DNA of 64,000 nt, taken from NCBI RefSeq assembly GCF_018130695.1, contig NZ_JAFCJX010000011.1, positions 1 to 64,000 of the forward strand, given 5' to 3'. Shown one piece after another: positions 1 through 64,000 of this stretch. The notes beneath the pieces were generated by a model, which had not been told where the DNA came from, ran no database searches, and was given only the letters and a program-made list of their open reading frames with translations. This DNA is from Bradyrhizobium jicamae (GTDB lineage Bacteria > Pseudomonadota > Alphaproteobacteria > Rhizobiales > Xanthobacteraceae). The number at the start of each line of letters is the position of its first letter. The stretch's first letter is position 1. The translations under genes and the position numbers were made by a program.

Positions 1-3
1 TTT

Positions 4-205
4 GTGCCACCATCATCCGCGATCGGCTTTGGACCTTTCGCGTGCTTGCCACCTGCATCGGGGCGGCAGGCCCACACGACTTCACCGTCCGCCTTGCGCA
101 CACACGCCTGTTGCACGCCCAGCGGCCACCGCATCGTCACCCACGTTCGTGGCGTTCGCGAGCGCCCCTCGTGTCGGGTGAGACGGGCATATTGTTAGCA
201 TAATC
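4..205 (-). repeat. probable dispersed intergenic repeat fragment
   Basis: No convincing gene is seen here. Read on the minus strand, the stretch resembles, from memory only, a non-coding sequence that recurs between genes in many Bradyrhizobium genomes. It is cut by the window edge. The short open frame on the plus strand (4-198) has no ribosome site and no recognisable motif. The following 206-415 is the leader of the next gene and holds nothing else I can name. Confidence 0.25.
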
Positions 206-415
206 GGAAGTTCGTGTAAATCACATTATTTTTGCCCGCACCCCTTGACAGCTTTTTCTGATTTGCCCGTCGTGTCGATCTTGCCACAGTCCGTGGCTTG
301 GACGGACTTCATTACACGTCCTCGTGAATGCGGACCGGTGGCAGGGAATGCCGGACCTCGGGCGGAGTTATAGCCGTCGGAAGGCTTCCTCCCCTCACCG
401 CATGCAGGAGTGCAC

Positions 416-1000
416 ATGATCAAGCCCGCAATCAGGATTGCGACTTTGGCGATATCTGCGTTCGCGCTCGTCGCGACGCCATCAACCATGACGGCCTATG
501 CGGCCGGAGGCGGCGGTGGCGGTGGCGGCGATCCGGCGGCGGACACCTATCCGCAAACACCGCCCAAATCCGACAAGAAGAGCTCGAAGAGCAAGAAATC
601 CAGCAAGCAATCCGGCTTCGAGGACCCCGCGTTCCGCGAGGGCTACCGCACCGCCTACGCCACGATCTACGAGCGCAACGATTACGCCGACGCGATCGCG
701 CAGCTGAAGGCGCTCGGCCATGACGACCATCCAAACGTCGCCAATCTGATCGGCTACTCCTACCGCAAGCTCGGCGACTACAAGACATCGCAAGTCTGGT
801 ACGAGCGCGCGCTGAAAGCCGATCCCAACCACGTGCTGACCTGGCAGTATTACGGCCTCTGGCAGCTCGAACAGGGCAACCGCGAGCAGGCGCAATATCA
901 CCTCAGCCGGATCGCCGCGATCTGCGGCACCGATTGCGCGGAGTATCGCTCGCTGGCGGAGGCGCTGGAGAAACCGCCGGGCACGGGGCTGGTGTATTGA
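416..1000 (+). CDS. secreted TPR-repeat protein with poly-Gly segment
   Basis: This 194-residue protein has a signal peptide of about 30 residues, with cleavage likely after an AYA-type site. The mature protein begins with a run of eight glycines. A Lys/Ser-rich linker follows, then about 100 residues of tetratricopeptide-like helices (NVANLIGYSYRKLGDY, TSQVWYERALKADPNH and QYYGLWQLEQGN are typical TPR helices). The C-terminal part has two cysteines that could form a disulfide. A GTG six bases upstream is in frame, but AGGAG at 406-410 is correctly spaced only for the ATG at 416. Role is unknown; TPR modules usually bind other proteins, so a periplasmic scaffold is the simplest guess. The glycine run recurs in the protein at 1725. 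Confidence 0.8.
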   Translation: MIKPAIRIATLAISAFALVATPSTMTAYAAGGGGGGGGDPAADTYPQTPPKSDKKSSKSKKSSKQSGFEDPAFREGYRTAYATIYERNDYADAIAQLKALGHDDHPNVANLIGYSYRKLGDYKTSQVWYERALKADPNHVLTWQYYGLWQLEQGNREQAQYHLSRIAAICGTDCAEYRSLAEALEKPPGTGLVY

Positions 1001-1010
1001 ACGACGTTTC

Positions 1011-1098
1011 GTAGGGTGGGCAAAGGCGCACTTGCGCCGTGCCCACCGTTCACGACGTGCTCACGAGGGTGGGCACGCTATCGCTTTGCCCACCCTAC
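1011..1098. repeat. intergenic palindromic repeat, copy 1 (GTAGGGTGGGCA family)
   Basis: The ends are inverted: it begins GTAGGGTGGGCAAA and ends TTTGCCCACCCTAC, with internal GTGCCCACC and GGTGGGCAC. A near-identical copy lies at 56048-56134. It sits between two convergent genes, so it may also act as a transcription end. It looks like a dispersed REP/MITE-like element. Confidence 0.8.
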
Positions 1099-1117
1099 AG
1101 TCCATCTCACCGTCGCC

Positions 1118-1336
1118 CTACTCCAGCGTGAAGCCGACGCGCAGCGTCACCTGGTAATGCTTGACCTTGCCGTCCTCGATATGGCCGCGGGTCTGCACCA
1201 CCTCGAACCATTTCATCTCACGGATCGTCTTCGAGGCGCGGCTGACGGCATTCTCGATCGCCGCTTCGACGCTCTTCTCTGACGATCCGACCAGTTCCAG
1301 AATCTTGTAGACGTGGTCGGCTGCTGCTGCAGGCAT
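1118..1336 (-). CDS. dodecin family flavin-binding protein
   Basis: This 72-residue protein matches dodecin in length and pattern: a first strand ([12 protein letters not shown]), one amphipathic helix ([17 protein letters not shown]) and two strands ([30 protein letters not shown]). Dodecins form hollow dodecamers that bind flavin, often riboflavin or lumichrome in bacteria, as a buffer or store. The Trp of the MKWFEV strand is where family members stack the isoalloxazine ring. An upstream in-frame start at 1357 exists, but AGGGAG sits seven bases before the ATG at 1336. It converges on the upstream TPR gene. Confidence 0.88.
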
Positions 1337-1396
1337 GTCGGTCTCCCTGGCTGTCACAAAACTCCGGAGCGATCCTCCGCCGTCGGCGCTTCACTT

Positions 1397-1434
1397 CGCT
1401 CGCCCAAATCGCTCGCCCAAATAGCTCGCCCAAG
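1397..1434. repeat. three tandem 13-bp units
   Basis: Three direct copies of about CGCTCGCCCAAAT lie at 1397-1409, 1410-1422 and 1423-1434, the last imperfect. They lie upstream of the dodecin gene and of the divergent small secreted-protein gene. They could be a slipped-strand expansion or clustered sites. Confidence 0.6.
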
Positions 1435-1562
1435 GCAAGCGGCGGCACACCGCTTCGTTCCGCCGATTCTAGATCATGATGCGATCAAGCGGAATCGCAT
1501 CCAGGATGCTGCGCCGCGAAGAAATCGGTTCAATGCCGGCCAGCAGGCCCGGATCATTCGGA

Positions 1563-1579
1563 CAAACCGATTCGGTTTG
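1563..1579. promoter_or_regulatory. 17-bp palindrome in the leader of the 1725 gene
   Basis: CAAACCGA-T-TCGGTTTG is a perfect inverted repeat in the roughly 390-base gap between the dodecin gene and the 1725 gene. Nothing else in 1435-1724 looks like a gene. It could be an operator; no regulator is identified. Confidence 0.3.
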
Positions 1580-1724
1580 GTGGATCACATTCCTGCGACG
1601 GCCTGCCGCAGGCCTGGCCTGCGGAAATTTTCTGGGCCCCCTCGAACCAAGATCGGGCACGCGCAGTCCAACCCTGCGAGCGGGCCATTCCGGTCCCGCC
1701 GAAAACCAAGGACTGGAACAACCC

Positions 1725-2066
1725 ATGTCGTTCACATCAAGACTTGCATTGTTCACGGCGGCGGCGACCACGACGCTGGCGACCACCGCAACGCTGACCG
1801 TCATCGTCGCTTCGACGGCGCTGACCTCGACCGCGGCGAATGCGTTCACGGTGTATGACCCGCTCTGCAACTCGTCCTCGAAGCGCTCCTGCAGCATGGT
1901 GCAGTATCAGCAGGAGACCGGCCGTCGCACGTCCGTCATCCGCGTCGGTGACGGCGACATCTCGCCTCCCTACATCAAGCAGACCGACCCGCGCTACAAC
2001 CAGGGCATGCTGACTGCCGGTGGTGGCGGTGGCGGCGGCGGTGGTGGCGGCGGTGGCGGTCGCTAA
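1725..2066 (+). CDS. small secreted protein with C-terminal poly-Gly tail
   Basis: This 113-residue protein begins with a long Ala/Thr-rich signal peptide of about 43 residues ending near TAANA. The mature part contains two cysteines (DPLCNSSSKRSCSM) and an RTSVIRVGDGDISPPYIKQ segment. It then ends in about fourteen consecutive glycines and a final Arg. I do not recognise a family. The open frame extends upstream to 1476, but the stretch before 1725 lacks a signal peptide and has restriction-like composition unlike a mature protein, so the ATG followed by the signal peptide is preferred. The Gly tail is coded mostly by GGT/GGC repeats and may be unstable in length. A terminator follows. Confidence 0.65.
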   Translation: MSFTSRLALFTAAATTTLATTATLTVIVASTALTSTAANAFTVYDPLCNSSSKRSCSMVQYQQETGRRTSVIRVGDGDISPPYIKQTDPRYNQGMLTAGGGGGGGGGGGGGGR

Positions 2067-2105
2067 TCCGCGCTGACATCGATCGGACTGACATCAATCA
2101 GCAGG

Positions 2106-2135
2106 CGCCGTCGGACAAAGGTCCGGCGGCGTTTT
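2106..2135 (+). terminator. Rho-independent terminator
   Basis: Eleven-base arms at 2106-2116 and 2121-2131 (one G-U pair) flank an AAAG loop and are followed by TTTT. It lies 40 bases after the 1725 gene. Confidence 0.75.
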
Positions 2136-2159
2136 GCTGTTTGCAAAGATTTTCGTTGG

Positions 2160-2276
2160 TAGGATGGGTGGAGCGCAGCGATAGCCATCATCTCATCATG
2201 CGGCACGAAGGTGATGGATATCGCTTCCGCCTTCGCTCTTCGAGCTACGGCGGACAAGTCGCTCCGCCCATCCTGC
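2160..2276. repeat. intergenic repeat of the TAGGATGGGTGGAGC type
   Basis: The stretch starts TAGGATGGGTGGAGCG and ends GTCGCTCCGCCCATCCTGC, so the ends are imperfect inverted repeats. The middle holds an ACGGCGGACAAGTCGC segment. From memory, elements of this kind recur between Bradyrhizobium genes. It ends about 70 bases before the decarboxylase start. Confidence 0.6.
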
Positions 2277-2348
2277 ATTCGATCGCCCATTGTCATCTGC
2301 CTGTCATGAAATGTGCCGACACGTTGCCGGCACAGTTCGAGGACACGC

Positions 2349-4706
2349 ATGGACTATTTCAAACGCTTCAACTTCCTGTTCGCCGCCCCCGTGTTCGAGG
2401 CCGACGACCTCGAAGGCATCCGCTTCAACCAGATCATCACCGAAATCGAGCGCTCCGGCTTCGAGGTGGTGCGGGCCCGCAAGCTGGAGGACGCCGAGAT
2501 TGCGGTGCAGACCGATGCGGCAATCGGCTGCATGGTGGTTGACTGGGGCAAGAAGGGGCTGGAAGGCAAGACCGCCTCGCTGATCAATCTGATGCGGCGG
2601 CGCGGGCTGGATTTCCCGATCGTCCTGTTGATCCGCCGCAAGCGGTTCGAGGATTTGCCGGTCGAGGTGCTCGATTTCATCGACGGCTATGTGTTCCTCT
2701 CCGAGGAGACGCCGCCCTTCATTGCCAAGAATCTGATCAGCCGCCTCAAGCAATATGCGGAGACGCTGAAGACGCCGTTCTTCGGCGCGCTGGTCGACTA
2801 TGCCGAGGAAGGCAACCAGCTGTGGACCTGCCCCGGCCACAATGGCGGCGTGTTCTACAGCCGCAGTCCGATCGGGCGGGTGTTCGTCGAGCATCTCGGC
2901 GAAGCGGTGTTCCGCGACGACCTCGACAATTCCGTGCTCGATCTCGGCGACCTCCTCACCCATGAGGGGCCGGCGCTGCGGGCGCAGAAGGAAGCGGCGA
3001 AGATCTTCGGCGCGGAGAAGACCTATTTCGTGCTCAACGGCACCTCGACCTCCAACAAGGTCGCGCTGGGATCGCTGGTCACCGACGGCGATCTCGTGCT
3101 GTTCGACCGCAACAACCACAAGGCCGCCCATCACGGCGCGCTGCTGATCGGCGGCGGCATTCCGGTCTATGTGCCGACCGTGCGCAACGCCTGGGGCCTG
3201 ATCGGGCCGATGCGCTGGGACCTGCTCGATGAAGGCCAGCTTCGCGACCGCATCCGCAAGCATCCGCTGGTGAAGGACGAAAACGCCTGGAAGAAGCCGC
3301 GCCCGTTCCGCGTCGCCGTGGTCGAGCAGTGCACCTATGACGGCACAATCCATTCCGCCGAGATGATCCTGAAGCAGATCGGCCATCTCTGCGACTACAT
3401 CCTGTTCGACGAGGCCTGGGCCGGCTTCATGAAGTTCCACCCGATCTATGCGGGGCGCTTCGCGATGGGGCTTGCCGATCTCGGCCCCGAGGCGCCCGGC
3501 ATCATCGCGACGCAATCGACCCACAAGCAGCTCGCGAGCTTCTCGCAGGCCTCGCAGATCCACATCCGCGACCGCCACATCAGGGGCCAGAAGCGCCGGG
3601 TCGAGCACCGCCGCTTCAACGAAAGCTTCATGCAGCACGCCTCGACCTCGCCGTTCTATCCGCTGTTCGCCTCGCTCGACGTCGGCGCGCAAATGATGAA
3701 GGGCCGTTCCGGCGAGGTGCTGTGGGACGACACGATCCGGCTCGGCATCGAGCTGCGCAAGAAGATCCGCGCCGTGAAGCGCGAGTTCGAGGAGAACGAG
3801 GCGCGCGCCGAGCGGCGCTGGTTCTTCGAGCCGTTCGTGCCTGATCGTGTGATGATCCCGGATGTCGCGCGCGAGAACGGCGTGCATGATGTGGCCTGGG
3901 AGACGATCTCGACCGATCAGCTCGCGACCAATCCGGCCTACTGGCAGCTCAAGCCGGGTGAGAGCTGGCACGGCTTTGCCGACGTGACCGCCGGCTTTGC
4001 CATGACCGATCCGAACAAGCTGACCCTGCTGACACCGGGCTTCGATCACCGGACCGGCGCCTATGCCGATCACGGCATCCCCGCCCCCGTGGTCGCGCAA
4101 TATCTGCGCGAGAACCAGATCGTCGCCGAGAAGAACGACCTCAATTCGCTGCTGTTCCTGCTCACCCCCGGCGTCGAGGCCAGCAAGGCCGGCACGCTGG
4201 TGAGCGGCCTCGTTGCGTTCAAGAAGCTGCATGACGACAATGCGCTGGTCGAGGACGTGATCCCGGAATTCTTCCGCCGGCGGCCGAACCGCTATGCGGG
4301 CGTGCGCCTGCGCGATCTCTGCGGCGACATGCACCGCTTCTTCCGCGACGCCAATGTCAGCGCGCTGCAGGCCAAGCAGTTCCTGCCGGAGCATCTGCCC
4401 GAGATCGCGATGTCGCCGCGCGAGGCGTCGCGCTACCTGGTGCGCAACGACGTCGACTATCTCCCGATCGACGAGATCGTTGGCCGCGTCGCGGCGACGC
4501 CGTTCGTGGTCTATCCGCCGGGCATCGCGACCATCGTGCCCGGCGAGCGGCTGTCGGAACAGACCCGGCCGATGATCGACTATTTGCGGATGTTCGAGGC
4601 GAGCTTCAACGCCTTCCCCGGCTTCGAGGTCGAGATCCAGGGCGTCTACAAGGAGACCGATGCGTCCGGCCGCGTTCGCTTCTACACCTATGTGGTGGCG
4701 GAATGA
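2349..4706 (+). CDS. Orn/Lys/Arg decarboxylase (PLP, fold type I)
   Basis: This 785-residue protein is full length for the inducible ornithine/lysine/arginine decarboxylase family. It has an N-terminal receiver-like wing domain (about 1-125), a PLP-binding large domain and a C-terminal domain. The Schiff-base lysine is in STHKQL (Lys393), the family signature position. HNGGVFY and DEAWAGF are other recognisable family blocks. It decarboxylates a basic amino acid to a polyamine or agmatine and CO2 in the cytoplasm, consuming a proton. Substrate cannot be fixed from sequence alone; arginine or ornithine are both possible. GAGGA at 2339-2343 supports the start. It overlaps the downstream acetyltransferase by four bases, so the two are co-transcribed. 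Confidence 0.9.
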   Translation: MDYFKRFNFLFAAPVFEADDLEGIRFNQIITEIERSGFEVVRARKLEDAEIAVQTDAAIGCMVVDWGKKGLEGKTASLINLMRRRGLDFPIVLLIRRKRFEDLPVEVLDFIDGYVFLSEETPPFIAKNLISRLKQYAETLKTPFFGALVDYAEEGNQLWTCPGHNGGVFYSRSPIGRVFVEHLGEAVFRDDLDNSVLDLGDLLTHEGPALRAQKEAAKIFGAEKTYFVLNGTSTSNKVALGSLVTDGDLVLFDRNNHKAAHHGALLIGGGIPVYVPTVRNAWGLIGPMRWDLLDEGQLRDRIRKHPLVKDENAWKKPRPFRVAVVEQCTYDGTIHSAEMILKQIGHLCDYILFDEAWAGFMKFHPIYAGRFAMGLADLGPEAPGIIATQSTHKQLASFSQASQIHIRDRHIRGQKRRVEHRRFNESFMQHASTSPFYPLFASLDVGAQMMKGRSGEVLWDDTIRLGIELRKKIRAVKREFEENEARAERRWFFEPFVPDRVMIPDVARENGVHDVAWETISTDQLATNPAYWQLKPGESWHGFADVTAGFAMTDPNKLTLLTPGFDHRTGAYADHGIPAPVVAQYLRENQIVAEKNDLNSLLFLLTPGVEASKAGTLVSGLVAFKKLHDDNALVEDVIPEFFRRRPNRYAGVRLRDLCGDMHRFFRDANVSALQAKQFLPEHLPEIAMSPREASRYLVRNDVDYLPIDEIVGRVAATPFVVYPPGIATIVPGERLSEQTRPMIDYLRMFEASFNAFPGFEVEIQGVYKETDASGRVRFYTYVVAE

Positions 4707-5278
4707 GCGACGGGATCATGCCGCCCGAACGCCGGATCACGGTGCGCGCCTCGCGCGATTCCGACGTCGATGCGATGCTTTCGATCTACCGCCGCCATAT
4801 CCGTCACGGCGTCGAAGACAGCGTCGACGACACCGGTACGCCGGAGCCCGACGATCTGCGCGACCGCCGCAAGAATTTGCGCAACACGCGGCTGCCGCAT
4901 CTGGTGGCGGTCGAGCATGGCGAGGTCGTCGGCTACGCCTATGTCGTGCTGTTCCGCAAGCGGCCGGCCTATCGCTACACCGTGAAGCACTCGATCTATG
5001 TGCATCACCAGTATGTCGGCCAGGGCGTCGGGCGGATCCTGCTGCAGGAGCTGATCGACACCTGCGCCGCCGCCGGCTTCCGCCAGATGATCGGTTATAT
5101 CGACGGCGACAATGCCGCCTCGCTGGCGCTGCACGACCGCTTCGGCTTTGCGCGCGTCGGGCGCCTGCCCGGCGTCGCCTATCGCCACGGCCGCTGGTCC
5201 GACAGCGTGATGGTGCAGCGCTCGCTCGCGGCAGGTGCGACGGAGCCACCGCCGCCTGCGCCGCTGTCGCGGCGATGA
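4703..5278 (+). CDS. GNAT N-acetyltransferase
   Basis: This 191-residue protein is a Gcn5-related acetyltransferase closest in layout to the phosphinothricin/YncA-type group. The acetyl-CoA loop is visible as HHQYVGQGVGRILLQEL, followed by the NAASLALHDRFGFARVG helix and strand and a C-terminal RWSDSVMVQRSL strand. The ATG overlaps the decarboxylase stop (ATGA), which indicates translational coupling. In that setting, acetylation of the amine made by the decarboxylase is an attractive inference, but the family also acetylates amino acids and small inhibitors. The last 15 residues are Pro/Arg-rich and probably disordered. Confidence 0.85.
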   Translation: MSDGIMPPERRITVRASRDSDVDAMLSIYRRHIRHGVEDSVDDTGTPEPDDLRDRRKNLRNTRLPHLVAVEHGEVVGYAYVVLFRKRPAYRYTVKHSIYVHHQYVGQGVGRILLQELIDTCAAAGFRQMIGYIDGDNAASLALHDRFGFARVGRLPGVAYRHGRWSDSVMVQRSLAAGATEPPPPAPLSRR

Positions 5279-5285
5279 GGACGCG

Positions 5286-6089
5286 CTACCGCCTGATCTC
5301 CGCCGCCGCACGCACCAGCGGCCGGTCCGAGAGCTGCAGCGGGCCGGAGAACGGCGTGCTCATGTCGAGCATCAGGTAGATCGCGCCCGAGATCAGCGCG
5401 GCCGCGGCGACATAGGTTGAGATCACCACCGCGTTGCGCGGCGCGCGGAAGCCCAGCGTTGCGAACATCAGCGTCAGCCAGCCGACCAGGATGCAGATCA
5501 GCGGCGACGGAAACCAGCCCTCGGACTGCTCGACGAAGGTCCAGCGCTGCTGCACCGCCTGCCGGTAGAGCGAGCGGGCATCGTTCCACAGCGCGACCTT
5601 CTGCTCGTCGTCGAAGCGCAGCTCGCGCAGGCTGTTGCCGACCTCGTCGAGCAGATGCTCGGAGACCTCGCTGGCGCGCGAGATCGGCACATCCTTGAGC
5701 ACCTGCTCGACATAGGCGAGCAGCCGCTTGCGCGGCTCCTCGGCGCTCGGGCCGAGCGGCCGCATGCTGCGGTCGAGCAGGATCAGGTCGGTGGCGAAGA
5801 CGTGCATGTTGCGGTCGACCGCCACATAGGTGTTGGCGGCGTTGTTCATCATCAGGCCCAGCAGCAGCGAGGGCATGGTGACGAACAGGGTGGCGACCAG
5901 CCGCACCGAGGTGTTGGTGTCGTCGCCGCGGTGATGCTCGCCGAGCCGGGCATGGATCGCCATGGTCACGAGCATCGCACCGGTGAGCAGCACGAAAATC
6001 AGGAGTGCGATGAGGATTGCGACCACGGCCTTAGCTGGTACCTGCGAGAGAATCAGATCGCAGGATAGCAAGTGGGGCGGATTCGTCAT
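5286..6089 (-). CDS. DUF4239 (bestrophin-like) inner membrane protein
   Basis: This 267-residue protein has two membrane segments near the N-terminus (VVAILIALLIFVLLTGAML and VATLFVTMPSLLLGLMM), a long soluble helical middle region and two further membrane segments (PLICILVGWLTLMFATLGF and STYVAAAALISGAIYLML). It ends with the DMSTPFSGPLQLSDRPL block typical of DUF4239. Function is unknown; a distant likeness to bestrophin anion channels has been suggested for the family. A second member of similar plan lies at 19446-20216. It converges on the acetyltransferase, with only seven bases between them. Confidence 0.8.
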   Translation of the reverse strand: MTNPPHLLSCDLILSQVPAKAVVAILIALLIFVLLTGAMLVTMAIHARLGEHHRGDDTNTSVRLVATLFVTMPSLLLGLMMNNAANTYVAVDRNMHVFATDLILLDRSMRPLGPSAEEPRKRLLAYVEQVLKDVPISRASEVSEHLLDEVGNSLRELRFDDEQKVALWNDARSLYRQAVQQRWTFVEQSEGWFPSPLICILVGWLTLMFATLGFRAPRNAVVISTYVAAAALISGAIYLMLDMSTPFSGPLQLSDRPLVRAAAEIRR

Positions 6090-6102
6090 CCGCCCCGAGC
6101 GA

Positions 6103-8361
6103 TCACTCCGCCGCCTGTCGGGTCGGCGCGTCGAGCACCTCGGACACTTTCGGCGGCGACATCGGCAAATGATAGAAACGTTTGCCGAGCGCGTTGTAGA
6201 CGGCGTTCGAGACCGCCGCCATGACAGGCACCAGCGGCACCTCGCCGACGCCCTTGACGCCCTGCGGATGCTTGGGGTTCGGCACCTCGACCAGCACGCA
6301 GTCGAGCATCGGAAGATCCGAGCAGACCGGCATGCGATAGTCGAGGAAGCCGGGATTATCGACCTTGCCGTCGCGGTTGTAGATGTACTCCTCGTTCAGC
6401 GCCCAGCCGATGCCCTGCGCGACGCCGCCCTGCAGCTGGCCCTCGACATAGCTCGGATGCACGGCGCGGCCGACATCCTGCACCGCCGTGTAGCGGATCA
6501 CCCTGACGATGCCGAGCTCGACGTCCACCTCGACGTCGCAGATATGGGTGCCGAAGCCGCCTTCGGCGCCCTGGGTGTTGAGCTGCACGCTGGCGCCGAT
6601 CGGGCCGCCCTGCGACGGCGCCTTGTCGGCGAGATCCGCGAGGGTCAACGGCTCGAACTGGCCGGCATTGGGGCTTGCCGGATGCGCGGCGCCGTTCTCC
6701 CACTTCACGGCTTCCGGATCGATCTCCCAGATCTTGGCCGCGCGCTCACGGAGCGTGTTGATCACCTTGTCGGTCGCCTGCGTCACCACCATCGAGGAGG
6801 CGAACAGCACGCGGCTGCCGCCGGTGAGATTGGAGAAGCCGACCGTCTGGGTATCGCCGATGATCACGGAGATGCGCTTGTAGTCGATGCCGAGCAGCTC
6901 GGCGCAGATGTTGGCGATCCCCGCGCGGGAGCCGCCGATATCGGGATGGCCCGTGGTGACGACGACGTTGCCGTCCTCGGTGATGTTGACCTGCGCGGAA
7001 GATTCGCCGCCCGCGTTGAACCAGAAACCGGACGCGACGCCCCTGCCCTGCAGCTTGCCGAGCGGCGCCGCATAATGCGGATGGTTTTTCGCCGCCTCCA
7101 GCGTCTCGATGTAACCGATGCGCGGGAACACCGGGCCATGCGCCGCTTTCGTCCCCTCCTTCGCCGCGTTCTTCAGGCGCAGCTCCAGTGGGTCCATCTT
7201 CAGCTTCTCGGCGAGCTCGTCGAGTACGCATTCGACCGCATAGGCGCCGATCGGTGCACCCGGCGCGCGATAGGCCGCGACCTTGGAGCGGTTGGAGCAG
7301 ACGTCAAAGCCCTCCGACAGCACGTTCGGGATATCATAGGGCGCAAAGCTGCAGCCGACCGCGCCGCGGATCGGCGAGCCCGGGAACGCACCGGCCTGCA
7401 GAAAGAACGCGCCATGCGCGGCGACGATGGTGCCGTCCTTCCTGGCGCCGATCTTCACAATGCTCTTCGAGCCCGATGTGGGACCGGTCGCCCGCATCAC
7501 CTCCTCGCGGGTCATCACCATCTTGACCGGACGGCCCGACTTCTTGGCCAGCATGGTGGCGAGCGGTTCGAGATAGACGATGGTCTTGCCGCCGAAGCCG
7601 CCGCCGATCTCGGCGGGGATCGCGCGGATGTCGCTCTGCGGGATGCCCGTCAGCATCGACGTCATGGCGCGGACCATGAACTGGCCCTGGCTCGACGACC
7701 AGATCGTGGTCTTGCCGTCGGCCGCCACCGAGATGAGGCAGGCATGCGGCTCGATATAGCCCTGGTGCACCGGGCGCGTCGTGAAGGTGTGCTCGACGAT
7801 GATTTCGGCCTCGGCAAAGCCTTTTGCGATATCACCCTTCTTCACCTCGAGCTTGCCGAGGAGATTCGACGGCTTGCCATCGACCTTGTTGAATTCGTGC
7901 AGGATCGGCGCGCCGGGCTTGAGCGCATCGTTGATCTCGATCACCCAGGGCAGCACCTCGTAGTCGACCTCGATCAGCTTGCAGGCCTCCGCCGCGATCG
8001 CCTCCGTGGTCGCGGCCACCGCTGCGACGGGATGGCCGGGGAACAGCGCCTTCTCGCGCGCCATCACGTTGCGGCACATCCAGCGCATGTCCTGGATGCC
8101 GAGCATCACCGCGCCCTTCTCGATCGTGAAATCCACGATGTCGCGCGCGGTGACCACAGCCTTCACGCCCGGCAGCGCCTCGGCCTTCGCGGTGTTGATC
8201 GACCTGATCCGCGCATGCGGATGCGGGCTGCGCAGCACCTTGCCCCAGATCATGCCGGGCATGTTGGTGTCAGCGGCAAACGCCGCGCGTCCGGTGACCT
8301 TGTCGACGCCATCGGGACGGATGGTGCGCTGGCCGATCCATTTGTTGTTGACGACGTTCAT
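6103..8361 (-). CDS. molybdopterin-binding subunit of a xanthine dehydrogenase/aldehyde oxidase family enzyme
   Basis: This 752-residue large subunit carries the molybdenum centre. It shows the EIGGGFGGK motif, the AAYRAPGAP segment of the active-site region and, near the end, KGVGEVP, whose Glu is the catalytic base in this family. The enzyme hydroxylates an aromatic heterocycle or oxidises an aldehyde with water as oxygen donor. It lacks the AYxCSFR loop of true CO dehydrogenase, so CO oxidation is not supported. It is the last gene of a three-gene operon (FAD, Fe-S, Mo), two bases after the Fe-S gene. GGGGAGC precedes the ATG at 8361; the open frame continues upstream but only through the Fe-S gene in another frame. 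Substrate is unknown. Confidence 0.88.
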   Translation of the reverse strand: MNVVNNKWIGQRTIRPDGVDKVTGRAAFAADTNMPGMIWGKVLRSPHPHARIRSINTAKAEALPGVKAVVTARDIVDFTIEKGAVMLGIQDMRWMCRNVMAREKALFPGHPVAAVAATTEAIAAEACKLIEVDYEVLPWVIEINDALKPGAPILHEFNKVDGKPSNLLGKLEVKKGDIAKGFAEAEIIVEHTFTTRPVHQGYIEPHACLISVAADGKTTIWSSSQGQFMVRAMTSMLTGIPQSDIRAIPAEIGGGFGGKTIVYLEPLATMLAKKSGRPVKMVMTREEVMRATGPTSGSKSIVKIGARKDGTIVAAHGAFFLQAGAFPGSPIRGAVGCSFAPYDIPNVLSEGFDVCSNRSKVAAYRAPGAPIGAYAVECVLDELAEKLKMDPLELRLKNAAKEGTKAAHGPVFPRIGYIETLEAAKNHPHYAAPLGKLQGRGVASGFWFNAGGESSAQVNITEDGNVVVTTGHPDIGGSRAGIANICAELLGIDYKRISVIIGDTQTVGFSNLTGGSRVLFASSMVVTQATDKVINTLRERAAKIWEIDPEAVKWENGAAHPASPNAGQFEPLTLADLADKAPSQGGPIGASVQLNTQGAEGGFGTHICDVEVDVELGIVRVIRYTAVQDVGRAVHPSYVEGQLQGGVAQGIGWALNEEYIYNRDGKVDNPGFLDYRMPVCSDLPMLDCVLVEVPNPKHPQGVKGVGEVPLVPVMAAVSNAVYNALGKRFYHLPMSPPKVSEVLDAPTRQAAE

Positions 8362-8363
8362 GC

Positions 8364-8840
8364 TTAAGCTCCCCGCATTTCGGCCGCGGTCTCCATCACC
8401 GCGCGGACAATCTTGTCGTAACCGGTGCACCGGCAAAGATTGCCGGCGAGCCAGAAGCGGACTTCCTCTTCGGTCGGGTTCGCGTTCTTCTTCAGGAGCG
8501 CCTCCGAGGCGACCAGCATGCCCGAGGTGCAGATGCCGCACTGGAGCGCGGCGTGCTCCAGGAATTTCTGCTGCAGCGGATGAAGCTTGTCGCCGTGGGC
8601 CATGCCCTCGATGGTCCTGATCTCATGCCCCTCGGCTTCCGCCGCCAGCATCAGGCAGGAGCAGACGAGGCGATCGTCGAGCGTGATCGAGCAGGCGCCG
8701 CAATCGCCGGACGAGCAGCCCTCCTTCGAGCCGGTCAGGCCGAGCTGGCCGCGCAGCGCGTCGAGCATGGTGTCATAGGGCTCGCAGAGGAATTCCACGG
8801 GCTCGCCGTTGACGGACGTCGTGACGTGAAGTTTCGCCAT
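8364..8840 (-). CDS. 2Fe-2S subunit of the molybdenum hydroxylase
   Basis: This 158-residue subunit has the plant-type ferredoxin cluster motif CSSGDCGACSI in the N-terminal half and the second 2Fe-2S motif QCGICTSGM...NLCRCTGY in the C-terminal half. It passes electrons from the Mo centre to FAD. The length equals that of CoxS/YagT-type subunits. GGAGGA lies just upstream of the ATG at 8840. It starts four bases after the FAD subunit stop and ends two bases before the Mo subunit. Confidence 0.92.
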   Translation of the reverse strand: MAKLHVTTSVNGEPVEFLCEPYDTMLDALRGQLGLTGSKEGCSSGDCGACSITLDDRLVCSCLMLAAEAEGHEIRTIEGMAHGDKLHPLQQKFLEHAALQCGICTSGMLVASEALLKKNANPTEEEVRFWLAGNLCRCTGYDKIVRAVMETAAEMRGA

Positions 8841-8844
8841 GGTG

Positions 8845-9714
8845 TTATTGTCCTCCGGCGCGCTGGGCGGCGATGGCAACGGTGCGCTTGAGCAGCACGC
8901 CTGCGGTCTTGATGCGGTAAGCGATGGTGCCGCGCTTGTCGTCGATCGGACGGCATGCGGCGCGGCAGGCGGCAGCTGCCGCTTCCAGCGCGGCATCATC
9001 GAGCCTGGAGCCGATCAGCGCCTTCGCGGCGAGCTCGACCAGCAGCGCAGTCGGCGCCACCGCGCCGAGGCCGACGCGGGCGGCGGTGCAGACGCCGTCC
9101 TTCAAGGTGAGGCTGACGCCGAGGCCGACAACGGCGATGTCCATCTCGGTGCGCGGGATCATGCGCAGGTACGCGTCGCTCGACCCAGCGGGGCGCGGCG
9201 GCAGCGTGAAGCTGACGAGAATCTCGCCCGGCTTGAGGTTGGTGCGACCGGGCCCGGCCGGCACCTCCTCCACTTTCATCTCACGGCGGCCGTTCGGGCC
9301 CTGCAGGGTGACGACGGCGCCGGATGCGATCAGTGCCGGCACGCTGTCGCCGGCGGGCGAGCCGTTGCAGAGATTGCCGCCGGCCGAGGCGCGGCCCTGC
9401 ACCTGCTTGGAGCCGATCAGGTTCACGGCCTCGAGCACGCCGGGCCAGACCTTGCCGAATTTGGCATGCTCGGCGAGCGCCATGCCGGAGACGGCAGCGC
9501 CCACGCGGAAGCCGCCATCGGCGGTCTCCGTAATTTCGGTCATCTCGCCGATCTTCTTGATGTCGACGATCAATCCCGGCCGCACCAGGCCGGATCGCAT
9601 TTGCACCAACAAATCGGTGCCGCCTGCCATAATGCGGGCGGCACTTCCGGCGGCAGCGAATGCGCCAATCGCTTCATCAAGCGTGCGCGGTGCCACGTAT
9701 CGGAGGTCGGTCAT
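8845..9714 (-). CDS. FAD-binding subunit of the molybdenum hydroxylase
   Basis: This 289-residue subunit of the CoxM type has two FAD-binding blocks, AGGTDLLVQMR near residue 31 and the ASAGGNLCNGSPAGD block near residue 110. The C-terminal CO-dehydrogenase flavoprotein domain follows (GLGAVAPTA, about residue 220). It receives electrons from the Fe-S subunit and hands them to a soluble acceptor or the quinone pool. It is the first gene of the operon. The 267 bases between it and the mntR-like gene contain nothing else that I can support. Confidence 0.9.
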   Translation of the reverse strand: MTDLRYVAPRTLDEAIGAFAAAGSAARIMAGGTDLLVQMRSGLVRPGLIVDIKKIGEMTEITETADGGFRVGAAVSGMALAEHAKFGKVWPGVLEAVNLIGSKQVQGRASAGGNLCNGSPAGDSVPALIASGAVVTLQGPNGRREMKVEEVPAGPGRTNLKPGEILVSFTLPPRPAGSSDAYLRMIPRTEMDIAVVGLGVSLTLKDGVCTAARVGLGAVAPTALLVELAAKALIGSRLDDAALEAAAAACRAACRPIDDKRGTIAYRIKTAGVLLKRTVAIAAQRAGGQ

Positions 9715-9981
9715 GGCTGCTTGAACTCTCCCTCGTCTGCTTGTTCCCTTGTCGTGGCCTTATGGTTGGCCAGCAGGATCAAGAGCCTACACGCCGGGGC
9801 GGTTCCGGAACAGCCTCCCGGTTGCGGTGGAAAGCGGCAGGCTCCTATGCAGGAAGTGGGCTTGTGCGGCGCTGGAAGCGGAACACGCTTCGGGCGCTAT
9901 CATGGACGTTTCACATCATGAGAGGTTTTGGCGGATGGGGTCGAGGCAGCGGCGACACATCTCGGCAACGCAGCCGAACCG

Positions 9982-10458
9982 TCAGCTGGCCTTCTTGACC
10001 CGCGATCCCCTAAGAAACTCCGAAAACGCCTTGAGCGTCGCTTCCGACACGTGGTGCTCGATGCCTTCGGCATCTGCTTCGGCAGCTTCATGCGGCACGC
10101 CGAGTGCAAGCAGCACCTCGAGCACGAGACGGTGGCGCGCTCGTACCCGCCTTGCGAGGACATCCCCCTTCTCCGTAAGGAAGATGCCACGGTAAGGACG
10201 GGCCGTAGCCAATCCCTCGCGCTTCAGCCGTGCGATCGTATTGATGGCTGTTGGATGCGACACACCGAGCCGTCTCGCAATATCGGTGGCGCGGGCCTCG
10301 CCCGTCGATTCGATCAAATCGGCGATCAACTCGACATAGTCCTCCAGGATCGCCGTCGATCGCGCCGAGCGTGCTTTGCCGAAACGTCGGGCCTGCGCCT
10401 GTTCCGTCGGCAGAGCGTGCAGCGATTGTTTGCGAACAGGTGAAGCCTTCCGGCTCAT
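9982..10458 (-). CDS. mntR: DtxR/MntR family metal-dependent repressor
   Basis: This 158-residue protein has an N-terminal winged helix (EDYVELIADLIESTGEARATDIARRLGVSHPTAINTIARLKREGL, residues about 40-85) and the DtxR dimerisation/metal-binding helices. The latter hold RHRLVLEVLLALGVP and DAEGIEHHVSEATL, where Glu and two His match the manganese site of E. coli MntR. It lacks the SH3-like third domain, as MntR does. An in-frame extension to 10608 is rejected because it lacks a known fold. It is divergent from the TonB receptor, whose promoter region carries an MntR-like inverted repeat, so it probably represses the receptor and exbB-exbD-tonB when Mn(II) or Fe(II) is plentiful. Confidence 0.85.
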   Translation of the reverse strand: MSRKASPVRKQSLHALPTEQAQARRFGKARSARSTAILEDYVELIADLIESTGEARATDIARRLGVSHPTAINTIARLKREGLATARPYRGIFLTEKGDVLARRVRARHRLVLEVLLALGVPHEAAEADAEGIEHHVSEATLKAFSEFLRGSRVKKAS

Positions 10459-10572
10459 TGGAGAATCCGTGTCTTTCCGCGCCGAACCATGGGCTCCGCG
10501 GCAGGACATTGCAAGCTGACGGTTTGTCCTGTCGCCTTCTTGCAACAGCTTCGCAATTGCAACAGCCCCGCC

Positions 10573-10602
10573 TTGACATCGTAGCTGACGCTCTTCAATT
10601 GT
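10573..10602 (+). promoter_or_regulatory. candidate promoter of the TonB-dependent receptor gene
   Basis: A perfect -35 (TTGACA, 10573-10578) is followed after 18 bases by a weak -10 (AATTGT, 10597-10602). The inverted repeat at 10600-10615 would cover the start of transcription. Two direct copies of TTGCAACAGC (10540-10549 and 10557-10566) lie just upstream. Confidence 0.4.
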
Positions 10603-10615
10603 AGCCAAAGCTACA
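10600..10615. promoter_or_regulatory. MntR-like operator, receptor side
   Basis: TGTAGCCAAAGCTACA is an inverted repeat with six-base arms. It closely resembles the core of the E. coli MntR box (ATAGC-N4-GCTAT). The same GTAG-N6-CTAC geometry occurs upstream of exbB at 16001-16016. Confidence 0.55.
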
Positions 10616-10665
10616 TGTTAGTGCTCTTGCTAACGCGCTTGCGGGCGCGCCTTTGGGGGTTGGGA

Positions 10666-13600
10666 ATGCGTGTTTGCGTCGCTCGTTCGGTTCTGTTGGG
10701 CACGACGTCGGTCGCCTTGATCTGGTTGCAGGGACTAGCGGCGGCCCAGCAGGCTCCGTCTCCGTCGACCGACAGCCCGGCCCAGACCCAGCCGGCCGCG
10801 GCACCGGACGCACCGCCTGCTTCCGGCACCTCCACGCCAGTCCCGGCGGCGTCCGGTGTCCCGTCACCCCCGGCCCCGCCTCCCTCCACCGCATCACAAC
10901 CGTCGCCGTCGACATCGCCCGCACAGGCTGCCGGTCCGGCAGAGGTCGACATTCCTCAGGTGACGGTCGAAGGACGGCAGCCCAAGGCGACACGCCGCAC
11001 CGGCCGCGATGAGCCGGCCCGACGGACGGCATCTCGCCCAACGCCCGCGCCGGCCGCGACCACTCCGCCCGCGGTCGCATCCGACACGCAGCCCTTCGCG
11101 CCATCGGCGCTGACCAGCGGCCAGATCCAGTCGAGCACCAGTCCGAGCTTCGGAAATCTGTTCTTCACCGCCCCCGGAGCGACGTCGGCAGGCCTGTCGA
11201 CCCAATCCTCGCGCCCGGTGCTGCGCGGGCTGTCCGACGCCAAGGTCAGGATCCAGGAAAACGGCATCGGCAGCGTCGACGTCTCCGACATTGCGCAGGA
11301 TCACGGCGTGCCGCTCGATCCGCTGGCGCTGCAGAAGACGGAGGTGTTTCGCGGACCGGGCGCGCTTCGCTTCGGCTCGCAGGCCGTCGGCGGCATCGTC
11401 GACGTCACCAACAACCGGATTCCGACCGCCGCACCAGTCGGCGGCATGGCGGCGGAGCTGCGCTCGGCCGTCACCTCGGGCGACAGCGGCTGGGAAAGCG
11501 GACTGCTGCTGGATGCCGGCTCAGGCAACGCCGCCGTGCACGCCGACGTCTACGGCCGCGGCGCCCAGGACTATCGCATCCCGAGCTACCCCTATCTGGT
11601 CCCGCCCAGTCCGGCACCGGCCTTCAACGGGCGGCAGCCGAACTCGGCCATGCAGAGCGCCGGTGCGGCGATCGGCGGCTCCTATCTGTTCGACGGCGGA
11701 TATGCCGGCCTGTCGATCTCCCGCTTCACCAGCGACTACCACGTCCCCGGCATCGCATCGGCCGACAGCCAGCAGCACAATGATCTCGAGCAGACCAAGA
11801 TCATGAGCAAGGGTGAGTATCGTCCCGATGCCGCGGCGATCGCCGCGGTCCGCTACTGGCTCGGCTATTCCGATTACCGACATGACGAGATCGACGTCAA
11901 CCAGACCGCTTTCGGCACCTTCCAGACCATCGGCGCGACGTTCAAGAACCGCCAGACCGAGGGCAAGGTCGAAGTGGAGAGCCAGCCGGTGGCGACGCCA
12001 CTCGGCGCACTGACCAGCATCATCGGTGTGCAGGGCGCATACCAACGGCTCGACACGCTTGGTCAGGCGATCCTGCTTCCGGCGCAGACCACGACCGCTG
12101 CGGGGTATTTCTTCGAGGAGATGCGGCACACCGACACGCTGCGAACGCAATTCGCCGCGCGCATCGAATCCGTCGACGTCGCCGGTACCTCGTTCGGATT
12201 TCCGAGCAGCTACCTGCCGCCGCCGGGCGCGCCCACGAGCACGCCGTCCCGCTCGGACTTCCTGCCGACGAGCGTCAGCTTCGGGGTCATCAAGGATCTT
12301 CCGTCATATCTGCAGGCCAGCCTGACGCTGCAGCGGATCCAGCGCGCGCCGCGCGCGCTCGAACTGTTCGCGAGCGGCCCCGACGATTCGGAGAAGACCT
12401 TCAAGATCGGCAATCCCGACCTGACGCTCGAGACCGCCAACACCGCGGAGATCGGCCTGAAGCGCACGCGCGGCGACGTCAGATTCGACGCCAATCTGTA
12501 TTACACCCGCTACGACAAGTTCATCTTCGGCCAGTCGACGGGCAATTTCTGCGGAGCGACCTTTGCGACCTGCGTGGCCGGCGGCACCGGCGACTACATC
12601 CAGGTCGCCTACTCCCAGCGCGACGCGATCTTCCGCGGCGGCGAATTGTCGTGGCAATGGGACGCCCTCCCGCTCTCGGGCGGCATCTTCGGGCTCGAGG
12701 GCCAGTTCGACATGGTACGCGCCACCTTCACCGACGGCAGCAACGTGCCGCGCATCCCGCCGATGCGGCTCGGCGGCGGCGTCTACTGGCGCAGCGACGC
12801 TTGGTACGCGCGGCTGAACCTGCTGCACGCCTTCAAGCAGAACGACTATGCGCAATTCGACACGCCGACCGACGGCTACAATCTGCTCAAGCTCCAGATC
12901 GAGCATCGGCAGAGATGGAAGGATTCGCCCTGGGGCGCCGTGGACGTGGCAACCGGCCTGATCGGCGACAACCTTCTCAACGCCGACATCCGCAACTCCG
13001 TGCAGTTCCACAAGGACGAGATCCTGCAGCCGGGCCGCACGGTCAAGCTGTTCCTCAACGTCAAATACGGCGCCGATGCGCCCGAGGCAACGCGGATCGG
13101 CGCTGCGCGCACGCAGGACGTTCCCTCGATCTTCCGTCAGACGCCGTCCGCAACAGGCTGGACCTGGGGCGGCTTCTATGCCGGCGGCAACGCAGGGTTC
13201 GCGTGGGGCGCCGCAAAGACCTATGCCGGCTTCATCGACAATGCGAGCCAGACACCGCTTTATGGCGAACAGCCGAGCGCCGGGCTCGACCACGCGGGCC
13301 TGGGCGTGCAGGCCGGCTACAACTGGACGATGGGCCGGATGCTGGCGGGCATCGAAGGCGATTTCGTCTATGGCAACCAGCGCGGCCACTCGTCCACCAC
13401 CTGCCCCACCGCTGCCTGCAATGCGGCGCTGCTTCCGCTCAATGCCCCGATGACGGCCGACATGAACTACCGGCTCGACTGGATGGCCTCGCTTCGCGGC
13501 CGGGTCGGCGTTGCCGTCACCCCCATGACGCTCGCCTATCTCACGGCGGGCGTCCCCTTCGGCACCGTGAGTTCGTCAGGAACGGTATCGGGTTTCACGA

Positions 13601-13863
13601 CGACGGGCGCGGCCACCACGATGCCCTACAGCGTCGATACGTTCCGCTTCGGCTGGGCCGTCGGCGCGGGACTGGAAAGCCGGCTGTTCGCCAACTGGAC
13701 CGGACGGATCGAGTACCTCCACTCCGACCTCGGCACATTCCGCGCCACGCCGAACCTGGCGGCCGGCGTGGCAACCGCCTTCGATTCCGATGCGCAGGTG
13801 CGCACCGACGCCATCCGGCTCGGCCTGAACTACAAGTTCGGTGCCGACATCGCAAAGAACTGA
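10666..13863 (+). CDS. TonB-dependent receptor fused to an 8-strand Omp25/31-type barrel
   Basis: This 1065-residue outer membrane protein has a signal peptide of about 28 residues ending GLAAAQQ and a Pro/Ala/Ser-rich stretch to about residue 95. A TonB-box-like IPQVTVEGR follows, then a plug domain (RPVLRGLSDAKVRIQENG, VEVFRGPGALRFGS-type block) and a 22-strand barrel to about residue 815. From residue 832 a second domain begins WTWGGFYAGGNAGFAWG, the start signature of the Omp25/Omp31/RopB 8-strand barrel family. It runs 234 residues to an LGLNYKFG end. The frame is open throughout. GGGGGTTGGG precedes the ATG at 10666; an earlier ATG at 10615 lies inside the operator and is disfavoured. 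With the neighbouring ExbB-ExbD-TonB and MntR it should import a metal chelate or vitamin-like substrate. Confidence 0.88.
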   Translation: MRVCVARSVLLGTTSVALIWLQGLAAAQQAPSPSTDSPAQTQPAAAPDAPPASGTSTPVPAASGVPSPPAPPPSTASQPSPSTSPAQAAGPAEVDIPQVTVEGRQPKATRRTGRDEPARRTASRPTPAPAATTPPAVASDTQPFAPSALTSGQIQSSTSPSFGNLFFTAPGATSAGLSTQSSRPVLRGLSDAKVRIQENGIGSVDVSDIAQDHGVPLDPLALQKTEVFRGPGALRFGSQAVGGIVDVTNNRIPTAAPVGGMAAELRSAVTSGDSGWESGLLLDAGSGNAAVHADVYGRGAQDYRIPSYPYLVPPSPAPAFNGRQPNSAMQSAGAAIGGSYLFDGGYAGLSISRFTSDYHVPGIASADSQQHNDLEQTKIMSKGEYRPDAAAIAAVRYWLGYSDYRHDEIDVNQTAFGTFQTIGATFKNRQTEGKVEVESQPVATPLGALTSIIGVQGAYQRLDTLGQAILLPAQTTTAAGYFFEEMRHTDTLRTQFAARIESVDVAGTSFGFPSSYLPPPGAPTSTPSRSDFLPTSVSFGVIKDLPSYLQASLTLQRIQRAPRALELFASGPDDSEKTFKIGNPDLTLETANTAEIGLKRTRGDVRFDANLYYTRYDKFIFGQSTGNFCGATFATCVAGGTGDYIQVAYSQRDAIFRGGELSWQWDALPLSGGIFGLEGQFDMVRATFTDGSNVPRIPPMRLGGGVYWRSDAWYARLNLLHAFKQNDYAQFDTPTDGYNLLKLQIEHRQRWKDSPWGAVDVATGLIGDNLLNADIRNSVQFHKDEILQPGRTVKLFLNVKYGADAPEATRIGAARTQDVPSIFRQTPSATGWTWGGFYAGGNAGFAWGAAKTYAGFIDNASQTPLYGEQPSAGLDHAGLGVQAGYNWTMGRMLAGIEGDFVYGNQRGHSSTTCPTAACNAALLPLNAPMTADMNYRLDWMASLRGRVGVAVTPMTLAYLTAGVPFGTVSSSGTVSGFTTTGAATTMPYSVDTFRFGWAVGAGLESRLFANWTGRIEYLHSDLGTFRATPNLAAGVATAFDSDAQVRTDAIRLGLNYKFGADIAKN

Positions 13864-13920
13864 TGCGCGATCAATTCGGGATGAGGCGTTGTCACGTTTT
13901 CGACGCGGCCGACGAACACC

Positions 13921-14673
13921 CTACTTGACGGTGAAACGGATCGGCAGCCGGACCACGACGACGGGCCCGGCAAACGTATCGGGCGGCGCGGGAAATGGCT
14001 GGGCGCGCTTCAACAGGGCGATGGCTTCGCCATCCAGCGCATCGGAGCCGGAGCTCTGGATCACGCGCGGATCGCCGACGATGCCGTTGCGGTCCAGCGT
14101 GAAGCGAACCTGGGTGATGCCCTGCTCGCGCCGCGAGCGCGCCGCGTCCGGATAGCGCTTGTTGCGCTCGACCAGCGCCAGGATCTGCGACCGCCAGGTC
14201 GCAACGGCCTGCGAATTCTTTTGATCCGGTTGTCCCTGCATCGGCGCGGCCGCCACCGGCGCGATGCGTTCCGATATCGCCGGCGGCGCCGACGTCGTGG
14301 CCGCGGCCTGCTGCTCCGGCGCTGCATCAGGCTGCGCCCTGGTTTGCGCATCGACCACGGCCTCGGGATTGGCGGTCTGCGGAAGCTCCGGCGCATCGTC
14401 GGGCTGCGCGACCTCCGGCTTCGCCGCGGGACGCGCCTCCGACATCACCTGCTCCGGCCCGGGAGGGATGTCGGTCGGCGTCGCCGATGGCGCGGCGGGC
14501 ATCGGCGCAAGGTCGACCACCACGGCTCCGGATGGTTCGGCAGGATCGAAATCGTCAGGCCGGGGCCACGTCACGGCTGTCGCCGCAAGGGCGCCGTACA
14601 TGGTCAGGACGGCGAGACTGCTGAGGGTCCAACGCTTGAGATCGGAGGCATCTTCCGCAGCGAGACGCATCAT
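13921..14673 (-). CDS. tonB: energy transducer TonB
   Basis: This 250-residue protein has a short cytoplasmic N-terminus, one membrane segment (LSSLAVLTMYGALAATAV, about residues 17-34), a long Pro/Ala-rich periplasmic spacer and a C-terminal TonB domain of about 85 residues. The domain contains KRYPDAARSRREQGITQVRF and ends in LPIRFTVK. It links the ExbB-ExbD proton motor to the receptor plug. It overlaps exbD by four bases and is the last gene of the exbB-exbD-tonB operon. It converges on the receptor gene, leaving 57 bases between the stops. Confidence 0.92.
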   Translation of the reverse strand: MMRLAAEDASDLKRWTLSSLAVLTMYGALAATAVTWPRPDDFDPAEPSGAVVVDLAPMPAAPSATPTDIPPGPEQVMSEARPAAKPEVAQPDDAPELPQTANPEAVVDAQTRAQPDAAPEQQAAATTSAPPAISERIAPVAAAPMQGQPDQKNSQAVATWRSQILALVERNKRYPDAARSRREQGITQVRFTLDRNGIVGDPRVIQSSGSDALDGEAIALLKRAQPFPAPPDTFAGPVVVVRLPIRFTVK

Positions 14674-15095
14674 GGCTCGGTCGTCTGCTCCAGCCCAACC
14701 AGCGCCACCTTGAGATAGCCCGCGGTTCGCAGCCCGTTCATGACCTTCATGATCTCCCCATAGGGCACGAGCTGGTCGCCGCGAAGGAAGATGCGTGTGT
14801 CCTTCTGACCGTTGGTCGCGGCATCGAGCGCGCCGGCCAGTGCAGCCCGGCTCACCGCCGCATCGCCGACCGACAGCGAGAGATCGGGCTTGACCGTGAG
14901 ATACACCGGCTTGTCGGGCCGCGGATGCGGCTGCGCATTCGACGCCGGCAGATCGACGGCGATGTCGACCGTCGCGAGCGGCGCCGCAACCATGAAGATG
15001 ATGAGAAGCACGAGGATGACGTCGATGAACGGCGTCACGTTGATGTCGTTGACCTCGGCAAGATCGCCGCCGGCCTGGTTGAGATTGATCGCCAT
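14670..15095 (-). CDS. exbD: biopolymer transport protein ExbD
   Basis: This 141-residue protein has a single N-terminal membrane segment (PFIDVILVLLIIFMVAAPL) that carries the proton-conducting Asp of the family (FID). A periplasmic peptidoglycan/TonB-interacting domain follows. The length and the NDINVTPFIDV lead-in are diagnostic. It works in a pentamer:dimer complex with ExbB to energise TonB. It begins four bases after exbB and overlaps tonB at ATGA. Confidence 0.93.
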   Translation of the reverse strand: MAINLNQAGGDLAEVNDINVTPFIDVILVLLIIFMVAAPLATVDIAVDLPASNAQPHPRPDKPVYLTVKPDLSLSVGDAAVSRAALAGALDAATNGQKDTRIFLRGDQLVPYGEIMKVMNGLRTAGYLKVALVGLEQTTEP

Positions 15096-15099
15096 TGGT

Positions 15100-15954
<855 letters not shown>

Positions 15955-15996
15955 CGACTCCAGCCTTTCAGCAGCTTTCGGGATTGCCAACGCTTT

Positions 15997-16027
15997 ATTA
16001 TGTAGCATTGCCTACGTCTTGCTGCAA
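15997..16027 (-). promoter_or_regulatory. exbB promoter with embedded MntR-like operator
   Basis: On the minus strand a -35-like TTGCAG (16022-16027) and a -10-like CATAAT (15997-16002) are separated by 19 bases. The inverted repeat TGTAGCATTGCCTACG (16001-16016, plus-strand reading) fills the spacer. Its GTAG-N6-CTAC core matches the repeat at 10600-10615. Confidence 0.5.
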
Positions 16028-16030
16028 ACG

Positions 16031-16297
16031 CTAATACCCGCCGGGAACGGCTGCAATCTCGCGGCGCTTCAGCGTGACCCGGGCAGCGTCGAGACCGTCT
16101 GATTGATGGTCGGCACGCCGACGCCACTCGCCGCCAGGTGCAGCTGGCAGCAGCGCGATCGTATTCGCGACGCTGTTCACGCTCGTCGGCATGCCGATCT
16201 CGGCGATCAGGGAATCGCGTTTGACAACGGGCCCTGGCGATATCGTCCCGGCATCTGGTTGCGCGACGTCCTGCATCGCGGCGGGCACACGCCACAT
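16031..16297 (-). pseudogene. possible decayed TauE/SafE-type permease fragment
   Basis: An open stretch of 88 codons has no ribosome site and no clear signal or membrane segment. In its middle, IGMPTSVNSVANTIALLP resembles the conserved first repeat of TauE/SafE permeases (GxPxxxANxTNTVALxPG). The flanking sequence no longer resembles the family. I read it as a short remnant, but it could be a chance resemblance or a real small gene. Confidence 0.3.
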
Positions 16298-16353
16298 GCC
16301 AACGGCACGACATGCGCCACACCATCGTCGGCCGAGAACAAACGTCGATTGGC

Positions 16354-16367
16354 TTGATCTGGATCAA
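16354..16367. promoter_or_regulatory. FixK/FNR-type box
   Basis: TTGATCTGGATCAA matches the FNR/FixK2 consensus exactly (TTGAT-N4-ATCAA). Its centre is about 66 bases before the ATG at 16427. If it is a class II site (-41.5), transcription would start near 16402. It suggests induction of the 16427 gene under low oxygen. Confidence 0.7.
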
Positions 16368-16426
16368 GCCGCGCTCACTTCGGTCATGAGGTGTTGCGGC
16401 GTTGGCGTCCTTGAAAGGAGAGAGCA

Positions 16427-16924
16427 ATGAAACAGGTAAGCAAGTCTGCCATTGCAATTGCGACCTTCGCGTGCGCTACACTCGTCTCCTTCGGCTGGTC
16501 TGGACAAGGCGGGGTCTCGATGTCGGTCGATAGTGCCGAGGCCCGCGTCGGTCGTCCCCTGACACCCGTCAGCGCTGCCGGCGTTGCGCGTCGGCAAACG
16601 CGCCGTGCGGCGTATGGATATGGGGTTGGCGGGGCTGTCGCTGGTGCCGCCGCCGTCGGCACCGCCGCCGCCGTCGGCACGGCCGCCGCCGTCGCGACCT
16701 CACCCTATTATGGAGGATGGGGCAGCAACAACTGGAGCAACGCTTACGCGGCCCAGACCGATCCTTATTTTGGGCAACCCCTCTATCCACACCGGGCCTA
16801 TTTAGGACGTAGCCCCTATTACGGTTATGCCGGATGGGAGGATTACTCGACGCGCAACGGCCTCAAATGCACGCCCGGCGGCGTCATCAAGCTCGACGAC
16901 GGTCACACCTATACGTGCCAGTAG
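16427..16924 (+). CDS. secreted Gly/Tyr-rich protein
   Basis: This 165-residue protein has a signal peptide of about 40 residues. Two arginine-rich stretches follow, then an Ala/Gly/Val hydrophobic stretch (GGAVAGAAAVGTAAAVGTAAAV) that could be a membrane or glycine-zipper segment. The C-terminal half is rich in Tyr, Trp and Gly and ends with two cysteines (LKCTPGG...TYTCQ). AGGAG at 16416-16420 gives a strong start. I do not know a function; glycine-zipper proteins are often envelope-associated. A perfect FixK-type box stands upstream. Confidence 0.75.
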   Translation: MKQVSKSAIAIATFACATLVSFGWSGQGGVSMSVDSAEARVGRPLTPVSAAGVARRQTRRAAYGYGVGGAVAGAAAVGTAAAVGTAAAVATSPYYGGWGSNNWSNAYAAQTDPYFGQPLYPHRAYLGRSPYYGYAGWEDYSTRNGLKCTPGGVIKLDDGHTYTCQ

Positions 16925-17118
16925 CAGTTCGACCTCATCATGGCAGGAGCGGCCGTCCTGCCGCCTCTTCGACAGGGGCCAACTGGCAACCTCGCTCGCT
17001 GGCACACTTGAGGCGCCAGCAGCATTCTCGATTGCAGCCGCGGCGCCAACCCACAACGCATGGCGTCGAAGGCTGACGCCACGAGATAGCTTTCGACGAC
17101 ACACGCAGGAGGCCTCCC

Positions 17119-17358
17119 ATGATCAAATGGATTGCTGCGGCAGGTTTCGCCTTGACGCTCGCAACATCGGCGCACGCCTTCACGCCCGCGCTGATTGCGG
17201 CGCCGGATGACATGGTCACGCCAGTCGCCGTCGGCTGCGGACCCGGCAGAACCCGGGTCGACGGGGTCTGCGTTGCAAGAACCACGATCCGCCAGACTCG
17301 CCGAACAGCCCGCAGATGCCTGCGATGGAGCGGGACGACTTGCGCGCTGTACGAATAG
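17119..17358 (+). CDS. small secreted Cys-rich protein
   Basis: This 79-residue protein has a clear signal peptide (cleavage near AHA-F, residue 20). The mature part contains four cysteines in a GCGPGRTRVDGVCVA...CLRWSGTTC pattern, followed by Arg-rich sequence. The GCGPG...GVC motif recurs in many tiny rhizobial secreted proteins of unknown role. AGGAGG lies eight bases before the ATG. It is separated from the upstream gene by about 195 bases without other features. Confidence 0.7.
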   Translation: MIKWIAAAGFALTLATSAHAFTPALIAAPDDMVTPVAVGCGPGRTRVDGVCVARTTIRQTRRTARRCLRWSGTTCALYE

Positions 17359-17527
17359 GGTCTGCCGAAGGACGTCGATAGTCGCAGCCCGATAAAGCTG
17401 AACCGTCGTCGGCCGGCGCGGCATGGCTCATCGCCAAGGCGGGATGCTGCCACTCGCGATTTGTCGTCAAAGCCTCCCTTGTCGATGTCTGCACACGGGG
17501 AGCCGGCCGCTGGAGGGGGCTCGCGGA

Positions 17528-19222
17528 ATGCTTGCCTGGCTTGAGCAATTTCTGGTTCGCTATCCCGAACTCACGCTGTTCCTTGTGATCGCCGCGGGCT
17601 ACGGGATCGGCAACATCAAGATCGGCACCTTCAGCCTCGGCCCGGTCGCCGGCGCTCTCTTTGCAGGCCTGTTCATCGGCTGGCTCGCGCCCGTGCCTGT
17701 CGCAGGCATGACGAAATCCTTTCTGTTCCTGCTGTTCCTGTTCGGGATCGGCTACTCGGTCGGTCCGCAATTCATGCAAGCCCTGAAGCGCGACGGGCTG
17801 AAGCCCATGCTGCTGGCCGTCGTCGTGTGCATCACCGGTCTCGCTACCTCGATCGTCATGGCCAAGGTGCTGGGATTGGACGCAGGATTTGCGGCCGGGC
17901 TGATGTCGGGCGCCCTGAGCCAGAGTGCCGCCATTGGAACGGCGACGGACGCGGCAAACGGTTTGGCCCTGCCCGAAGCGGAGCGTGGATCGATCGTCGC
18001 CCACATCGCCGTGGCTCATGCGGTCTGCTACATTTTCGGCTATGCCGGCGTGATCATCTTCAGCACCATGATCGCGCCGGCGCTCCTCAGGATCGACCTC
18101 AGAACGGAAGCGCTCAGGCTGGAACAGAGTTTGGGCATGAGCCGCACGAGGCCCGGTCTGGCATCGGCCCTGCGGAAATTCGAATTGCGCGCCTATCGAG
18201 TGGCCGAAGATTCTCCGCTGTGCGGACTGACCGTGGCCGCCGCAGAGGCCCGCTTTCCCGAGCATCGGCTGTTCCTGCACAGGATTCGGCGCCGGGAGCG
18301 CATTCTCGAGGCGGATCCCGCCATGACGATCGCGGGAGGCGACGTCATTGCGCTCTCCGGGCCGCGCGAAGCGATCGTTGAACTGACGAGATCCCGTGCC
18401 AACGAGATCGACGACAAGGAGCTTCTCGACGTACCTCTCTTGGCCGCGGACGTCCTGCTGATGCGTGCAGAGCTTGCCGGCGCAAGTCTCGCGGTCATAT
18501 CAGGAAAGGACTGGGCTCGCGGTGTCTACCTGCGATCGATCAGCCGCGGCGGTCAGGAGATCCCTGTGGCAGACGGGATCACCCTGCAGCGTGGAGATTT
18601 GCTTCGCATCATTGGTCCGGAGACGCTCGCGCAGAACGCGGCCGAAAGGATCGGAGCGGTCGTCGCTCCGGACGCGAGCATCGATTATTTCGTTCTGGGT
18701 CTCGCGATTTTCCTGGGTGGCGTCGTCGGCGTCCTCATGACCGTGTCCGTCGGACACGTCACGCTGTCGCTGAGTACGAGCGTAGGGACGCTGCTGGCGG
18801 GCCTTCTCGTCGGACATCTCCGAACCCATTTTCCGCTGTTCGGGCGGATCCCCGGGGGCGCCGTCGCCCTCATGACGTCGCTTGGCCTGTCCGCCTTCGT
18901 CGGACTCACCGGCATCGAGGCGGGCCCGGTCTTCCTCTCGGCTTTGAGAGAGGTCGGTGTCGCGCTGCTGTACGGCGGCGTGGTGGTGACCCTTCTGCCG
19001 CAGATCGTTGGTTTGCTCGTCGGCCATTTCGGCCTTCGGATGCATCCCATCCTCCTGCTCGGCGCCCTCGCCGGCGCTCAAACCGCAACGGCGTCGATGG
19101 CGGCAGTCCAGGAACGCTCAGGCAGTCCCGTCGCGGTGCTCGGCTACACTCCGGCCTATCCGGTTGCGAACATCCTGCTGACGACCTGGGGCGCGCTCAT
19201 GATCCTGGTGTTTGCGGCCTGA
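17528..19222 (+). CDS. AspT-like antiporter (AAE transporter family)
   Basis: This 564-residue protein has two membrane halves of about five segments each around a central cytoplasmic region. That region carries two RCK_C (TrkA C-terminal) domains at about residues 210-290 and 300-375. The layout is that of aspartate:alanine exchangers. Conserved half-repeat motifs are GLMSGALSQSAAIGTATDAAN in the first half and LLGALAGAQTATASMAA in the second. Substrate cannot be named; AspT-like proteins exchange amino acids or dicarboxylates. No aspartate decarboxylase or aminotransferase is beside it, which is unusual for a true AspT. GGAGGGGG precedes the ATG at 17528; the open frame reaches 17423 without a better start. 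Confidence 0.83.
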   Translation: MLAWLEQFLVRYPELTLFLVIAAGYGIGNIKIGTFSLGPVAGALFAGLFIGWLAPVPVAGMTKSFLFLLFLFGIGYSVGPQFMQALKRDGLKPMLLAVVVCITGLATSIVMAKVLGLDAGFAAGLMSGALSQSAAIGTATDAANGLALPEAERGSIVAHIAVAHAVCYIFGYAGVIIFSTMIAPALLRIDLRTEALRLEQSLGMSRTRPGLASALRKFELRAYRVAEDSPLCGLTVAAAEARFPEHRLFLHRIRRRERILEADPAMTIAGGDVIALSGPREAIVELTRSRANEIDDKELLDVPLLAADVLLMRAELAGASLAVISGKDWARGVYLRSISRGGQEIPVADGITLQRGDLLRIIGPETLAQNAAERIGAVVAPDASIDYFVLGLAIFLGGVVGVLMTVSVGHVTLSLSTSVGTLLAGLLVGHLRTHFPLFGRIPGGAVALMTSLGLSAFVGLTGIEAGPVFLSALREVGVALLYGGVVVTLLPQIVGLLVGHFGLRMHPILLLGALAGAQTATASMAAVQERSGSPVAVLGYTPAYPVANILLTTWGALMILVFAA

Positions 19223-19229
19223 GCGCTGT

Positions 19230-19440
19230 CGACCCGGTCGTACTTCGCCAAGTTTCAAGATTTGATATATGAGGCAATACGGCTCGACTGGACGATCGCC
19301 TCACCCAGTTCGATAAATCCAGCGAGGTCGTGAGGCGCCGGAGGTAAGCCGCCAGCGCCGCGTTCGTGACGATCGAAATCTCCGTCAAGCACCTCGGTGC
19401 CCAGACCATTACCCGCCACGCGAATGACGAAGAGATCGTT
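19230..19440 (-). pseudogene. beta-carbonic anhydrase remnant with internal deletion
   Basis: Directly after the stop of the 19446 gene, the minus strand reads NDLFVIRVAGNGLGTEVL, the conserved zinc-region strand of beta-carbonic anhydrases. One frame over it continues TEISIVTNAALAAYLRRLT, which resembles a helix from the C-terminal part of the same family. The roughly 100 residues that belong between them are gone and neither frame has a start codon. I read it as a gene with an internal deletion and lost ends. The match rests on motif memory, not on a search. Confidence 0.5.
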
Positions 19441-19445
19441 TGGCC

Positions 19446-20216
19446 CTAGTCAGGGATAACCGGCATGCCGGCCACCAGATCAACCATGGGTCGCACGTCC
19501 TCCTTCAGGAATCCGGCGCGTGGGGAATCCAGATCAATGATGAGAAATATGACGGCACTGACCAGCGTTGCTGTGGTGAGGCTAGGCCAGCGAGACCGAA
19601 GCGGGTCCAGCCTGTTCGCGTAGCCTGCAAATCCGCAGGAAATGGCGCAAATCGCAAACAGCGCGGCCATTATTTCTTCCGGAATCTGGTTTCGCAGTTC
19701 TGCAAGACGCTTCGCCTGGTTGTCGATCATCTCGTTGAGCGACTGGATAAAGAGCCCGGTGGGCACCATTTCCTTGTCATTGGCGGAAAGAGTCTTCGCA
19801 TGCTCCCATAACTTCTCCTGGATTTCGTTCGTACGAGCCAAAAGCACCGTCCGCGCTTTCTCGGACGTGGAAAGGGCCGTCCGCATCTCGGCATTTTCCC
19901 GAAGCAACTTCAGTGTCTCTGTCCGGGTGGGCTCTGGCAGCAAGCGCGCACGCAAGGCCGTGGTGCCTATCGCGTTGGCCAAATTGACTGTCGCTTCGCG
20001 TCGCGCGTCGAAACGCGTGAGCGCCATCAGAAAGCTAAAACCAACCATCAAGGCGACCATTCCGAGAAGCACTTGCTCCAGCGCGGCCAGATGGTTGCTG
20101 ACGCCTTTGCCCTCATTCCGCTTGCCAAGTTGCCATCCGATTTCGTGCGCCAAGAAGACAACGCCGACGCCACCAAGAAAAAGGAAGAGAAGGGGGAAGC
20201 CGTAAAGTTGTGCCAT
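19446..20216 (-). CDS. DUF4239-like inner membrane protein
   Basis: This 256-residue protein has two N-terminal membrane segments (YGFPLLFLFLGGVGVVFLA and QVLLGMVALMVGFSFLMAL), a soluble helical middle of about 110 residues and two more membrane segments (MAALFAICAISCGFAGYA and TATLVSAVIFLIIDL). It ends with the DLDSPRAGF block that matches the DxDxPxxG end of DUF4239. Function is unknown. It lies 63 bases after the 20280 gene on the same strand and probably shares its transcript. It is a distant paralogue of the protein at 5286. The start at 20216 is chosen over 20240 for the AAGG just before it. Confidence 0.72.
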   Translation of the reverse strand: MAQLYGFPLLFLFLGGVGVVFLAHEIGWQLGKRNEGKGVSNHLAALEQVLLGMVALMVGFSFLMALTRFDARREATVNLANAIGTTALRARLLPEPTRTETLKLLRENAEMRTALSTSEKARTVLLARTNEIQEKLWEHAKTLSANDKEMVPTGLFIQSLNEMIDNQAKRLAELRNQIPEEIMAALFAICAISCGFAGYANRLDPLRSRWPSLTTATLVSAVIFLIIDLDSPRAGFLKEDVRPMVDLVAGMPVIPD

Positions 20217-20279
20217 GGACCTTGGCCAATCGCTGCCCAACGCAGATGCTGCAGGTCTCCTGCGGGCCTCACGCGTGCG

Positions 20280-20777
20280 CTACGCGCTTCGGGACCCCTG
20301 CATGACACGCTTGACCACCATGGCCGCGATACCTGCGAGCACGGCCTTTGCCTGCGGGGACGCAAGCATGTCGAAGATCGGGTTCGACGGTTGTGCTTGC
20401 TCTTGAGGCTGGGCGTCGCCACCGCCGAGAATATCCCGGAGCTGACCGGGCTTCCCATGCAGATCGGTGAGCACCTCGCCCAGTTGCTTCGGTTCGGGCG
20501 CCACTTGTCTCGGTAGCGCCACGCCGCGCGCCATGGCGCGCTCCTGCAACATCTTCACGAACGCCGCCCGCTCCTCCGGCGAAAGCTTGCCCAACGCTTC
20601 TGTTGCTGCCTGCGCGTACTGGTCAGGCGGCACGGCGTGTGACACATCACCATACCGCTTGAGAACCTCTTGATCGGAGTAGCCCTGCGACGGGTCTCCC
20701 TGTTCGTATCGATCAATGAAGTCCCGGTACTCCCTCTGGCGTTGGCCACCACCCATTAGCTCGTCAAGGATACCCAT
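20280..20777 (-). CDS. conserved hypothetical protein (YidB-like plan)
   Basis: This 165-residue protein begins MGILDELMGGGQRQREYRDF. A DQEVLKRYGDVSHAVPPDQY segment and a helical LSPEERAAFVKMLQERA segment follow. The C-terminal part is an Ala-rich hydrophobic helix (SPQAKAVLAGIAAMVVKRV). The composition and the PEER-x3-F segment recall a family of short soluble proteins that occur in soil bacteria, but I cannot assign a function. GAGGGAGC lies before the ATG. A perfect palindrome of FixK type stands about 100 bases upstream. The 19446 gene follows in the same direction. Confidence 0.7.
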   Translation of the reverse strand: MGILDELMGGGQRQREYRDFIDRYEQGDPSQGYSDQEVLKRYGDVSHAVPPDQYAQAATEALGKLSPEERAAFVKMLQERAMARGVALPRQVAPEPKQLGEVLTDLHGKPGQLRDILGGGDAQPQEQAQPSNPIFDMLASPQAKAVLAGIAAMVVKRVMQGSRSA

Positions 20778-20874
20778 CTACAAGCTCCCTCATCGGCGTT
20801 GCGCACGGGGCTAAGATTGCAGTCGCTCCGAAAGTTGGTTGCTCTACCTCCAAGGTGAATCCGGGCGGAGAGTC

Positions 20875-20888
20875 TTGACCTAGGTCAA
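20875..20888. promoter_or_regulatory. FixK/FNR-type palindrome
   Basis: TTGACCTAGGTCAA is a perfect 14-bp palindrome fitting TTGA-N6-TCAA. It lies in the 151-base gap before the 20777 gene start and after the 20929 gene stop, so it probably serves the 20777-19446 transcription unit. It has C/G instead of T/A at the fifth positions, so binding may be weaker than at 16354. Confidence 0.5.
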
Positions 20889-20928
20889 AGCGCCATCACA
20901 GCCGCGCAAATTCATGTTCGCTCGTGAG

Positions 20929-21669
20929 TCAGACCGCGCGAACCTGTGCAAGCCGCTTCCTTGAGAAATCATCGTCCCAGCAGACGGCGGCTTCCCAAGC
21001 GGCCGAGGCCTGGGCTGCGATGTCATGCGCGGCGGCGTCGAGACCGCCGGCGTTGTGGGGCAGCGCGAGGTCGAGATCGGGGACGTCGACATGCGACTCG
21101 TCCCAGTCGATCAGCGCGACCCGATCGGCTGATATGCGGATGTTGCGCGGGTTGGGATCGCCGTGGACGACGCACCTCTCGCGTCCGACGAGCCGCGCCC
21201 ACGCGGCGCGGCATCGCGCAACGGCCTCTGGCGGCATTGCGCCGAGATTGATCCTCGTGCCGGTCTCGGCATGCAGCAGGTCGGTCGACGATCGCCAGCC
21301 CGGACGCTGCGGCCAGCCCTGCGTGATCAGATGCAGCTTGCGCAGCGTGTCGGCCACGCGACGCCAGTCGGCTTCCGTCTCGGGCGGCGTGCCCTCCAGA
21401 TATGTCATCACCATCAGGCCGTCCGCGAACAGCCGGCCGTCTGTCGTCGGGATCGGCACCGGCACGGTCAGGCCTGCACGGTCGAGGTGCTGGAGCAGCC
21501 CGGTCTCCCATGCGAGATCGGCGTCGCTCCTGCTACCCAGACGACCGACCGCAAGCTGCCCGTGGACGCGCACGCTCCACACGTCGTTGGCGACCCCGCC
21601 GGAGAGTCGTTCGATGCGAGTTGCATCGTCACCCCACTGCCCGAGCGACTCCCATCCGGCTTGCGGCAT
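20929..21669 (-). CDS. aminoglycoside phosphotransferase-fold kinase
   Basis: This 246-residue protein has the choline/aminoglycoside kinase fold. The catalytic loop is CVVHGDPNPRNIRI (Asp about residue 171), followed by the metal-binding LIDWDES. The N-terminal lobe carries LSGGVANDVWSV and a Lys-poor nucleotide strand (AVGRLGSR). Such enzymes phosphorylate small hydroxylated molecules; only some confer antibiotic resistance, and the substrate here is unknown. It is somewhat short because the C-terminal helices are trimmed. It has no close operon partner. Confidence 0.8.
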   Translation of the reverse strand: MPQAGWESLGQWGDDATRIERLSGGVANDVWSVRVHGQLAVGRLGSRSDADLAWETGLLQHLDRAGLTVPVPIPTTDGRLFADGLMVMTYLEGTPPETEADWRRVADTLRKLHLITQGWPQRPGWRSSTDLLHAETGTRINLGAMPPEAVARCRAAWARLVGRERCVVHGDPNPRNIRISADRVALIDWDESHVDVPDLDLALPHNAGGLDAAAHDIAAQASAAWEAAVCWDDDFSRKRLAQVRAV

Positions 21670-21800
21670 CAGGGGCGCTCTTCGTCGCGTTGGCAGGCAA
21701 AGGACATTTGGCGAATGTGGCTTATTAGACCTGAGATGTCACCTATGGCGCTGGGCCTGTTGAATATTCACGAAACGCCGGTGGCAGGGATCTAGCCCCC

Positions 21801-23138
21801 TCACCGCTCCGCGCGATACCCATCCGTCAGCGTCTTCAGGAACGCGATGATGTCGGCCTCGTCCTGCGCGGTCATCGCCGGCTGATCGCCCGCCTTGCGG
21901 TCGAAGGGCGGATCGGTGACGTCGACATTGGCGTGATATTTCGCGGGCAGATCGTCGTACTTCTGCACCGAGCCGTCGGCCGCGCGCGGAAACACCTTTT
22001 CCGGATTCGTGTCGCGGAAATTGTAGAAGTCGAGCACCTGCTCGAGGCTGCTAAAGACGCCGTTGTGGAAGAACGCGCGGCGCGTCGCGGTGTTGCGCAG
22101 GCTTGGCGTGACGAACATCCCGCAATATTGGGTCTGCTCGGCGATGTCGGTGCGGTGCGGGCCGCAGACCCCGAGGTCGAAATAACCGGGGTTACCGTTG
22201 CCGGCGAGCGCGGTATTGCGCGGGGCACCGAGCGCTTCGTATTGATGGTCGGTGAACAGCGGCGGCAGGCCGTCGAGGGTCGGCGCCGAGGTATGGCAGC
22301 CCGCGCAATTGGCCTTGTCGGGATCGTTGAACAATTTGAGGCCGCGCAACTCGCTCTCGGACAGCCGCGCCTTGCCTTCGAGCCAGTGGTCGTACTTGCT
22401 GGTGTAGGGATGGAAGCTGACATCCTCGATCTGATAGCGCGCGACGGCGAACATCGCCTCGGAGACCAGCAGGCCGGTATTGCCGAACACGCCAGGCCCG
22501 AACAGGTCGGTGAAGCGCGCGGCGTAAGGCGCCTTGCGCAACTTGTCGGCGACGATGTCGATGCTGCCGCCGTCCATCTCGTTGGGATCGAGCAGCGGAA
22601 ACAGCGCCTGCTCCTGCAGGGTCTCGGCCCGGCCATCCCAGAACAGGCCGCCCTGCGGCACGATGTTGGCCGCCGAGGCCGCGGATCCGCCGGCGGTCTT
22701 CGTGGCGCGCGCGGCCTGCTGGCCGACCGCGGCCATCTGCGCGAGATCGATGACGTGGTCGTCGTCACCCTTGTCCGGGCCGATGCTGAAGACCGGCTGG
22801 CGCTCCAGATAGGTCAGTGACGGCACGGCGCGCATGCCCTGCCGCGACAGCGTGGCGCCGCCGAGCATCACCGGCCCGTCATTGGGTGGGCCGTAGGCGT
22901 GGTCCGGGCTGTGGCAGGAGACGCAGGCGAGCTTGCCCGACGAGGACAGCGAGACGTCGTAGAAGATCTCCTTGCCGAGCAGCGCCATCGCCGACAGCGG
23001 CGCGACCGGCGGGCGCATCAGGCGAACCGGATTCGGATTGACGCCCACAGGCGTCGCCTCCGGCGCCTCGCCCGCAAAGCAGACGCCGGCCAGCAAGAGC
23101 AGGCCGGCGCCGAGGAGCCACACGATGCGGCTGTTCAT
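21801..23138 (-). CDS. di-haem cytochrome c peroxidase / MauG family protein
   Basis: This 445-residue periplasmic protein has a signal peptide of about 22 residues and two c-type haem motifs, CVSCH (about residue 72) and CAGCH (about residue 280). This is the arrangement of bacterial cytochrome c peroxidases and MauG. FWDGRAETLQEQALFPLLDPNEM is the characteristic calcium/haem-bridging region. It may reduce peroxide with electrons from cytochrome c or act as a MauG-like oxidant of a protein or small substrate. It follows a phosphoesterase gene by only 23 bases on the same strand, so the pair is an operon. Confidence 0.88.
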   Translation of the reverse strand: MNSRIVWLLGAGLLLLAGVCFAGEAPEATPVGVNPNPVRLMRPPVAPLSAMALLGKEIFYDVSLSSSGKLACVSCHSPDHAYGPPNDGPVMLGGATLSRQGMRAVPSLTYLERQPVFSIGPDKGDDDHVIDLAQMAAVGQQAARATKTAGGSAASAANIVPQGGLFWDGRAETLQEQALFPLLDPNEMDGGSIDIVADKLRKAPYAARFTDLFGPGVFGNTGLLVSEAMFAVARYQIEDVSFHPYTSKYDHWLEGKARLSESELRGLKLFNDPDKANCAGCHTSAPTLDGLPPLFTDHQYEALGAPRNTALAGNGNPGYFDLGVCGPHRTDIAEQTQYCGMFVTPSLRNTATRRAFFHNGVFSSLEQVLDFYNFRDTNPEKVFPRAADGSVQKYDDLPAKYHANVDVTDPPFDRKAGDQPAMTAQDEADIIAFLKTLTDGYRAER

Positions 23139-23161
23139 TGATCGTCCGTCGTTTCTTATAA

Positions 23162-24889
23162 TTATTGCGCCGGCGGGCTGGTCACGACCGTGCCGGACAC
23201 CGGATCGAGATACAGCGTGGCAGGCCGGACCTCGCGGCTATGGTCGTGATCGAAATCGAAGAGATCCATGATCGATCCGGCCTTTTCGTCGAACGCGCCG
23301 CCGCCGAGGCGCCGGTGCTGCAGCCAGTTGTCTTCGATGAAGGCCACCACGGAGGCCTGCGTCGTGTAGTTGTGGCTGACAAAGTTGGTCCTGGCGTAGG
23401 GCGAGACCAGGATCAGCGGAACGCGCGTTCCCGGACCGCAGCGGCCGTTCACCGGCTTGCCGGCAAGGCCGTCGGGCTGCTGCTGCTTGTCGGCGCCGCG
23501 GCCGCACAGGCCGGGACCGTTGACCTGATCGGCGGTCGGATCATAGGAGGCGGTCTTCGGCGCCATGTACTGGTGATCGTACCAGCCGTCGGAGTCGTCG
23601 TAAGTAATGATGATGGCGGTGTGGCGCCATTCCGGCTGCTGCTGGATGAAGTTGATCAGCGCGACGTTGCCGGCCTGCTCATCGAGCGGGTCGGAGTTGC
23701 CGGCGTGACCGTCCTGATAGGCCGGCATCTTGATGTAGGAGACGGCCGGGAAGTTGCCGGCCTTCACCGCGGCGTAGAAGTCCTGCAGATCGTAATTGTG
23801 GTTGGCCGGATCGAGCGCCGTTCCACCCACGACCTTGCTATGGCCGATCGCGGCGACCGAGCTCGGACGCGCATGGGTCGGGTTGGCCGTCGAGGCGTGA
23901 TACTGGAAGAAGGCGTGGTGCGGCACGTAGTCGACGATGGTGCTGTTGACGGTGCTCGAGAACGTGCTGCGCCCGCAGCCGGTGGTGCCGTTGGCGTTCT
24001 TGAGCGTCAGGTCGAAGCCGCCCATGAAGCTGCCCCAGCTGATGCGCTCGGCGGTGAGCAGGTCGCCGATGTTCTTGCCGCCCATCAGCATCGTGCTGGT
24101 CGTGCTGGAGCACGCGTCATGGCCGGGATCGGTGTCGCCGGTGAGCGTCAGGCCGCCCTGCCCGTCCGCAATCGATGACGTCGTGCCGATCACCGGCTGC
24201 ACGCCGTTGGTCTGGCCGGCGACCACCTCGAGCACGCCGGGCGTCGACGGACCGAACGTGTCGGTCCAGTTGTTGTCGCTCATGGCGAAGTGCTGCGCGT
24301 AATTCCACAGCGCGGTGACGGTGTTGCCGTCGAAATAGCCCATCACCTGGCCATTGGTGCCGAAAGCGCCGGTGGCGCCCGCCGTGCCGCGGCCGGTGTA
24401 CTTCGGAAAAAGGTCTTCCTTGCCGTTGTCGACGGCCTGCTGCTCGGGCGTATAGGAGTGGTTCTGCGAGCGCGTGTTGGCCTGGGTGCGATCGAGGCGG
24501 AACGGGTTCGACGCGTTGATCACCCCGTTGCTGTTGTTGGCGGGGTTGAGGTTCGGATTGTTGGTCAGCAAATTGTTGTTGGCGAGGTTGTTGACCTTCG
24601 GGGTATGCGGCCGCGGCACGAACGGGATCGATCCGGACGGATTGCCCGCGTTCGGATAGGTCGCGAAATAATGGTCGAAGGAGCGGTTCTCGTTGAAGAT
24701 CACCACGAGATGCTTGATCGGCGTCTCCGTGGGGATCTCATGCCCGCGGCGATGATCGTTGTCATGGCCCTGGTTGTCGTGATTGCCCTGGTTACCCTGA
24801 TTGTCCTGACCTGCGAAAACCGGAATGCTGCACGCAATCGCAGCCGCGACCGCAAGGACCGATGCGGTCGACAGAAGCTTCGTTTTCAT
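23162..24889 (-). CDS. secreted phosphoesterase (phospholipase C / acid phosphatase AcpA type)
   Basis: This 575-residue protein has a signal peptide of about 26 residues, a Gln/Asn/His/Asp-rich stretch of about 25 residues, and the phosphoesterase family start IKHLVVIFNENRSFDHYF, where Glu and Asn bind catalytic metal. ITYDDSDGWYDHQ and RVPLILVSPYAR are later conserved blocks. Relatives hydrolyse phospholipids or phosphomonoesters outside the cytoplasm. An Asn-rich insert (VNNLANNNLLTNNPNLN) is unusual. The ATG at 24889 heads the signal peptide; six codons upstream are in frame but not needed. It is first in a two-gene operon with the MauG-like protein. Confidence 0.85.
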   Translation of the reverse strand: MKTKLLSTASVLAVAAAIACSIPVFAGQDNQGNQGNHDNQGHDNDHRRGHEIPTETPIKHLVVIFNENRSFDHYFATYPNAGNPSGSIPFVPRPHTPKVNNLANNNLLTNNPNLNPANNSNGVINASNPFRLDRTQANTRSQNHSYTPEQQAVDNGKEDLFPKYTGRGTAGATGAFGTNGQVMGYFDGNTVTALWNYAQHFAMSDNNWTDTFGPSTPGVLEVVAGQTNGVQPVIGTTSSIADGQGGLTLTGDTDPGHDACSSTTSTMLMGGKNIGDLLTAERISWGSFMGGFDLTLKNANGTTGCGRSTFSSTVNSTIVDYVPHHAFFQYHASTANPTHARPSSVAAIGHSKVVGGTALDPANHNYDLQDFYAAVKAGNFPAVSYIKMPAYQDGHAGNSDPLDEQAGNVALINFIQQQPEWRHTAIIITYDDSDGWYDHQYMAPKTASYDPTADQVNGPGLCGRGADKQQQPDGLAGKPVNGRCGPGTRVPLILVSPYARTNFVSHNYTTQASVVAFIEDNWLQHRRLGGGAFDEKAGSIMDLFDFDHDHSREVRPATLYLDPVSGTVVTSPPAQ

Positions 24890-24907
24890 TGTTGCCCCAC
24901 TGTTCAA

Positions 24908-25355
24908 TGTAAAAGCCGGGACACACTTATTCGTCGTCCGTGACAGCCCTGTGTCAGTTTGACGCAGCAGGGATCATCGACGGATTTTTGGTGTGGGCGC
25001 CTCCGATTCACACTCGGAATCGGCAAAAGAGCCACGCCTCACAACGACCTGCGGTTGCAGCGACTGCCTGATCGTCACGGCTTTCCGTTCCGCGGACCGC
25101 GACAGGAAAGTTCGCAAGTGTGGGCCAGTTCATAGAATCGAGGGCGCGGGAACAGCAGAGTTGACTGGCGACATCGATGCGCAGCTGGCGAGGGCACTGC
25201 GAGCGTAGAGGCTGCGGCAAAACCCCATCATCCAGCGGCGGAAAACCAGCGATAGTGTGGGCAGAATTACATCTTCCGAACGAAACACGTATTAGTTGTA
25301 ATTTCAGGCTTGAGCGCGACGACGGTTCGACGGCTTGCCACCAGGGAGAGTGAAC
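24908..25355. other. 450-base intergenic region before the peroxidase-P450 fusion gene
   Basis: No gene is supported. The stretch separates the divergent phosphoesterase operon and the large fusion gene, so it should hold both promoters. Seven-base arms AATTACA (25265-25271) and TGTAATT (25297-25303) form an inverted repeat about 55 bases before the fusion start and could be an operator. An open frame at 24993-25208 has no ribosome site and no family likeness. Confidence 0.4.
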
Positions 25356-28300
25356 ATGCGTCGGGATTTGACGATCAAGAACGGCAGCATGGCCGGCACT
25401 TCGGATTTCAGGGTGCTCGCTCCGATCAAGAAAGGGTTCGTGCCGTCGCTGGATGCGACCACCTACAAGACACGCGTCAAATACGTGCTGCGGACGCTGA
25501 ATGCCGGCCGCGCCTTTGCGTTCGAATACGAACTTGCCCGCATCCTGTCCGACTCCGTGGAGCGCGTCGGACGCATCCACTCCGTGGGCATCGCCGTGCT
25601 CGAGCCCGAGGACGACCCCGAGGACTATGTGCTGCTCACCGTGACATTCGACGGCGCGTGGGAAGCCTATGTCCGCACCATCTGGCAGAAGGTCGCGCGG
25701 CTGCTCGATCTCATCTTCTGCAACACCGAGGGTTATGTCCTCGGCTATGAGAACACCTATGAAGACTGGGGCAAATGGCTGAAGAGCAGCCAGACCGAAG
25801 CCTACTTCCTCTACGCCGTCCCCGACCTGACCGTCGATGACACCCGCTACCTGCAGATGGAGGAGCGGGTCTACCGGCGCGCCACAGGCGACAATGCCGA
25901 CCTCCTGGTCACGCGGATCAAGATTCCGTCGCCGGAGGAGATCGCGCAGCGCGGCATCTTCGAGGTCGACGGCCTGATCGGCGTCGATCCCACCGATGCC
26001 GGCTACAGCAAGCCGCTCACCGTCGAGATCGCGGGCCGGCCCCCGTTCCGTCATGGTGTCGGCACGCTGGCCGGGCTGTACCGGCTGGCCGACTACTATC
26101 CGCCCGGCACCGACGACGGGAAGATCCTGCACCGTGCCGCCCATGAGCTGCTGCCGGAATTCGTCGCCATGATCAACGACGGCAACAGCTACGCGGAAGG
26201 CATCGGCCGCGCGCGCCGGCGGTTTGACGAGGCCATGCTCTGGTTGATGTCCCCGCCCGACGTCGCGCCGGTGCGGCAAGACCTGCCGCTCGCCTTGCCG
26301 GCCGTGCCGCCGGTGCAGGATCGCGGCAATGTGCAAGGCGGGATTCTGACATCCTATGAGAACACGGATCACGGCTGCCTGCTGTTGCTGCAGTTCACGA
26401 CGCCGGCGGCGCTGGCCGCCTTCCTGAACGCGCTGCAGGTGACGTCGGAAGCCGACGATCTGAAAGAGCGGCAGTTCACCACCAACATCGCGTTCACGGT
26501 CGAGGGCCTGCGCTACGCCGGACTGTCGGATGCCGAGGTGCGCAGCCTGCCGGATGAGTTCGTGCAGGGCATGGAGCGCCGCGCCGGCCTGCTCGGCGAC
26601 GTCCGCTGGAATCATCCGCGGCGATGGCGCCTGCCGGCAAGCAACTGGGCGCTCGGGATCAACGCGCCTGATGTGCGCGAAGACGACCCGGCGCCGCGCA
26701 TCGACATGAGCTCCGTCCACGCCGTCCTTCAGCTCCGCCTGCTGTCCAAGACGCCGCCGGCAACGGAGAAGGCGCGCGCACCGTTGATGGCCGAAATGCA
26801 GCGCCTGGTCGACGTCGATCCCGGCGTCAGGCCACTTTCGATCCAGTGGATGCAGCGTCAGCACGATGCGTCCGGTGCGACGCAGGACCATTTCGGTTTC
26901 GTCGACGGCAATTCGAACCCGGTGCTGCGCAAGGACCAGGCCGGCACGCGCTATCCCAATCAGGTGCATCTCGGCGAGGTCCTGTGCGGCTATCCGAACC
27001 TGGCCGACAAGAAGGCTCCTTTCGGCGACGACACCAATCGCGTTCACATGCTGCTTCGCGACGGCAGCTTCCTGGCGCTGAGGAAACTTCGACAGGATAT
27101 CGAAGCACTCGAGGAAGTGCTCTACCGCAACACGCGACAGGCGGCCGACGCGGCCGCGGCCGGCGCCACCGCACCCGTCCTGCCGCGCGAAACGCTGCTG
27201 GCCAAGATGATGGGACGCTGGCCCACCGGGCACCCGCAGGCGGGTGAGCCGCTGAACCCGGTTCATCCAACCGACAAGCTGCTCAACGACTTCAACTACG
27301 ATTACGACACGCAGGCCAAGCTGTGTCCGTTTCACGCGCACATCAGGCGTGCCAATCCACGCGTGCGGGTCACGCGGGCGGATGGCGGCGTTCGGCCGCC
27401 GCGCATCATCCGGCGCGGCATGTCCTACGGTCCGCCGCTCAAACCCGACGACGGCAGGGATGCCGTGCAACAGGAGCGCGGCCTCGTCTTCATGGCCTAC
27501 AATGCGAGCCTCGGCGAACAGTTCGAGGTGGTGCAGCGCTGGCTCGCCGGCGGCAACAGCTCGGGCTCCTACTCCGGGCAAAGCGACCCCTTCCTCGGCC
27601 TCGCCGAGCCTGGCCGGCTGCGCCATTTCCGTTTCGAGCATGACGGCCAGACGGTTCGCGTGGCGCTCGACGGTTCCGACCGCCTCCACGACGAGCCGCG
27701 CCCGTTCGTGCGCCTGGAATGGGGCGCCTACTTCTTTGCGCCCTCGAAGAAGGCGCTCGCGACCTTGCAGCAATGGGCGGAGGAGCGTTGTCGCAAGCCG
27801 CAGGTGACGTGGAGCGCGGATGCCGGCGAAGAGGAGATCGCGCGGCTGCGTGAGATCGAGCGCCTGCACGGTGACGCCGAGGCGGCGGCCGCATGGAAGA
27901 CGGCGCTCGAAGATCCGGATTCAGCCGCGAACTTCATCAATGCGTCGATCTGGGCTGCGATCCGCGAGCGCCACGGCGGCGTGCTGCGCACGCCGTTCGG
28001 GGTGCTGGTCGCCGACCGGGACATGGTCCATCAGGTCTTTGCCGATCCCGAGCACAGGCTGACGATCACCGGCTACCTGCCCCGCATGCAACGCTCGTTC
28101 GGCATCCTCTATCTCGGCCGCGACGCCGGACAGGAGGACCATGCGTATGAGCGGGAGTCCGAAGTCGGCAATGCCGCCATCATGGCGCTCGACCAGCCGG
28201 CGGCATTCGAGCTGGCGCGGACGACGATCCAGCGCGTACTCGACTGCTTGGTCGAGGAATCGATCGGCTATGCCCGGGACGACGGCGAAGCGAGCTGGAA

Positions 28301-30113
28301 TCTGACGGTCGATGTGCGCGAACTGATCGATCCGCTGTTCATGATCTTCTGTGAAGAGTGGTTCGGCATGAGCGAGCAGGACGGTCTGTTCCGCCGCTCC
28401 GGCTATCGCTGGGACTGGAAGCCGGGCGAGCCCCCCAACTATCCCGGCCATTACCTGTCGCCCTCGCGCTACATCTTCCAGCCGCATCCGAACCAGGAGG
28501 TCGAGGCCGTCGGCGCCGCGCACGGCGCCGCGGTCCGCACCGCCATGATCGAATATCTCAACCGGTTCAAGGCAACGATCACCGCGCCGGTCACACGCGC
28601 CGTCCTCGACTCGCCACGGGCCGTCGGCGACATCCCGTATGTGGCGCGCACCATCGCCGGCGCCATGATGGGCTTCATTCCGACCGTCGACGGCAATTTG
28701 CGCCGCATCCTGAACGAATGGCTGCGCGAAGGAACGCTGTGGTCGTTGCGTGCGCGCTATGCCGGCACGACCGCAAGAGACTACATCGACGCCCTCAACC
28801 GGCTGCGAGACGATTTCATCCCGGCGATGCAGCTGCGCGCGGTACCCGAACTGATATGGCGGACAGCCGTCCTTACACACACGCTGGGAAAGGACGAGCA
28901 CGCGGTCGAGGTCAGGCCGGGCGACATCGTCGTCGCCGGCGCGGTATCTGCCACCCAGCAAAATCTCGCCGAAGGCCGCCAGGATCTCTATCCCGCCTTC
29001 GGCGGCAACCGCAGGGTCCAGGGGCATCCCACGCATTCGTGTCCCGGAGCAAATCCGGCGCTCGCCGTGATGCTGGGCTTCTTCAGCGCGCTGGTGGAAA
29101 CCAAGCTGCCGCTGCGGGCCGGCCCCGGTCCGCTGACGCTGAGCATGGACGGAAGGCTGCCGCCGCAGCCCGGCTCTCCCCTCACCCTTGCCCTGGAGAC
29201 CAGAATGTTGACCGCAAATGATTTCCGTACATTTGATTTCCGTTCATCGACCATTCCGGCGCTCCACGATCCCCACGCCTATCAGATCCAGGACGCCGAC
29301 AGGCTCTTGAGGGCCACCACGACCGAGATCGTCACACTCGGCGATTCCTGGCTGTTCGAATTCCCGCCGGCCTTCTTCCGGCCGAGCCTCTCATCATCGC
29401 TCAAGAAGCTGCGCTACGTAGCCGGTAACGGCCATCACTTCGGCACGTTCGGCGCACGCCTCGAGGAGATGGCGCGTCCCGACAGCCTCGACAAACTGCG
29501 AAATTGTTTCCTCAATCCCGATCCCCTTGCGCCGCCACCGCAGGCACTCGTGATGGGTGGTGGCGGAAATGACATCGTCTATGGCTACTTCGCGCCGGCG
29601 ACCACGCCGCTCTTCAAGATGCTGCTCCAGGCACCGGCTGCCGGCGTCGACCCGCTGATCGAGGACGAGGTCCACGCGTTCATCGACATCAAGATCGCCA
29701 ACTTCTACCGGACCATCCTCGATTGCATCGTCCACGAACTGAAGGATCACACCGACATTCCGATCCTGATCCATGGCTATGATTATGCGATCCCCGACGG
29801 CCGGAGGGATCCGGCGGCCGGCCCGTGGCTGTTTCCGATCTTCAAGGCACGCGGCATCCTCGACCTGTCCGTGTCAACCAAAGTGGTGCGGCGTCTCATC
29901 GACCGGGTCGGCGCGGTGGTGGCGACGGTCGCAGCCGAGTATCCGGGCCGCGTGTTCCCGGTCAAAACCGCCGGCACGCTGGAGCAGGATCCCCGCTTCC
30001 AAGTCGACTACAAGCTGCTGTGGGCCAATGAATTCCACCCGACGGAGGCGGGCTTCGACCTGCTGGCAGAGGTGGTCCGCAAGAAGCTCAAGGACGAGCT
30101 TCACATCGGCTGA
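25356..30113 (+). CDS. four-part fusion: N-terminal domain, DyP peroxidase, cytochrome P450, SGNH hydrolase
   Basis: This 1585-residue protein has no signal peptide. Residues 1-320 are unrecognised, with alpha+beta stretches (IHSVGIAVLEP, YVLLTVTFDG) that recall one half of a DyP barrel. Residues about 325-800 are a DyP-type peroxidase: GFVDG at 514-518, the proximal haem His662 in CPFHAHIRR, and RRGMSYG (Arg686-Arg687) for the distal side. Residues about 850-1290 are a cytochrome P450, with its haem Cys1229 in HSCPGANPA; the I helix reads GFIPT (1106-1110). Residues about 1320-1585 are an SGNH/GDSL hydrolase: GDSW (Ser1331), GGGGND (1401-1406) and EFHPTEAG (His1561). AGGGAG stands seven bases before the ATG. 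The frame is uninterrupted. It could carry out consecutive hydrolysis and oxidation of a lipid-like substrate; that role is inference. Confidence 0.85.
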   Translation: MRRDLTIKNGSMAGTSDFRVLAPIKKGFVPSLDATTYKTRVKYVLRTLNAGRAFAFEYELARILSDSVERVGRIHSVGIAVLEPEDDPEDYVLLTVTFDGAWEAYVRTIWQKVARLLDLIFCNTEGYVLGYENTYEDWGKWLKSSQTEAYFLYAVPDLTVDDTRYLQMEERVYRRATGDNADLLVTRIKIPSPEEIAQRGIFEVDGLIGVDPTDAGYSKPLTVEIAGRPPFRHGVGTLAGLYRLADYYPPGTDDGKILHRAAHELLPEFVAMINDGNSYAEGIGRARRRFDEAMLWLMSPPDVAPVRQDLPLALPAVPPVQDRGNVQGGILTSYENTDHGCLLLLQFTTPAALAAFLNALQVTSEADDLKERQFTTNIAFTVEGLRYAGLSDAEVRSLPDEFVQGMERRAGLLGDVRWNHPRRWRLPASNWALGINAPDVREDDPAPRIDMSSVHAVLQLRLLSKTPPATEKARAPLMAEMQRLVDVDPGVRPLSIQWMQRQHDASGATQDHFGFVDGNSNPVLRKDQAGTRYPNQVHLGEVLCGYPNLADKKAPFGDDTNRVHMLLRDGSFLALRKLRQDIEALEEVLYRNTRQAADAAAAGATAPVLPRETLLAKMMGRWPTGHPQAGEPLNPVHPTDKLLNDFNYDYDTQAKLCPFHAHIRRANPRVRVTRADGGVRPPRIIRRGMSYGPPLKPDDGRDAVQQERGLVFMAYNASLGEQFEVVQRWLAGGNSSGSYSGQSDPFLGLAEPGRLRHFRFEHDGQTVRVALDGSDRLHDEPRPFVRLEWGAYFFAPSKKALATLQQWAEERCRKPQVTWSADAGEEEIARLREIERLHGDAEAAAAWKTALEDPDSAANFINASIWAAIRERHGGVLRTPFGVLVADRDMVHQVFADPEHRLTITGYLPRMQRSFGILYLGRDAGQEDHAYERESEVGNAAIMALDQPAAFELARTTIQRVLDCLVEESIGYARDDGEASWNLTVDVRELIDPLFMIFCEEWFGMSEQDGLFRRSGYRWDWKPGEPPNYPGHYLSPSRYIFQPHPNQEVEAVGAAHGAAVRTAMIEYLNRFKATITAPVTRAVLDSPRAVGDIPYVARTIAGAMMGFIPTVDGNLRRILNEWLREGTLWSLRARYAGTTARDYIDALNRLRDDFIPAMQLRAVPELIWRTAVLTHTLGKDEHAVEVRPGDIVVAGAVSATQQNLAEGRQDLYPAFGGNRRVQGHPTHSCPGANPALAVMLGFFSALVETKLPLRAGPGPLTLSMDGRLPPQPGSPLTLALETRMLTANDFRTFDFRSSTIPALHDPHAYQIQDADRLLRATTTEIVTLGDSWLFEFPPAFFRPSLSSSLKKLRYVAGNGHHFGTFGARLEEMARPDSLDKLRNCFLNPDPLAPPPQALVMGGGGNDIVYGYFAPATTPLFKMLLQAPAAGVDPLIEDEVHAFIDIKIANFYRTILDCIVHELKDHTDIPILIHGYDYAIPDGRRDPAAGPWLFPIFKARGILDLSVSTKVVRRLIDRVGAVVATVAAEYPGRVFPVKTAGTLEQDPRFQVDYKLLWANEFHPTEAGFDLLAEVVRKKLKDELHIG

Positions 30114-33100
30114 CGTGCACCCGTCACCAAGCGGATCGCGTGCTCCGCGTGCCAATGCATGCCGAGCGCGTGCAGTTTCGCGGTGGCTTCCGCTGCGATC
30201 TGCTGGGCCGCCTCACTCTGCCCCTGGTGGGCAAGAAGCTCACCGCGCGCGGCCATGTTCAGGGCGGCGTCGCGCAGCGATCCGCGCCAGCCTGCCGACG
30301 TGTCGGCCCGCTGCAGCCAGCGCTGGCTTCGCCCAAAATCGTGGCGCCGGGCTGCGAGCCTCGCAAGCGAACGGCATGCCATCGCCTCGCCGATCCGCTC
30401 TCCCTCGCGCGCGCGGGCGAGCACATGGGCGGCGTAGCGCCGCGCGGTGTCGACATCGCCCTCGGCCGCCGCCGCCTCGACCAGCCAGCTATACTGAACC
30501 GAGGTGTAGAAGTGGAAGTTTCGCCGTTCCATCCATTGCGCGGCATTCCGCAACTGCTGCAGACCGTCGGCATCGCCGCTCGCCGACCAGCGCGCAAATC
30601 CGGACGCGGCGCGGCAATCCGCCAGCAGCAGCAGGCTGCGGGTATTTTCGGCGACGCGCGCGCCCTCGACGGCGAGGCGCTCCGCTTCCTGCCAGCGGCC
30701 TTGCCAGACCAGCGCGACCGAGATCCAGTTGCGCACCGAATTGACGACCGGATGGGTCGACCCTTCGACCAGAGCCATCGCTTCATTGAAACATTCGTGA
30801 GCGCCGTCGAAATCGCCGCGATCCGCCAGGACGCCGCCCTTGCACGACAGCGCATAGGCCGAGCCGATGGCGATGGCGCCGTGCCGGCGGCTGCGTTGCT
30901 GCTTGGCCGAGATGGCTGCGTCGATCAAGGCGATGGCTTCGTCGTACTGACAGCTGGCGGCGAGAATCTGGCCCAGCGTGGCTTCGATCTGGGCGATCAG
31001 GCGCGGCTCCCCGAGCTTGCGCGCGATTTCCAGCGCCGTCCGTGTGTGTGTCACGCCCTCCCGAAAGCGGCCGAAGCCATAGCACATGTAGCCAAGCCAT
31101 TCGTAGGCACTCGCCATCGCGGCGGTATCGCCGAGCGAGGACGCGATCGAGACCGCCTTCTCGAATACGCTGGTGTCATCGGTCAACGATAGCGGGTCGA
31201 ATATGCTGGCCATGCCCAATTTATTGGCCAGCAGGCACCAGCGCAGCGACTGCTCGCGCGTGCGGTTCTGCACGCGATCCAGCGATTCCATCGCAACCTG
31301 ATACTGGGCGCGGGCACGGTCGAGCGCGAACGCGGCCATCGCCTTGTCGCCGGCACGTTCGGCATAACGGGCCGCGCTTTCCCAATGGCCTGCGCCGCGC
31401 GAATGGTAGGCCAGGGCTTCCAGCGCGTCTTCGCGATCGGCCTGCTCGGATCGTGCCAAAAATGTCGCTTCGATGCGCTTGTGCATGGCCTGACGCTCGT
31501 GCAGGCCGATGGTGTCGTACACCGCGTCCCGCGTGATGCCATGCTTGAAGCGAAGGACACTGCCCGCCGGATCGGCATAGAGAAAATCCGCGTCGGCCAA
31601 TGCCCGCACCGTCGCCGGATCGGGCTCGCTGCCGCAGGCCGAAACCAGCAACCCGTTCGGCACCGTGTTTCCAATGACCGCCGCGGCGCGCACCACGTTC
31701 ATTTCATCCGGCGGCAGCCGCGCCAGCCGCGAGGCGACCAGCGTTGCGATCCATCCTTGCTTGCTGCGCATTTCGAACGATGCAGGATTGTTGGCCGAGA
31801 TGGAATGGCACAGCTCTTCAATGAACAGCGGCACCCCGCCGGCATAGGCGTGAACACGGGCCACCAGGAAGGGATCGGCCTGCGGCACCCAGCGTCGGAC
31901 CGCAAGGTCGGTTTCCGGTCCCTCGAACGGCTGCAGCAGCAGATGCGGCGCGCCGGCAATCCACTCGGTGCCGTCGTCGCGCGGCCGGCTGGCGAGGATG
32001 ACCCGCGGTCCGTTGGGCAATTGCAGGATTGCCTCGAGCAACTGCCGGCTCGCGTCATCGGACCATTGCCAGTCGTCGATCACCAGCACCAACGCATCCT
32101 GCGCGGATACGGCCGTGAAGAATCCAAGCAGGTCACCGACCACGCCATCGACGGTGATCCGGCCGCCGCGCGCATCAGCGCCGGTCGACGCCAGCCCGAT
32201 GATCGCGTTAGCACGCGGACCGAGCTGGGCGACCCATGGCTGCAGCGCGGCACGGGCCGTCTCGTTGGCCTCGGCGACAGATGCGTCCGGCCGTATTCCG
32301 AGGCAGGCGCGCAGCATCTGCAGGAAGGGCTGCAGAACCTCGGCACCGACATAACTCTCGCAGCTGCCCCGCAACAGCTTGAACTGTTCGGTGCCGCACT
32401 GTCGCAAGACTTCTTCCAGAAGGCGCGTCTTGCCGAGCCCGGGACCGCCAACGACGACCGCGCAACGTTGCTTGGCCGGTTTTCCCTCGCCGAGAAAGCC
32501 GGTCAGGAAGTTGAAGATCTCGTCGCGGCCAATGAAGGGCGTCAAGCCGCGGCGGGACGTGGCCTCAAATCGCCGGGTCGCCGTGCTTCGTCTCAGCACC
32601 ACCCGCGCCTGCGGCATTCCGGACGCCGGCCCCGATGTTTGCAGATAGCCGCCGAGCTCGAAGAAATTCGCATGAGGCCCGAGGGCATCAATGCTGGCGA
32701 GGATCTGACCTGGACCGGCGTAGCGCGACAGGTGCGCCGCCGTGTTCACGACATCGCCGATCAGGTCGTACCGGCCTGACTCGATGTCGCCTTCCGCGAG
32801 CAGCAGGGTGCCGGCGTGGATCCCGGAATGCATGCGAAGCGGCATCAGCGCCGGCGACACACCGTCGTGGCGCAACTGTCCGACCCATTGGTGAATATCG
32901 AGTGCGGCTTCTGCGGCACGACGCCCGTCATCCTCGCCCGACCGTGGATAGCCGAACACGGCGAGAGCACCGTCACCTTGCGTCCTGATCACCCGGCCGC
33001 CGTGCTTGGCCACCGCGCGATGCCAGATCTGCCGCAGCTGGCCCAGCAGCTCGGACAGGTCTTCCGACTCCATATCTCTGCCCAGGACGGTGGACCCGAC

Positions 33101-33166
33101 GAGGTCAGAGAAAAGCACCGTCAATCGATGACGTTCGCCTTTCGGGTCACGGACATGTACATTCAT
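30101..33166 (-). CDS. class III nucleotidyl cyclase / AAA ATPase / TPR signalling protein
   Basis: This 1021-residue cytoplasmic protein has an N-terminal class III adenylate/guanylate cyclase domain. Its metal-binding Asp are in LFSDLVGST and TQGDGALAVFG, and GDVVNTAAHLS is the following conserved block. A STAND-like AAA domain comes next, with Walker A GGPGLGKTRLLEE and Walker B VLVIDDWQWSD. About 500 residues of TPR helices complete it. The plan is that of the cyclase-ATPase-TPR regulators common in rhizobia and mycobacteria, but without a C-terminal LuxR helix-turn-helix. The ATG at 33166 is preferred; a TTG at 33202 is also in frame. Its last 13 bases overlap the end of the fusion gene, tail to tail. 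The signal it senses is unknown. Confidence 0.85.
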   Translation of the reverse strand: MNVHVRDPKGERHRLTVLFSDLVGSTVLGRDMESEDLSELLGQLRQIWHRAVAKHGGRVIRTQGDGALAVFGYPRSGEDDGRRAAEAALDIHQWVGQLRHDGVSPALMPLRMHSGIHAGTLLLAEGDIESGRYDLIGDVVNTAAHLSRYAGPGQILASIDALGPHANFFELGGYLQTSGPASGMPQARVVLRRSTATRRFEATSRRGLTPFIGRDEIFNFLTGFLGEGKPAKQRCAVVVGGPGLGKTRLLEEVLRQCGTEQFKLLRGSCESYVGAEVLQPFLQMLRACLGIRPDASVAEANETARAALQPWVAQLGPRANAIIGLASTGADARGGRITVDGVVGDLLGFFTAVSAQDALVLVIDDWQWSDDASRQLLEAILQLPNGPRVILASRPRDDGTEWIAGAPHLLLQPFEGPETDLAVRRWVPQADPFLVARVHAYAGGVPLFIEELCHSISANNPASFEMRSKQGWIATLVASRLARLPPDEMNVVRAAAVIGNTVPNGLLVSACGSEPDPATVRALADADFLYADPAGSVLRFKHGITRDAVYDTIGLHERQAMHKRIEATFLARSEQADREDALEALAYHSRGAGHWESAARYAERAGDKAMAAFALDRARAQYQVAMESLDRVQNRTREQSLRWCLLANKLGMASIFDPLSLTDDTSVFEKAVSIASSLGDTAAMASAYEWLGYMCYGFGRFREGVTHTRTALEIARKLGEPRLIAQIEATLGQILAASCQYDEAIALIDAAISAKQQRSRRHGAIAIGSAYALSCKGGVLADRGDFDGAHECFNEAMALVEGSTHPVVNSVRNWISVALVWQGRWQEAERLAVEGARVAENTRSLLLLADCRAASGFARWSASGDADGLQQLRNAAQWMERRNFHFYTSVQYSWLVEAAAAEGDVDTARRYAAHVLARAREGERIGEAMACRSLARLAARRHDFGRSQRWLQRADTSAGWRGSLRDAALNMAARGELLAHQGQSEAAQQIAAEATAKLHALGMHWHAEHAIRLVTGARQPM

Positions 33167-33535
33167 CGTTGCTGTCGAGGCCAGCTCGTTCCCGAACAGC
33201 AAGCACGGTCCTAACTGGCGCTAGACCGGATGCCGCAAGGGCATCATACACAGCCGTAGAAGCCCGGCTACCCTTCGCGAGCGCAAGGTAAACGGTCGGG
33301 AGGTCGCATCAACCGGAGATGGCACTCCGCGCGGCCGCCTCGAAACAAAATCTAACCCGTTCAAAAACCTGATTCATTTCCCTTGGCGGCACGCCTGCGT
33401 TGTCGCGGCATGCACGGCAATCGGCTACCTTCGGACTATCGAGGGCCAAGCGGACCCCATATGCTCGCACTTGCTTCGCGGGTTTATGACGTCACGTCCC
33501 GGCCACCTCGCCCGCCCCACTCTGGAGACGCCAGC
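33167..33535. other. 370-base divergent intergenic region
   Basis: This lies between the cyclase gene (minus) and the binding-protein gene (plus). I see no gene, RNA or convincing operator. It should contain both promoters. Confidence 0.5.
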
Positions 33536-35146
33536 ATGTTTCACGTTTCGCGCCGAAAGCTTCTCAAGTTTGCCGCGGTCGCACCGGGCGCCGTGGCGCT
33601 GCCGGCGGCCTGGACGTCCGCTGTGGCGGCCGGCAAGAAGACCCTCACCGCCGTGATGCAATCGGACCTTCGCGTCACCGATCCCGGCTTCACGACGGCC
33701 ATCATCACCCGCGACCACGGCTACATGGTTTACGACACGCTGCTCGGCATCGATTCCAGCTTCAAGGTGCGGCCGCAGATGGCCGACTGGACGATCTCCG
33801 ACGACAAGCTGACCTATACCTTCACCCTGCGCGACGGATTGAAATGGCATGACGGCGCACCGGTCGCGGCGGAGGACTGCGTCGCCTCGCTGAAGCGCTG
33901 GGGTGGAAGCGTCGACGGCATGGCGCGCAAGCTGATGGACTTCACGGCGAGCATCGAAGCCGCTGACAGCAAGACGATCGTGCTCAAGCTGAAGGAACCC
34001 TATGGCCTCGTGCTGGAGACGATCGCCAAACCATCGTCGATCGTCGCCTTCATGATGCCGAAGCGGCTGGCCGAGACCCCGGTCAGCAAGCAGATCCCGG
34101 AGCAGATCGGCTCCGGCCCGTTCAGGTTCGTAGCCAGCGAATTCCAGCCCGGGGTGAAGGTCGTCTACGAGAAGAACACCGACTACGTCCCGCGCAAGGA
34201 GCCGGCCGAATGGACCTCGGGCGGCAAGGTGGCCAGGGTCGATCGCGTCGAATGGATCACGATGCCGGACGCGCAGACCGCCCTCAACGCGCTGCAGTCA
34301 GGCGATGTCGATTTCGTCGAGACGCCGCCGTTCGACTTCCTGCCCGCGCTCGAGTCCAATCCTGACATCAACGTGTCGATCCTGAACAAGTTCGGCTTCC
34401 AGTCGTTCGGCCGGATGAACTTCCTGCATCCGCCGTTTGACAATGTGAAGATCCGCCGCGCCGCGATGCTGGCGATCAACCAGAAGGACGTGCTCGACGC
34501 CCAGATCGGCAATCCCAAATACTACAAGCTCTGCGGCGCCTTCTTCATCTGCGACACGCCGCTCGCCAGCGACGAGGGCGGCGAGACCCTGATCAAGGGC
34601 AATAATCTGGCAGCGGCCAAGAAGGCGCTCGCCGAGTCCGGCTATGACGGCACGCCCGTCGTGATCCTGGCGCCGACCGATCAGATCCTGCTGAAGGCGC
34701 AGCCGGTCGTGGTCGCGCAGCTGCTGCGCGACGCCGGCTTCAAGGTCGATCTGCAGGCGATGGACTGGCAGACCGTGGTCACCCGCCGCACGATCCAGAA
34801 GCCGCCGAAGGAAGGCGGCTGGAACATGTTCTTTACCTATCAGGGCGCCGCCGACGCGATGAACCCGCTGGTCAACGGCGCAATCGTCGGCAAGGGCAAG
34901 GACGGCGGCTGGTTCGGCTGGTCCGAGGATCCCAAGCTCGAGGCGCTGCGCGACGCCTACGCCCGCGCGACGTCACCCGAGGAGCAGAAGAAGATCGCCC
35001 TCGACGTGCAGAAGGAAGCCTACGACCAGGTGATCTACGTCCCGCTTGGTCAATTCCAGGCACCGAGCGCCTGGCGCAAGTCGCTCTCCGGCGTGATCGA
35101 CGGCCCGGCGACGCCGATGTTCTGGAATGTCGACAAGAAGGAGTGA
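33536..35146 (+). CDS. ABC transporter substrate-binding protein, family 5 (peptide/nickel type)
   Basis: This 536-residue protein has a Tat-type leader (SRRKLLKF, then a hydrophobic stretch ending SAVAAG). The extracellular solute-binding family 5 fold follows (YDTLLGID, WTISDDKLTYTFTLRDGLKWHDGAPV, RRAAMLAINQKDVLD). It would capture a short peptide or similar solute in the periplasm. No permease or ATPase gene lies beside it, so it is an orphan that must use a distant transporter. GGAG at about 33524 serves the ATG at 33536; the long upstream open frame is not needed. Confidence 0.87.
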   Translation: MFHVSRRKLLKFAAVAPGAVALPAAWTSAVAAGKKTLTAVMQSDLRVTDPGFTTAIITRDHGYMVYDTLLGIDSSFKVRPQMADWTISDDKLTYTFTLRDGLKWHDGAPVAAEDCVASLKRWGGSVDGMARKLMDFTASIEAADSKTIVLKLKEPYGLVLETIAKPSSIVAFMMPKRLAETPVSKQIPEQIGSGPFRFVASEFQPGVKVVYEKNTDYVPRKEPAEWTSGGKVARVDRVEWITMPDAQTALNALQSGDVDFVETPPFDFLPALESNPDINVSILNKFGFQSFGRMNFLHPPFDNVKIRRAAMLAINQKDVLDAQIGNPKYYKLCGAFFICDTPLASDEGGETLIKGNNLAAAKKALAESGYDGTPVVILAPTDQILLKAQPVVVAQLLRDAGFKVDLQAMDWQTVVTRRTIQKPPKEGGWNMFFTYQGAADAMNPLVNGAIVGKGKDGGWFGWSEDPKLEALRDAYARATSPEEQKKIALDVQKEAYDQVIYVPLGQFQAPSAWRKSLSGVIDGPATPMFWNVDKKE

Positions 35147-35180
35147 GAGGCGGCGGCGCGATCGCCTCGCGCCGCCGCTC
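35147..35180. terminator. bidirectional terminator hairpin
   Basis: Arms of 14 bases (GAGGCGGCGGCGCGA, with one bulged G, against TCGCGCCGCCGCTC) surround a TCGCC loop. It lies between the convergent binding-protein and flotillin-like genes. Only a short ATTT follows on the plus strand. Confidence 0.6.
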
Positions 35181-35193
35181 ATTTCGTCGATCG

Positions 35194-37203
35194 CTATTGC
35201 GGACCGTTGGGCCGGCGCGCTGCCTTCGGCGCTTCGTCCTTCAGCTTCTCCAGCGCATCGGGCATCATGCGGCCGAACATCGAGCTCAGCATCGCGGTCG
35301 GGATCAGGCCGGCATTGCTGCCCTCCTGTCCCTGCGCGCCCGACATCAGGAATTGCGGCACCAGCGGCTGATTGATGCGCGTCAGCGCATCCGCGAACTT
35401 CGCAAAGTTCTGCTCGGCGAGGCGGAACTCCGGCCCGCCATAGGCGTCGACCGCGAGCTTGGTCGACTGCGCGTTCGCGGTACCGACCGCGAGCACGCGA
35501 TCCGCCTCGCCCTGGCCTTCGAGCCGCGACTGCTCGCCGACCGCGGCCGCCGTCACCTTGCGGGTCTCGGCGTCCTTCTGCGCGCGGGCAAGTGCGGCCG
35601 CACCCTCGTTCTCGTTGACCTTGATCTGGATCAGCGATTGGGTGAGCGCGGTCTGGGCCGCGGCGGTCGCCTTGGCTTCGTTCAGCGCACGCTCTTGCGT
35701 CGCGGCCTTCTCCTGCTCCTGATAGGTCTCGATCTGCTCCCGCGCGACCTGGCGCGAGCGCAGCTGGATCAGGATGTTCTCGATGGTGTGGTCGCCGGCC
35801 GGCGCGCGCGGCGTGCCGATCAGCACCTCCTGCAGGTCGAGCGAATAACCCTCGAACTTCGCCTTCATCTGCGCCGCCGATTCCTCCTGGATCGAGGCGC
35901 GGTTCTGCAACAGCTCGATCAGCGTCATCTTCTGCGCGATGTTCTTGAAGAACGCGCTGACCATCGGGTCGAGCGTCTGCTCGACCAGCTTCTTCACGTC
36001 GCCGAAACGCTGGATGATCATCGGCGCCTTCTTGTAGTCGATATGCATCACGACAGAGAGCGGCAGCGTCGGCTCGAACGCGTCGCGCGTGATCAGCGAG
36101 ATCTCCGACAAATTCTCGTCGAGCTTCATCGCGCCGACCTCGCCCCTCACCCATTTCAGGATGAAGTTGACGGTCGGGATGATCTCGATCTTGCCGGCAT
36201 AGGTGTTGAAGGCATACTTGCCCGGCAGCAGCGGATCCTTCCAGACGCCGCGGCTGCCGTTGTGCACGAGCTCGCCATGACGATACTGCTCGCCGGAGAC
36301 GTCGTCGGTGCGCGGTCCCGTGTAGAAGATCACGACGCCGACATTGCCGACCGGGATGATCGTCTTCGGCACCGCCTCGACGGTGGCGAACAGGCGGTTG
36401 ATGTACCAGGTGCCTTCGACGATGATCTGCAGCTGCCGGCCGCGATAGCCGCCGGCGGCCAGGAATTTCTCCGGCTCCTGGAAGTTGTTGTGAAAGGTCG
36501 CACCATCAGCGAGCTCGGTGCCGACCTCGGGCGCGATGATTTCGCCTGGCGGCAGCGACGGGCCGTCGTGCACGGTGACGATGCCGACCAGATCGTGATC
36601 GGTCGCGAGCACGAAGGGCGTGAAACCCGAGCGCTCCAAGATCGTCTCCTGCATGCTCGCCAGCACGCCCCGCTCCTGCGCGCTCAGCGCATGACCATAG
36701 ACGCGATCGTCGGTGATGATGGCGAATTGCGTGGTGTTGAACGCATAGGTCCCCTCGCGCAGGATCTTGCGCTGCGGGCCCTTCTGGCCGCCGCCGAGCA
36801 GGAAGCGCCGCGCGTCCTGGAAGTCGGACTTGTCCTCGGTGTCGTTGGCGCCGAGCACCTGCGAAGGGCCGAGCGGCGCGCCGTCGCGTGCGAACACATA
36901 GGCGATCTTGCCCTGGCCGACGGTGACGAGGTCGGAGGTGTGGATGCGGTACATGAACGGAAAGAACACGTGCAGGCCACCGCGCAGCACTTCGGGCTCA
37001 TAGCCCGCCTCGCCGTTCAGCGCGATGAAGCCGTCCTCGATCGAGCCCCTGAAGGTCCAGAGTTTTTCGACGATGCCGACCTGGTTGTTCGGAATGTAAC
37101 GAAAGATGTTTGAAATTCGCAGCAGGACGCCAAACGCAATCACCGCTGCGATCCACAGCCCCGGCTGAAGCAGGTTGGAGCTGTTCAAAGCATTGAAGTC
37201 CAT
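35194..37203 (-). CDS. SPFH/band 7 (flotillin-like) membrane protein
   Basis: This 669-residue protein has one N-terminal membrane segment (LWIAAVIAFGVLLRISNIF, about residues 15-33), then an SPFH domain of about 400 residues. The SPFH region shows NNQVGIVEKLW, RPLGPSQ-like APLGPSQVLG and GVVIFYTGPRTDD. A long Ala/Glu/Gln-rich coiled coil (about 490-600, REQIETYQEQEKAATQERAL) follows, then a C-terminal region like that of flotillins. Such proteins form large cage-like assemblies at the inner membrane and organise or protect it. GGAGAAG serves the second of two adjacent ATGs, at 37203. The 241 bases up to the xoxJ-like gene hold no other gene. Confidence 0.85.
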   Translation of the reverse strand: MDFNALNSSNLLQPGLWIAAVIAFGVLLRISNIFRYIPNNQVGIVEKLWTFRGSIEDGFIALNGEAGYEPEVLRGGLHVFFPFMYRIHTSDLVTVGQGKIAYVFARDGAPLGPSQVLGANDTEDKSDFQDARRFLLGGGQKGPQRKILREGTYAFNTTQFAIITDDRVYGHALSAQERGVLASMQETILERSGFTPFVLATDHDLVGIVTVHDGPSLPPGEIIAPEVGTELADGATFHNNFQEPEKFLAAGGYRGRQLQIIVEGTWYINRLFATVEAVPKTIIPVGNVGVVIFYTGPRTDDVSGEQYRHGELVHNGSRGVWKDPLLPGKYAFNTYAGKIEIIPTVNFILKWVRGEVGAMKLDENLSEISLITRDAFEPTLPLSVVMHIDYKKAPMIIQRFGDVKKLVEQTLDPMVSAFFKNIAQKMTLIELLQNRASIQEESAAQMKAKFEGYSLDLQEVLIGTPRAPAGDHTIENILIQLRSRQVAREQIETYQEQEKAATQERALNEAKATAAAQTALTQSLIQIKVNENEGAAALARAQKDAETRKVTAAAVGEQSRLEGQGEADRVLAVGTANAQSTKLAVDAYGGPEFRLAEQNFAKFADALTRINQPLVPQFLMSGAQGQEGSNAGLIPTAMLSSMFGRMMPDALEKLKDEAPKAARRPNGPQ

Positions 37204-37444
37204 CATCTTCTCCACAATACGCAACCGGGCGTTTTGGGATTCCAAAACGGTCATCCCAGAATTGCGGAGCGCTGATGTGGTGTGCCGCCACCTGCCGGCA
37301 AGGCGGATACAATAACAGCCGAGCCAATCTTTTTTCGTGCGCGCCTGATTGACAATGCCGAGGATTTGCGCCGTGCAAATCGACGCGGCATTTATAGGAT
37401 TTTTATGCTCGCTCTGAGCTAAAGCCTTCGCAACGATGCCACGT

Positions 37445-38212
37445 CTAGTTCGGCCCCCGCAGCGCGACGCCGTAGCGGCGGTAGATCCGTTCGATCGTGC
37501 CGTCGGCCCGCAGCTTTTCCATCGCGCCGTCGACGGCATTGCGCAAATCGTCGTCGGGCCGGATCATGCCGACCGCAACGTTCCAGCTCAGCGCGGGCTC
37601 GCCGTCGTCGGGATCGACGATGCGGACCGCCTTGTCCGGATGCGTCAGGTTGAAATAGCTCGCCATCGCCGGCGTCACCGCGGCCGCGTCGATCTCGCGG
37701 TTGGCGAGCGCCTCCAGACTGTCGATCTCGAACCCGAAGGTCGACATCGGCACGTGGCGCTGGCCGAGCGTCATCGCCGCCATCGATCCGACGAGGACGC
37801 CGACCTTGGTGTGCCCGTCGAGACTTTTGAATGACGTCAGGCTGCTCGACGCCGGCACGGCCAGCGCGACGCCCGTGCGGTAATAGGGTTTTGAGATCCG
37901 CAACCGGGTTTCGCCCTGCGCCTCGCGATCGGCGATCACGTCGAGCACGATATCGCAGCCGGCGCTGCGCATCTGATACTGGGTGATGATCCAGTCGGGC
38001 CGCATGGTGACGCCGAGCTCGCGCGCCAGCGCCTGCCCCAGCTCGATCTGGAAACCCGGCGGATCGCCGGCCTTGCTGGCGAACGGCAGCGAGTTCGGAT
38101 GGGCGCACAGTCCGAGCACGCCGGAGTCGCGGATTGCGCCGAGCGGTCGCGCCTGCCCCGCGCCAGCAAGTGCAATCGAGACGCCGACCGTGAGGGAGAG
38201 AATGATCTTCAT
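37445..38212 (-). CDS. xoxJ: quinoprotein dehydrogenase-associated periplasmic binding protein (XoxJ/MoxJ type)
   Basis: This 255-residue periplasmic protein has a signal peptide of about 21 residues and a family 3 solute-binding fold (GVLGLCAHPNSLPFASK, GFQIELGQALARELG, GSMAAMTLG). Its position, third after a PQQ dehydrogenase and a small cytochrome c, identifies it as the XoxJ/MoxJ component. In methylotrophs this component helps mature or partner the dehydrogenase rather than feeding a transporter. It follows the cytochrome gene by 27 bases. No ABC transporter genes are present, which fits that role. Confidence 0.82.
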   Translation of the reverse strand: MKIILSLTVGVSIALAGAGQARPLGAIRDSGVLGLCAHPNSLPFASKAGDPPGFQIELGQALARELGVTMRPDWIITQYQMRSAGCDIVLDVIADREAQGETRLRISKPYYRTGVALAVPASSSLTSFKSLDGHTKVGVLVGSMAAMTLGQRHVPMSTFGFEIDSLEALANREIDAAAVTPAMASYFNLTHPDKAVRIVDPDDGEPALSWNVAVGMIRPDDDLRNAVDGAMEKLRADGTIERIYRRYGVALRGPN

Positions 38213-38239
38213 TCTGTTGCCCGATGACGTTTGCCTGGC

Positions 38240-38575
38240 TCAACCCTCGTGCGGCTTGAGGGCGCGGATGTATTTGACGAGTCCGTCGATCTGCACATCG
38301 CTGAAAGCGCCGCCGAAGGCCGGCATCGCGCCCTGCTTGCCGGTCTTGATGCGATTGCGCAGGAAGTCATCGTCCCGCTTGCTGTCCATCAGCTGCGGGC
38401 CCTTCCCTGCCATGCGCCCGCCATCGGAGTGGCACCAGCCGCAGGTCGTCGCGAACAGCTGCCCGGCTTCGCCCGGTCCGTCATCGGCTGCGAAGGCCGG
38501 CACTGCAAGGGAGACAACGAGCATCAACGATGGCAGAGCCACCAATTTCCAATTCGATCGCATACTGCTCAACAT
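38240..38575 (-). CDS. xoxG: c-type cytochrome, XoxG-like electron acceptor
   Basis: This 111-residue protein has a signal peptide ending near AFA-ADD and one haem motif, CGWCH (about residue 45). An axial-Met candidate lies in GAMPAFGGAF. It is a small single-haem class I cytochrome that should accept electrons from the neighbouring quinoprotein. GCAGG lies just before the chosen start at 38575; an ATG at 38563 also fits. The dehydrogenase gene ends 82 bases upstream, with a strong hairpin between. Confidence 0.85.
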   Translation of the reverse strand: MLSSMRSNWKLVALPSLMLVVSLAVPAFAADDGPGEAGQLFATTCGWCHSDGGRMAGKGPQLMDSKRDDDFLRNRIKTGKQGAMPAFGGAFSDVQIDGLVKYIRALKPHEG

Positions 38576-38621
38576 CAGACCTGCGGGTTTGTTCGAAGCA
38601 CATCGCAACGCATCGGGGAGC

Positions 38622-38652
38622 GGCACGACACCGCTCCCCGATATTTCAAGAA
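38622..38652 (-). promoter_or_regulatory. intercistronic hairpin between xoxF-like and xoxG-like genes
   Basis: Perfect 12-base arms ATCGGGGAGCGG and CCGCTCCCCGAT flank a seven-base loop. No T-run follows on the minus strand, so it is more likely to stabilise the upstream mRNA or to attenuate partially than to end transcription fully. Confidence 0.6.
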
Positions 38653-38657
38653 ACGGC

Positions 38658-40376
38658 CTATTTCAGGCTGTAGACGATCAGCGCGCCGTCGTCCCGCGGC
38701 ATGCTCTTGTAGACGCCGCCGAAGGTCGCGGCGTAATCGTCCGACAGCATGCCGCCGAAGCCTGCGGTCATCGCGATATACTGCTTGCCGCCGACGGAGT
38801 AGCTGATGATGCCACCCTGGTGTCCGGTGCCGTTGTTGTGGTTCCACAGCTCGGTACCGCTTTCGGCGTCGTAGGCATGCACGACCCCGCGAGCGTCGGG
38901 CACGAACACGAGATTGCCGGCCGTCGACAGCACGCTTGCGATCGGCGGCTCGGGGAAGCGAACCTCCCACTTCTTCGCGCCGGTGATGGGATCACGCGCG
39001 TCGAGGTGACCGTAGATCTCGCCGCCGGGCGGCGGCGCGATCTTGAAGTCGGCGCCGATGTTGAGCTGGACCTGCGGGGCGACGACCGGCGTGGTCTTCT
39101 GCACCTCGAGCGTCATGCACCATTCCTGGCCGATCTTGTAATAGAGACCGGTCTTCGGGTTGTAGGACCCGCCGTTCCAGCTGATGCCGCCGCCGATATA
39201 GGGGCACAGCGGCGGTGACTCGACCTTGCCCGCCGTGAAGTCGCGGCGGCCGATCAGCTCGCCGGTCTTGGGATTGATATCCTTGACGAAGTTGATGTTC
39301 TCCACGAGCCGCCAGACGTTCTTCACCGCAAGGCCGCGGTCATAGACGAACACGAAGCCGCTCTTGTTCGGATGCACCACGAGCTTCTGCCCGTCGCGCT
39401 CCAGCATCAGGAACTCGCCGACCGCGCTGTCGAAGTCCCAGGCGTCATGCGGCAGCTCCTGGTGGTAGGATTTCAGCTTGCCGGTCTCGATATCGAGTGC
39501 GATCACCGAGGTGGTGTAGAGATTGTCGCCGGGACGCGCGCCTTGCGTCTTGTAGTCGGCGCCCGACCAGTCGTAGAGCGGCGCCGGGTTGGCCGTGCCC
39601 CACAGGATCGTATTGGTCTCGCTGTCGAAGGTGCCGGGCATCCAGCCGCCGCCACCGCCGGTGCGCCAGGAGTCGTTACCCCAGGTCTTCATCGCCTCGT
39701 CGGTGCCGGCGACGGTGAGGAATTCCCACTTCTTCTTGCCTGTCGTCGCGTCGACCCCGAAGATCGGTCCGCGGCCCGGCCATTCGCCGCCCTGCGAGCC
39801 GATCACCACCGTGCCCTTGGCGTAGAGCGGCGCGCCGGTGAAGCCGACGGTCAGTTTCTGGGAATCGATCAGCTTGGTTTCCCACATCACCTTGCCGCTC
39901 TTCATGTCGAGCGCAATAAGCCGCCCGTCCATGGTGCCGACATAGACCTTGCCTTCGCCGATCGCGGCGCCGCGATTGTAGGGCGAGTGGGTCTGCCGCG
40001 CGATCAGGGCTTCATCGAGCTCAGGGAAGTAGGACCAGATCACCTCGCCGGTCGCGCCATTCAGCGCAAAGGTGCGGCTATAGGAACCGGTGTAATAGAG
40101 CACGCCGTCGGCGACCAGCGGCGTCGACTGCAGGCCGCGCGTCGAGCGTCCGGGAATGTGCATCCAGGCGACGCTGAGGTTCCCGACATTGCTCGCGTTG
40201 ATCTGGGCCAGCGGAGAGTAGTGATAGGATTTGTACGAGCCGTGATAGGTCAGCCAGTCGTTCTGTCCGCCGGCCTCGATCCGCGCCGTGTCGACAGTCT
40301 GAGCCAACGCAGACGAGGTGCCGAGTGCCGCGACCGCCGCTGCAGCAAGGAAGCTGAAACGCCACTGCCTCTTCAT
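38658..40376 (-). CDS. xoxF: PQQ-dependent alcohol dehydrogenase, XoxF-like (lanthanide type)
   Basis: This 572-residue periplasmic quinoprotein has a signal peptide of about 26 residues and the eight-bladed propeller. Active-site residues are visible: Glu198 (GGEWPGRG), Asn263 (GTANPAP) and catalytic Asp314. The Asp316 two residues on (WDFDS) is the extra ligand of lanthanide-dependent enzymes; calcium enzymes have Ala there. Unlike MxaF, XoxF and ExaA, there is no adjacent Cys-Cys pair: HSPYNRG replaces the CCxxxNRG region. It oxidises an alcohol, possibly methanol, and passes electrons to the cytochrome next door. AGGAGG serves the ATG at 40376. Assignment to XoxF rests on operon context and DxD; another quinoprotein ADH class is possible. 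Confidence 0.8.
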   Translation of the reverse strand: MKRQWRFSFLAAAAVAALGTSSALAQTVDTARIEAGGQNDWLTYHGSYKSYHYSPLAQINASNVGNLSVAWMHIPGRSTRGLQSTPLVADGVLYYTGSYSRTFALNGATGEVIWSYFPELDEALIARQTHSPYNRGAAIGEGKVYVGTMDGRLIALDMKSGKVMWETKLIDSQKLTVGFTGAPLYAKGTVVIGSQGGEWPGRGPIFGVDATTGKKKWEFLTVAGTDEAMKTWGNDSWRTGGGGGWMPGTFDSETNTILWGTANPAPLYDWSGADYKTQGARPGDNLYTTSVIALDIETGKLKSYHQELPHDAWDFDSAVGEFLMLERDGQKLVVHPNKSGFVFVYDRGLAVKNVWRLVENINFVKDINPKTGELIGRRDFTAGKVESPPLCPYIGGGISWNGGSYNPKTGLYYKIGQEWCMTLEVQKTTPVVAPQVQLNIGADFKIAPPPGGEIYGHLDARDPITGAKKWEVRFPEPPIASVLSTAGNLVFVPDARGVVHAYDAESGTELWNHNNGTGHQGGIISYSVGGKQYIAMTAGFGGMLSDDYAATFGGVYKSMPRDDGALIVYSLK

Positions 40377-40604
40377 GAGCATGTCCTCCTGATGATGTTT
40401 TTTTGTCGATGCCGGACGCGAGCGGCGCCTGCACTTGCGTATGCTTCTCGTTCTTGTCGCGCGTGCAGACTGACGGGAGAGAGATCGCGGATGAGCGATT
40501 GCCAGCCTGGTTTTCGGTGCACAGCCCTGCCCGCTCCCATAGCGTAGCACGGAATTGATGACGGCCAATCATGGAGAGGTGATGACGCGATTCACTGCGC
40601 GTCG

Positions 40605-40655
40605 AACGGTCAGCAATGCTGACCGTTATCTTTCAATCGATATTGCGATAGCAAT
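40605..40655. promoter_or_regulatory. two inverted repeats upstream of the xoxF-like gene
   Basis: A perfect 10-base-arm palindrome with a three-base centre spans 40605-40627 (arms AACGGTCAGC and GCTGACCGTT). A second, ATTGC-GATA-GCAAT, spans 40642-40655 in an AT-rich patch. They lie in the 380-base gap between the enoyl-CoA hydratase stop and the dehydrogenase start. They look like operator sites for a dimeric regulator rather than a terminator, as no T-run follows on either side. Confidence 0.5.
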
Positions 40656-40758
40656 TCATATAAAGCGCAACCGCCGCCGGTACGTGTTGCAACGCGGCAG
40701 CCGGCCACGGAACGCTTCGGATATACGCGACAAAGTGACGCCCGGTAGCGGTGCCGCG

Positions 40759-41553
40759 TCAGGTGCCGCGAAACACCGGCTTGCGCTTCTCATTGAAGGC
40801 ACGGACGCCCTCGCGCCGGTCTTCCGTCGGCACCAGGCGATTATAGGCCTCGATCTCGAAGGCGAGACCATCCGGCAGCGACATCTGCAGGCCGCGATGG
40901 ATGGACTGTTTGGCTTGCCGCGTCGCGAGCGGACCGTTGCCCGCAATGCGGCGTGCGATGCCGAAGGTTGCTTCGAGGAGTTCAGCAGGCTCGGTGACGA
41001 GATTGACGAGCCCCCACACCTCTCCTTCTGCCGCGGTGAACGGCAGTCCCGACAGGATCAGCTCCTTGGCCCGGCGCTCGCCGACGGCGCGCGCGAGATT
41101 CTGCGTGCCGCCGGCGCCGGGCATGATGCCGAGCGTCACCTCGGTCAGCGCAAACCGCGCAGTGTTCGACGCGTAGATAAAATCTGCAGCAGCAGCGATC
41201 TCACAACCGCCGCCATAGGCCGCGCCGTTGACTGCCGCTATCACCGGGATCGGGCAGCCCAATATCGCCCGCAGCATCCGCTCGAAGATGACATGCTGCG
41301 CCTGCCAGGCGGCATCAGTCATGCCATTCCGCTCCTTCAGATCGCCGCCGGCGCAAAACGCCTTGTCGCCGCTGCCGGTCACGATGATCGCGCGCAGATC
41401 CTGCAGATCGATCGAGAAGCCTTCGAACAGCTCCATGAGATCGAGGCCCATCTGCGTGTTGAGCGCATTCGATGCGGTAGGCCGGTTCAGCGTGACGAGC
41501 AGGATGTGCTGGTCGGGACGCGACAGCGCGATGGTCTCGAACTCGGTTCGCAT
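40759..41553 (-). CDS. enoyl-CoA hydratase/isomerase family protein
   Basis: This 264-residue protein has the crotonase fold. The oxyanion-hole blocks are AFCAGGDLKER and NGAAYGGGCEIAAAADF. The position of the first catalytic Glu of hydratases is occupied within FALTEVTLGIMPGAGGTQ, where both a Glu and the downstream Gly are present. It probably hydrates an enoyl-CoA in fatty acid or aromatic acid breakdown. It is the last of four same-strand genes with short gaps (12 bases after the hydrolase). Confidence 0.87.
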   Translation of the reverse strand: MRTEFETIALSRPDQHILLVTLNRPTASNALNTQMGLDLMELFEGFSIDLQDLRAIIVTGSGDKAFCAGGDLKERNGMTDAAWQAQHVIFERMLRAILGCPIPVIAAVNGAAYGGGCEIAAAADFIYASNTARFALTEVTLGIMPGAGGTQNLARAVGERRAKELILSGLPFTAAEGEVWGLVNLVTEPAELLEATFGIARRIAGNGPLATRQAKQSIHRGLQMSLPDGLAFEIEAYNRLVPTEDRREGVRAFNEKRKPVFRGT

Positions 41554-41565
41554 CGTCAGTTCCTC

Positions 41566-42555
41566 TCAAGGCGTCGTTCCAAGGTGCTTGCGGAAAAATG
41601 CAACGGCTGCGTCGTTGAGCTCCCTGTGGAAGGCCACACGGTCGAAGCCCGGCGGATCCGTGCACAAGGCCGGTGCCGCTTTCGCAAATGCTGGCGGGCA
41701 TGGCGCGATGAAGGAGAAGTGCTGCGAATTGGACGCCGTGCGATAGTCGGGCCTGACGGGAAGCAGCTTCTCCAGAGCGTCGATCGTGTTGGGCGTCGCA
41801 CCGTCACCGCCGAACTCCGAGCGCCACAATAGCAGCGGGATCGTCACGCCGGCCACGCCCTCGCGATTGAAGAGGCCTTCGACCAACGGCGGATCCGCCA
41901 GAATGGCGGCCTTGACGCGCGGATCGTGAACCGGCGGCGCGGTCGGCATCCGTCCCTCGCGGATCGCCAGGCATTTCGCCGCCACGGCTGCCGCCTGTTG
42001 GCAAAGCGGCACCATCACGCCGTAGTCGGGGTTGCCGCCGATCACCATCAGCCCGGTGTAGGCGCCGCGCGAAAACCCGAACAGGCCGACCCGCCGGGGA
42101 TCGAGCACCGCCGCATCCTTCCAGGTGCCGAGCATGAAGTCGGTCAGGCGCTTCATGTCGGCCGGTCGCTCGACCAGCACCGAAAACTCATCCGTCCGGC
42201 TGAAGTCCTGAGAGGTGTCGCCGGGGTGATTGATGGCGGCGACCACAAAGCCAGCGTCTGCGAGAGCAGTTGCAGTGTCGATGTGGCTGAGCGATGAGGC
42301 GCGTCGTCCGTGCGAGACGACGATGAGCGGCAATCGATTGCCGGCGATCGCACAATCCTTCACCCCTGACAGGACGATGCCGCCATCAAAAGCCGCCTCT
42401 GCCGCCGGTGCCGCGCATGGCGTCCATATGATGCCCTTGAGCGGCAAGCCACCATCTGCCGGGATCTCGAACAGCTGGAGCCCGGCCGCCTCGACATGCG
42501 GTGCGGCGAGGCTAAAGGCCGCGATGAGAAGAAGTTGGGCAAATCGTCCGGGCAT
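41566..42555 (-). CDS. secreted alpha/beta hydrolase
   Basis: This 329-residue protein has a signal peptide (LLLIAAFSLAAPHVEAAG) and the platelet-activating-factor acetylhydrolase/dienelactone-hydrolase-like fold. The nucleophile elbow is GFSRGA (Ser about residue 169) and the oxyanion strand LPLIVVSHGRR. The conserved His near the end lies in SNSQHFSFIAP. It probably cleaves an ester or lactone in the periplasm. The ATG at 42555 heads the signal peptide; the frame extends to 42711 through the preceding gene and is not used. Confidence 0.75.
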   Translation of the reverse strand: MPGRFAQLLLIAAFSLAAPHVEAAGLQLFEIPADGGLPLKGIIWTPCAAPAAEAAFDGGIVLSGVKDCAIAGNRLPLIVVSHGRRASSLSHIDTATALADAGFVVAAINHPGDTSQDFSRTDEFSVLVERPADMKRLTDFMLGTWKDAAVLDPRRVGLFGFSRGAYTGLMVIGGNPDYGVMVPLCQQAAAVAAKCLAIREGRMPTAPPVHDPRVKAAILADPPLVEGLFNREGVAGVTIPLLLWRSEFGGDGATPNTIDALEKLLPVRPDYRTASNSQHFSFIAPCPPAFAKAAPALCTDPPGFDRVAFHRELNDAAVAFFRKHLGTTP

Positions 42556-42610
42556 GCCTGGCGCTTCCACATTCAAATTGCCTTGGCCGGCGCGCAGTGA
42601 AGGAATGCCC

Positions 42611-43090
42611 TCACCGAAGCAGGCCACCACTGTAGCGCAGCTCGTATAGCAGAGCATCGTTCTGCGAGATCGTTTCGACACCATGGAAGCGCTCCATCGT
42701 GCCTTCCACATCGGTGCGATAGGTCATGCCGTCGGCGGCGAGGACAGGCGGGCCTCGATACGGCGCGGCAACGTCGCCGGCGAGCAGCGCCTGCCGCAAG
42801 AATCCGTAGATCGCCAGCAACCGTGATCGATCCGCGATCTCCGGCCGCGCGCCGCCGCTGTAGCTCATCGACCAGATGACGCGGTCGTCCTTCGACACGG
42901 TCTCCTGGCCGACGAAAAAGCCCATTCCGAAATAGATGTCGCGATAGGCATACGGCGGCGCGCGATGCTCGAGCTGCCTGGAGCCGCCGAGCAGCGGCAC
43001 CGCGATGGTCGCATCGTCGTCAAGACCTGCGTAGGTGCGCCGCTTGGCCTCGACCAGGAAGGCTGCGAGATCATCGGGAACGTTGGTCAC
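42611..43090 (-). CDS. DUF5680 protein
   Basis: This 159-residue protein matches the DUF5680 pattern: FLVEAKRRTYA near the start, the long YAYRDIYFGMGFFVGQETV strand pair and IWSMSYSGG, repeated at the end as YELRYSGGLL. It starts four bases after the Zn-alcohol dehydrogenase stop. Function is unknown. Some DUF5680 domains are found with helix-turn-helix regulators, but none is present here. Confidence 0.8.
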   Translation of the reverse strand: MTNVPDDLAAFLVEAKRRTYAGLDDDATIAVPLLGGSRQLEHRAPPYAYRDIYFGMGFFVGQETVSKDDRVIWSMSYSGGARPEIADRSRLLAIYGFLRQALLAGDVAAPYRGPPVLAADGMTYRTDVEGTMERFHGVETISQNDALLYELRYSGGLLR

Positions 43091-43094
43091 GCGA

Positions 43095-44246
43095 TCAACT
43101 CACCAATTCCGGCCACGGCACGATGGTCGACTTCACCGTCCGCATCGCCATTGCGTCGGCGACCGCAGTCGCGACGCCCTCCTCCGTGAATGGATAGATC
43201 GTCTGGGTGTCGAGCCAGGGATATTTGTTGCGGGTCCGGTAGAGCATGTCGACGCCGAGCGGAAGATCATTTCCGGTGAAGCCCCAGGAGCCGAGCACGT
43301 TGAGGTCCTTGGTGCAGATGCGATGCCAGGACGTGTTGATCGAACCGGCGTCGGTGAACTGACCCATCTCGACATAGGTGCCGCCGTCGCGCAGCATCTC
43401 GATGCCTTCAGGACCGGCGGTCGGATGGCCCGAGCAATCCATCACCAGATCGGCGCCGAAGCCGCCGACGATGTCGCGCACTGCCTTGATGCGTTCTTCC
43501 GGCGTCTTCAGCTGCTCGATGTCGACGGTCGCCTCCGCGCCGAATTTGCGCGCCAGCGCCAGCCGCGGATTTTCCGGCGCGCCGACGCAGATCACGCGCC
43601 CGGCGCCCATCTCCTGCGCGGCGGCGACCGCGAGAATGCCGATCGGGCCGGAGCCCTGGATCACCACCGTATCGCCCCAACTGAAGCCACCCGCGCGGGT
43701 GGCGCGGTTGAAGGCGCGGATGCAGGATGTGAGCGGCTCCGACAGCGCCCCTAACCGCAGCGACATGTCGTCAGGCAGCTTGTAGATCTTGGTGCCCGGC
43801 AGCTCTTCGAGATCGACATAGACATATTCGGCCCAGCCGCCCCACAAATGAGGTGGTTTATCGAAGCCGAGATAGCGGCCGTAATAGACCGGCGTCAGGC
43901 ATTTGTTGGCGGTCAGCGGATAGTGGATGCAGTAGTAGCACTGGCCGCACGGCATCAAGGGCGGGATCATCACCTTCGAGCCGACGGTGAGCGGCTTGCT
44001 CATGAAGTCTTCCCTGAACTCTGGCCCGCATTCGACGATCACGCTGCCGATCTCGTGGCCGAGCGTGAACGGCCAAGGCAGCGGCTTCGGCCAATGTCCT
44101 TTCAGGATATGCAGATCGGTGCCGCAGACCCCGCACGCGCCGACCTTGAGCAGCGCCGCCTTCCGGCCGACCTTCGGCCACGGCACGGTGCGGATCACGG
44201 GTTTTGCGCCAGGGCCGTCATAGGTGCATACGCGGATCTGGTTCAT
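43095..44246 (-). CDS. zinc-dependent medium-chain alcohol dehydrogenase
   Basis: This 383-residue enzyme has a GroES-like N-terminal domain with the catalytic zinc ligands (GVCGTD Cys, LGHEIG His-Glu) and the structural zinc cysteines (PCGQCYYC...NKC). The Rossmann domain motif is VVIQGSGPIGILAVAAA. It interconverts an alcohol and an aldehyde or ketone with NAD(P). It leads the four-gene unit that continues with DUF5680, alpha/beta hydrolase and enoyl-CoA hydratase, which suggests breakdown of a cyclic or ester compound; the compound is not identified. Confidence 0.88.
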   Translation of the reverse strand: MNQIRVCTYDGPGAKPVIRTVPWPKVGRKAALLKVGACGVCGTDLHILKGHWPKPLPWPFTLGHEIGSVIVECGPEFREDFMSKPLTVGSKVMIPPLMPCGQCYYCIHYPLTANKCLTPVYYGRYLGFDKPPHLWGGWAEYVYVDLEELPGTKIYKLPDDMSLRLGALSEPLTSCIRAFNRATRAGGFSWGDTVVIQGSGPIGILAVAAAQEMGAGRVICVGAPENPRLALARKFGAEATVDIEQLKTPEERIKAVRDIVGGFGADLVMDCSGHPTAGPEGIEMLRDGGTYVEMGQFTDAGSINTSWHRICTKDLNVLGSWGFTGNDLPLGVDMLYRTRNKYPWLDTQTIYPFTEEGVATAVADAMAMRTVKSTIVPWPELVS

Positions 44247-44500
44247 GGCTGTTCCTCGCTGCCCGCTTATTGTGATTGATCATGGTGGGGCTAACGGCAG
44301 CGTATGGGAGACGCATTGCGATGCCAAGCAGCCGTCAGGCGCGCAGGGATCATCACGACAACGTCACCGCTCTGCTGCAATGCGCGTAGCGCCGAGGTCT
44401 ACGCCTTGAGTGGTCGGTGGTGAGCGTGTATCCGCCCAAGCAAAGCCTGTTTGCCGCCGCGACCTCGCCGAGGCCAGCAAAATCCTGTTCAGGTGCCCCC

Positions 44501-45739
44501 TTGAACCCCCATCCTCCCCGACCCGTGGTCGCATCGAGCTCGTTTGCGGCCATGAAGTCCGTGCCGTATCGCGCGCAGTTCATCGCCTATGTGCTGGCGA
44601 TGATGGCCGACAACATCGAGCACGTGATCAGCTATTGGGTGGTGTTCCAGAAATTCCATTCGCCGACGCTGGGCGGCTTTGCGGTGCTGTCGCACTGGCT
44701 GCCGTTCCTGCTGTTCTCCGTCGCCGTCGGCGGACTTGCCGACCGCACCGATCCGCGCCGCATCATCCAGTGCGGCATGCTGCTGTTCATCGTGGCGTCC
44801 GCCGGATGGGGCGTGTTCTTCATCACCGATACGCTGCAGATGTGGCACGCGATGGGGCTCCTGGTGATCCATGGCTGCGCCGGCGTGCTGTGGCAGACGC
44901 CGAACCAGCTGCTGCTTTATGATCTCGTCGCGCCATCAGACCTGCCGAGTGCGGTGCGGCTCAACGCGATGGCGCGCTATCTCGGCATCCTGGTCGGCCC
45001 GGCCGTCGGCGGCGTCATCATGCTGGCGCTCGTTCCCTCGCACGGCATCATCCTCAACACGCTGTTCTACCTGCCGATGCTGCTGTGGCTGTTCTGGGCG
45101 CCCGCCAAGGACATGGCCGTCGCGACGCACCGCTTCGCGGTCCGCGGCTTCGCCGATGTCATGCAGACCATCCGCGCCATCGGCCTGAAGCCGGTGCTCG
45201 CCTCGATGACTGTTCTCGCCGGGCTGACCTCCTTCATGATCGGCAACGCCTACCACGCCCAGATGCCGGGCTTTGCAGGCGATCTCGGGCACGGCGATCC
45301 CGGCGTCTCCTACAGCGTGCTGCTGGCCGCCGATGCGGCCGGCGCCCTGCTCGCCGGCATCGCGCTGGAATCATGGGGGCGGCTGAAGGGCACGCCGCGC
45401 ACCGCGATCGGGCTTGCGATCCTCTGGAGCGCCTCGCTGCTCGCCTTCGCCTCCGTCAGGGTCTATCCGTTCGCGATCGCGCTGTTGTTCTGCGCCGGAT
45501 TCTTCGAATTGTCGTTCAACACCATGGCGCAGGCGCTGATGCAGCTGAACGCGCCCGCCGAGATCCGCGGCCGCGTCGTCGGCCTCTATAATATGGCCGG
45601 CCTCGGCATGCGCGCTTTCAGCGGCATCACGGTTGGCGTCGTGGGCGCGGGCATCGGCATTCACTGGTCGCTTGGTCTCTCGGCCGCGGTCCTGCTGGCG
45701 CTGCTGCTCGCGCTGCAGCACCGGGCCAGGAAGGTGTGA
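44501..45739 (+). CDS. MFS transporter
   Basis: This 412-residue inner membrane protein has about eleven to twelve hydrophobic segments. Major facilitator loop motifs are GGLADRTDPRRIIQCGML after segment 2 and PAEIRGRVVGLYNMA in the second half. Substrate is unknown; the family plan resembles drug or enterobactin exporters (MFS_3). The start is uncertain. A TTG at 44501 with AGGTG five bases upstream is chosen, because an N-terminus of about 17 residues before SFAAMKSVPYR fits relatives I recall; an ATG at 44552 is the alternative. It is divergent from the alcohol dehydrogenase operon; the 250-base gap holds no other gene. Confidence 0.82.
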   Translation: MNPHPPRPVVASSSFAAMKSVPYRAQFIAYVLAMMADNIEHVISYWVVFQKFHSPTLGGFAVLSHWLPFLLFSVAVGGLADRTDPRRIIQCGMLLFIVASAGWGVFFITDTLQMWHAMGLLVIHGCAGVLWQTPNQLLLYDLVAPSDLPSAVRLNAMARYLGILVGPAVGGVIMLALVPSHGIILNTLFYLPMLLWLFWAPAKDMAVATHRFAVRGFADVMQTIRAIGLKPVLASMTVLAGLTSFMIGNAYHAQMPGFAGDLGHGDPGVSYSVLLAADAAGALLAGIALESWGRLKGTPRTAIGLAILWSASLLAFASVRVYPFAIALLFCAGFFELSFNTMAQALMQLNAPAEIRGRVVGLYNMAGLGMRAFSGITVGVVGAGIGIHWSLGLSAAVLLALLLALQHRARKV

Positions 45740-45800
45740 ACTGGTGGAACTTCCCGCGTCGCTCAACCGCAGGCCGTGCACACACTTCTTGCACCCTTTG

Positions 45801-45817
45801 CTAACGCATCGTTAACC
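45801..45817. promoter_or_regulatory. CtrA-like box, one mismatch
   Basis: CTAACGCATCGTTAACC fits TTAA-N7-TTAACC with one mismatch in the first half. It is about 55 bases before the tandem PilZ gene. It could place that gene under cell-cycle control. Confidence 0.35.
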
Positions 45818-45870
45818 CTGTCAGCCGTAGGGTCTATTCGAGCCGAAAGGCCGGGTGGCGGATTGCGGTA

Positions 45871-46488
45871 ATGTCGTTTGCACAGAAGAAAACTACGGTC
45901 GTGCCCCAGGCTGAGGAGCGGCGCCGCTTCCAGCGCGTCAAGGTGCACCTGCTCGGCCGCTACATGCTGCCCGACCGGCGCGAATTTCCCTGCCAGATCA
46001 TCAATATGTCGCCCGGTGGGCTAGCTTTGCTGGCGCCCGGCATCGGCAATGTCGGCGACCGCGTGATCGCCTATCTCGACCATATCGGCCGCGTCGAGGG
46101 CCGCATCACCCGCATCATCGACAACGGCTTTGCCATGACGGTCGGCGCCACCGCCCGCAAGCGCGACAAGCTCGCCGCCCAGCTGACCTGGCTCGCCAAC
46201 CGCGACATCCTCAACTTGCCCGAGGATCGCCGCCACGATCGTATCGTGCCGCGCAATCCGATCGCCCTGCTCACCCAGGAAGACGGCACGCGGATGACCT
46301 GCCGCATCATCGACCTGTCTCTGTCGGGCGCTGCGATCGCCGCCGAGAACCGTCCGCCGCTGAAATCGCTGGTCATGCTCGGCCGCGTGCAGTCCCGCGT
46401 GGTGCGCAATCTCGAAGAAGGCTTCGCGCTCGAGTTCGTTCACGAGCAGGCCGCTGAAACGCTCGAAGAGAGCGTTACCGCGCGGTAA
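45871..46488 (+). CDS. tandem PilZ-domain protein
   Basis: This 205-residue protein has two PilZ units. The first has ERRRFQRVKVH (RxxxR) and NMSPGGLAL ((D/N)xSxxG). The second has RRHDRIVPR and DLSLSGAAI. The first keeps both c-di-GMP binding motifs, so it is a plausible receptor; the second is more divergent. PilZ proteins alter motility, cellulose or surface traits when c-di-GMP rises. It stands alone, with a terminator after it and a LapG-like peptidase gene further downstream. Confidence 0.85.
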   Translation: MSFAQKKTTVVPQAEERRRFQRVKVHLLGRYMLPDRREFPCQIINMSPGGLALLAPGIGNVGDRVIAYLDHIGRVEGRITRIIDNGFAMTVGATARKRDKLAAQLTWLANRDILNLPEDRRHDRIVPRNPIALLTQEDGTRMTCRIIDLSLSGAAIAAENRPPLKSLVMLGRVQSRVVRNLEEGFALEFVHEQAAETLEESVTAR

Positions 46489-46526
46489 AGCGCGAGACGC
46501 GCAAAAACCCCTGATTTTCGGCCTCA

Positions 46527-46567
46527 AGAGGCGGCGTCCGGTGCAGCGGAAGCCGCCTCTGCCGCTT
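46527..46567 (+). terminator. Rho-independent-like terminator
   Basis: Nine-base arms AGAGGCGGC and GCCGCCTCT (46527-46535, 46552-46560) are followed by GCCGCTTTT. It lies about 40 bases after the PilZ gene. Confidence 0.55.
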
Positions 46568-46650
46568 TTGGCGCGCGCCTTCCGCGGTTAACGGCACAGC
46601 CATTTGCAGCAACAAACCGCGATGGAACAACGCCTCGCGCGTTAATGCAT

Positions 46651-46701
46651 AAAATTTGAATCAATTGCAGTTGTTTCAAATTTTACGCGAATTTGAATCA
46701 A
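46651..46701. repeat. AT-rich direct and inverted repeats before the peptidase gene
   Basis: AATTTGAATCAA occurs twice (46653-46664 and 46690-46701). Between them TTTCAAATTTT (46674-46684) is the inverse of AAAATTTGAA (46651-46660). The AT-rich patch in the 333-base gap before 46822 is probably a regulated promoter region. Confidence 0.45.
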
Positions 46702-46821
46702 GTATAGATCGAATTCACCGCGCTTTTTACCAGTATTCGCGTCAAATCTACTTTGCTGACTTAGCGGCGGTGCAAAACCTTTGTGGCAAAAGTGGTCCCA
46801 ACAAGAAAAACGGGGGCCACA

Positions 46822-47436
46822 ATGTTTGGTTTCGGGGGACAGGGGAAAGGCTTGGCGGTTGCCGCCATCCTGTTTGCTACATGCGTGTCGGCGAAGGCCG
46901 GCGACGCGCTCTATGCCAGCCTGGGCGACACCACGCGCTCGCCGATTGGCTGGGTCGAATTCTGCGCCGACAACGCCAGCGAATGCCGCGGCGGCGCGAC
47001 ACAACCCCGCGACATCGTGATGTCGCAGACCGCTTGGCGCGACCTGGTGCGGGTCAACAAGTGGGTGAACGAGACAGTGAAGCCCCTGACCGACATGGAT
47101 CATTGGGGCGTGATCGAGAAATGGTCGTTGCCATCAGACGGCTACGGCGACTGCGAGGACTACGTGCTCCTGAAGCGCAAGATGCTGATGGATGCCGGCT
47201 GGCCACGCGAGGCGCTGTTGATCACGGTCGTCCGCGACAAGAAGGGCGAAGGCCACGCGGTGCTGACGGTGAAGACCGACAAGGGAGAATACGTGCTCGA
47301 CAATCAGAACGAGAACGTCGTCGGCTGGACGGAGACCGGCTACCGCTTCGTCAAGCGGCAGTCGCAGAGCGATCCGAATGTGTGGGTCTCGCTCGGCGAC
47401 AACCGCCCGGCCGTCTCGACTGCGAGCTCACGCTAA
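46822..47436 (+). CDS. BTLCP (LapG-like) periplasmic cysteine peptidase
   Basis: This 204-residue protein has a signal peptide (FGGQGKGLAVAAILFATCVSAKA, about 27 residues) and the bacterial transglutaminase-like cysteine peptidase fold. The catalytic triad is visible: Cys in YGDCEDYVLLK, His in EGHAVLTV and Asp in VLDNQNE. In Pseudomonas, LapG cleaves a giant adhesin in response to c-di-GMP through LapD. Rhizobial relatives are common and often lack an obvious LapD. No adhesin or LapD gene is in this window. The start at 46822 follows CGGGGGC; an upstream in-frame start at 46783 is less likely. Confidence 0.85.
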   Translation: MFGFGGQGKGLAVAAILFATCVSAKAGDALYASLGDTTRSPIGWVEFCADNASECRGGATQPRDIVMSQTAWRDLVRVNKWVNETVKPLTDMDHWGVIEKWSLPSDGYGDCEDYVLLKRKMLMDAGWPREALLITVVRDKKGEGHAVLTVKTDKGEYVLDNQNENVVGWTETGYRFVKRQSQSDPNVWVSLGDNRPAVSTASSR

Positions 47437-47592
47437 CGACTTCAAAGGAATCCGCGACCCGGTCACATCCCCACCCCTCCCCGTCCCAGACCGGTTCGCG
47501 CGCGGCCAGGCTTCCCCCAAAGCCTGGCCGCAACTTTTTTGGTGGCATGGATCATCGCGCGTGCGATCATCGACGACTTGAGGAGACGAGTC

Positions 47593-47871
47593 ATGATCAT
47601 CCGCGCCATCATGCTGCTTGCCGTGCTCGTCGGCGCGAGTGCAGCCTTCACCAGCCCGTCGCGTGCCATCACCGCCGAGCTCGCCAAGAGGTGCAAGATC
47701 ATGGCGGATGCGGCGTACCCGCGGCGTTCGGCTGTTAATCCCGCGGCCGGCAGCACCAAGGGGACGGTCCGCGACATCACGGCCTATTTCAACAAATGCG
47801 TTGCCAACAACGGCAAGGTCGATGACGGCGACGCGCCGACCACCGGCGGGCCTGCGGCGCCGTCGAAGTAA
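47593..47871 (+). CDS. small secreted protein
   Basis: This 92-residue protein has a signal peptide of about 24 residues ending near PSRA. The mature part has two cysteines (LAKRCKIMADAAYP and YFNKCVANNG) likely to pair, and a Gly/Pro-rich tail. GAGGAG lies six bases before the ATG. Family unknown to me. Confidence 0.7.
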   Translation: MIIRAIMLLAVLVGASAAFTSPSRAITAELAKRCKIMADAAYPRRSAVNPAAGSTKGTVRDITAYFNKCVANNGKVDDGDAPTTGGPAAPSK

Positions 47872-47876
47872 AGGGT

Positions 47877-48029
47877 TCAGGGCGCGTTGTTCGGACCTGC
47901 GACGTGGGCGCCGTGCGGCGCCTTGCGCTCCTTCGTCCCGATGCTGGCCCGCGCGAGGCCGGCGGCGACGAGCAACAGCAGACACAGCCAGGCGCATGCT
48001 GTGAGAAGAACTGGCACGATCCTGCGCAT
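47877..48029 (-). CDS. small single-span membrane protein (probable)
   Basis: A 50-residue frame has an N-terminal hydrophobic segment (IVPVLLTACAWLCLLLLVAAGLA) and a basic tail. AGGG lies nine bases before the ATG. It converges on the 47593 gene, leaving five bases. It could be a real membrane microprotein; coding status is not proven. Confidence 0.45.
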   Translation of the reverse strand: MRRIVPVLLTACAWLCLLLLVAAGLARASIGTKERKAPHGAHVAGPNNAP

Positions 48030-48212
48030 GACAAGCGGCCCTTCGAACAACGACGTCGTCACGCCGGGCGACGGACAGATCGCGGCGCGATCGATGCCCG
48101 GCAGGTGAAAGGCTAGCGCCCGCATTGGCCCTCGCAACAACATCCCGGCATTAAGCTTGATGCCCGCCCGGGTCGGTCCGTGCACCGCCATGCGCCTGCA
48201 GGGTGCGGCCGG

Positions 48213-48298
48213 GTGAATCCCCTGCAACGTCCCATTTTGGCGCAAAAGCCGCGCTTTTGCTGCGAATCAGGGGTGAATCCTTAAGGAAGCGTGAATCC
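48213..48298. repeat. GTGAATCC triplet and hairpin in the leader of the 48366 gene
   Basis: GTGAATCC occurs at 48213-48220, 48273-48280 and 48291-48298. Between the first two, GCAAAAG-CCGCG-CTTTTGC (48242-48260) forms a hairpin. The rest of the 336-base gap shows nothing else. Possible cluster of regulator sites. Confidence 0.4.
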
Positions 48299-48365
48299 CG
48301 GGTTTGAGGGCGTGCCCGGCTGTGCTATTCGGAACCTTTCAATTTAAGTCCGGTTTTGGTGTCGT

Positions 48366-48857
48366 ATGATCGAACTCGCCCCCCGGAATTCCCCCGACAG
48401 CGCCCGTCTCGGCGTGCAACCGATCGCGATCGGGGCGGTCGCGCTGATCCTCGTGGTGCTCGGCATCGGTGCGATCGCCGGATGGCGCTTCTATACCGGT
48501 CATTCCCCGGAGACGGACCGCGCCGCAGTCGCCCGCCAGCTGCAGGTGCGCACCGCGCAGGCGTCGGAGGCGCTGGTCGAGAAGACCAAGGGTCTCGAAG
48601 CCACCCAGCAGGAATCGATCGATCAATTGCAGGTGGTACAGGACCAGTTGCAGACGATGCGCCGGCTGATCGCCTCGCAGCAGGGCGACACCAAGAAGCT
48701 CTCTGACCAGGTCGCAGCCCTCACCGAGGCTGTCGAAGGCCTGCGGCAGTCCTTCGCGAGCGCCAAGGACAATGACCCGTCCGCCGAGGCCACCCCGCGC
48801 AAGCGCTCCAAGGCGACGCGCACCTCGTACCGCAAGCGCTACCGCTCGCGCGGCTAG
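48366..48857 (+). CDS. membrane-anchored coiled-coil protein
   Basis: This 163-residue protein has one membrane segment (IAIGAVALILVVLGIGAIAGW, about residues 20-40). A roughly 80-residue coiled coil rich in Gln, Leu and Glu follows (RQLQVRTAQASEALVEKTK onward), then a very basic C-terminus (PRKRSKATRTSYRKRYRSRG). I do not recognise a family. The basic tail could contact peptidoglycan, LPS or nucleic acid depending on topology. No strong ribosome site is seen before the ATG. Confidence 0.65.
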   Translation: MIELAPRNSPDSARLGVQPIAIGAVALILVVLGIGAIAGWRFYTGHSPETDRAAVARQLQVRTAQASEALVEKTKGLEATQQESIDQLQVVQDQLQTMRRLIASQQGDTKKLSDQVAALTEAVEGLRQSFASAKDNDPSAEATPRKRSKATRTSYRKRYRSRG

Positions 48858-48875
48858 GCCGCTTTTTGTTTTGAC

Positions 48876-48919
48876 GCGTTTTCTTCACGCGAACCGGGAT
48901 CCACTTCGCTCGAAAACGC
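48876..48919. repeat. palindromic intergenic repeat (GCGTTTTC...GAAAACGC)
   Basis: Eight-base inverted ends GCGTTTTC and GAAAACGC flank TTCACGCGAACCGGGATCC-type sequence. From memory this is a widespread Bradyrhizobium intergenic element; it may also terminate the 48366 gene. Confidence 0.6.
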
Positions 48920-48927
48920 TATGGCCG

Positions 48928-49317
48928 CTACCAGACGAACGTCGGCGAATCCGCCTCCGTGTAGTCGCGCTCCAGCACCTCGCCCCGCGCATTGGTGACG
49001 GTCATGTGCCTGAGCCGGCCGCTCGGGTAGTAGCTGTAATGGTGCTCGAAGAACACCTGGCCTCGCAGCATCTTGACGTCGCGGACCAGACGGTTGTCGG
49101 CATCGAAATAGCCGACCAGATAGGCCGAGCCCCTGACGGCGCGGGCCTCGGCCTCCTCCTTGCTGATTCGCTTGACGAGGCGCAGCGGCAGGCCATAGCC
49201 GTCCCAGCTGCCGAAATACTCGACCGGATCGTGCCGGCGGGCGCGGAAGCGCCGCCAGAGCAGCCTTGCGGCAAAGCCGGCAGCCAGCAGCCCGGCCAGC
49301 ACAAACAGCATTGTCAT
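48928..49317 (-). CDS. membrane-anchored hypothetical protein
   Basis: This 129-residue protein has an N-terminal hydrophobic segment (LFVLAGLLAAGFAARLLW) with a basic stop-transfer (RRFRARRHD). A beta-rich domain follows (VEYFGSWDGYGLPLRLV, SAYLVGYFDADNRLVRDVKML, FFEHHYSYYPSGRLRHMTVT). Strand repeats of the type YFDADNRLVR and YYPSGRLR resemble short YD/MORN-like hairpins. Function unknown. The ATG at 49317 is chosen; a GTG ten codons upstream at 49347 is possible. Confidence 0.65.
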   Translation of the reverse strand: MTMLFVLAGLLAAGFAARLLWRRFRARRHDPVEYFGSWDGYGLPLRLVKRISKEEAEARAVRGSAYLVGYFDADNRLVRDVKMLRGQVFFEHHYSYYPSGRLRHMTVTNARGEVLERDYTEADSPTFVW

Positions 49318-49702
49318 TGCCACGATCCGCCTCGGATTGACCCTCACGGTCAGTCGCGCCCCGAAGGCCCCGCGTTCGAGGGCGGATCATCCGCCGGACG
49401 GGCGGCGGGCACCCAGCCCGGAGCGCCTCAAAGCACGTCAACGTGATTTTTGTCTGCGCTTTGTGAACTGGTTCACATATCGCGGCGCGAATCCGGGGCA
49501 TTGTTACGGCTACCGGATGGCGTGAGCCGATTTCAATGTCCGGGGCTGGCAAGGTCGTTGACGGTATACTACGTCGGCGGCCTTGTTTTTTTTCTGCACC
49601 AGCCCGCCGATCCGCAGCCATGAGCCACCTCGCACGCTGGTGATTTGCCTCCCCGCCCCATTGTTTGCTGAATGCGCCTCCTTGTTGTCCTGGGGAATAT
49701 GG
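49318..49702. other. 385-base intergenic region
   Basis: This lies between the divergent 49317 and 49703 genes. I see no RNA gene, repeat or convincing operator. It should hold both promoters. Confidence 0.4.
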
Positions 49703-50596
49703 ATGAGCGCTGAACCTGTTTTGACCGCCGACGTGGTGGGATTGACCAAAGCCGCGCCGGTGTCCCGCCGCGGCTTCATGACTGTGTCCGCCGCGGTCGC
49801 TGCCGGCTACACGCTGGCCGCCGGCCCGGTGCGGGCCGACGTGATCACGACCGACACCACCGGACTTGCGGTGGGCGACGCCAGGATCAAGGTCGCCGAC
49901 GGAGAGATGCCCGGCTATTTCGCCCGTCCCGCCGGCGTCAGCAATCCGCCGGTCGTGCTGGTGGCAATGGAGATCTTCGGCCTGCACGAATACATCAAGG
50001 ACGTGACGCGCCGGCTCGCCAAGCTCGGCGCCTTCGCGATTGCCCCGGACTATTACTTCCGCAAGGGCACCGACCTCACCAAGATCACCGACATCGCGCA
50101 GCTGCTGCCGATCGTGAATTCAAAGCCGGACGCCGAATTGCTTTCCGATCTCGACGCGACGGTCGCCTGGGCCAAGGCGCAAGGTGGCGACACCGCCCGC
50201 CTCGGCATCATCGGCTTCTGCCGCGGCGGCCGCACGGTGTGGGAATATGCGGCGCATTCCACCGCACTGAAGGCGGGCGTCGCCTTTTACGGCCCACCGG
50301 TCGATCCGCCGAACCCGCTCTGGCCGAAGAGCCCGACCCAGCTCGCGCCGGACATGAAGGCACCCGTGCTCGGTCTTTACGGCGAAGCCGACACCGGCAT
50401 TCCCGTCTCAACCGTCGAGGCGCTGAAGGCGGCGCTCGCCGAGAACAAGAAGACCGCCGAGTTCAAGATCTATCCCGGCGCCCCGCACGGCTTCCATGCC
50501 GACTACCGCGCGAGCTACCGCAAGGACGCCGCCGAGGATGGCTGGAAGCAGATGCAGGGCTGGCTGAAGAAATACGGCGTGCTCAGCCACGACTGA
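49703..50596 (+). CDS. dienelactone hydrolase family protein with Tat-like leader
   Basis: This 297-residue protein has a twin-Arg leader (SRRGFMTVSAAVAAGYTLAAG) about 20 residues from the start. The dienelactone hydrolase fold follows: the Cys nucleophile is in GFCRGG, the acid in YGEADTGIP and the His in PHGFHADY. MEIFGLHEYIKDVTRRLA is the usual N-terminal block. It hydrolyses lactones or related esters, here apparently outside the cytoplasm, which is less usual for the family. GGGGA precedes the ATG at 49703. Confidence 0.85.
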   Translation: MSAEPVLTADVVGLTKAAPVSRRGFMTVSAAVAAGYTLAAGPVRADVITTDTTGLAVGDARIKVADGEMPGYFARPAGVSNPPVVLVAMEIFGLHEYIKDVTRRLAKLGAFAIAPDYYFRKGTDLTKITDIAQLLPIVNSKPDAELLSDLDATVAWAKAQGGDTARLGIIGFCRGGRTVWEYAAHSTALKAGVAFYGPPVDPPNPLWPKSPTQLAPDMKAPVLGLYGEADTGIPVSTVEALKAALAENKKTAEFKIYPGAPHGFHADYRASYRKDAAEDGWKQMQGWLKKYGVLSHD

Positions 50597-50612
50597 CGCG
50601 TGCCGCTTTTCT

Positions 50613-50762
50613 TCAGCGCATGCGATCTCGGAAGATGTGAACGTGGTCGCGCCGCAGCTTCGCGATCTTGGGCTCCAGCTCCCAGAGCATCCACACGAAC
50701 GCGGTCGCCAGACTGGAAACGATGCAAATGAACAGCAAGGTCAAAGCAGGAATCGTCAGCAT
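50613..50762 (-). CDS. 49-residue single-span membrane protein
   Basis: The frame reads MLTIPALTLLFICIVSSLA, with the hydrophobic span running to WMLWELE. A charged C-terminus rich in Lys, Arg and His follows. GAGAGGG lies seven bases before the ATG at 50762. The single membrane segment, charged tail and ribosome site together make a real microprotein likely. It lies tail to tail with the dienelactone hydrolase gene (16-base gap). Function unknown. Confidence 0.6.
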   Translation of the reverse strand: MLTIPALTLLFICIVSSLATAFVWMLWELEPKIAKLRRDHVHIFRDRMR

Positions 50763-50947
50763 ATCCAGACCCTCTCGCGCTTAACCGCCATCAACGCAGC
50801 CAACTTCCGACCTGCAAAGCAATCGGCGTACCAGCAGGACGCCGCACAATGGCCGGCCCCGGCAGTGAAAACACCGAGGCCGCGACAAACGTTCCGAAAT
50901 GGCCGGCGTCTTCAGGCCATTCGCCGGTCATGCATTCGAGGGCGGGG

Positions 50948-51430
50948 TCAGTAGCAAATCTGCACGGGTCGAATCTGCCAGCCGTAGGGCGTCATCACCT
51001 GCTGGCGAACGATGCTGCAGCCGCCGTTGCCGTAATAGCCGTCGTCGTAGCCGTAATTGGCGTAATACGGATAGGCGTCATCATAATATCCGTACGGATA
51101 GCCGTAGCCCGCGGCATAGCCGAGGCCGACCCCTACGGCCGCCGCGAACGGGAAACCGCGGTGGCGGTAGCCCGGATAGTAGCCGCCACGCCAGGCGTTG
51201 CCGGCCAAGGTGCCGCCGCGGACGATGCCGGGGCTGACCGCAACCGCGCGAAAGCCGGCGCCGCCCATGCCAATTCCAGCGGCGCGGAAGCCCGGCGCAC
51301 CCCCGCCACGGAAGCCGCCGAAGCCACCGCCGCCATGTCCGCCAAAGCCGCCGCGCGCCGACGCGGCATCGACGCCAAGCAGGCCGACCGCAGCCGTCGC
51401 CATCAGGGCGATCGTCATCTTCCGCAACAT
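50948..51430 (-). CDS. secreted Gly/Tyr-rich protein
   Basis: This 160-residue protein has a signal peptide (TIALMATAAVGLLGVDAASA), then a Gly/Phe/Arg-rich stretch (GGFGGHGGGGFGGFRGGG). An Ala/Gly hydrophobic segment (AAAVGVGLGYAAGYG) and a Tyr/Asp-rich region follow. It ends in two cysteines (GCSIVRQQ, QICY). It follows the same plan as the 16427 protein. Such Gly-rich envelope proteins are common in rhizobia and uncharacterised. GGAGGGTGAGG lies just before the ATG at 51430. Confidence 0.72.
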   Translation of the reverse strand: MLRKMTIALMATAAVGLLGVDAASARGGFGGHGGGGFGGFRGGGAPGFRAAGIGMGGAGFRAVAVSPGIVRGGTLAGNAWRGGYYPGYRHRGFPFAAAVGVGLGYAAGYGYPYGYYDDAYPYYANYGYDDGYYGNGGCSIVRQQVMTPYGWQIRPVQICY

Positions 51431-51602
51431 CACCTCACCCTCCTTGTCAGTGTCGGTGCGGGACGCATCCTCTCGTCCGCGCGTGCAACCCCAATCTAGG
51501 ACGGCTTCTTCCGGCGCGGGTGTCTTGCGCCGCTCACATCTGCGCGACCGCAAGCGGCAATGGCGCGGCAACCGGCCAGGATGAACGAATGCCTTGGGAT
51601 CC

Positions 51603-53297
51603 TCAGGCCGCGACGTCGGCCTGCCTGGTGCGGTCCTCGACCATGCTGACGAACAGCTGGGACTCGCCGTCCGGTCCGCCGATCTGCAGGCGCCGCACCG
51701 CGATGGTGCGCCGGCCGCGGACGGGATTGTCGATGGTGTCGACGATCTCCTCGAGCTGCTGCTTGCGCTCCATCAATTGGCGGTCGCGCCGCTCGATCAG
51801 GTCGGCCGCCTCTGCAGAGAACAATTCGCGCGCGGTCTTGCCCATGATCTCGCCGCGCGACATGCCGATCATCTGCTCGGCGGCGCGGTTGACGAAGACG
51901 TAACGCAGATTGCGCGCATCCTTGGCGATGATGCCTTCGGGAATGTTCTCGATGATGGTGGCCAGGAACTGCTCGGTGCGCTTCAGCGCCCGCTCGTTCA
52001 GCCGCTGCTCGGTGACATCCTCGTGCACCGCGACCCAGCCGCCGCCGTCCATCGCCTGCTCGGTGATGCCAATGATGCGGCCGTCGCTCAGCGTGATCTC
52101 GTCGGCACCGGGCGCGCGTTTGGCGATGCGCGCCTGGATCGCGGCGAGATAGGCGGCGACGTCGCCGATGAACAATCCGCTCTTGACACGGTGCTGCAGG
52201 ATCGCCTCCAGCGACGCGCCGGCCACGATGGTCGCGGGCAGATCGTAGAGCTTGCGATAGCGGTCATTGATCGCGAGCACGTCCATCCTGGCGTCGAGCA
52301 TGATGATGCCCTGCGGCATGGTGTTGATCGCCGCGGACAGCTGCCACTTGGTGGCCTGATATTTGTCGGAAAACTTGTCCCGCTCGTCCATCGCCGCGTC
52401 GCGCGCCCTGGCCGTGTAGATACCGAGCTGCTCGAGCTCGGCATTGCGGCTGACGGCCTTGCGGAAATCCTCGACCGCCAGCGCCAGCTTGCCGATTTCG
52501 TCCGGAGTGTCGAGATGCGGGATCGTGCCGGCGGTGTCGCCGGCGGCAATGCGCGCGGTCGCCGCCGTGATCTCGGACAGCGGGCCGACCACCGACGAGC
52601 GCATCAGGATGACGTTGAGCACGGCGAACAGCGCGGCGCCGATGCCGAGGATGCAGAGGTACCAGGACGCATAGCGGCCCTGGTCGCCGAGCTCCGCCGC
52701 ATCGCTGGCGCGCTCGCGGTAGATCCGCTGCAGCGCCTCGAGATCGGTGTTGAGCTGGCTGCGCAGCGTGCGATTGGCATCGTTGTCACCCCATTCGCGC
52801 GCCGAGGCCGCGCTGACCTCGATGCCACGCCGGGCCAGCTCCTTGCGGAATTCGATGAACCGGTTGATCCGCTGCCTGAAGGCCTCGAACTGCGCGGCGT
52901 CGTCGGCGCGGATCGCCGTCCCCCACTGCTTCATCACCTCGGCCAGCTCGCGGTTGCGCTTGAGCAATTCTTCCGCGAATTGCTTCGCCTTGGCGCGCTC
53001 GGTCGACATATAGACACCGCGCGATTCCATCACGATGGCGTAGATCAGCGCATTGACGCGCCCGACATTGTCGCCGGCCTGCATTGAGGCCGTCTGCAGA
53101 TGCTGGTAACCGGATTGCAGGCGGACCGTCTGGATCGACATCGCCAGCAGCACGACCGTGACGATGATCAGCCCGCCCATGATGGCGTAGCTCTTCTCGG
53201 CGACGCTCATCCCGGTGATGGCGCGCGCAATGATCTTCTTGATCGCTCCGGGGCCGGACGCATGGCCGGGACCGGCGCTCAGGGATGTACTTTCCAT
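51603..53297 (-). CDS. membrane PAS-HAMP sensor without output domain
   Basis: This 564-residue protein has a first membrane segment (YAIMGGLIIVTVVLLAMSI), a periplasmic four-helix sensor of about 150 residues and a second membrane segment (WYLCILGIGAALFAVLNVILM). A HAMP domain (VVGPLSEITAATARIAAGD) and two PAS domains follow (INTMPQGIIMLDARMDVLAIND, and IENIPEGIIAKDARNLRYVFVN with RGEIMGKTARELF). It ends right after the second PAS, with no histidine kinase, GGDEF or methyl-accepting domain. The stop is clean; the next gene is unrelated. It may signal through a partner or be truncated. The ATG at 53297 is preferred to a GTG four codons upstream. Confidence 0.82.
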   Translation of the reverse strand: MESTSLSAGPGHASGPGAIKKIIARAITGMSVAEKSYAIMGGLIIVTVVLLAMSIQTVRLQSGYQHLQTASMQAGDNVGRVNALIYAIVMESRGVYMSTERAKAKQFAEELLKRNRELAEVMKQWGTAIRADDAAQFEAFRQRINRFIEFRKELARRGIEVSAASAREWGDNDANRTLRSQLNTDLEALQRIYRERASDAAELGDQGRYASWYLCILGIGAALFAVLNVILMRSSVVGPLSEITAATARIAAGDTAGTIPHLDTPDEIGKLALAVEDFRKAVSRNAELEQLGIYTARARDAAMDERDKFSDKYQATKWQLSAAINTMPQGIIMLDARMDVLAINDRYRKLYDLPATIVAGASLEAILQHRVKSGLFIGDVAAYLAAIQARIAKRAPGADEITLSDGRIIGITEQAMDGGGWVAVHEDVTEQRLNERALKRTEQFLATIIENIPEGIIAKDARNLRYVFVNRAAEQMIGMSRGEIMGKTARELFSAEAADLIERRDRQLMERKQQLEEIVDTIDNPVRGRRTIAVRRLQIGGPDGESQLFVSMVEDRTRQADVAA

Positions 53298-53536
53298 CGA
53301 CGTAACCACAGGCTGACGAAACGACCGAGCCTAGACGCCGCAGCCCTAGCGCCGCCTTAAGTTGCGGATCGGTAGTACTACGGGACGGCCGCCGCGATGG
53401 TGCCAAGACCAGGCGACATCCGCCAGTTGTGGCCAGTGATTACGATTGCTGGTGGTAAACCGACTGAAACGGCGAAGGCTAAAGCGTGATGAGAATTGGA
53501 ACCGTCATCGCGCGCTTGGCGCGAGGGACCCGCTTC

Positions 53537-53848
53537 CTAGCAGCCGCGACAGATGCCCTTCACCTTCCGGTCCATCAGCCTGTTCTCGTCCGCGATCGCC
53601 TTGTCGGTGCTTTCGGAACCCGACGCGCCGGTCGTCACACCCGCGCCCCTGTTGAGCCCGGAGGATTGCGCGGTGCCGGCGCTGTTGGTGCCGGGCGGCG
53701 ACGTGTTGATGCCTGTCGATGGACCGCTCGAAGGACTGCTGGACGAGGGACTGCTGCCTGAGCTCCCCGTGCCCTGGGCGGATGCGGCGATCGGAAATGA
53801 CAGAATCGCGATTGTCGCAAGCGCTGAGGTGACCGATAATTTGCGCAT
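53537..53848 (-). CDS. small secreted Ser/Gly-rich protein
   Basis: This 103-residue protein has a signal peptide (cleavage after ASA, about residue 24) and a low-complexity Ser/Gly/Pro region. A short charged end (KAIADENRLMDRKVKGICRGC) with two cysteines follows. AAAGGAGA is well placed before the ATG. Family and role unknown. Confidence 0.65.
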   Translation of the reverse strand: MRKLSVTSALATIAILSFPIAASAQGTGSSGSSPSSSSPSSGPSTGINTSPPGTNSAGTAQSSGLNRGAGVTTGASGSESTDKAIADENRLMDRKVKGICRGC

Positions 53849-53920
53849 CGGAAGTCTCCTTTGCCGGTCAACGATTCGGCGAAGGCGCAGTTCCGAGCCT
53901 GCAACGGGAGCAATTCAGCC

Positions 53921-54169
53921 TTGCGCAAGCTGATTGAGTTCGACGACGACACCTTCGACAAGCTGAAGCAGCTCGGCCGCGACCGCATGGGCACGCTGCA
54001 GGAACTGGCCGACGAAGCGTTCGCCGATCTGTTGAAAAAACACGGCGTGCCCATCGACCTGAAGGACGCACTGCGCAAGAGCGCCCGGCTCAATGCGGCA
54101 CCCGAGCAAACGCGCGCAAACATCAAACGCAGCACGAAGAAGAGCGGCACAACGAAGAAGACGAAGTGA
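53921..54169 (+). CDS. small ribbon-helix-helix-like protein
   Basis: This 82-residue protein from a TTG begins RKLIEFDDDTFDKLKQLGRDRMGTLQELADEAFADLLKKHG. The pattern of one strand then two helices is that of a ribbon-helix-helix DNA-binding domain. The tail is Lys/Thr/Ser-rich, so contact with DNA is plausible. GGGAG lies ten bases upstream. Another TTG at 53861 is in frame. It is divergent from the 53848 gene and ends six bases before the convergent carbonic anhydrase-like gene. Confidence 0.6.
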   Translation: MRKLIEFDDDTFDKLKQLGRDRMGTLQELADEAFADLLKKHGVPIDLKDALRKSARLNAAPEQTRANIKRSTKKSGTTKKTK

Positions 54170-54175
54170 GCGGCC

Positions 54176-54706
54176 TCAGCCGATCTTCTTCAGGCCGGTT
54201 TTGAATTGCGGGCCCTTGATCGCATAGGACTTGGCCGGCCGCGACATCGTTTCGATCTGCGCGGCATCGAGCGTGCGGATCACCCGCGCCGGCGCGCCGA
54301 TGATCAGCGAGAATTCCGGAAACTCCTTGCCCTCGGTGATCACGGAGCCGGCGCCGACGACGCAGCCGCGCCGGATCCGCGCGCCGTTCATCACGATCGA
54401 TCCCATGCCGATCAGCACGTTGTCTTCCAGCGTGCAGCCATGCACGATCGCGTTGTGGCCGATCGTGACGTCCTTGCCGATGGTCAGGGGAAAGCCGGGA
54501 TCGACGTGAAGCGTCGAATTGTCCTGGACGTTGGAGCCCTCGCCGATCTCGATCCAGTCATTGTCGCCGCGCACCACCGCGCCGAACCACACGCTCGCCC
54601 GCGGATGCAGCCGCACCTTGCCGATCACGACCGCGGTGTCGGCGATGTAGAAATTTCCATCCGAGGGAAGATCGGGGGCCTGGCCGTCGAGCTCGTAGAT
54701 CGCCAT
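54176..54706 (-). CDS. gamma-carbonic anhydrase family protein
   Basis: This 176-residue protein is a left-handed beta-helix of hexapeptide repeats. The zinc histidines of the gamma class are visible in STLHVDPG, IGHNAIVHGC. The Arg/Asp of the trimer interface is in VVRGDNDWIEIGEGSNVQDN. It may hydrate CO2, though many YrdA-type members show little activity. AAGGAG is well placed before the ATG. It forms a convergent pair with the ribbon-helix-helix-like gene. Confidence 0.9.
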   Translation of the reverse strand: MAIYELDGQAPDLPSDGNFYIADTAVVIGKVRLHPRASVWFGAVVRGDNDWIEIGEGSNVQDNSTLHVDPGFPLTIGKDVTIGHNAIVHGCTLEDNVLIGMGSIVMNGARIRRGCVVGAGSVITEGKEFPEFSLIIGAPARVIRTLDAAQIETMSRPAKSYAIKGPQFKTGLKKIG

Positions 54707-54773
54707 GAAAGTCTCCTTGATTAGGAAGACCTTGGCACGGCCGCTAACGAGGTTTCAAGCGAGCAAGCCTTGT

Positions 54774-55103
54774 TCAGGTAAGCAGGCCTGCGGCGCGCAG
54801 CGTCATCAGGAAGAAGGTACCGGACATCAGGCTCCAGAAGCCGGCGATGACGGTCGCCATCATCACGAATTCAAAGCGGCGACGCTCGATCTTGGCGCCA
54901 CGCAGCGTGTTGCGCATGATGATGAAGGGCGCGGCGAACACCAGGAACGGCACGGCGGCAAAGGTCGTCGCCGCCACGCCCTCGCCGAGCAGGCCGAACC
55001 CGGCCGGACGCTGGGCCCAGGCCTGGTAACCGCTGGCCAGCGCGCCCGCGAGCGCAAAGCCAATGCAAAGCGAGAACAGGGAATTCAACGCATCCGGCGA
55101 CAT
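54774..55103 (-). CDS. three-span membrane protein (DUF6949-like)
   Basis: This 109-residue protein has three hydrophobic segments: LFSLCIGFALAGALASG, TFAAVPFLVFAAPFIIM and FVMMATVIAGFWSLMSGTFF. A charged loop NTLRGAKIERRR lies between the last two. It is conserved in Bradyrhizobium-type genomes as I recall; function unknown. GGAAG precedes the ATG at 55103. A perfect CtrA-type box lies about 70 bases upstream. Confidence 0.7.
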   Translation of the reverse strand: MSPDALNSLFSLCIGFALAGALASGYQAWAQRPAGFGLLGEGVAATTFAAVPFLVFAAPFIIMRNTLRGAKIERRRFEFVMMATVIAGFWSLMSGTFFLMTLRAAGLLT

Positions 55104-55172
55104 GGAACTTCCGCTACGCAATCAACTGAGGGTTCCACATCGCAAATTGGCCGGCCGGCCGCTACAACATCC

Positions 55173-55189
55173 TTAAGAAAAGGTTAACC
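55173..55189. promoter_or_regulatory. CtrA box, full match
   Basis: TTAAGAAAAGGTTAACC matches TTAA-N7-TTAAC exactly. It lies between the divergent 55103 and 55321 genes and is about 70 bases from the former start. It is a good candidate for control by the cell-cycle regulator CtrA. Confidence 0.6.
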
Positions 55190-55320
55190 CGCCTGCCCCG
55201 TTGCGCCGCACATGCATGGCTCACGCCTGGGTGATTCCCTTGGAATCATACGGAAATCGCCCGCTCCGTGGCATATTGCCCGGTGATTCGGCGCCCGCGC
55301 CTTCAACCGACGCATGGTTC

Positions 55321-56031
55321 ATGACGCTTCTCTCGACGGCCCAGCATCTTGCCCGTGACACGCGCCGCAATCCGCGCGGCCACCTGCTCCCGATCACCGT
55401 CGCCATCATGCTGACCGCCGGCGCCGTGACGCTCGTGGGCTATCTGCTTTGGCCGACCTACGGCACGGTGTCGCCGGCCGATCCGTCACGGCTCCCCGTC
55501 AGCGTCGGCGCGACGCTGTTCAACGTGCAGCCCGCGGCGGTGCGCATGAAAATCCAGCGCCATTCCGGGCCGCAGGAGCGCGTCGACCTCAGCTTCGTCT
55601 ATCCCTCGCTCGAAGCCCCCGCCGCGCCGAAGCACTACAGCGCCGACACCGTCGAGGACAAGGTGCAGCCGATCGACCGCATCTTCCTGTCGATCTCGGC
55701 GCATCATGATGCGCTGGCGCCCGAGGCCCGCGCGAGCACGATCTATCCGCGCTATCTCGAACCGACATCGACCGCCGACGATGGCTTGACCGCCCGCGCA
55801 TTCCGCAACGGGACACCCTACGCCGGCGAAGATCTTTACACCGCGACCGAGCCCGCGCTGGTCGCGCGCTGCACGCGCGACACCAGCACGCCCGGCATGT
55901 GCCTCAGCGAACGCCGCATCGACGGCGCCGACCTCACCTTCCGCTTTCCCCGCAGCTGGCTCGCGCAATGGCGCGACGTGGCCACCGCAATGGATCGCCT
56001 CGCGCAGCAACTGCACGGCTCGAAGGGGTGA
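55321..56031 (+). CDS. membrane-anchored hypothetical protein
   Basis: This 236-residue protein has one membrane segment (LPITVAIMLTAGAVTLVGYLL, about residues 24-44). A periplasmic domain follows without a recognised family (PVSVGATLFNVQPAAVRMKIQ, DRIFLSISAHHDALAP, TIYPRYLEP, LVARCTRDTSTPGMCLSERRI). Two cysteines may pair. The upstream open frame to 55201 crosses the spacer after the CtrA box and lacks a ribosome site; the ATG at 55321 is chosen but its own ribosome site is weak. Confidence 0.65.
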   Translation: MTLLSTAQHLARDTRRNPRGHLLPITVAIMLTAGAVTLVGYLLWPTYGTVSPADPSRLPVSVGATLFNVQPAAVRMKIQRHSGPQERVDLSFVYPSLEAPAAPKHYSADTVEDKVQPIDRIFLSISAHHDALAPEARASTIYPRYLEPTSTADDGLTARAFRNGTPYAGEDLYTATEPALVARCTRDTSTPGMCLSERRIDGADLTFRFPRSWLAQWRDVATAMDRLAQQLHGSKG

Positions 56032-56047
56032 TTTCTTGTAGAGATTT

Positions 56048-56134
56048 GTAGGGTGGGCAAAGGCGCGTAGCGCTGTGCCCACCATCACCAGCGTGCTCGC
56101 GAAGGTGGGCACGCTATCGCTTTGCCCACCCTAC
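56048..56134. repeat. intergenic palindromic repeat, copy 2 (GTAGGGTGGGCA family)
   Basis: The same ends and order as the copy at 1011-1098 (GTAGGGTGGGCAAAGGCGC at the left, CTATCGCTTTGCCCACCCTAC at the right); only the centre differs. It lies between two convergent genes, as copy 1 does. Confidence 0.85.
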
Positions 56135-56150
56135 ACATCTCGCGCTCAGC

Positions 56151-56363
56151 TTACTCGCTGAGATCTTCTTCCAGGATTGCCATCTGGAACTGGAACGAGC
56201 GATCATCGTCCTCGTCATCGACGAACAGCACGCCGATGAACTCCTCGCCGATATAGACTTCGGCGGAATCGTCCTTCTTCGGCCGCGGCACCACGCGGAG
56301 CTTGGGATTGCCAAATACGCGCTTGAGATAAGCGTCGAGTTTCCTGACTTCCTGAACGTCCAC
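56151..56363 (-). CDS. DUF3126 protein
   Basis: This 70-residue acidic protein from a GTG start reads MDVQEVRKLDAYLKRVFGN. It continues with RPKKDDSAEVYIGEEFIGVLFVDDEDDDRSF-type strands and ends ILEEDLSE, the DUF3126 pattern of alphaproteobacteria. TTGGAGA precedes the GTG. Function unknown. The longer open frame to 56471 is not needed. It lies downstream of cysE on the same strand, as I recall it does in relatives. Confidence 0.85.
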   Translation of the reverse strand: MDVQEVRKLDAYLKRVFGNPKLRVVPRPKKDDSAEVYIGEEFIGVLFVDDEDDDRSFQFQMAILEEDLSE

Positions 56364-56535
56364 GGCGGTCTCCAATCGGATCGATGATGGTATCGGGTTG
56401 ATGATTTTCCGGGGAGTTTTAGGACGAGACGACAGGGATCGCCAGAGGCTTTTGCGCCCCGGCGATCCCAAACTTGCGCAAATTTTGACGGCTCAAATCG
56501 CGAATAAAATCAAAGCTCGCGATTGAAACCTGCAA

Positions 56536-57363
56536 TCAAATTCCAATTGCGTTGAGCATCTGGTCCATGGTGCGCGACGGCTCCGCGCAGCCGGCTTCGC
56601 CGACGATCTTGGCAGGCACGCCGGCGACCGTGACATTGTGCGGCACGGGCTTGACCACGACCGAGCCGGCCGCAATGCGCGCGCAATGGCCGATCTCAAT
56701 GTTGCCGAGGATCTTGGCGCCGGCACCGATCAGCACGCCGTGGCGAATCTTCGGGTGACGGTCCTCGTTCTCCTTGCCGGTGCCGCCGAGTGTGACTCCG
56801 TGCAAAATCGAAACGTCATCCTCGATGACGGCGGTCTCGCCGCAGACAAAGCCGGTGGCGTGGTCGAGGAAGATGCCGCGGCCGATCCTGGCGGCCGGAT
56901 TGATATCGGTCTGGAACACCGCCGACGAGCGGCTCTGCAGATAGAACGCGAAATCCTTGCGGCCCTTCAGGTAGAGCCAGTGCGCGAGACGATGCGTCTG
57001 CAGCGCGTGAAAGCCCTTGAAGTAGAGCAAGGGATCGATGAAGCGCGAGGTCGCGGGATCGCGGTCATAGACGGCGACGAGATCGGCGCGGAAGGCGTTG
57101 CCGAAATCGGGCTCGTCGCGCAGCGCCTCGCTGTAGGTCTGGCGGATCAGATCGCCCGACAGCGCAGCATGGTCGAGCCGCTCAGCGATGCGATGGACCA
57201 CGGAATCTTCCAGCCGCTCGTGATGCAGCACGGTGGCATAGATGAAGGACGCAAGCTCGGGCTCGCGGCGCACGATGTCCTCCGCCTCGGTGCGCACGCG
57301 ATCCCAGATTGGATCGAGCGTCGCAACCTTGCCGCCCTGCGGATTGACCTGATGAACTGCCAT
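56536..57363 (-). CDS. cysE: serine O-acetyltransferase
   Basis: This 275-residue enzyme has the helical N-terminal domain and the left-handed beta-helix of CysE. Catalytic and CoA-binding segments are INPAARIGRGIFLDHATGFV (catalytic His), VSILHGVTLGGTG and HPKIRHGVLIGAGAKILGN. It ends with Ile after Gly; the terminal Ile of CysE inserts into CysK to form the cysteine synthase complex. It makes O-acetylserine for cysteine synthesis in the cytoplasm. The ATG at 57363 follows GAGGCGACA; an upstream start at 57387 is in frame. Confidence 0.95.
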   Translation of the reverse strand: MAVHQVNPQGGKVATLDPIWDRVRTEAEDIVRREPELASFIYATVLHHERLEDSVVHRIAERLDHAALSGDLIRQTYSEALRDEPDFGNAFRADLVAVYDRDPATSRFIDPLLYFKGFHALQTHRLAHWLYLKGRKDFAFYLQSRSSAVFQTDINPAARIGRGIFLDHATGFVCGETAVIEDDVSILHGVTLGGTGKENEDRHPKIRHGVLIGAGAKILGNIEIGHCARIAAGSVVVKPVPHNVTVAGVPAKIVGEAGCAEPSRTMDQMLNAIGI

Positions 57364-57568
57364 GATTGTCGCCTCGGCTGCTCTCAATGCATTTGTGGTG
57401 GTGCGTTATAGCACGGTGAAGTGGTCGCGTCCCGGGAAGGCTCGGTACAGTAAACCCCAGCCGAACGGCTCCCCATGGGCGTCATGAGCAAGTGGCCCAG
57501 ATTTCGCCGAAATCAAGCCGCTGGCCGTGCAACTAATGACGAATTTCCTCTTGACCTCGCGTTTGGGC

Positions 57569-58960
57569 ATGGTCCCGGAAACGGGGGGATATGCCATCAA
57601 CACGCAGATTTTACGTGCGCGCACGACCGATACGCGCGCGGTCTGGGTCGCCGCCATCGCTCTTCCCTTGCTGCTGCTCGCGCCGGCCTTCTGGAACGGC
57701 TACCCGCTGCTGCAATGGGACACGGGCGGCTATCTGGCACGCTGGTATGAAGGCTATTTGGTGCCGAGCCGCTCCACGGTGTTCGGCATCTATCTGCATG
57801 TCGGCGAAGACTCGGGCTTCTGGTTCAACCTCGGCATTCAGGCGCTGGCCACGCTGTGGGTCCTGCAACTGACGTTGCGCGTGCTTGATCTCGCGCAACC
57901 GAGACGGCTGGTCGCGATCAGCCTGGCGCTGGTGCTCGCCACCGCCCTGCCCTGGCTTGCCAGCATGCTGCTGACCGACATCTTCGCCGGTCTCGCCGTG
58001 CTCGCGCTCGCGATCCTGGTGCTGCATGGCGAGCGCATCTCCAAAATCGAGACCTGCGCGCTGTTCGCCTTCATCGCATTCGCCGCTGCAACCCACAGCG
58101 CGACGCTGGGAGTGCTGTTCGGGCTCTGCTGCGTCGGGTGGATATTATGGCCGGTGTTGCGCAAACGCATTCCGGCCAAGGGCCTCGCGCAGGGCAGCCT
58201 GACCATTGCCACGGGCGCGGTCATGCTGCTGTCGGCGAATTTCGCGCTGTCGGGGCAGTTCGCCTGGACGCCGGGCGGCACCGGCGTCGCCTTCGGCCGC
58301 ATGCTGCAGGATGGCATCGTCACGCAATATCTGCGCGACCACTGCGCGCAGGAGCAATTGAAGCTCTGTCCCTACCGCAACGAGCTGCCGGCCACTGCCG
58401 ACGAATTTTTGTGGGGCAAGAGCATGTTCAACACGCTCGGCCGCTTCGCCGGCATGAACGACGAGATGGGTTACATCGTGCGCCGCTCGCTTGCGGCCTA
58501 TCCAGGCTGGCAGGCGGAGGCAGCAGCGGTAGCGACCGCGCAACAACTCGTGCATGTCGCGACCGGCGAAGGCACCAATGGCTGGATTCCGCACACCTAT
58601 GGGATCATCGAGCGCTATATCCCCGCCCAGTTGAAGCCGATGCGCGCGGCGCATCAGCAGAAGTGGCAGCTCGACTTCACCGCGATCAACCACATTCACG
58701 TGCCGGTCGCACTCGGCTCGATGCTGCTGGTAGCGATCCTGTTCGGCCGCGGCCTCTGGCAACGGCGGCTGGACGATCTCACGCTGCTCGCCGGCACCGT
58801 CACGCTGGCGTTGCTCGGCAACGCCGTCATTTGCGGCGTGATCTCCGGCCCACACAACCGCTATGGCGCGCGGATCGCGTGGGTGGCGACCTTCGTGGTG
58901 CTGATCGCGGTGGCAAAGCGCTTTGGCAAGAACGCGGTAGGTGACTCAGGCGCGGCGTGA
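57569..58960 (+). CDS. polytopic membrane protein of unknown function
   Basis: This 463-residue protein has about nine hydrophobic segments (VWVAAIALPLLLLAPAFW, ISLALVLATALPWLASMLL, ALFAFIAFAAATHSATLGVLF and others). A large loop around residues 245-390 includes YRNELPATADEFLWGKSMF and LKPMRAAHQQKWQLDF. The plan and the WDTGGYLARWYEGY loop after the first segment, with an Asp, resemble GT-C type glycosyltransferases, but no signature is firm. The start is uncertain: ATGs at 57527, 57536 and 57569 are in frame and none has a good ribosome site. Its last 15 bases overlap the end of the convergent hydrolase gene. Confidence 0.65.
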   Translation: MVPETGGYAINTQILRARTTDTRAVWVAAIALPLLLLAPAFWNGYPLLQWDTGGYLARWYEGYLVPSRSTVFGIYLHVGEDSGFWFNLGIQALATLWVLQLTLRVLDLAQPRRLVAISLALVLATALPWLASMLLTDIFAGLAVLALAILVLHGERISKIETCALFAFIAFAAATHSATLGVLFGLCCVGWILWPVLRKRIPAKGLAQGSLTIATGAVMLLSANFALSGQFAWTPGGTGVAFGRMLQDGIVTQYLRDHCAQEQLKLCPYRNELPATADEFLWGKSMFNTLGRFAGMNDEMGYIVRRSLAAYPGWQAEAAAVATAQQLVHVATGEGTNGWIPHTYGIIERYIPAQLKPMRAAHQQKWQLDFTAINHIHVPVALGSMLLVAILFGRGLWQRRLDDLTLLAGTVTLALLGNAVICGVISGPHNRYGARIAWVATFVVLIAVAKRFGKNAVGDSGAA

Positions 58961-59701
58961 CAGGAAGTCGAGCACGCCGGTCTTGTAAACCTTGTCGCCG
59001 ACCGCGCGCATGTGGTCGCGGTTGGGGATGTCGAGCACTTTTGCCCCCGCAACGAGATCGGCCAGCCCCTTTGCAGAGCCCGCGATCTCGTCCTTGGTGC
59101 CGGCCGCGACCAGCACCGCGACACCGATCCGCGAGGCCTCCTCGCGCGTCATCAGCCGCCGCGAGCCGCGCAGGCAGGCGGCGAGCGCGCGGCGGTCGGA
59201 GCGGGTCTGCTCGGCAAAGGCACGGAAGGTGCGCCCGACGGGATCGGTGACGTCGTCCAGCGAGGCGGCCTCCAGCGCTTCGGCGACGATCTCGCCCGGG
59301 CCGGTGCCCTCGATCATGCCGCCGATGCCGATGCCGCCGAGGATCGCCGAGCGCAGCCGCGCCGGATCCTTCAGCGCCATCACCGCCGTGATCCGCGATC
59401 CCAGCGAATAGCCCATCACGTCGGCGCGCGGGATCGACAGATGATCCATCAGCGCGAACACGTCGCCGGCCATGGTCTCAAGGCCGTACTGTGCGGAGTC
59501 GTACAGCTTGGAGGACTCGCCATGGCCGCGATTGTCGAGCGCAATCGCCCGACGGCCGGCCTTGGTCAATTCCGACATCCAGCCCGGATAATTCCAGTTC
59601 ACGTTCTTGCTGGAGGCAAAGCCGTGCACCAGCACGATCGGCTCGCCCTCGCCTTCGTCGAGATAGGCAATTTCGACATCGCCGTGGTGAAAACTCGGCA
59701 T
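58946..59701 (-). CDS. alpha/beta hydrolase
   Basis: This 251-residue cytoplasmic protein has the standard alpha/beta-hydrolase fold. The oxyanion block is VLVHGFASS, the nucleophile elbow VMGYSLGS (Ser about residue 98), the acid in VAAGTKDEIAG and the His in IPNRDHMRAVGD. DNRGHGES is the usual turn. Substrate unknown. It overlaps the convergent membrane-protein gene by 15 bases at the 3' end. Confidence 0.87.
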   Translation of the reverse strand: MPSFHHGDVEIAYLDEGEGEPIVLVHGFASSKNVNWNYPGWMSELTKAGRRAIALDNRGHGESSKLYDSAQYGLETMAGDVFALMDHLSIPRADVMGYSLGSRITAVMALKDPARLRSAILGGIGIGGMIEGTGPGEIVAEALEAASLDDVTDPVGRTFRAFAEQTRSDRRALAACLRGSRRLMTREEASRIGVAVLVAAGTKDEIAGSAKGLADLVAGAKVLDIPNRDHMRAVGDKVYKTGVLDFLSRRA

Positions 59702-59757
59702 GCATTCATTCCATGGATTGGGAGATTGGAATTGGCGATCGAGAAACGACCGCGAGT

Positions 59758-60903
59758 TTAGCCCTGCACTGCGGCGCCCGCCAGCGCAACATCACCGCTT
59801 GCCGCCGCGGCCAATTGCGCCTTCAGGCGACGCGCCTTGCGCCGGCGCAGCCACGACTCCGTCGCCCGCTCGGTCGCTGATTTGATCGAGGACAGGAAGC
59901 CGAACAGCATCACGAGCGCACTGAACAGCCACATCGAGAGATTGAACGCGCCGGTCGCGAGCAGAAGCGCGCCGCGGCCGAGGATCTTCAGGATCGCCCG
60001 GGTCTGGCTGCCCTTGGCTTCCGCAAGCCGTGCCGCGCGCGCCACGTCCTTCGGCCCCTCCGCGACCCTGAGCGTGTCGAGTGCACCGCGCGTGCCGGCC
60101 TTCTCGCCGACGCGGCCGACATCCTTGGCGAGCCGCACCAGGCCGCCGGCCTTCTCGACGCGGAACGCCGCCTTGATCGCATCGACCGTCTGGCCCGGCC
60201 GCAGCACCGAGCCGGAGGCGACGGCCTGTTGCAGCATCGGCGTATCGACCACTTCGCGCGCGGAACGGCCGGCCCATGCCGCAAGCCCCTCACCAACGCG
60301 GCCGACCTTGCGGGCGTCCTTGACCAGCGTCAGCCCGGCGCGCACCGGCCCCATGCCGCCAACCGAAACATAGGTGGCCGCAGTGACGGCGAGGCCTGCG
60401 GTGGCGAGCCCGAGCACGAGATGATCGGCCTCCTCGCCCATCGCCAGATGCTTGCTCTCGCGCACGACGTCCCTGACATCGCCGAACACGAAGAGATCGC
60501 CGGCAACGGTGCCCGTGAGGCTGCCGACATCGTCGGCCGTGCCGGTGACGAGCCCGGCGGCAAAGCGCTTGGCGAAATGCGAGGCGGAGTTCTCCTCGGC
60601 GACGGCATCGTCGACGCGGGTGATCAGGCCGTCATCGAGCGCAACGTTCCGCTCGCGCGCAAGCGCAACGAAGCTCGCGGCGAGGTCGGCATCGCCGGCG
60701 GCCAACGCCGCCTCGATATTGTCAGGGATCAATTTCGGGTTGTTCCGCAAGACTGCGCCGATCTTGACGTCGGCAAGCGTTGCGGGATCGTCCCGCGCTG
60801 TCAGCTCTGCGTAAGCTTCGCGGGCCTGCGGCCAAATGGCCACGCCCAGGGCAATGCTTGCTGCCATGCCTGCCGCCGCAAAACTGAGCCCCACCCGCGT
60901 CAT
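59758..60903 (-). CDS. conserved membrane protein of unknown function
   Basis: This 381-residue protein has an N-terminal signal/anchor (AAAGMAASIALGVAIW). A helical soluble part holds GTADDVGSLTGTVAGDLFVFGDVRDVVRESKHLAMGEEAD, and two hydrophobic segments come later (LVLGLATAGLAVTAATYVSV and FNLSMWLFSALVMLFGFL). A basic Arg-rich C-terminus follows. Such proteins are found in many Bradyrhizobium-like genomes; I cannot assign a function. The TADDVGSL...GDLFVFGDVRD block looks like its best conserved part. Confidence 0.7.
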   Translation of the reverse strand: MTRVGLSFAAAGMAASIALGVAIWPQAREAYAELTARDDPATLADVKIGAVLRNNPKLIPDNIEAALAAGDADLAASFVALARERNVALDDGLITRVDDAVAEENSASHFAKRFAAGLVTGTADDVGSLTGTVAGDLFVFGDVRDVVRESKHLAMGEEADHLVLGLATAGLAVTAATYVSVGGMGPVRAGLTLVKDARKVGRVGEGLAAWAGRSAREVVDTPMLQQAVASGSVLRPGQTVDAIKAAFRVEKAGGLVRLAKDVGRVGEKAGTRGALDTLRVAEGPKDVARAARLAEAKGSQTRAILKILGRGALLLATGAFNLSMWLFSALVMLFGFLSSIKSATERATESWLRRRKARRLKAQLAAAASGDVALAGAAVQG

Positions 60904-61141
60904 CGCGCCGAAAACCTCGCAGTTTTAGTCAGCTTGAAAATAGTGTGCCGTTTTTGCGACACAACGTCCCCGACGAAAGAAGGGCTTCTCTGGGACGACA
61001 AGATTGTGTCGAATTTGCATGAGCAAATGAGCGGACGGGGCTACTTGGAATCAACGGTTCCCGCCAGTATGGTGCCGGCATTTCGTGATGCCGCATCTCG
61101 TTTGATTGCGTTTATCCGCCGTTGCCATCCAAGGTGAGAAT

Positions 61142-61387
61142 ATGTCCGACCACGTCGTCCCGCACTTCCACAACGATGCCGGAGTCTCGGTGATCGAGAT
61201 CGGCTCGCAGGAGTTCATGTGCGTGGGCGCCAACCCGCCGTTCGACCATCCGCACGTGTTCCTCGACCTCGGCAACGATAACGAGATCATCTGCCCCTAT
61301 TGCTCGACGCTCTACCGCTTCGCAGCCGACCTCGGCGCCGGCGAGGCCCGTCCGCCCGAATGCGTCCTGAAGGACAAGGTCGCCTGA
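61142..61387 (+). CDS. zinc-finger protein of the NDUFS6 / zf-CHCC type
   Basis: This 81-residue protein contains the C-x9-H-x15-C-x2-C arrangement (FMCVGANPPFDHPHVF and NEIICPYCSTLYRF) of the zf-CHCC family. Members include the small accessory subunit of complex I in mitochondria and alphaproteobacteria. It may be linked to complex I assembly, but no nuo gene is nearby. AAGGTGAGA precedes the ATG at 61142. Confidence 0.85.
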   Translation: MSDHVVPHFHNDAGVSVIEIGSQEFMCVGANPPFDHPHVFLDLGNDNEIICPYCSTLYRFAADLGAGEARPPECVLKDKVA

Positions 61388-61410
61388 CCGCGCGCCCTGT
61401 GCGCTGACCC

Positions 61411-62613
61411 GTGGCGCTGACCCGAACCGTCGTCGTCGCAGGGGCCGGAATCGGGGGACTGACGGCGTCGCTTGCGCTCGCCGCGGTGGGCTTTCGCGTC
61501 GTCGTGCTGGAGAAGGCCGAGCGGCTCGAGGAAGCCGGCGCCGGCATCCAGCTCTCCCCCAACGCCAGCCGGATCCTGGTCGAACTCGGACTGAAGGATC
61601 GGCTTGCCCCGCGCGCGGTGACGCCCGAGGCGGTCAGCATCGTCAGCACACGGGCCGGCGGCGAGATCGCCCGCCTCCCGCTCGGCGAGGCCGCCGCCTT
61701 CCGCGCCGGCGCCCCCTATTGGGTGATCCACCGCGCCGATCTGCAGGCCGCGCTGCAGGCCGAGGTCAACGATCATCCCGATATCGAGCTCCGTCTCGGC
61801 TGGCAGTTCGAGGACGTCGCGAAGCATGCCAAGGGACTGACGGTGGTCGGCCGCCGCGGCACCACGCGGCAACAGGATCTGGCGGTGGCGCTGATCGGCG
61901 CCGACGGCATCTGGTCGTCGGTGCGCAGCCTGCTGTTTCCGGACGTCGCGCCGCAATTCTCAGGCCTGATCGCCTGGCGCGGCACCATGGAGGCGAAGGC
62001 GCTGCCGCGGGAATACACCTCGCCGCGCGTGCAGCTCTGGATGGGACCGAACGCGCATCTGGTCGCCTATCCGATCTCGGCAGGACGCCAGATCAACGTG
62101 GTCGCGATCGTGCCCGGCACCTGGAACAGGCCGGGCTGGAGCGCGCCCGGCGACACCAACGAGATCAAGGACGCGTTTGCCGCCGCGCGCTGGCCCGCGA
62201 CCGCGCGACTGCTGATCGGTGCAGTCGACGGCTGGCGCAAATGGGCGCTGTTCACCCTGCCTGACATCGGCGACTGGCACGCCGATTCGGTGGCGCTGCT
62301 CGGCGACGCCGCGCATGCGATGCTGCCGTTCGCCGCCCAGGGCGCAGGCATGGCGATCGAGGATGCCGCTGTGCTCGCCAAGGCCCTGAGCGACAGCACG
62401 GGCGAGAACATCGCCGGCATCCCTGCTGCGCTGAAGCGCTACGCGCGGATGCGCCGCGCCCGCGTGCTGCGAGTTCAGCGTACCGCGCGCCAGCAGGGGC
62501 GCATCTATCACCTGACGGGACCGGCCGCGATCGCGCGCGATCTTGCGATCCGCGCGATGGGACCGCAGCGCATGCTGGCGCGGCAGGACTGGATTTACGA
62601 CTGGCGGGTTTAG
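61411..62613 (+). CDS. FAD-dependent monooxygenase (salicylate hydroxylase/UbiH type)
   Basis: This 400-residue protein from a GTG start has the group A flavin monooxygenase signatures: GAGIGGLTASLALAAVG (dinucleotide binding), the GADGIWSSVR block and GDAAHAMLPFAAQGAGMAIEDA (FAD ribityl binding). It uses NAD(P)H and oxygen to hydroxylate an aromatic ring, or a related substrate; which one is unclear. It is 23 bases after the zinc-finger gene on the same strand. A repeat element follows its stop. Confidence 0.88.
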   Translation: MALTRTVVVAGAGIGGLTASLALAAVGFRVVVLEKAERLEEAGAGIQLSPNASRILVELGLKDRLAPRAVTPEAVSIVSTRAGGEIARLPLGEAAAFRAGAPYWVIHRADLQAALQAEVNDHPDIELRLGWQFEDVAKHAKGLTVVGRRGTTRQQDLAVALIGADGIWSSVRSLLFPDVAPQFSGLIAWRGTMEAKALPREYTSPRVQLWMGPNAHLVAYPISAGRQINVVAIVPGTWNRPGWSAPGDTNEIKDAFAAARWPATARLLIGAVDGWRKWALFTLPDIGDWHADSVALLGDAAHAMLPFAAQGAGMAIEDAAVLAKALSDSTGENIAGIPAALKRYARMRRARVLRVQRTARQQGRIYHLTGPAAIARDLAIRAMGPQRMLARQDWIYDWRV

Positions 62614-62624
62614 ACTTCTTTTTT

Positions 62625-62674
62625 GAGCATCATCTTGTCGGAAAACCGCTCCACACTTTTTCCGGATGATGCTC
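62625..62674. repeat. palindromic intergenic repeat (GAGCATCATC...GATGATGCTC)
   Basis: Ten-base inverted ends flank TTGTCGGAAAACCGCTCCAC-type sequence; an internal GGAAAA / TTTTTCC pair extends the stem. Elements of this kind are, from memory, frequent in Bradyrhizobium intergenic regions. It sits between convergent genes, adjoins the stop of the 62674 gene and is preceded by a T-run, so it may serve as a terminator. Confidence 0.7.
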
Positions 62675-63105
62675 TAACCCGACTTGCGCTTGCCCTTGGC
62701 GTTCGCAGCCGGCGCGGGCGCAATTTGCGGCGGCGTCGCGGCCGCCGGTGCAGGCGGCTCGTCGTGACACTTGCTGCGCTGCCAGTTTTCCTCGACGAGC
62801 TTCTGCTGGCCGCGCGCCGAGATGTAATCATTGCGATAGACCACCTCGGCCACGACAGGCCCGCCGACGCCGGTCTCGGCCTTTGCCATCAGCCCCTGCA
62901 AATCCTTGATGCGTGCAGCAAGGCTCTTGCGTTCCGCATCGAGTTGCTTGCAGTCGTACAGATCGTATTTCGCGGGATCGGCGAAGGCCGGCGAGATGGT
63001 GTCGCCCATCTGCGCGCAGCCGGACACGCCAACGCCCAGCGCCAGCAGCGCCCCGACGGCAGCGGCGCGCGGCAAGATTCGACGACATGAGCGGGTTGGC
63101 GACAT
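62674..63105 (-). CDS. lipoprotein of unknown function
   Basis: This 143-residue protein has a lipoprotein signal peptide with lipobox VSGC (Cys about residue 30). A region follows with KYDLYDCKQLDAERKSLAARIKDLQGLMAKAE (coiled coil). The centre holds QKLVEENWQRSKC, and the tail is rich in Ala/Pro/Lys. Two further cysteines may pair. It should be anchored to the inner or outer membrane. Family unknown. Confidence 0.75.
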   Translation of the reverse strand: MSPTRSCRRILPRAAAVGALLALGVGVSGCAQMGDTISPAFADPAKYDLYDCKQLDAERKSLAARIKDLQGLMAKAETGVGGPVVAEVVYRNDYISARGQQKLVEENWQRSKCHDEPPAPAAATPPQIAPAPAANAKGKRKSG

Positions 63106-63335
63106 CCGACCTTCGTAAGCAGACAGTGTTGAGATTGCCTAAAGCAGCCGCCGGTGTCCGGATTGAGGCTTGATTCCGGCCGCGCGCGGGCCCTTAGCGC
63201 GCCGAGTGAGGTCAGCGCAAATGATTTCGCAACGTACCGCGCTAAGCCATTGAAAGCGCGCATATTCGCCCAAGAGAATGCCATTTCACTTCCACCCCAA
63301 ACGCGCTAGATATCGGCGCACCCTCGAGGGGCGAT

Positions 63336-63422
63336 GCGGACGTGGCGGAATTGGTAGACGCAAGGGACTTAAAATCCCTCGATGGCAACGTCGTGTGGGT
63401 TCGAGTCCCACCGCCCGCACCA
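63336..63422 (+). tRNA. tRNA-Leu (UAA anticodon)
   Basis: This class II tRNA shape begins GCGGACGTGGCGGAATTGG. The anticodon loop CTTAAAA gives anticodon UAA (Leu). The long variable arm is CGATGGCAACGTCG, and the T arm is GTGGGTTCGAGTCCCAC. The end CGCCCGC-A-CCA carries an encoded CCA. The acceptor stem has one A-C mismatch. It stands alone, not in a cluster. Confidence 0.95.
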
Positions 63423-63539
63423 CGCTTCGCCCTGACGGGCTACGCGTGGCGCAGCCACGCCGCAGGCCGGCTGGGTGAGGCGTGTCCGGCATAGCTTGAG
63501 CACCGCGAAAGCGACGACGGACGACGTCGGCAAGCCACC
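63423..63539. repeat. repeat-like spacer downstream of tRNA-Leu
   Basis: The stretch contains GCGTGGC-GCA-GCCACGC (63444-63460), a perfect hairpin, and GTGTCCGGCATAGCTTGAGC. From memory, such sequence recurs near Bradyrhizobium tRNA genes. No T-run follows, so it is not a clear terminator. Confidence 0.35.
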
Positions 63540-63827
63540 TCACTCGAAAGCCAGCCCCAGCCGCTTCTCCCTCCGCCACACGATCCGGCACGGGTGCCGT
63601 TCGCCGTCGACGGCGAGGACGAAGCGGTCGGGGAACCACAGCGGCGTGTTGACCTCGATGGCGGCGCCTGAGGCCGAGAGGCTGCGGACGGTGCAGGGAA
63701 TCGCACCGCCGGCGAACTCGATGGTGCCGGCCTTGAGCACCTTGCGTCGCGGCGCCACGCGGCGGTTGTCGTCAGGCGGAGCGCATTGCAGGACGGCCGG
63801 TGTGGGTTCGAGATCGTGCGCGGTCAT
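63540..63827 (-). CDS. PilZ-domain protein
   Basis: This 95-residue single PilZ domain has NRRVAPRRKVLKAG (RxxxR-type) and SLSASGAAIEV ((D/N)xSxxG-like, with Ser in the first position). A final strand reads WRREKRLGLAFE. It may bind c-di-GMP. It is the second PilZ protein in the window besides the tandem one at 45871. Confidence 0.82.
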   Translation of the reverse strand: MTAHDLEPTPAVLQCAPPDDNRRVAPRRKVLKAGTIEFAGGAIPCTVRSLSASGAAIEVNTPLWFPDRFVLAVDGERHPCRIVWRREKRLGLAFE

Positions 63828-63973
63828 GGACTTCGTCGAAATCGTGTCGAGAGTCGATCTGCAAGGCTATCGCTCCAACCTGACGCGAAGCTGACGCGCC
63901 GCGCGGAACCGCAGCTCACCCCGGAACCACATGGCATCACGATTGTTGTCATGCAGCAATTGGAGCACGACGC

Positions 63974-64000
63974 ATGACGAACGAGCAGCTTGACGACAAG
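63974..64000 (+). CDS. start of a gene cut by the window end (possible)
   Basis: MTNEQLDDK is read from an ATG at 63974 with GGAG eight bases upstream. It is truncated by the window edge, so no product can be given. Confidence 0.4.

Follow-up and report, generated by a model that had tools for sequence, protein, structure and literature searches.

A single gene of Bradyrhizobium jicamae encodes a four-part chain in which a DyP-type peroxidase domain and a P450-fold domain stand between an N-terminal DyP-partner domain and an SGNH/GDSL-type hydrolase domain, and its 3' end meets that of a conserved nucleotide cyclase gene. We propose, with a probability of roughly 40%, that this protein oxidizes its substrate, probably an acyl lipid, in a two-haem reaction that is driven by the peroxidase without a reductase and is tied to nucleotide signalling. 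The gene lies in the 64,000-nucleotide stretch analysed here (the window), which comes from a host genome of 8.68 Mb. The following features of the window are used below.

25356..26321, + strand: N-terminal domain (residues 1-322), matched to stand-alone genes by profile A3, with no Pfam or PDB match
26322..27770, + strand: DyP-type peroxidase domain (residues 323-805), placed by Pfam, TIGR01413, solved DyPs and key residues
27771..29270, + strand: P450-fold domain (residues 806-1305) with Cys1229, placed by hhalign, AF2, Foldseek, VIA-align and motif tables
29304..30110, + strand: SGNH/GDSL-type hydrolase domain (residues 1317-1585), placed by a weak Pfam match and conserved blocks
30101..33202, - strand: class III nucleotide cyclase-AAA_16-TPR gene, the convergent neighbour, recognized from its ORF and Pfam
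23162-24907, - strand: phospholipase-C-like phosphoesterase gene, upstream of and divergent from the fusion, recognized by profile matches
21801-23138, - strand: MauG-like di-haem enzyme gene, nearest solved relative 6nx0

The preliminary description of this DNA had reported one uninterrupted frame of 1585 codons, and the reading frame agrees: frame +1 on the forward strand is open from 25356 to 30113, with a stop at its end. The ORF lister started the frame upstream, at a TTG at 25335, and a GGGAGAG-type ribosome site lies immediately 5' of the ATG at 25356. Third-codon-position GC is 0.76-0.88 in every one of eight blocks of the frame. The motifs also fall where they had been placed, with GFVDG at residue 514, CPFHAH at 657 (His662), HSCPG at 1227 (Cys1229), GDSW at 1329, GGND at 1403 and EFHPTE at 1559 (His1561). 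Measured against two orthologues, dN/dS is 0.20-0.33 for each of the four parts, so all of them are under purifying selection. Because the orthologous frames are unbroken in many species and every part has such a dN/dS, we regard it as scarcely credible that a frameshift or assembly artefact made the fusion, a reading for which we found no supporting evidence.

A scan of named genomes for related proteins gave 30 loci. The N-terminal, DyP and P450-fold domains share one frame in 25 of them, which upholds the earlier view that no frameshift or stop separates the domains; in the retrieved regions of four others (L053, L054, L056 and L059) the P450-like domain occurs without DyP, and at the last (L060) both the fusion-type frame and the cyclase frame are broken, so that locus was omitted from alignments and trees. 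Bradyrhizobium accounts for 16 of the 30 loci, and the other taxa include Rhodoblastus, Methylocystaceae, Hyphomicrobiaceae, Henriciella, Hyphomonas, Sandarakinorhabdus, Vineibacter, Phenylobacterium, Burkholderiales and Variovorax. One further member (E up to 1e-15) turned up when 385 genomes of the class, the window's own included, were drawn and searched. Alignments A2, A3, A4 and A5 hold 21, 16, 15 and 5 rows from the 30 loci, respectively, each plus the window. The full-length tree, which was built by a quick method and has long branches, omits L047, L053, L054, L056, L059 and L060.

Family profiles and solved relatives both support the earlier assignment of the middle domain to the DyP-type peroxidases. 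Pfam PF20628 (Dyp_perox_C) matches it at 27.6 bits, above the cut-off of 20, and NCBIfam TIGR01413 (Dyp_perox_fam) at E 2.3e-27 and 96.2 bits, which is under the cut-off of 100.5 by 4. Solved DyPs match from E 1.5e-24, and the closest are 8re3, 8re2 and 7anv (ancestral D-type). Up to E 1, none of the domain's Pfam matches is to an animal-type peroxidase. Of 16 aligned DyP domains, 14 have the Asp of GxxDG (D517) and 2 have Glu there, while H662 and both arginines of the RRG motif (R686 and R687) are present in all 16. We take D517 to be the catalytic Asp, H662 the proximal His and R686/R687 the distal Arg, as in the DyP family generally, and on these residues the active site is complete-looking.

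The P450 assignment rests on other methods. Pfam gives no P450 match in the window protein and a single one, at E 0.16, among the 22 members of the aligned family; Pfam alone was therefore insufficient for this part of the chain, since it misses a domain that profile and structure comparison find. A profile of the 22 relatives searched against the PDB met mainly P450s (36 of 39 among the matches listed, best E 0.0026), some of which we class as P450s by what we take their names to mean. Compared by hhalign with the 14 P450s of the same genome, the P450-like profile reached a probability of 96.6 and E 4.8e-10 over 339 columns. The AF2 model of the domain is confident (pLDDT 89.7), with a low-confidence linker at residues ~1283-1305. 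Foldseek returned 1260 matches to it at E up to 0.001, and the best 50 of the 1260 are P450s; in VIA-align the best match is P450BioI with acyl-ACP (Z 29.9, rmsd 2.7, 344 residues). Profile-profile comparison and the predicted structure thus show P450 ancestry and fold, and the earlier call stands in that respect despite the silence of Pfam.

The preliminary description had gone further and spoken of two haem enzymes. The DyP domain and the P450 fold hold up, but the phrase is overstated for a P450 domain that lacks both the ExxR motif and the I-helix acid. ExxR is otherwise close to universal in P450s, and it is present in all 14 ordinary P450s of the genome and in four of four P450s paired with DyPs; among the 22 P450-like domains it is found in none, and the window protein has PAMQ in its place. 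The FGxG stretch of the FxxGxxxCxG loop is likewise absent from the alignment of 22, with HxC kept, which leaves a shortened Cys loop. At the I-helix acid position all 22 P450-like domains carry Pro (Pro1109 in the window) and the four DyP-paired P450s carry Pro (3) or Ala (1), against D/E in 11 of 14 ordinary P450s, the other 3 of which lack D/E, so that the rule has exceptions. The I-helix Thr is kept in 18 of 22. Reductase-independent P450s are known to depart from the usual I-helix pattern too. What the family has retained is the haem-ligand Cys1229, a Cys in 22 of 22, together with the His of HxC, Arg1169 and Arg1219, each also in 22 of 22. Given the missing ExxR, the Pro at the I-helix acid site and the short Cys loop, we describe the domain as a P450-fold and probably haem-thiolate domain that is not a canonical P450. 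Cys1229 suggests that haem is bound; the absence of ExxR and the short Cys loop mean that this part may be non-catalytic. In a tree of 18 of the 22 A2 rows, with limited sampling and some long branches, the P450-like domains and the four DyP-paired P450s fall on one side and the 14 other P450s of the genome on the other, with support of 100/99.6. No Fer2 ferredoxin gene, the one type of ferredoxin gene sought, lies near the fusion, the nearest on the contig being at 8.6-8.8 kb, >16 kb off.

The first 320 or so residues had been called unrecognized, and they remain so in the databases: Pfam gives no match under E 0.05, only chance-level ones, and the PDB gives none, with a best E of 0.53 when stand-alone members are added. 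By hhalign, this domain has no relation to the DyP half. Its AF2 model is poor (pLDDT 49), and it was left out of the fold search for that reason. Profile A3 nevertheless picks up separate genes that adjoin DyP genes in other Bradyrhizobium. We examined 14 DyP regions that lack the P450-like family, chosen from a set of DyP hits of which only some were fetched with wide flanks. An N-terminal-type domain occurs in 8 of the 14, as stand-alone genes near DyP genes at L030, L085, L087, L088, L090 and L092 and as a weak mid-protein match in two other DyP-bearing proteins (L031 and L083). The N-terminal domain is a DyP-partner domain that forms a separate gene at other loci, and its first ~175 residues hold the partner domain proper, with a conserved FDGxWExYxR motif.

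In 4 of the same 14 regions (L031, L083, L084 and L094) a P450 lies near the DyP or is fused to it, and at L031 the cyclase, P450 and DyP genes are consecutive on one strand. The fusion belongs to a recurring DyP/P450 module whose parts elsewhere stand as neighbouring genes or are joined in other fusions. The preliminary description had mentioned neither this module nor the cyclase neighbour. The host genome holds another such protein on contig C16 (L003:2583-7244): P0003, of 1554 residues, has the reverse order, P450-partner domain-DyP, with a Pfam-recognized P450 whose ExxR is intact and a partner domain in which membrane segments seem likely by eye. Around P0003 (L083) we found no cyclase match. 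At L030:7142-10762, a 1207-residue frame consists of a DyP followed by several hundred unrecognized residues and is convergent with a cyclase-AAA-TPR gene. In another Bradyrhizobium, a RoxA-like di-haem peroxidase gene (L088:6520-8214) directly adjoins a DyP gene. On the Sphingopyxis plasmid pDB-1 (L023:6968-12418), a DyP-P450-like gene without a start adjoins a Tn3 transposase gene, with mercury-resistance genes in the vicinity, and its cyclase and Crp gene remain. The sole annotation of that copy is 'Dyp-type peroxidase domain-containing protein', a name that covers the DyP alone, so P450 parts of this kind can go unnoticed.

The C-terminal hydrolase call is supported by a weak, sub-cut-off profile match and by conserved catalytic blocks. 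Pfam Lipase_GDSL_2 matches at 22.9 bits (E 1.4e-4), below its cut-off of 32.9, and a solved GDSL lipase matches by profile at E 0.016. Ser1331 (GDS), Gly1366, Asn1405 (GxND) and His1561 are each found in 6 of 6 SGNH parts; the Asp position of DxxH is Asn (Asn1558) in all six. Only 6 of the 25 fused loci have the domain: five carry it and in L042 it begins before the contig end cuts it. The remaining 19 show none, one of them (L047) being cut short. In the genome of L047 (G035), a second contig (L028) starts inside a P450-like part and runs on into SGNH and a convergent cyclase; we treated L047 and L028 as separate and did not join them. The tree requires two SGNH changes, which we read as one gain, by the ancestor of the Bradyrhizobium-Rhodoblastus-Methylocystaceae clade, and one loss inside Bradyrhizobium. 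The domain is a late addition, confined to one clade, part of which has since lost it. It is not essential, because most family members lack it and a Bradyrhizobium clade has lost it.

At L050, L051, L052, G019 and L025, where SGNH is absent, a patatin-like gene lies directly 5' of the fusion (identified by Pfam for L050 and L051 and by clustering for L052, G019 and L025). That two unrelated families of lipid hydrolase are linked to one and the same fusion is the strongest pointer to an ester-lipid substrate. The preliminary description had suggested that the hydrolase first frees a lipid that is then oxidized. We infer the same order of events, and because a non-homologous lipase precedes the fusion in an SGNH-less clade, the idea has circumstantial support.

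The most constant neighbour of the fusion is the cyclase gene, whose 3' end overlaps that of the fusion by 13 bases. A cyclase homologue adjoins, or lies one gene from, 27 of the 30 related loci, convergent downstream in 22, same-strand downstream in 2 and same-strand upstream in 3; at L048 and L049 one frame intervenes. Three loci lack it. Two of these stop at a contig edge (in L042 and L047 the contig ends 2 bases past the frame), and the third is L032, where an MFS transporter gene stands downstream in the cyclase's place and the contig begins 355 bases upstream. The extra member from the 385-genome draw has a convergent cyclase as well. Only 4 genes of the cyclase-AAA-TPR type with a long match occur in the window genome. 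Because its orientation changes across loci, the cyclase's presence argues for maintained linkage, with the related Bradyrhizobium loci lowering the number of independent cases. A cyclase is also near 6 of the 14 DyP regions without the P450-like family (L030, L031, L084, L089, L092 and L093), and L087 and L090 have only short or weak cyclase matches. At the Arg of the NxAAR motif, the window cyclase and 11 of its Bradyrhizobium orthologues, all of the same clade (L033-L041, L043 and L046), have His; the Arg is kept in L044 (Rhodoblastus), in Bradyrhizobium L050 and L052 and in most other aligned cyclases, and the usual cyclase Lys is mostly Arg or Gln in the alignment. If the Arg is the catalytic one of class III cyclases, the His-bearing enzymes may make no cAMP, or their activity or product may be changed.

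Other neighbours recur less widely. A cluster of Crp-type neighbours spans eight loci, its member at L049 being an odd 699-residue frame, and Pfam confirms a Crp-type cNMP-binding regulator at L044 and L054 within the cluster and also at L058 and L023. Linkage of the fusion with the MauG-like and phospholipase-C-like genes of the window was considered and dropped, as neither has relatives beside other loci at the clustering threshold. In three of the four stand-alone P450-like loci, a RoxA-like di-haem peroxidase adjoins the cyclase:

L054:14444-16153: RoxA-like di-haem peroxidase, beside the cyclase
L056:14201-15907: RoxA-like di-haem peroxidase, beside the cyclase
L059:13057-14862: RoxA-like di-haem peroxidase, beside the cyclase

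Two of the three also match an NCBIfam di-haem cytochrome c peroxidase family. Perhaps these enzymes stand in for the DyP at such loci.

Under the reading we prefer, the protein would be a four-part haem protein, probably cytosolic, and the fused form of a module of N-terminal partner, DyP and P450-fold domains. Its SGNH domain, or a patatin-type lipase in the sister lineage, would release or trim an acyl substrate; the DyP domain would use peroxide to turn this into a substrate radical or hydroperoxide; and the P450-fold domain, with no reductase partner and no proton-relay acid, would receive the activated intermediate and rearrange or further oxidize it. The product, or the redox state, would be coupled to the adjacent cyclase and, at some loci, to the Crp-type regulator. 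Counting for two-haem oxidation are the P450 ancestry, the I-helix Pro, the DyP residues, the recurring pairing, the cyclase linkage, the two lipid-hydrolase families and the lack of a near Fer2 gene. Counting against it are the loss of ExxR, the absence of SGNH from most loci, the Asp-to-Asn change in DxxH, the four DyP-less loci, the three ordinary P450s without an I-helix D/E, the His for Arg in the cyclase and the locus (L032) without a cyclase.

The strongest rival holds that the module is a redox sensor that switches nucleotide signalling, the P450-fold domain being no enzyme but a haem-thiolate sensor through which peroxide, NO, CO or ligand state is signalled to the cyclase-AAA-TPR protein. 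We consider this possible but somewhat doubtful. It would explain why the P450-like domain and the cyclase stay together even at the loci without DyP, why ExxR and the I-helix acid are gone while every member keeps the Cys, the His of HxC and two Arg, and why Crp-type cNMP-binding regulators lie close by in several loci; for a pure sensor, however, a complete-looking DyP active site and fused or adjacent lipid hydrolases would be superfluous, and there are DyP-cyclase pairs that lack this P450-like family. Both the sensor and the two-haem oxidation predict haem in the P450-fold domain, and only the oxidation predicts a product.

If there is a product, its precursor need not be a lipid. DyPs oxidize dyes and phenolics, and the chain could serve the catabolism or oxidative tailoring of an aromatic or some other non-lipid molecule, be it a secondary metabolite or one derived from lignin, with the hydrolase freeing an ester. 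The soil genus and the MauG-type and PQQ-enzyme genes in the same window fit such a role. We nonetheless think it unlikely: the conserved neighbour is a signalling gene, and the annotated shared neighbours (not all are annotated) include no biosynthetic or aromatic-catabolic family. Polymeric lignin would be an unlikely substrate in particular, because no signal peptide is evident by eye on the fusion. A conflict system, in which a STAND-like cyclase protein senses phage infection and the oxidase/lipase protein damages membranes, would account for partial matches of the cyclase domain to PycC profiles of Pycsar defence (best E 5.5e-14), the patatin neighbour in one clade and the scattered occurrence of the gene, in 2 of the 385 genomes drawn from the class, its own included. 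The PycC matches are limited to the common cyclase domain, though, and when PADLOC was run on five proteins, neither the fusion nor P0003 nor the patatin protein was matched; we judge an anti-phage role very improbable.

With the solved DyP-type peroxidases (8re3, 8re2 and 7anv) the Bradyrhizobium protein has in common GxxDG, the proximal His and the distal Arg, but its DyP sits within a chain of four parts, one of them a P450-fold domain. With bacterial P450s, of which P450BioI is the best structural match, it shares the fold over 344 residues and the haem Cys; it differs from them in lacking ExxR, in its shortened Cys loop and in the change of the I-helix acid to Pro. This P450 lineage has shed ExxR. 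The DyP-PFL fusions of fungi and bacteria similarly join a DyP to another enzyme domain (PMC5041501), and the partner there is a glycyl-radical domain, unrelated to the one found here. Among bacterial oxylipin makers, the oleate-diol synthase of P. aeruginosa consists of the di-haem peroxidases PA2077/PA2078, described as RoxA-related (PMC4496055). The RoxA-like peroxidases at three stand-alone P450-like loci recall PA2077/8 by shared RoxA likeness alone, and the P. aeruginosa system has no DyP and no P450.

The nearest parallel in architecture is with the fungal DOX-CYP proteins (PpoA and the linoleate diol, allene oxide and epoxy alcohol synthases), in which a peroxidase-type haem domain is likewise followed by a P450 in one chain. 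To our knowledge, peroxidase-P450 fusions are known only from fungi, where they make hormone-like oxidized lipids, and in the titles and abstract openings searched, subscription papers and preprints aside, we found no DyP-P450 fusion. The P450 partner of the fungal enzymes is described as self-sufficient, and its distal residues are discussed, in PMC13049297. In the Bradyrhizobium chain the peroxidase is a DyP and not of the animal/COX type, there are additional N-terminal and SGNH parts, and the P450 lacks ExxR. If our reading holds, the fusion would work like a fungal DOX-CYP, yet it is no member of that family, because its peroxidase comes from another superfamily. A bolder version, which we put forward as a rather unlikely extension, is that the gene is a bacterial counterpart of Ppo, built independently from a DyP and a remodelled P450 with a built-in lipase (or a patatin gene), whose product is read by a dedicated cyclase-AAA-TPR protein in an oxidized-lipid second-messenger circuit. 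Because a cyclase gene is conserved beside the fusion, what such a product signals can be tested directly. If true, a bacterial version on an unrelated peroxidase would represent convergent evolution of the same pairing.
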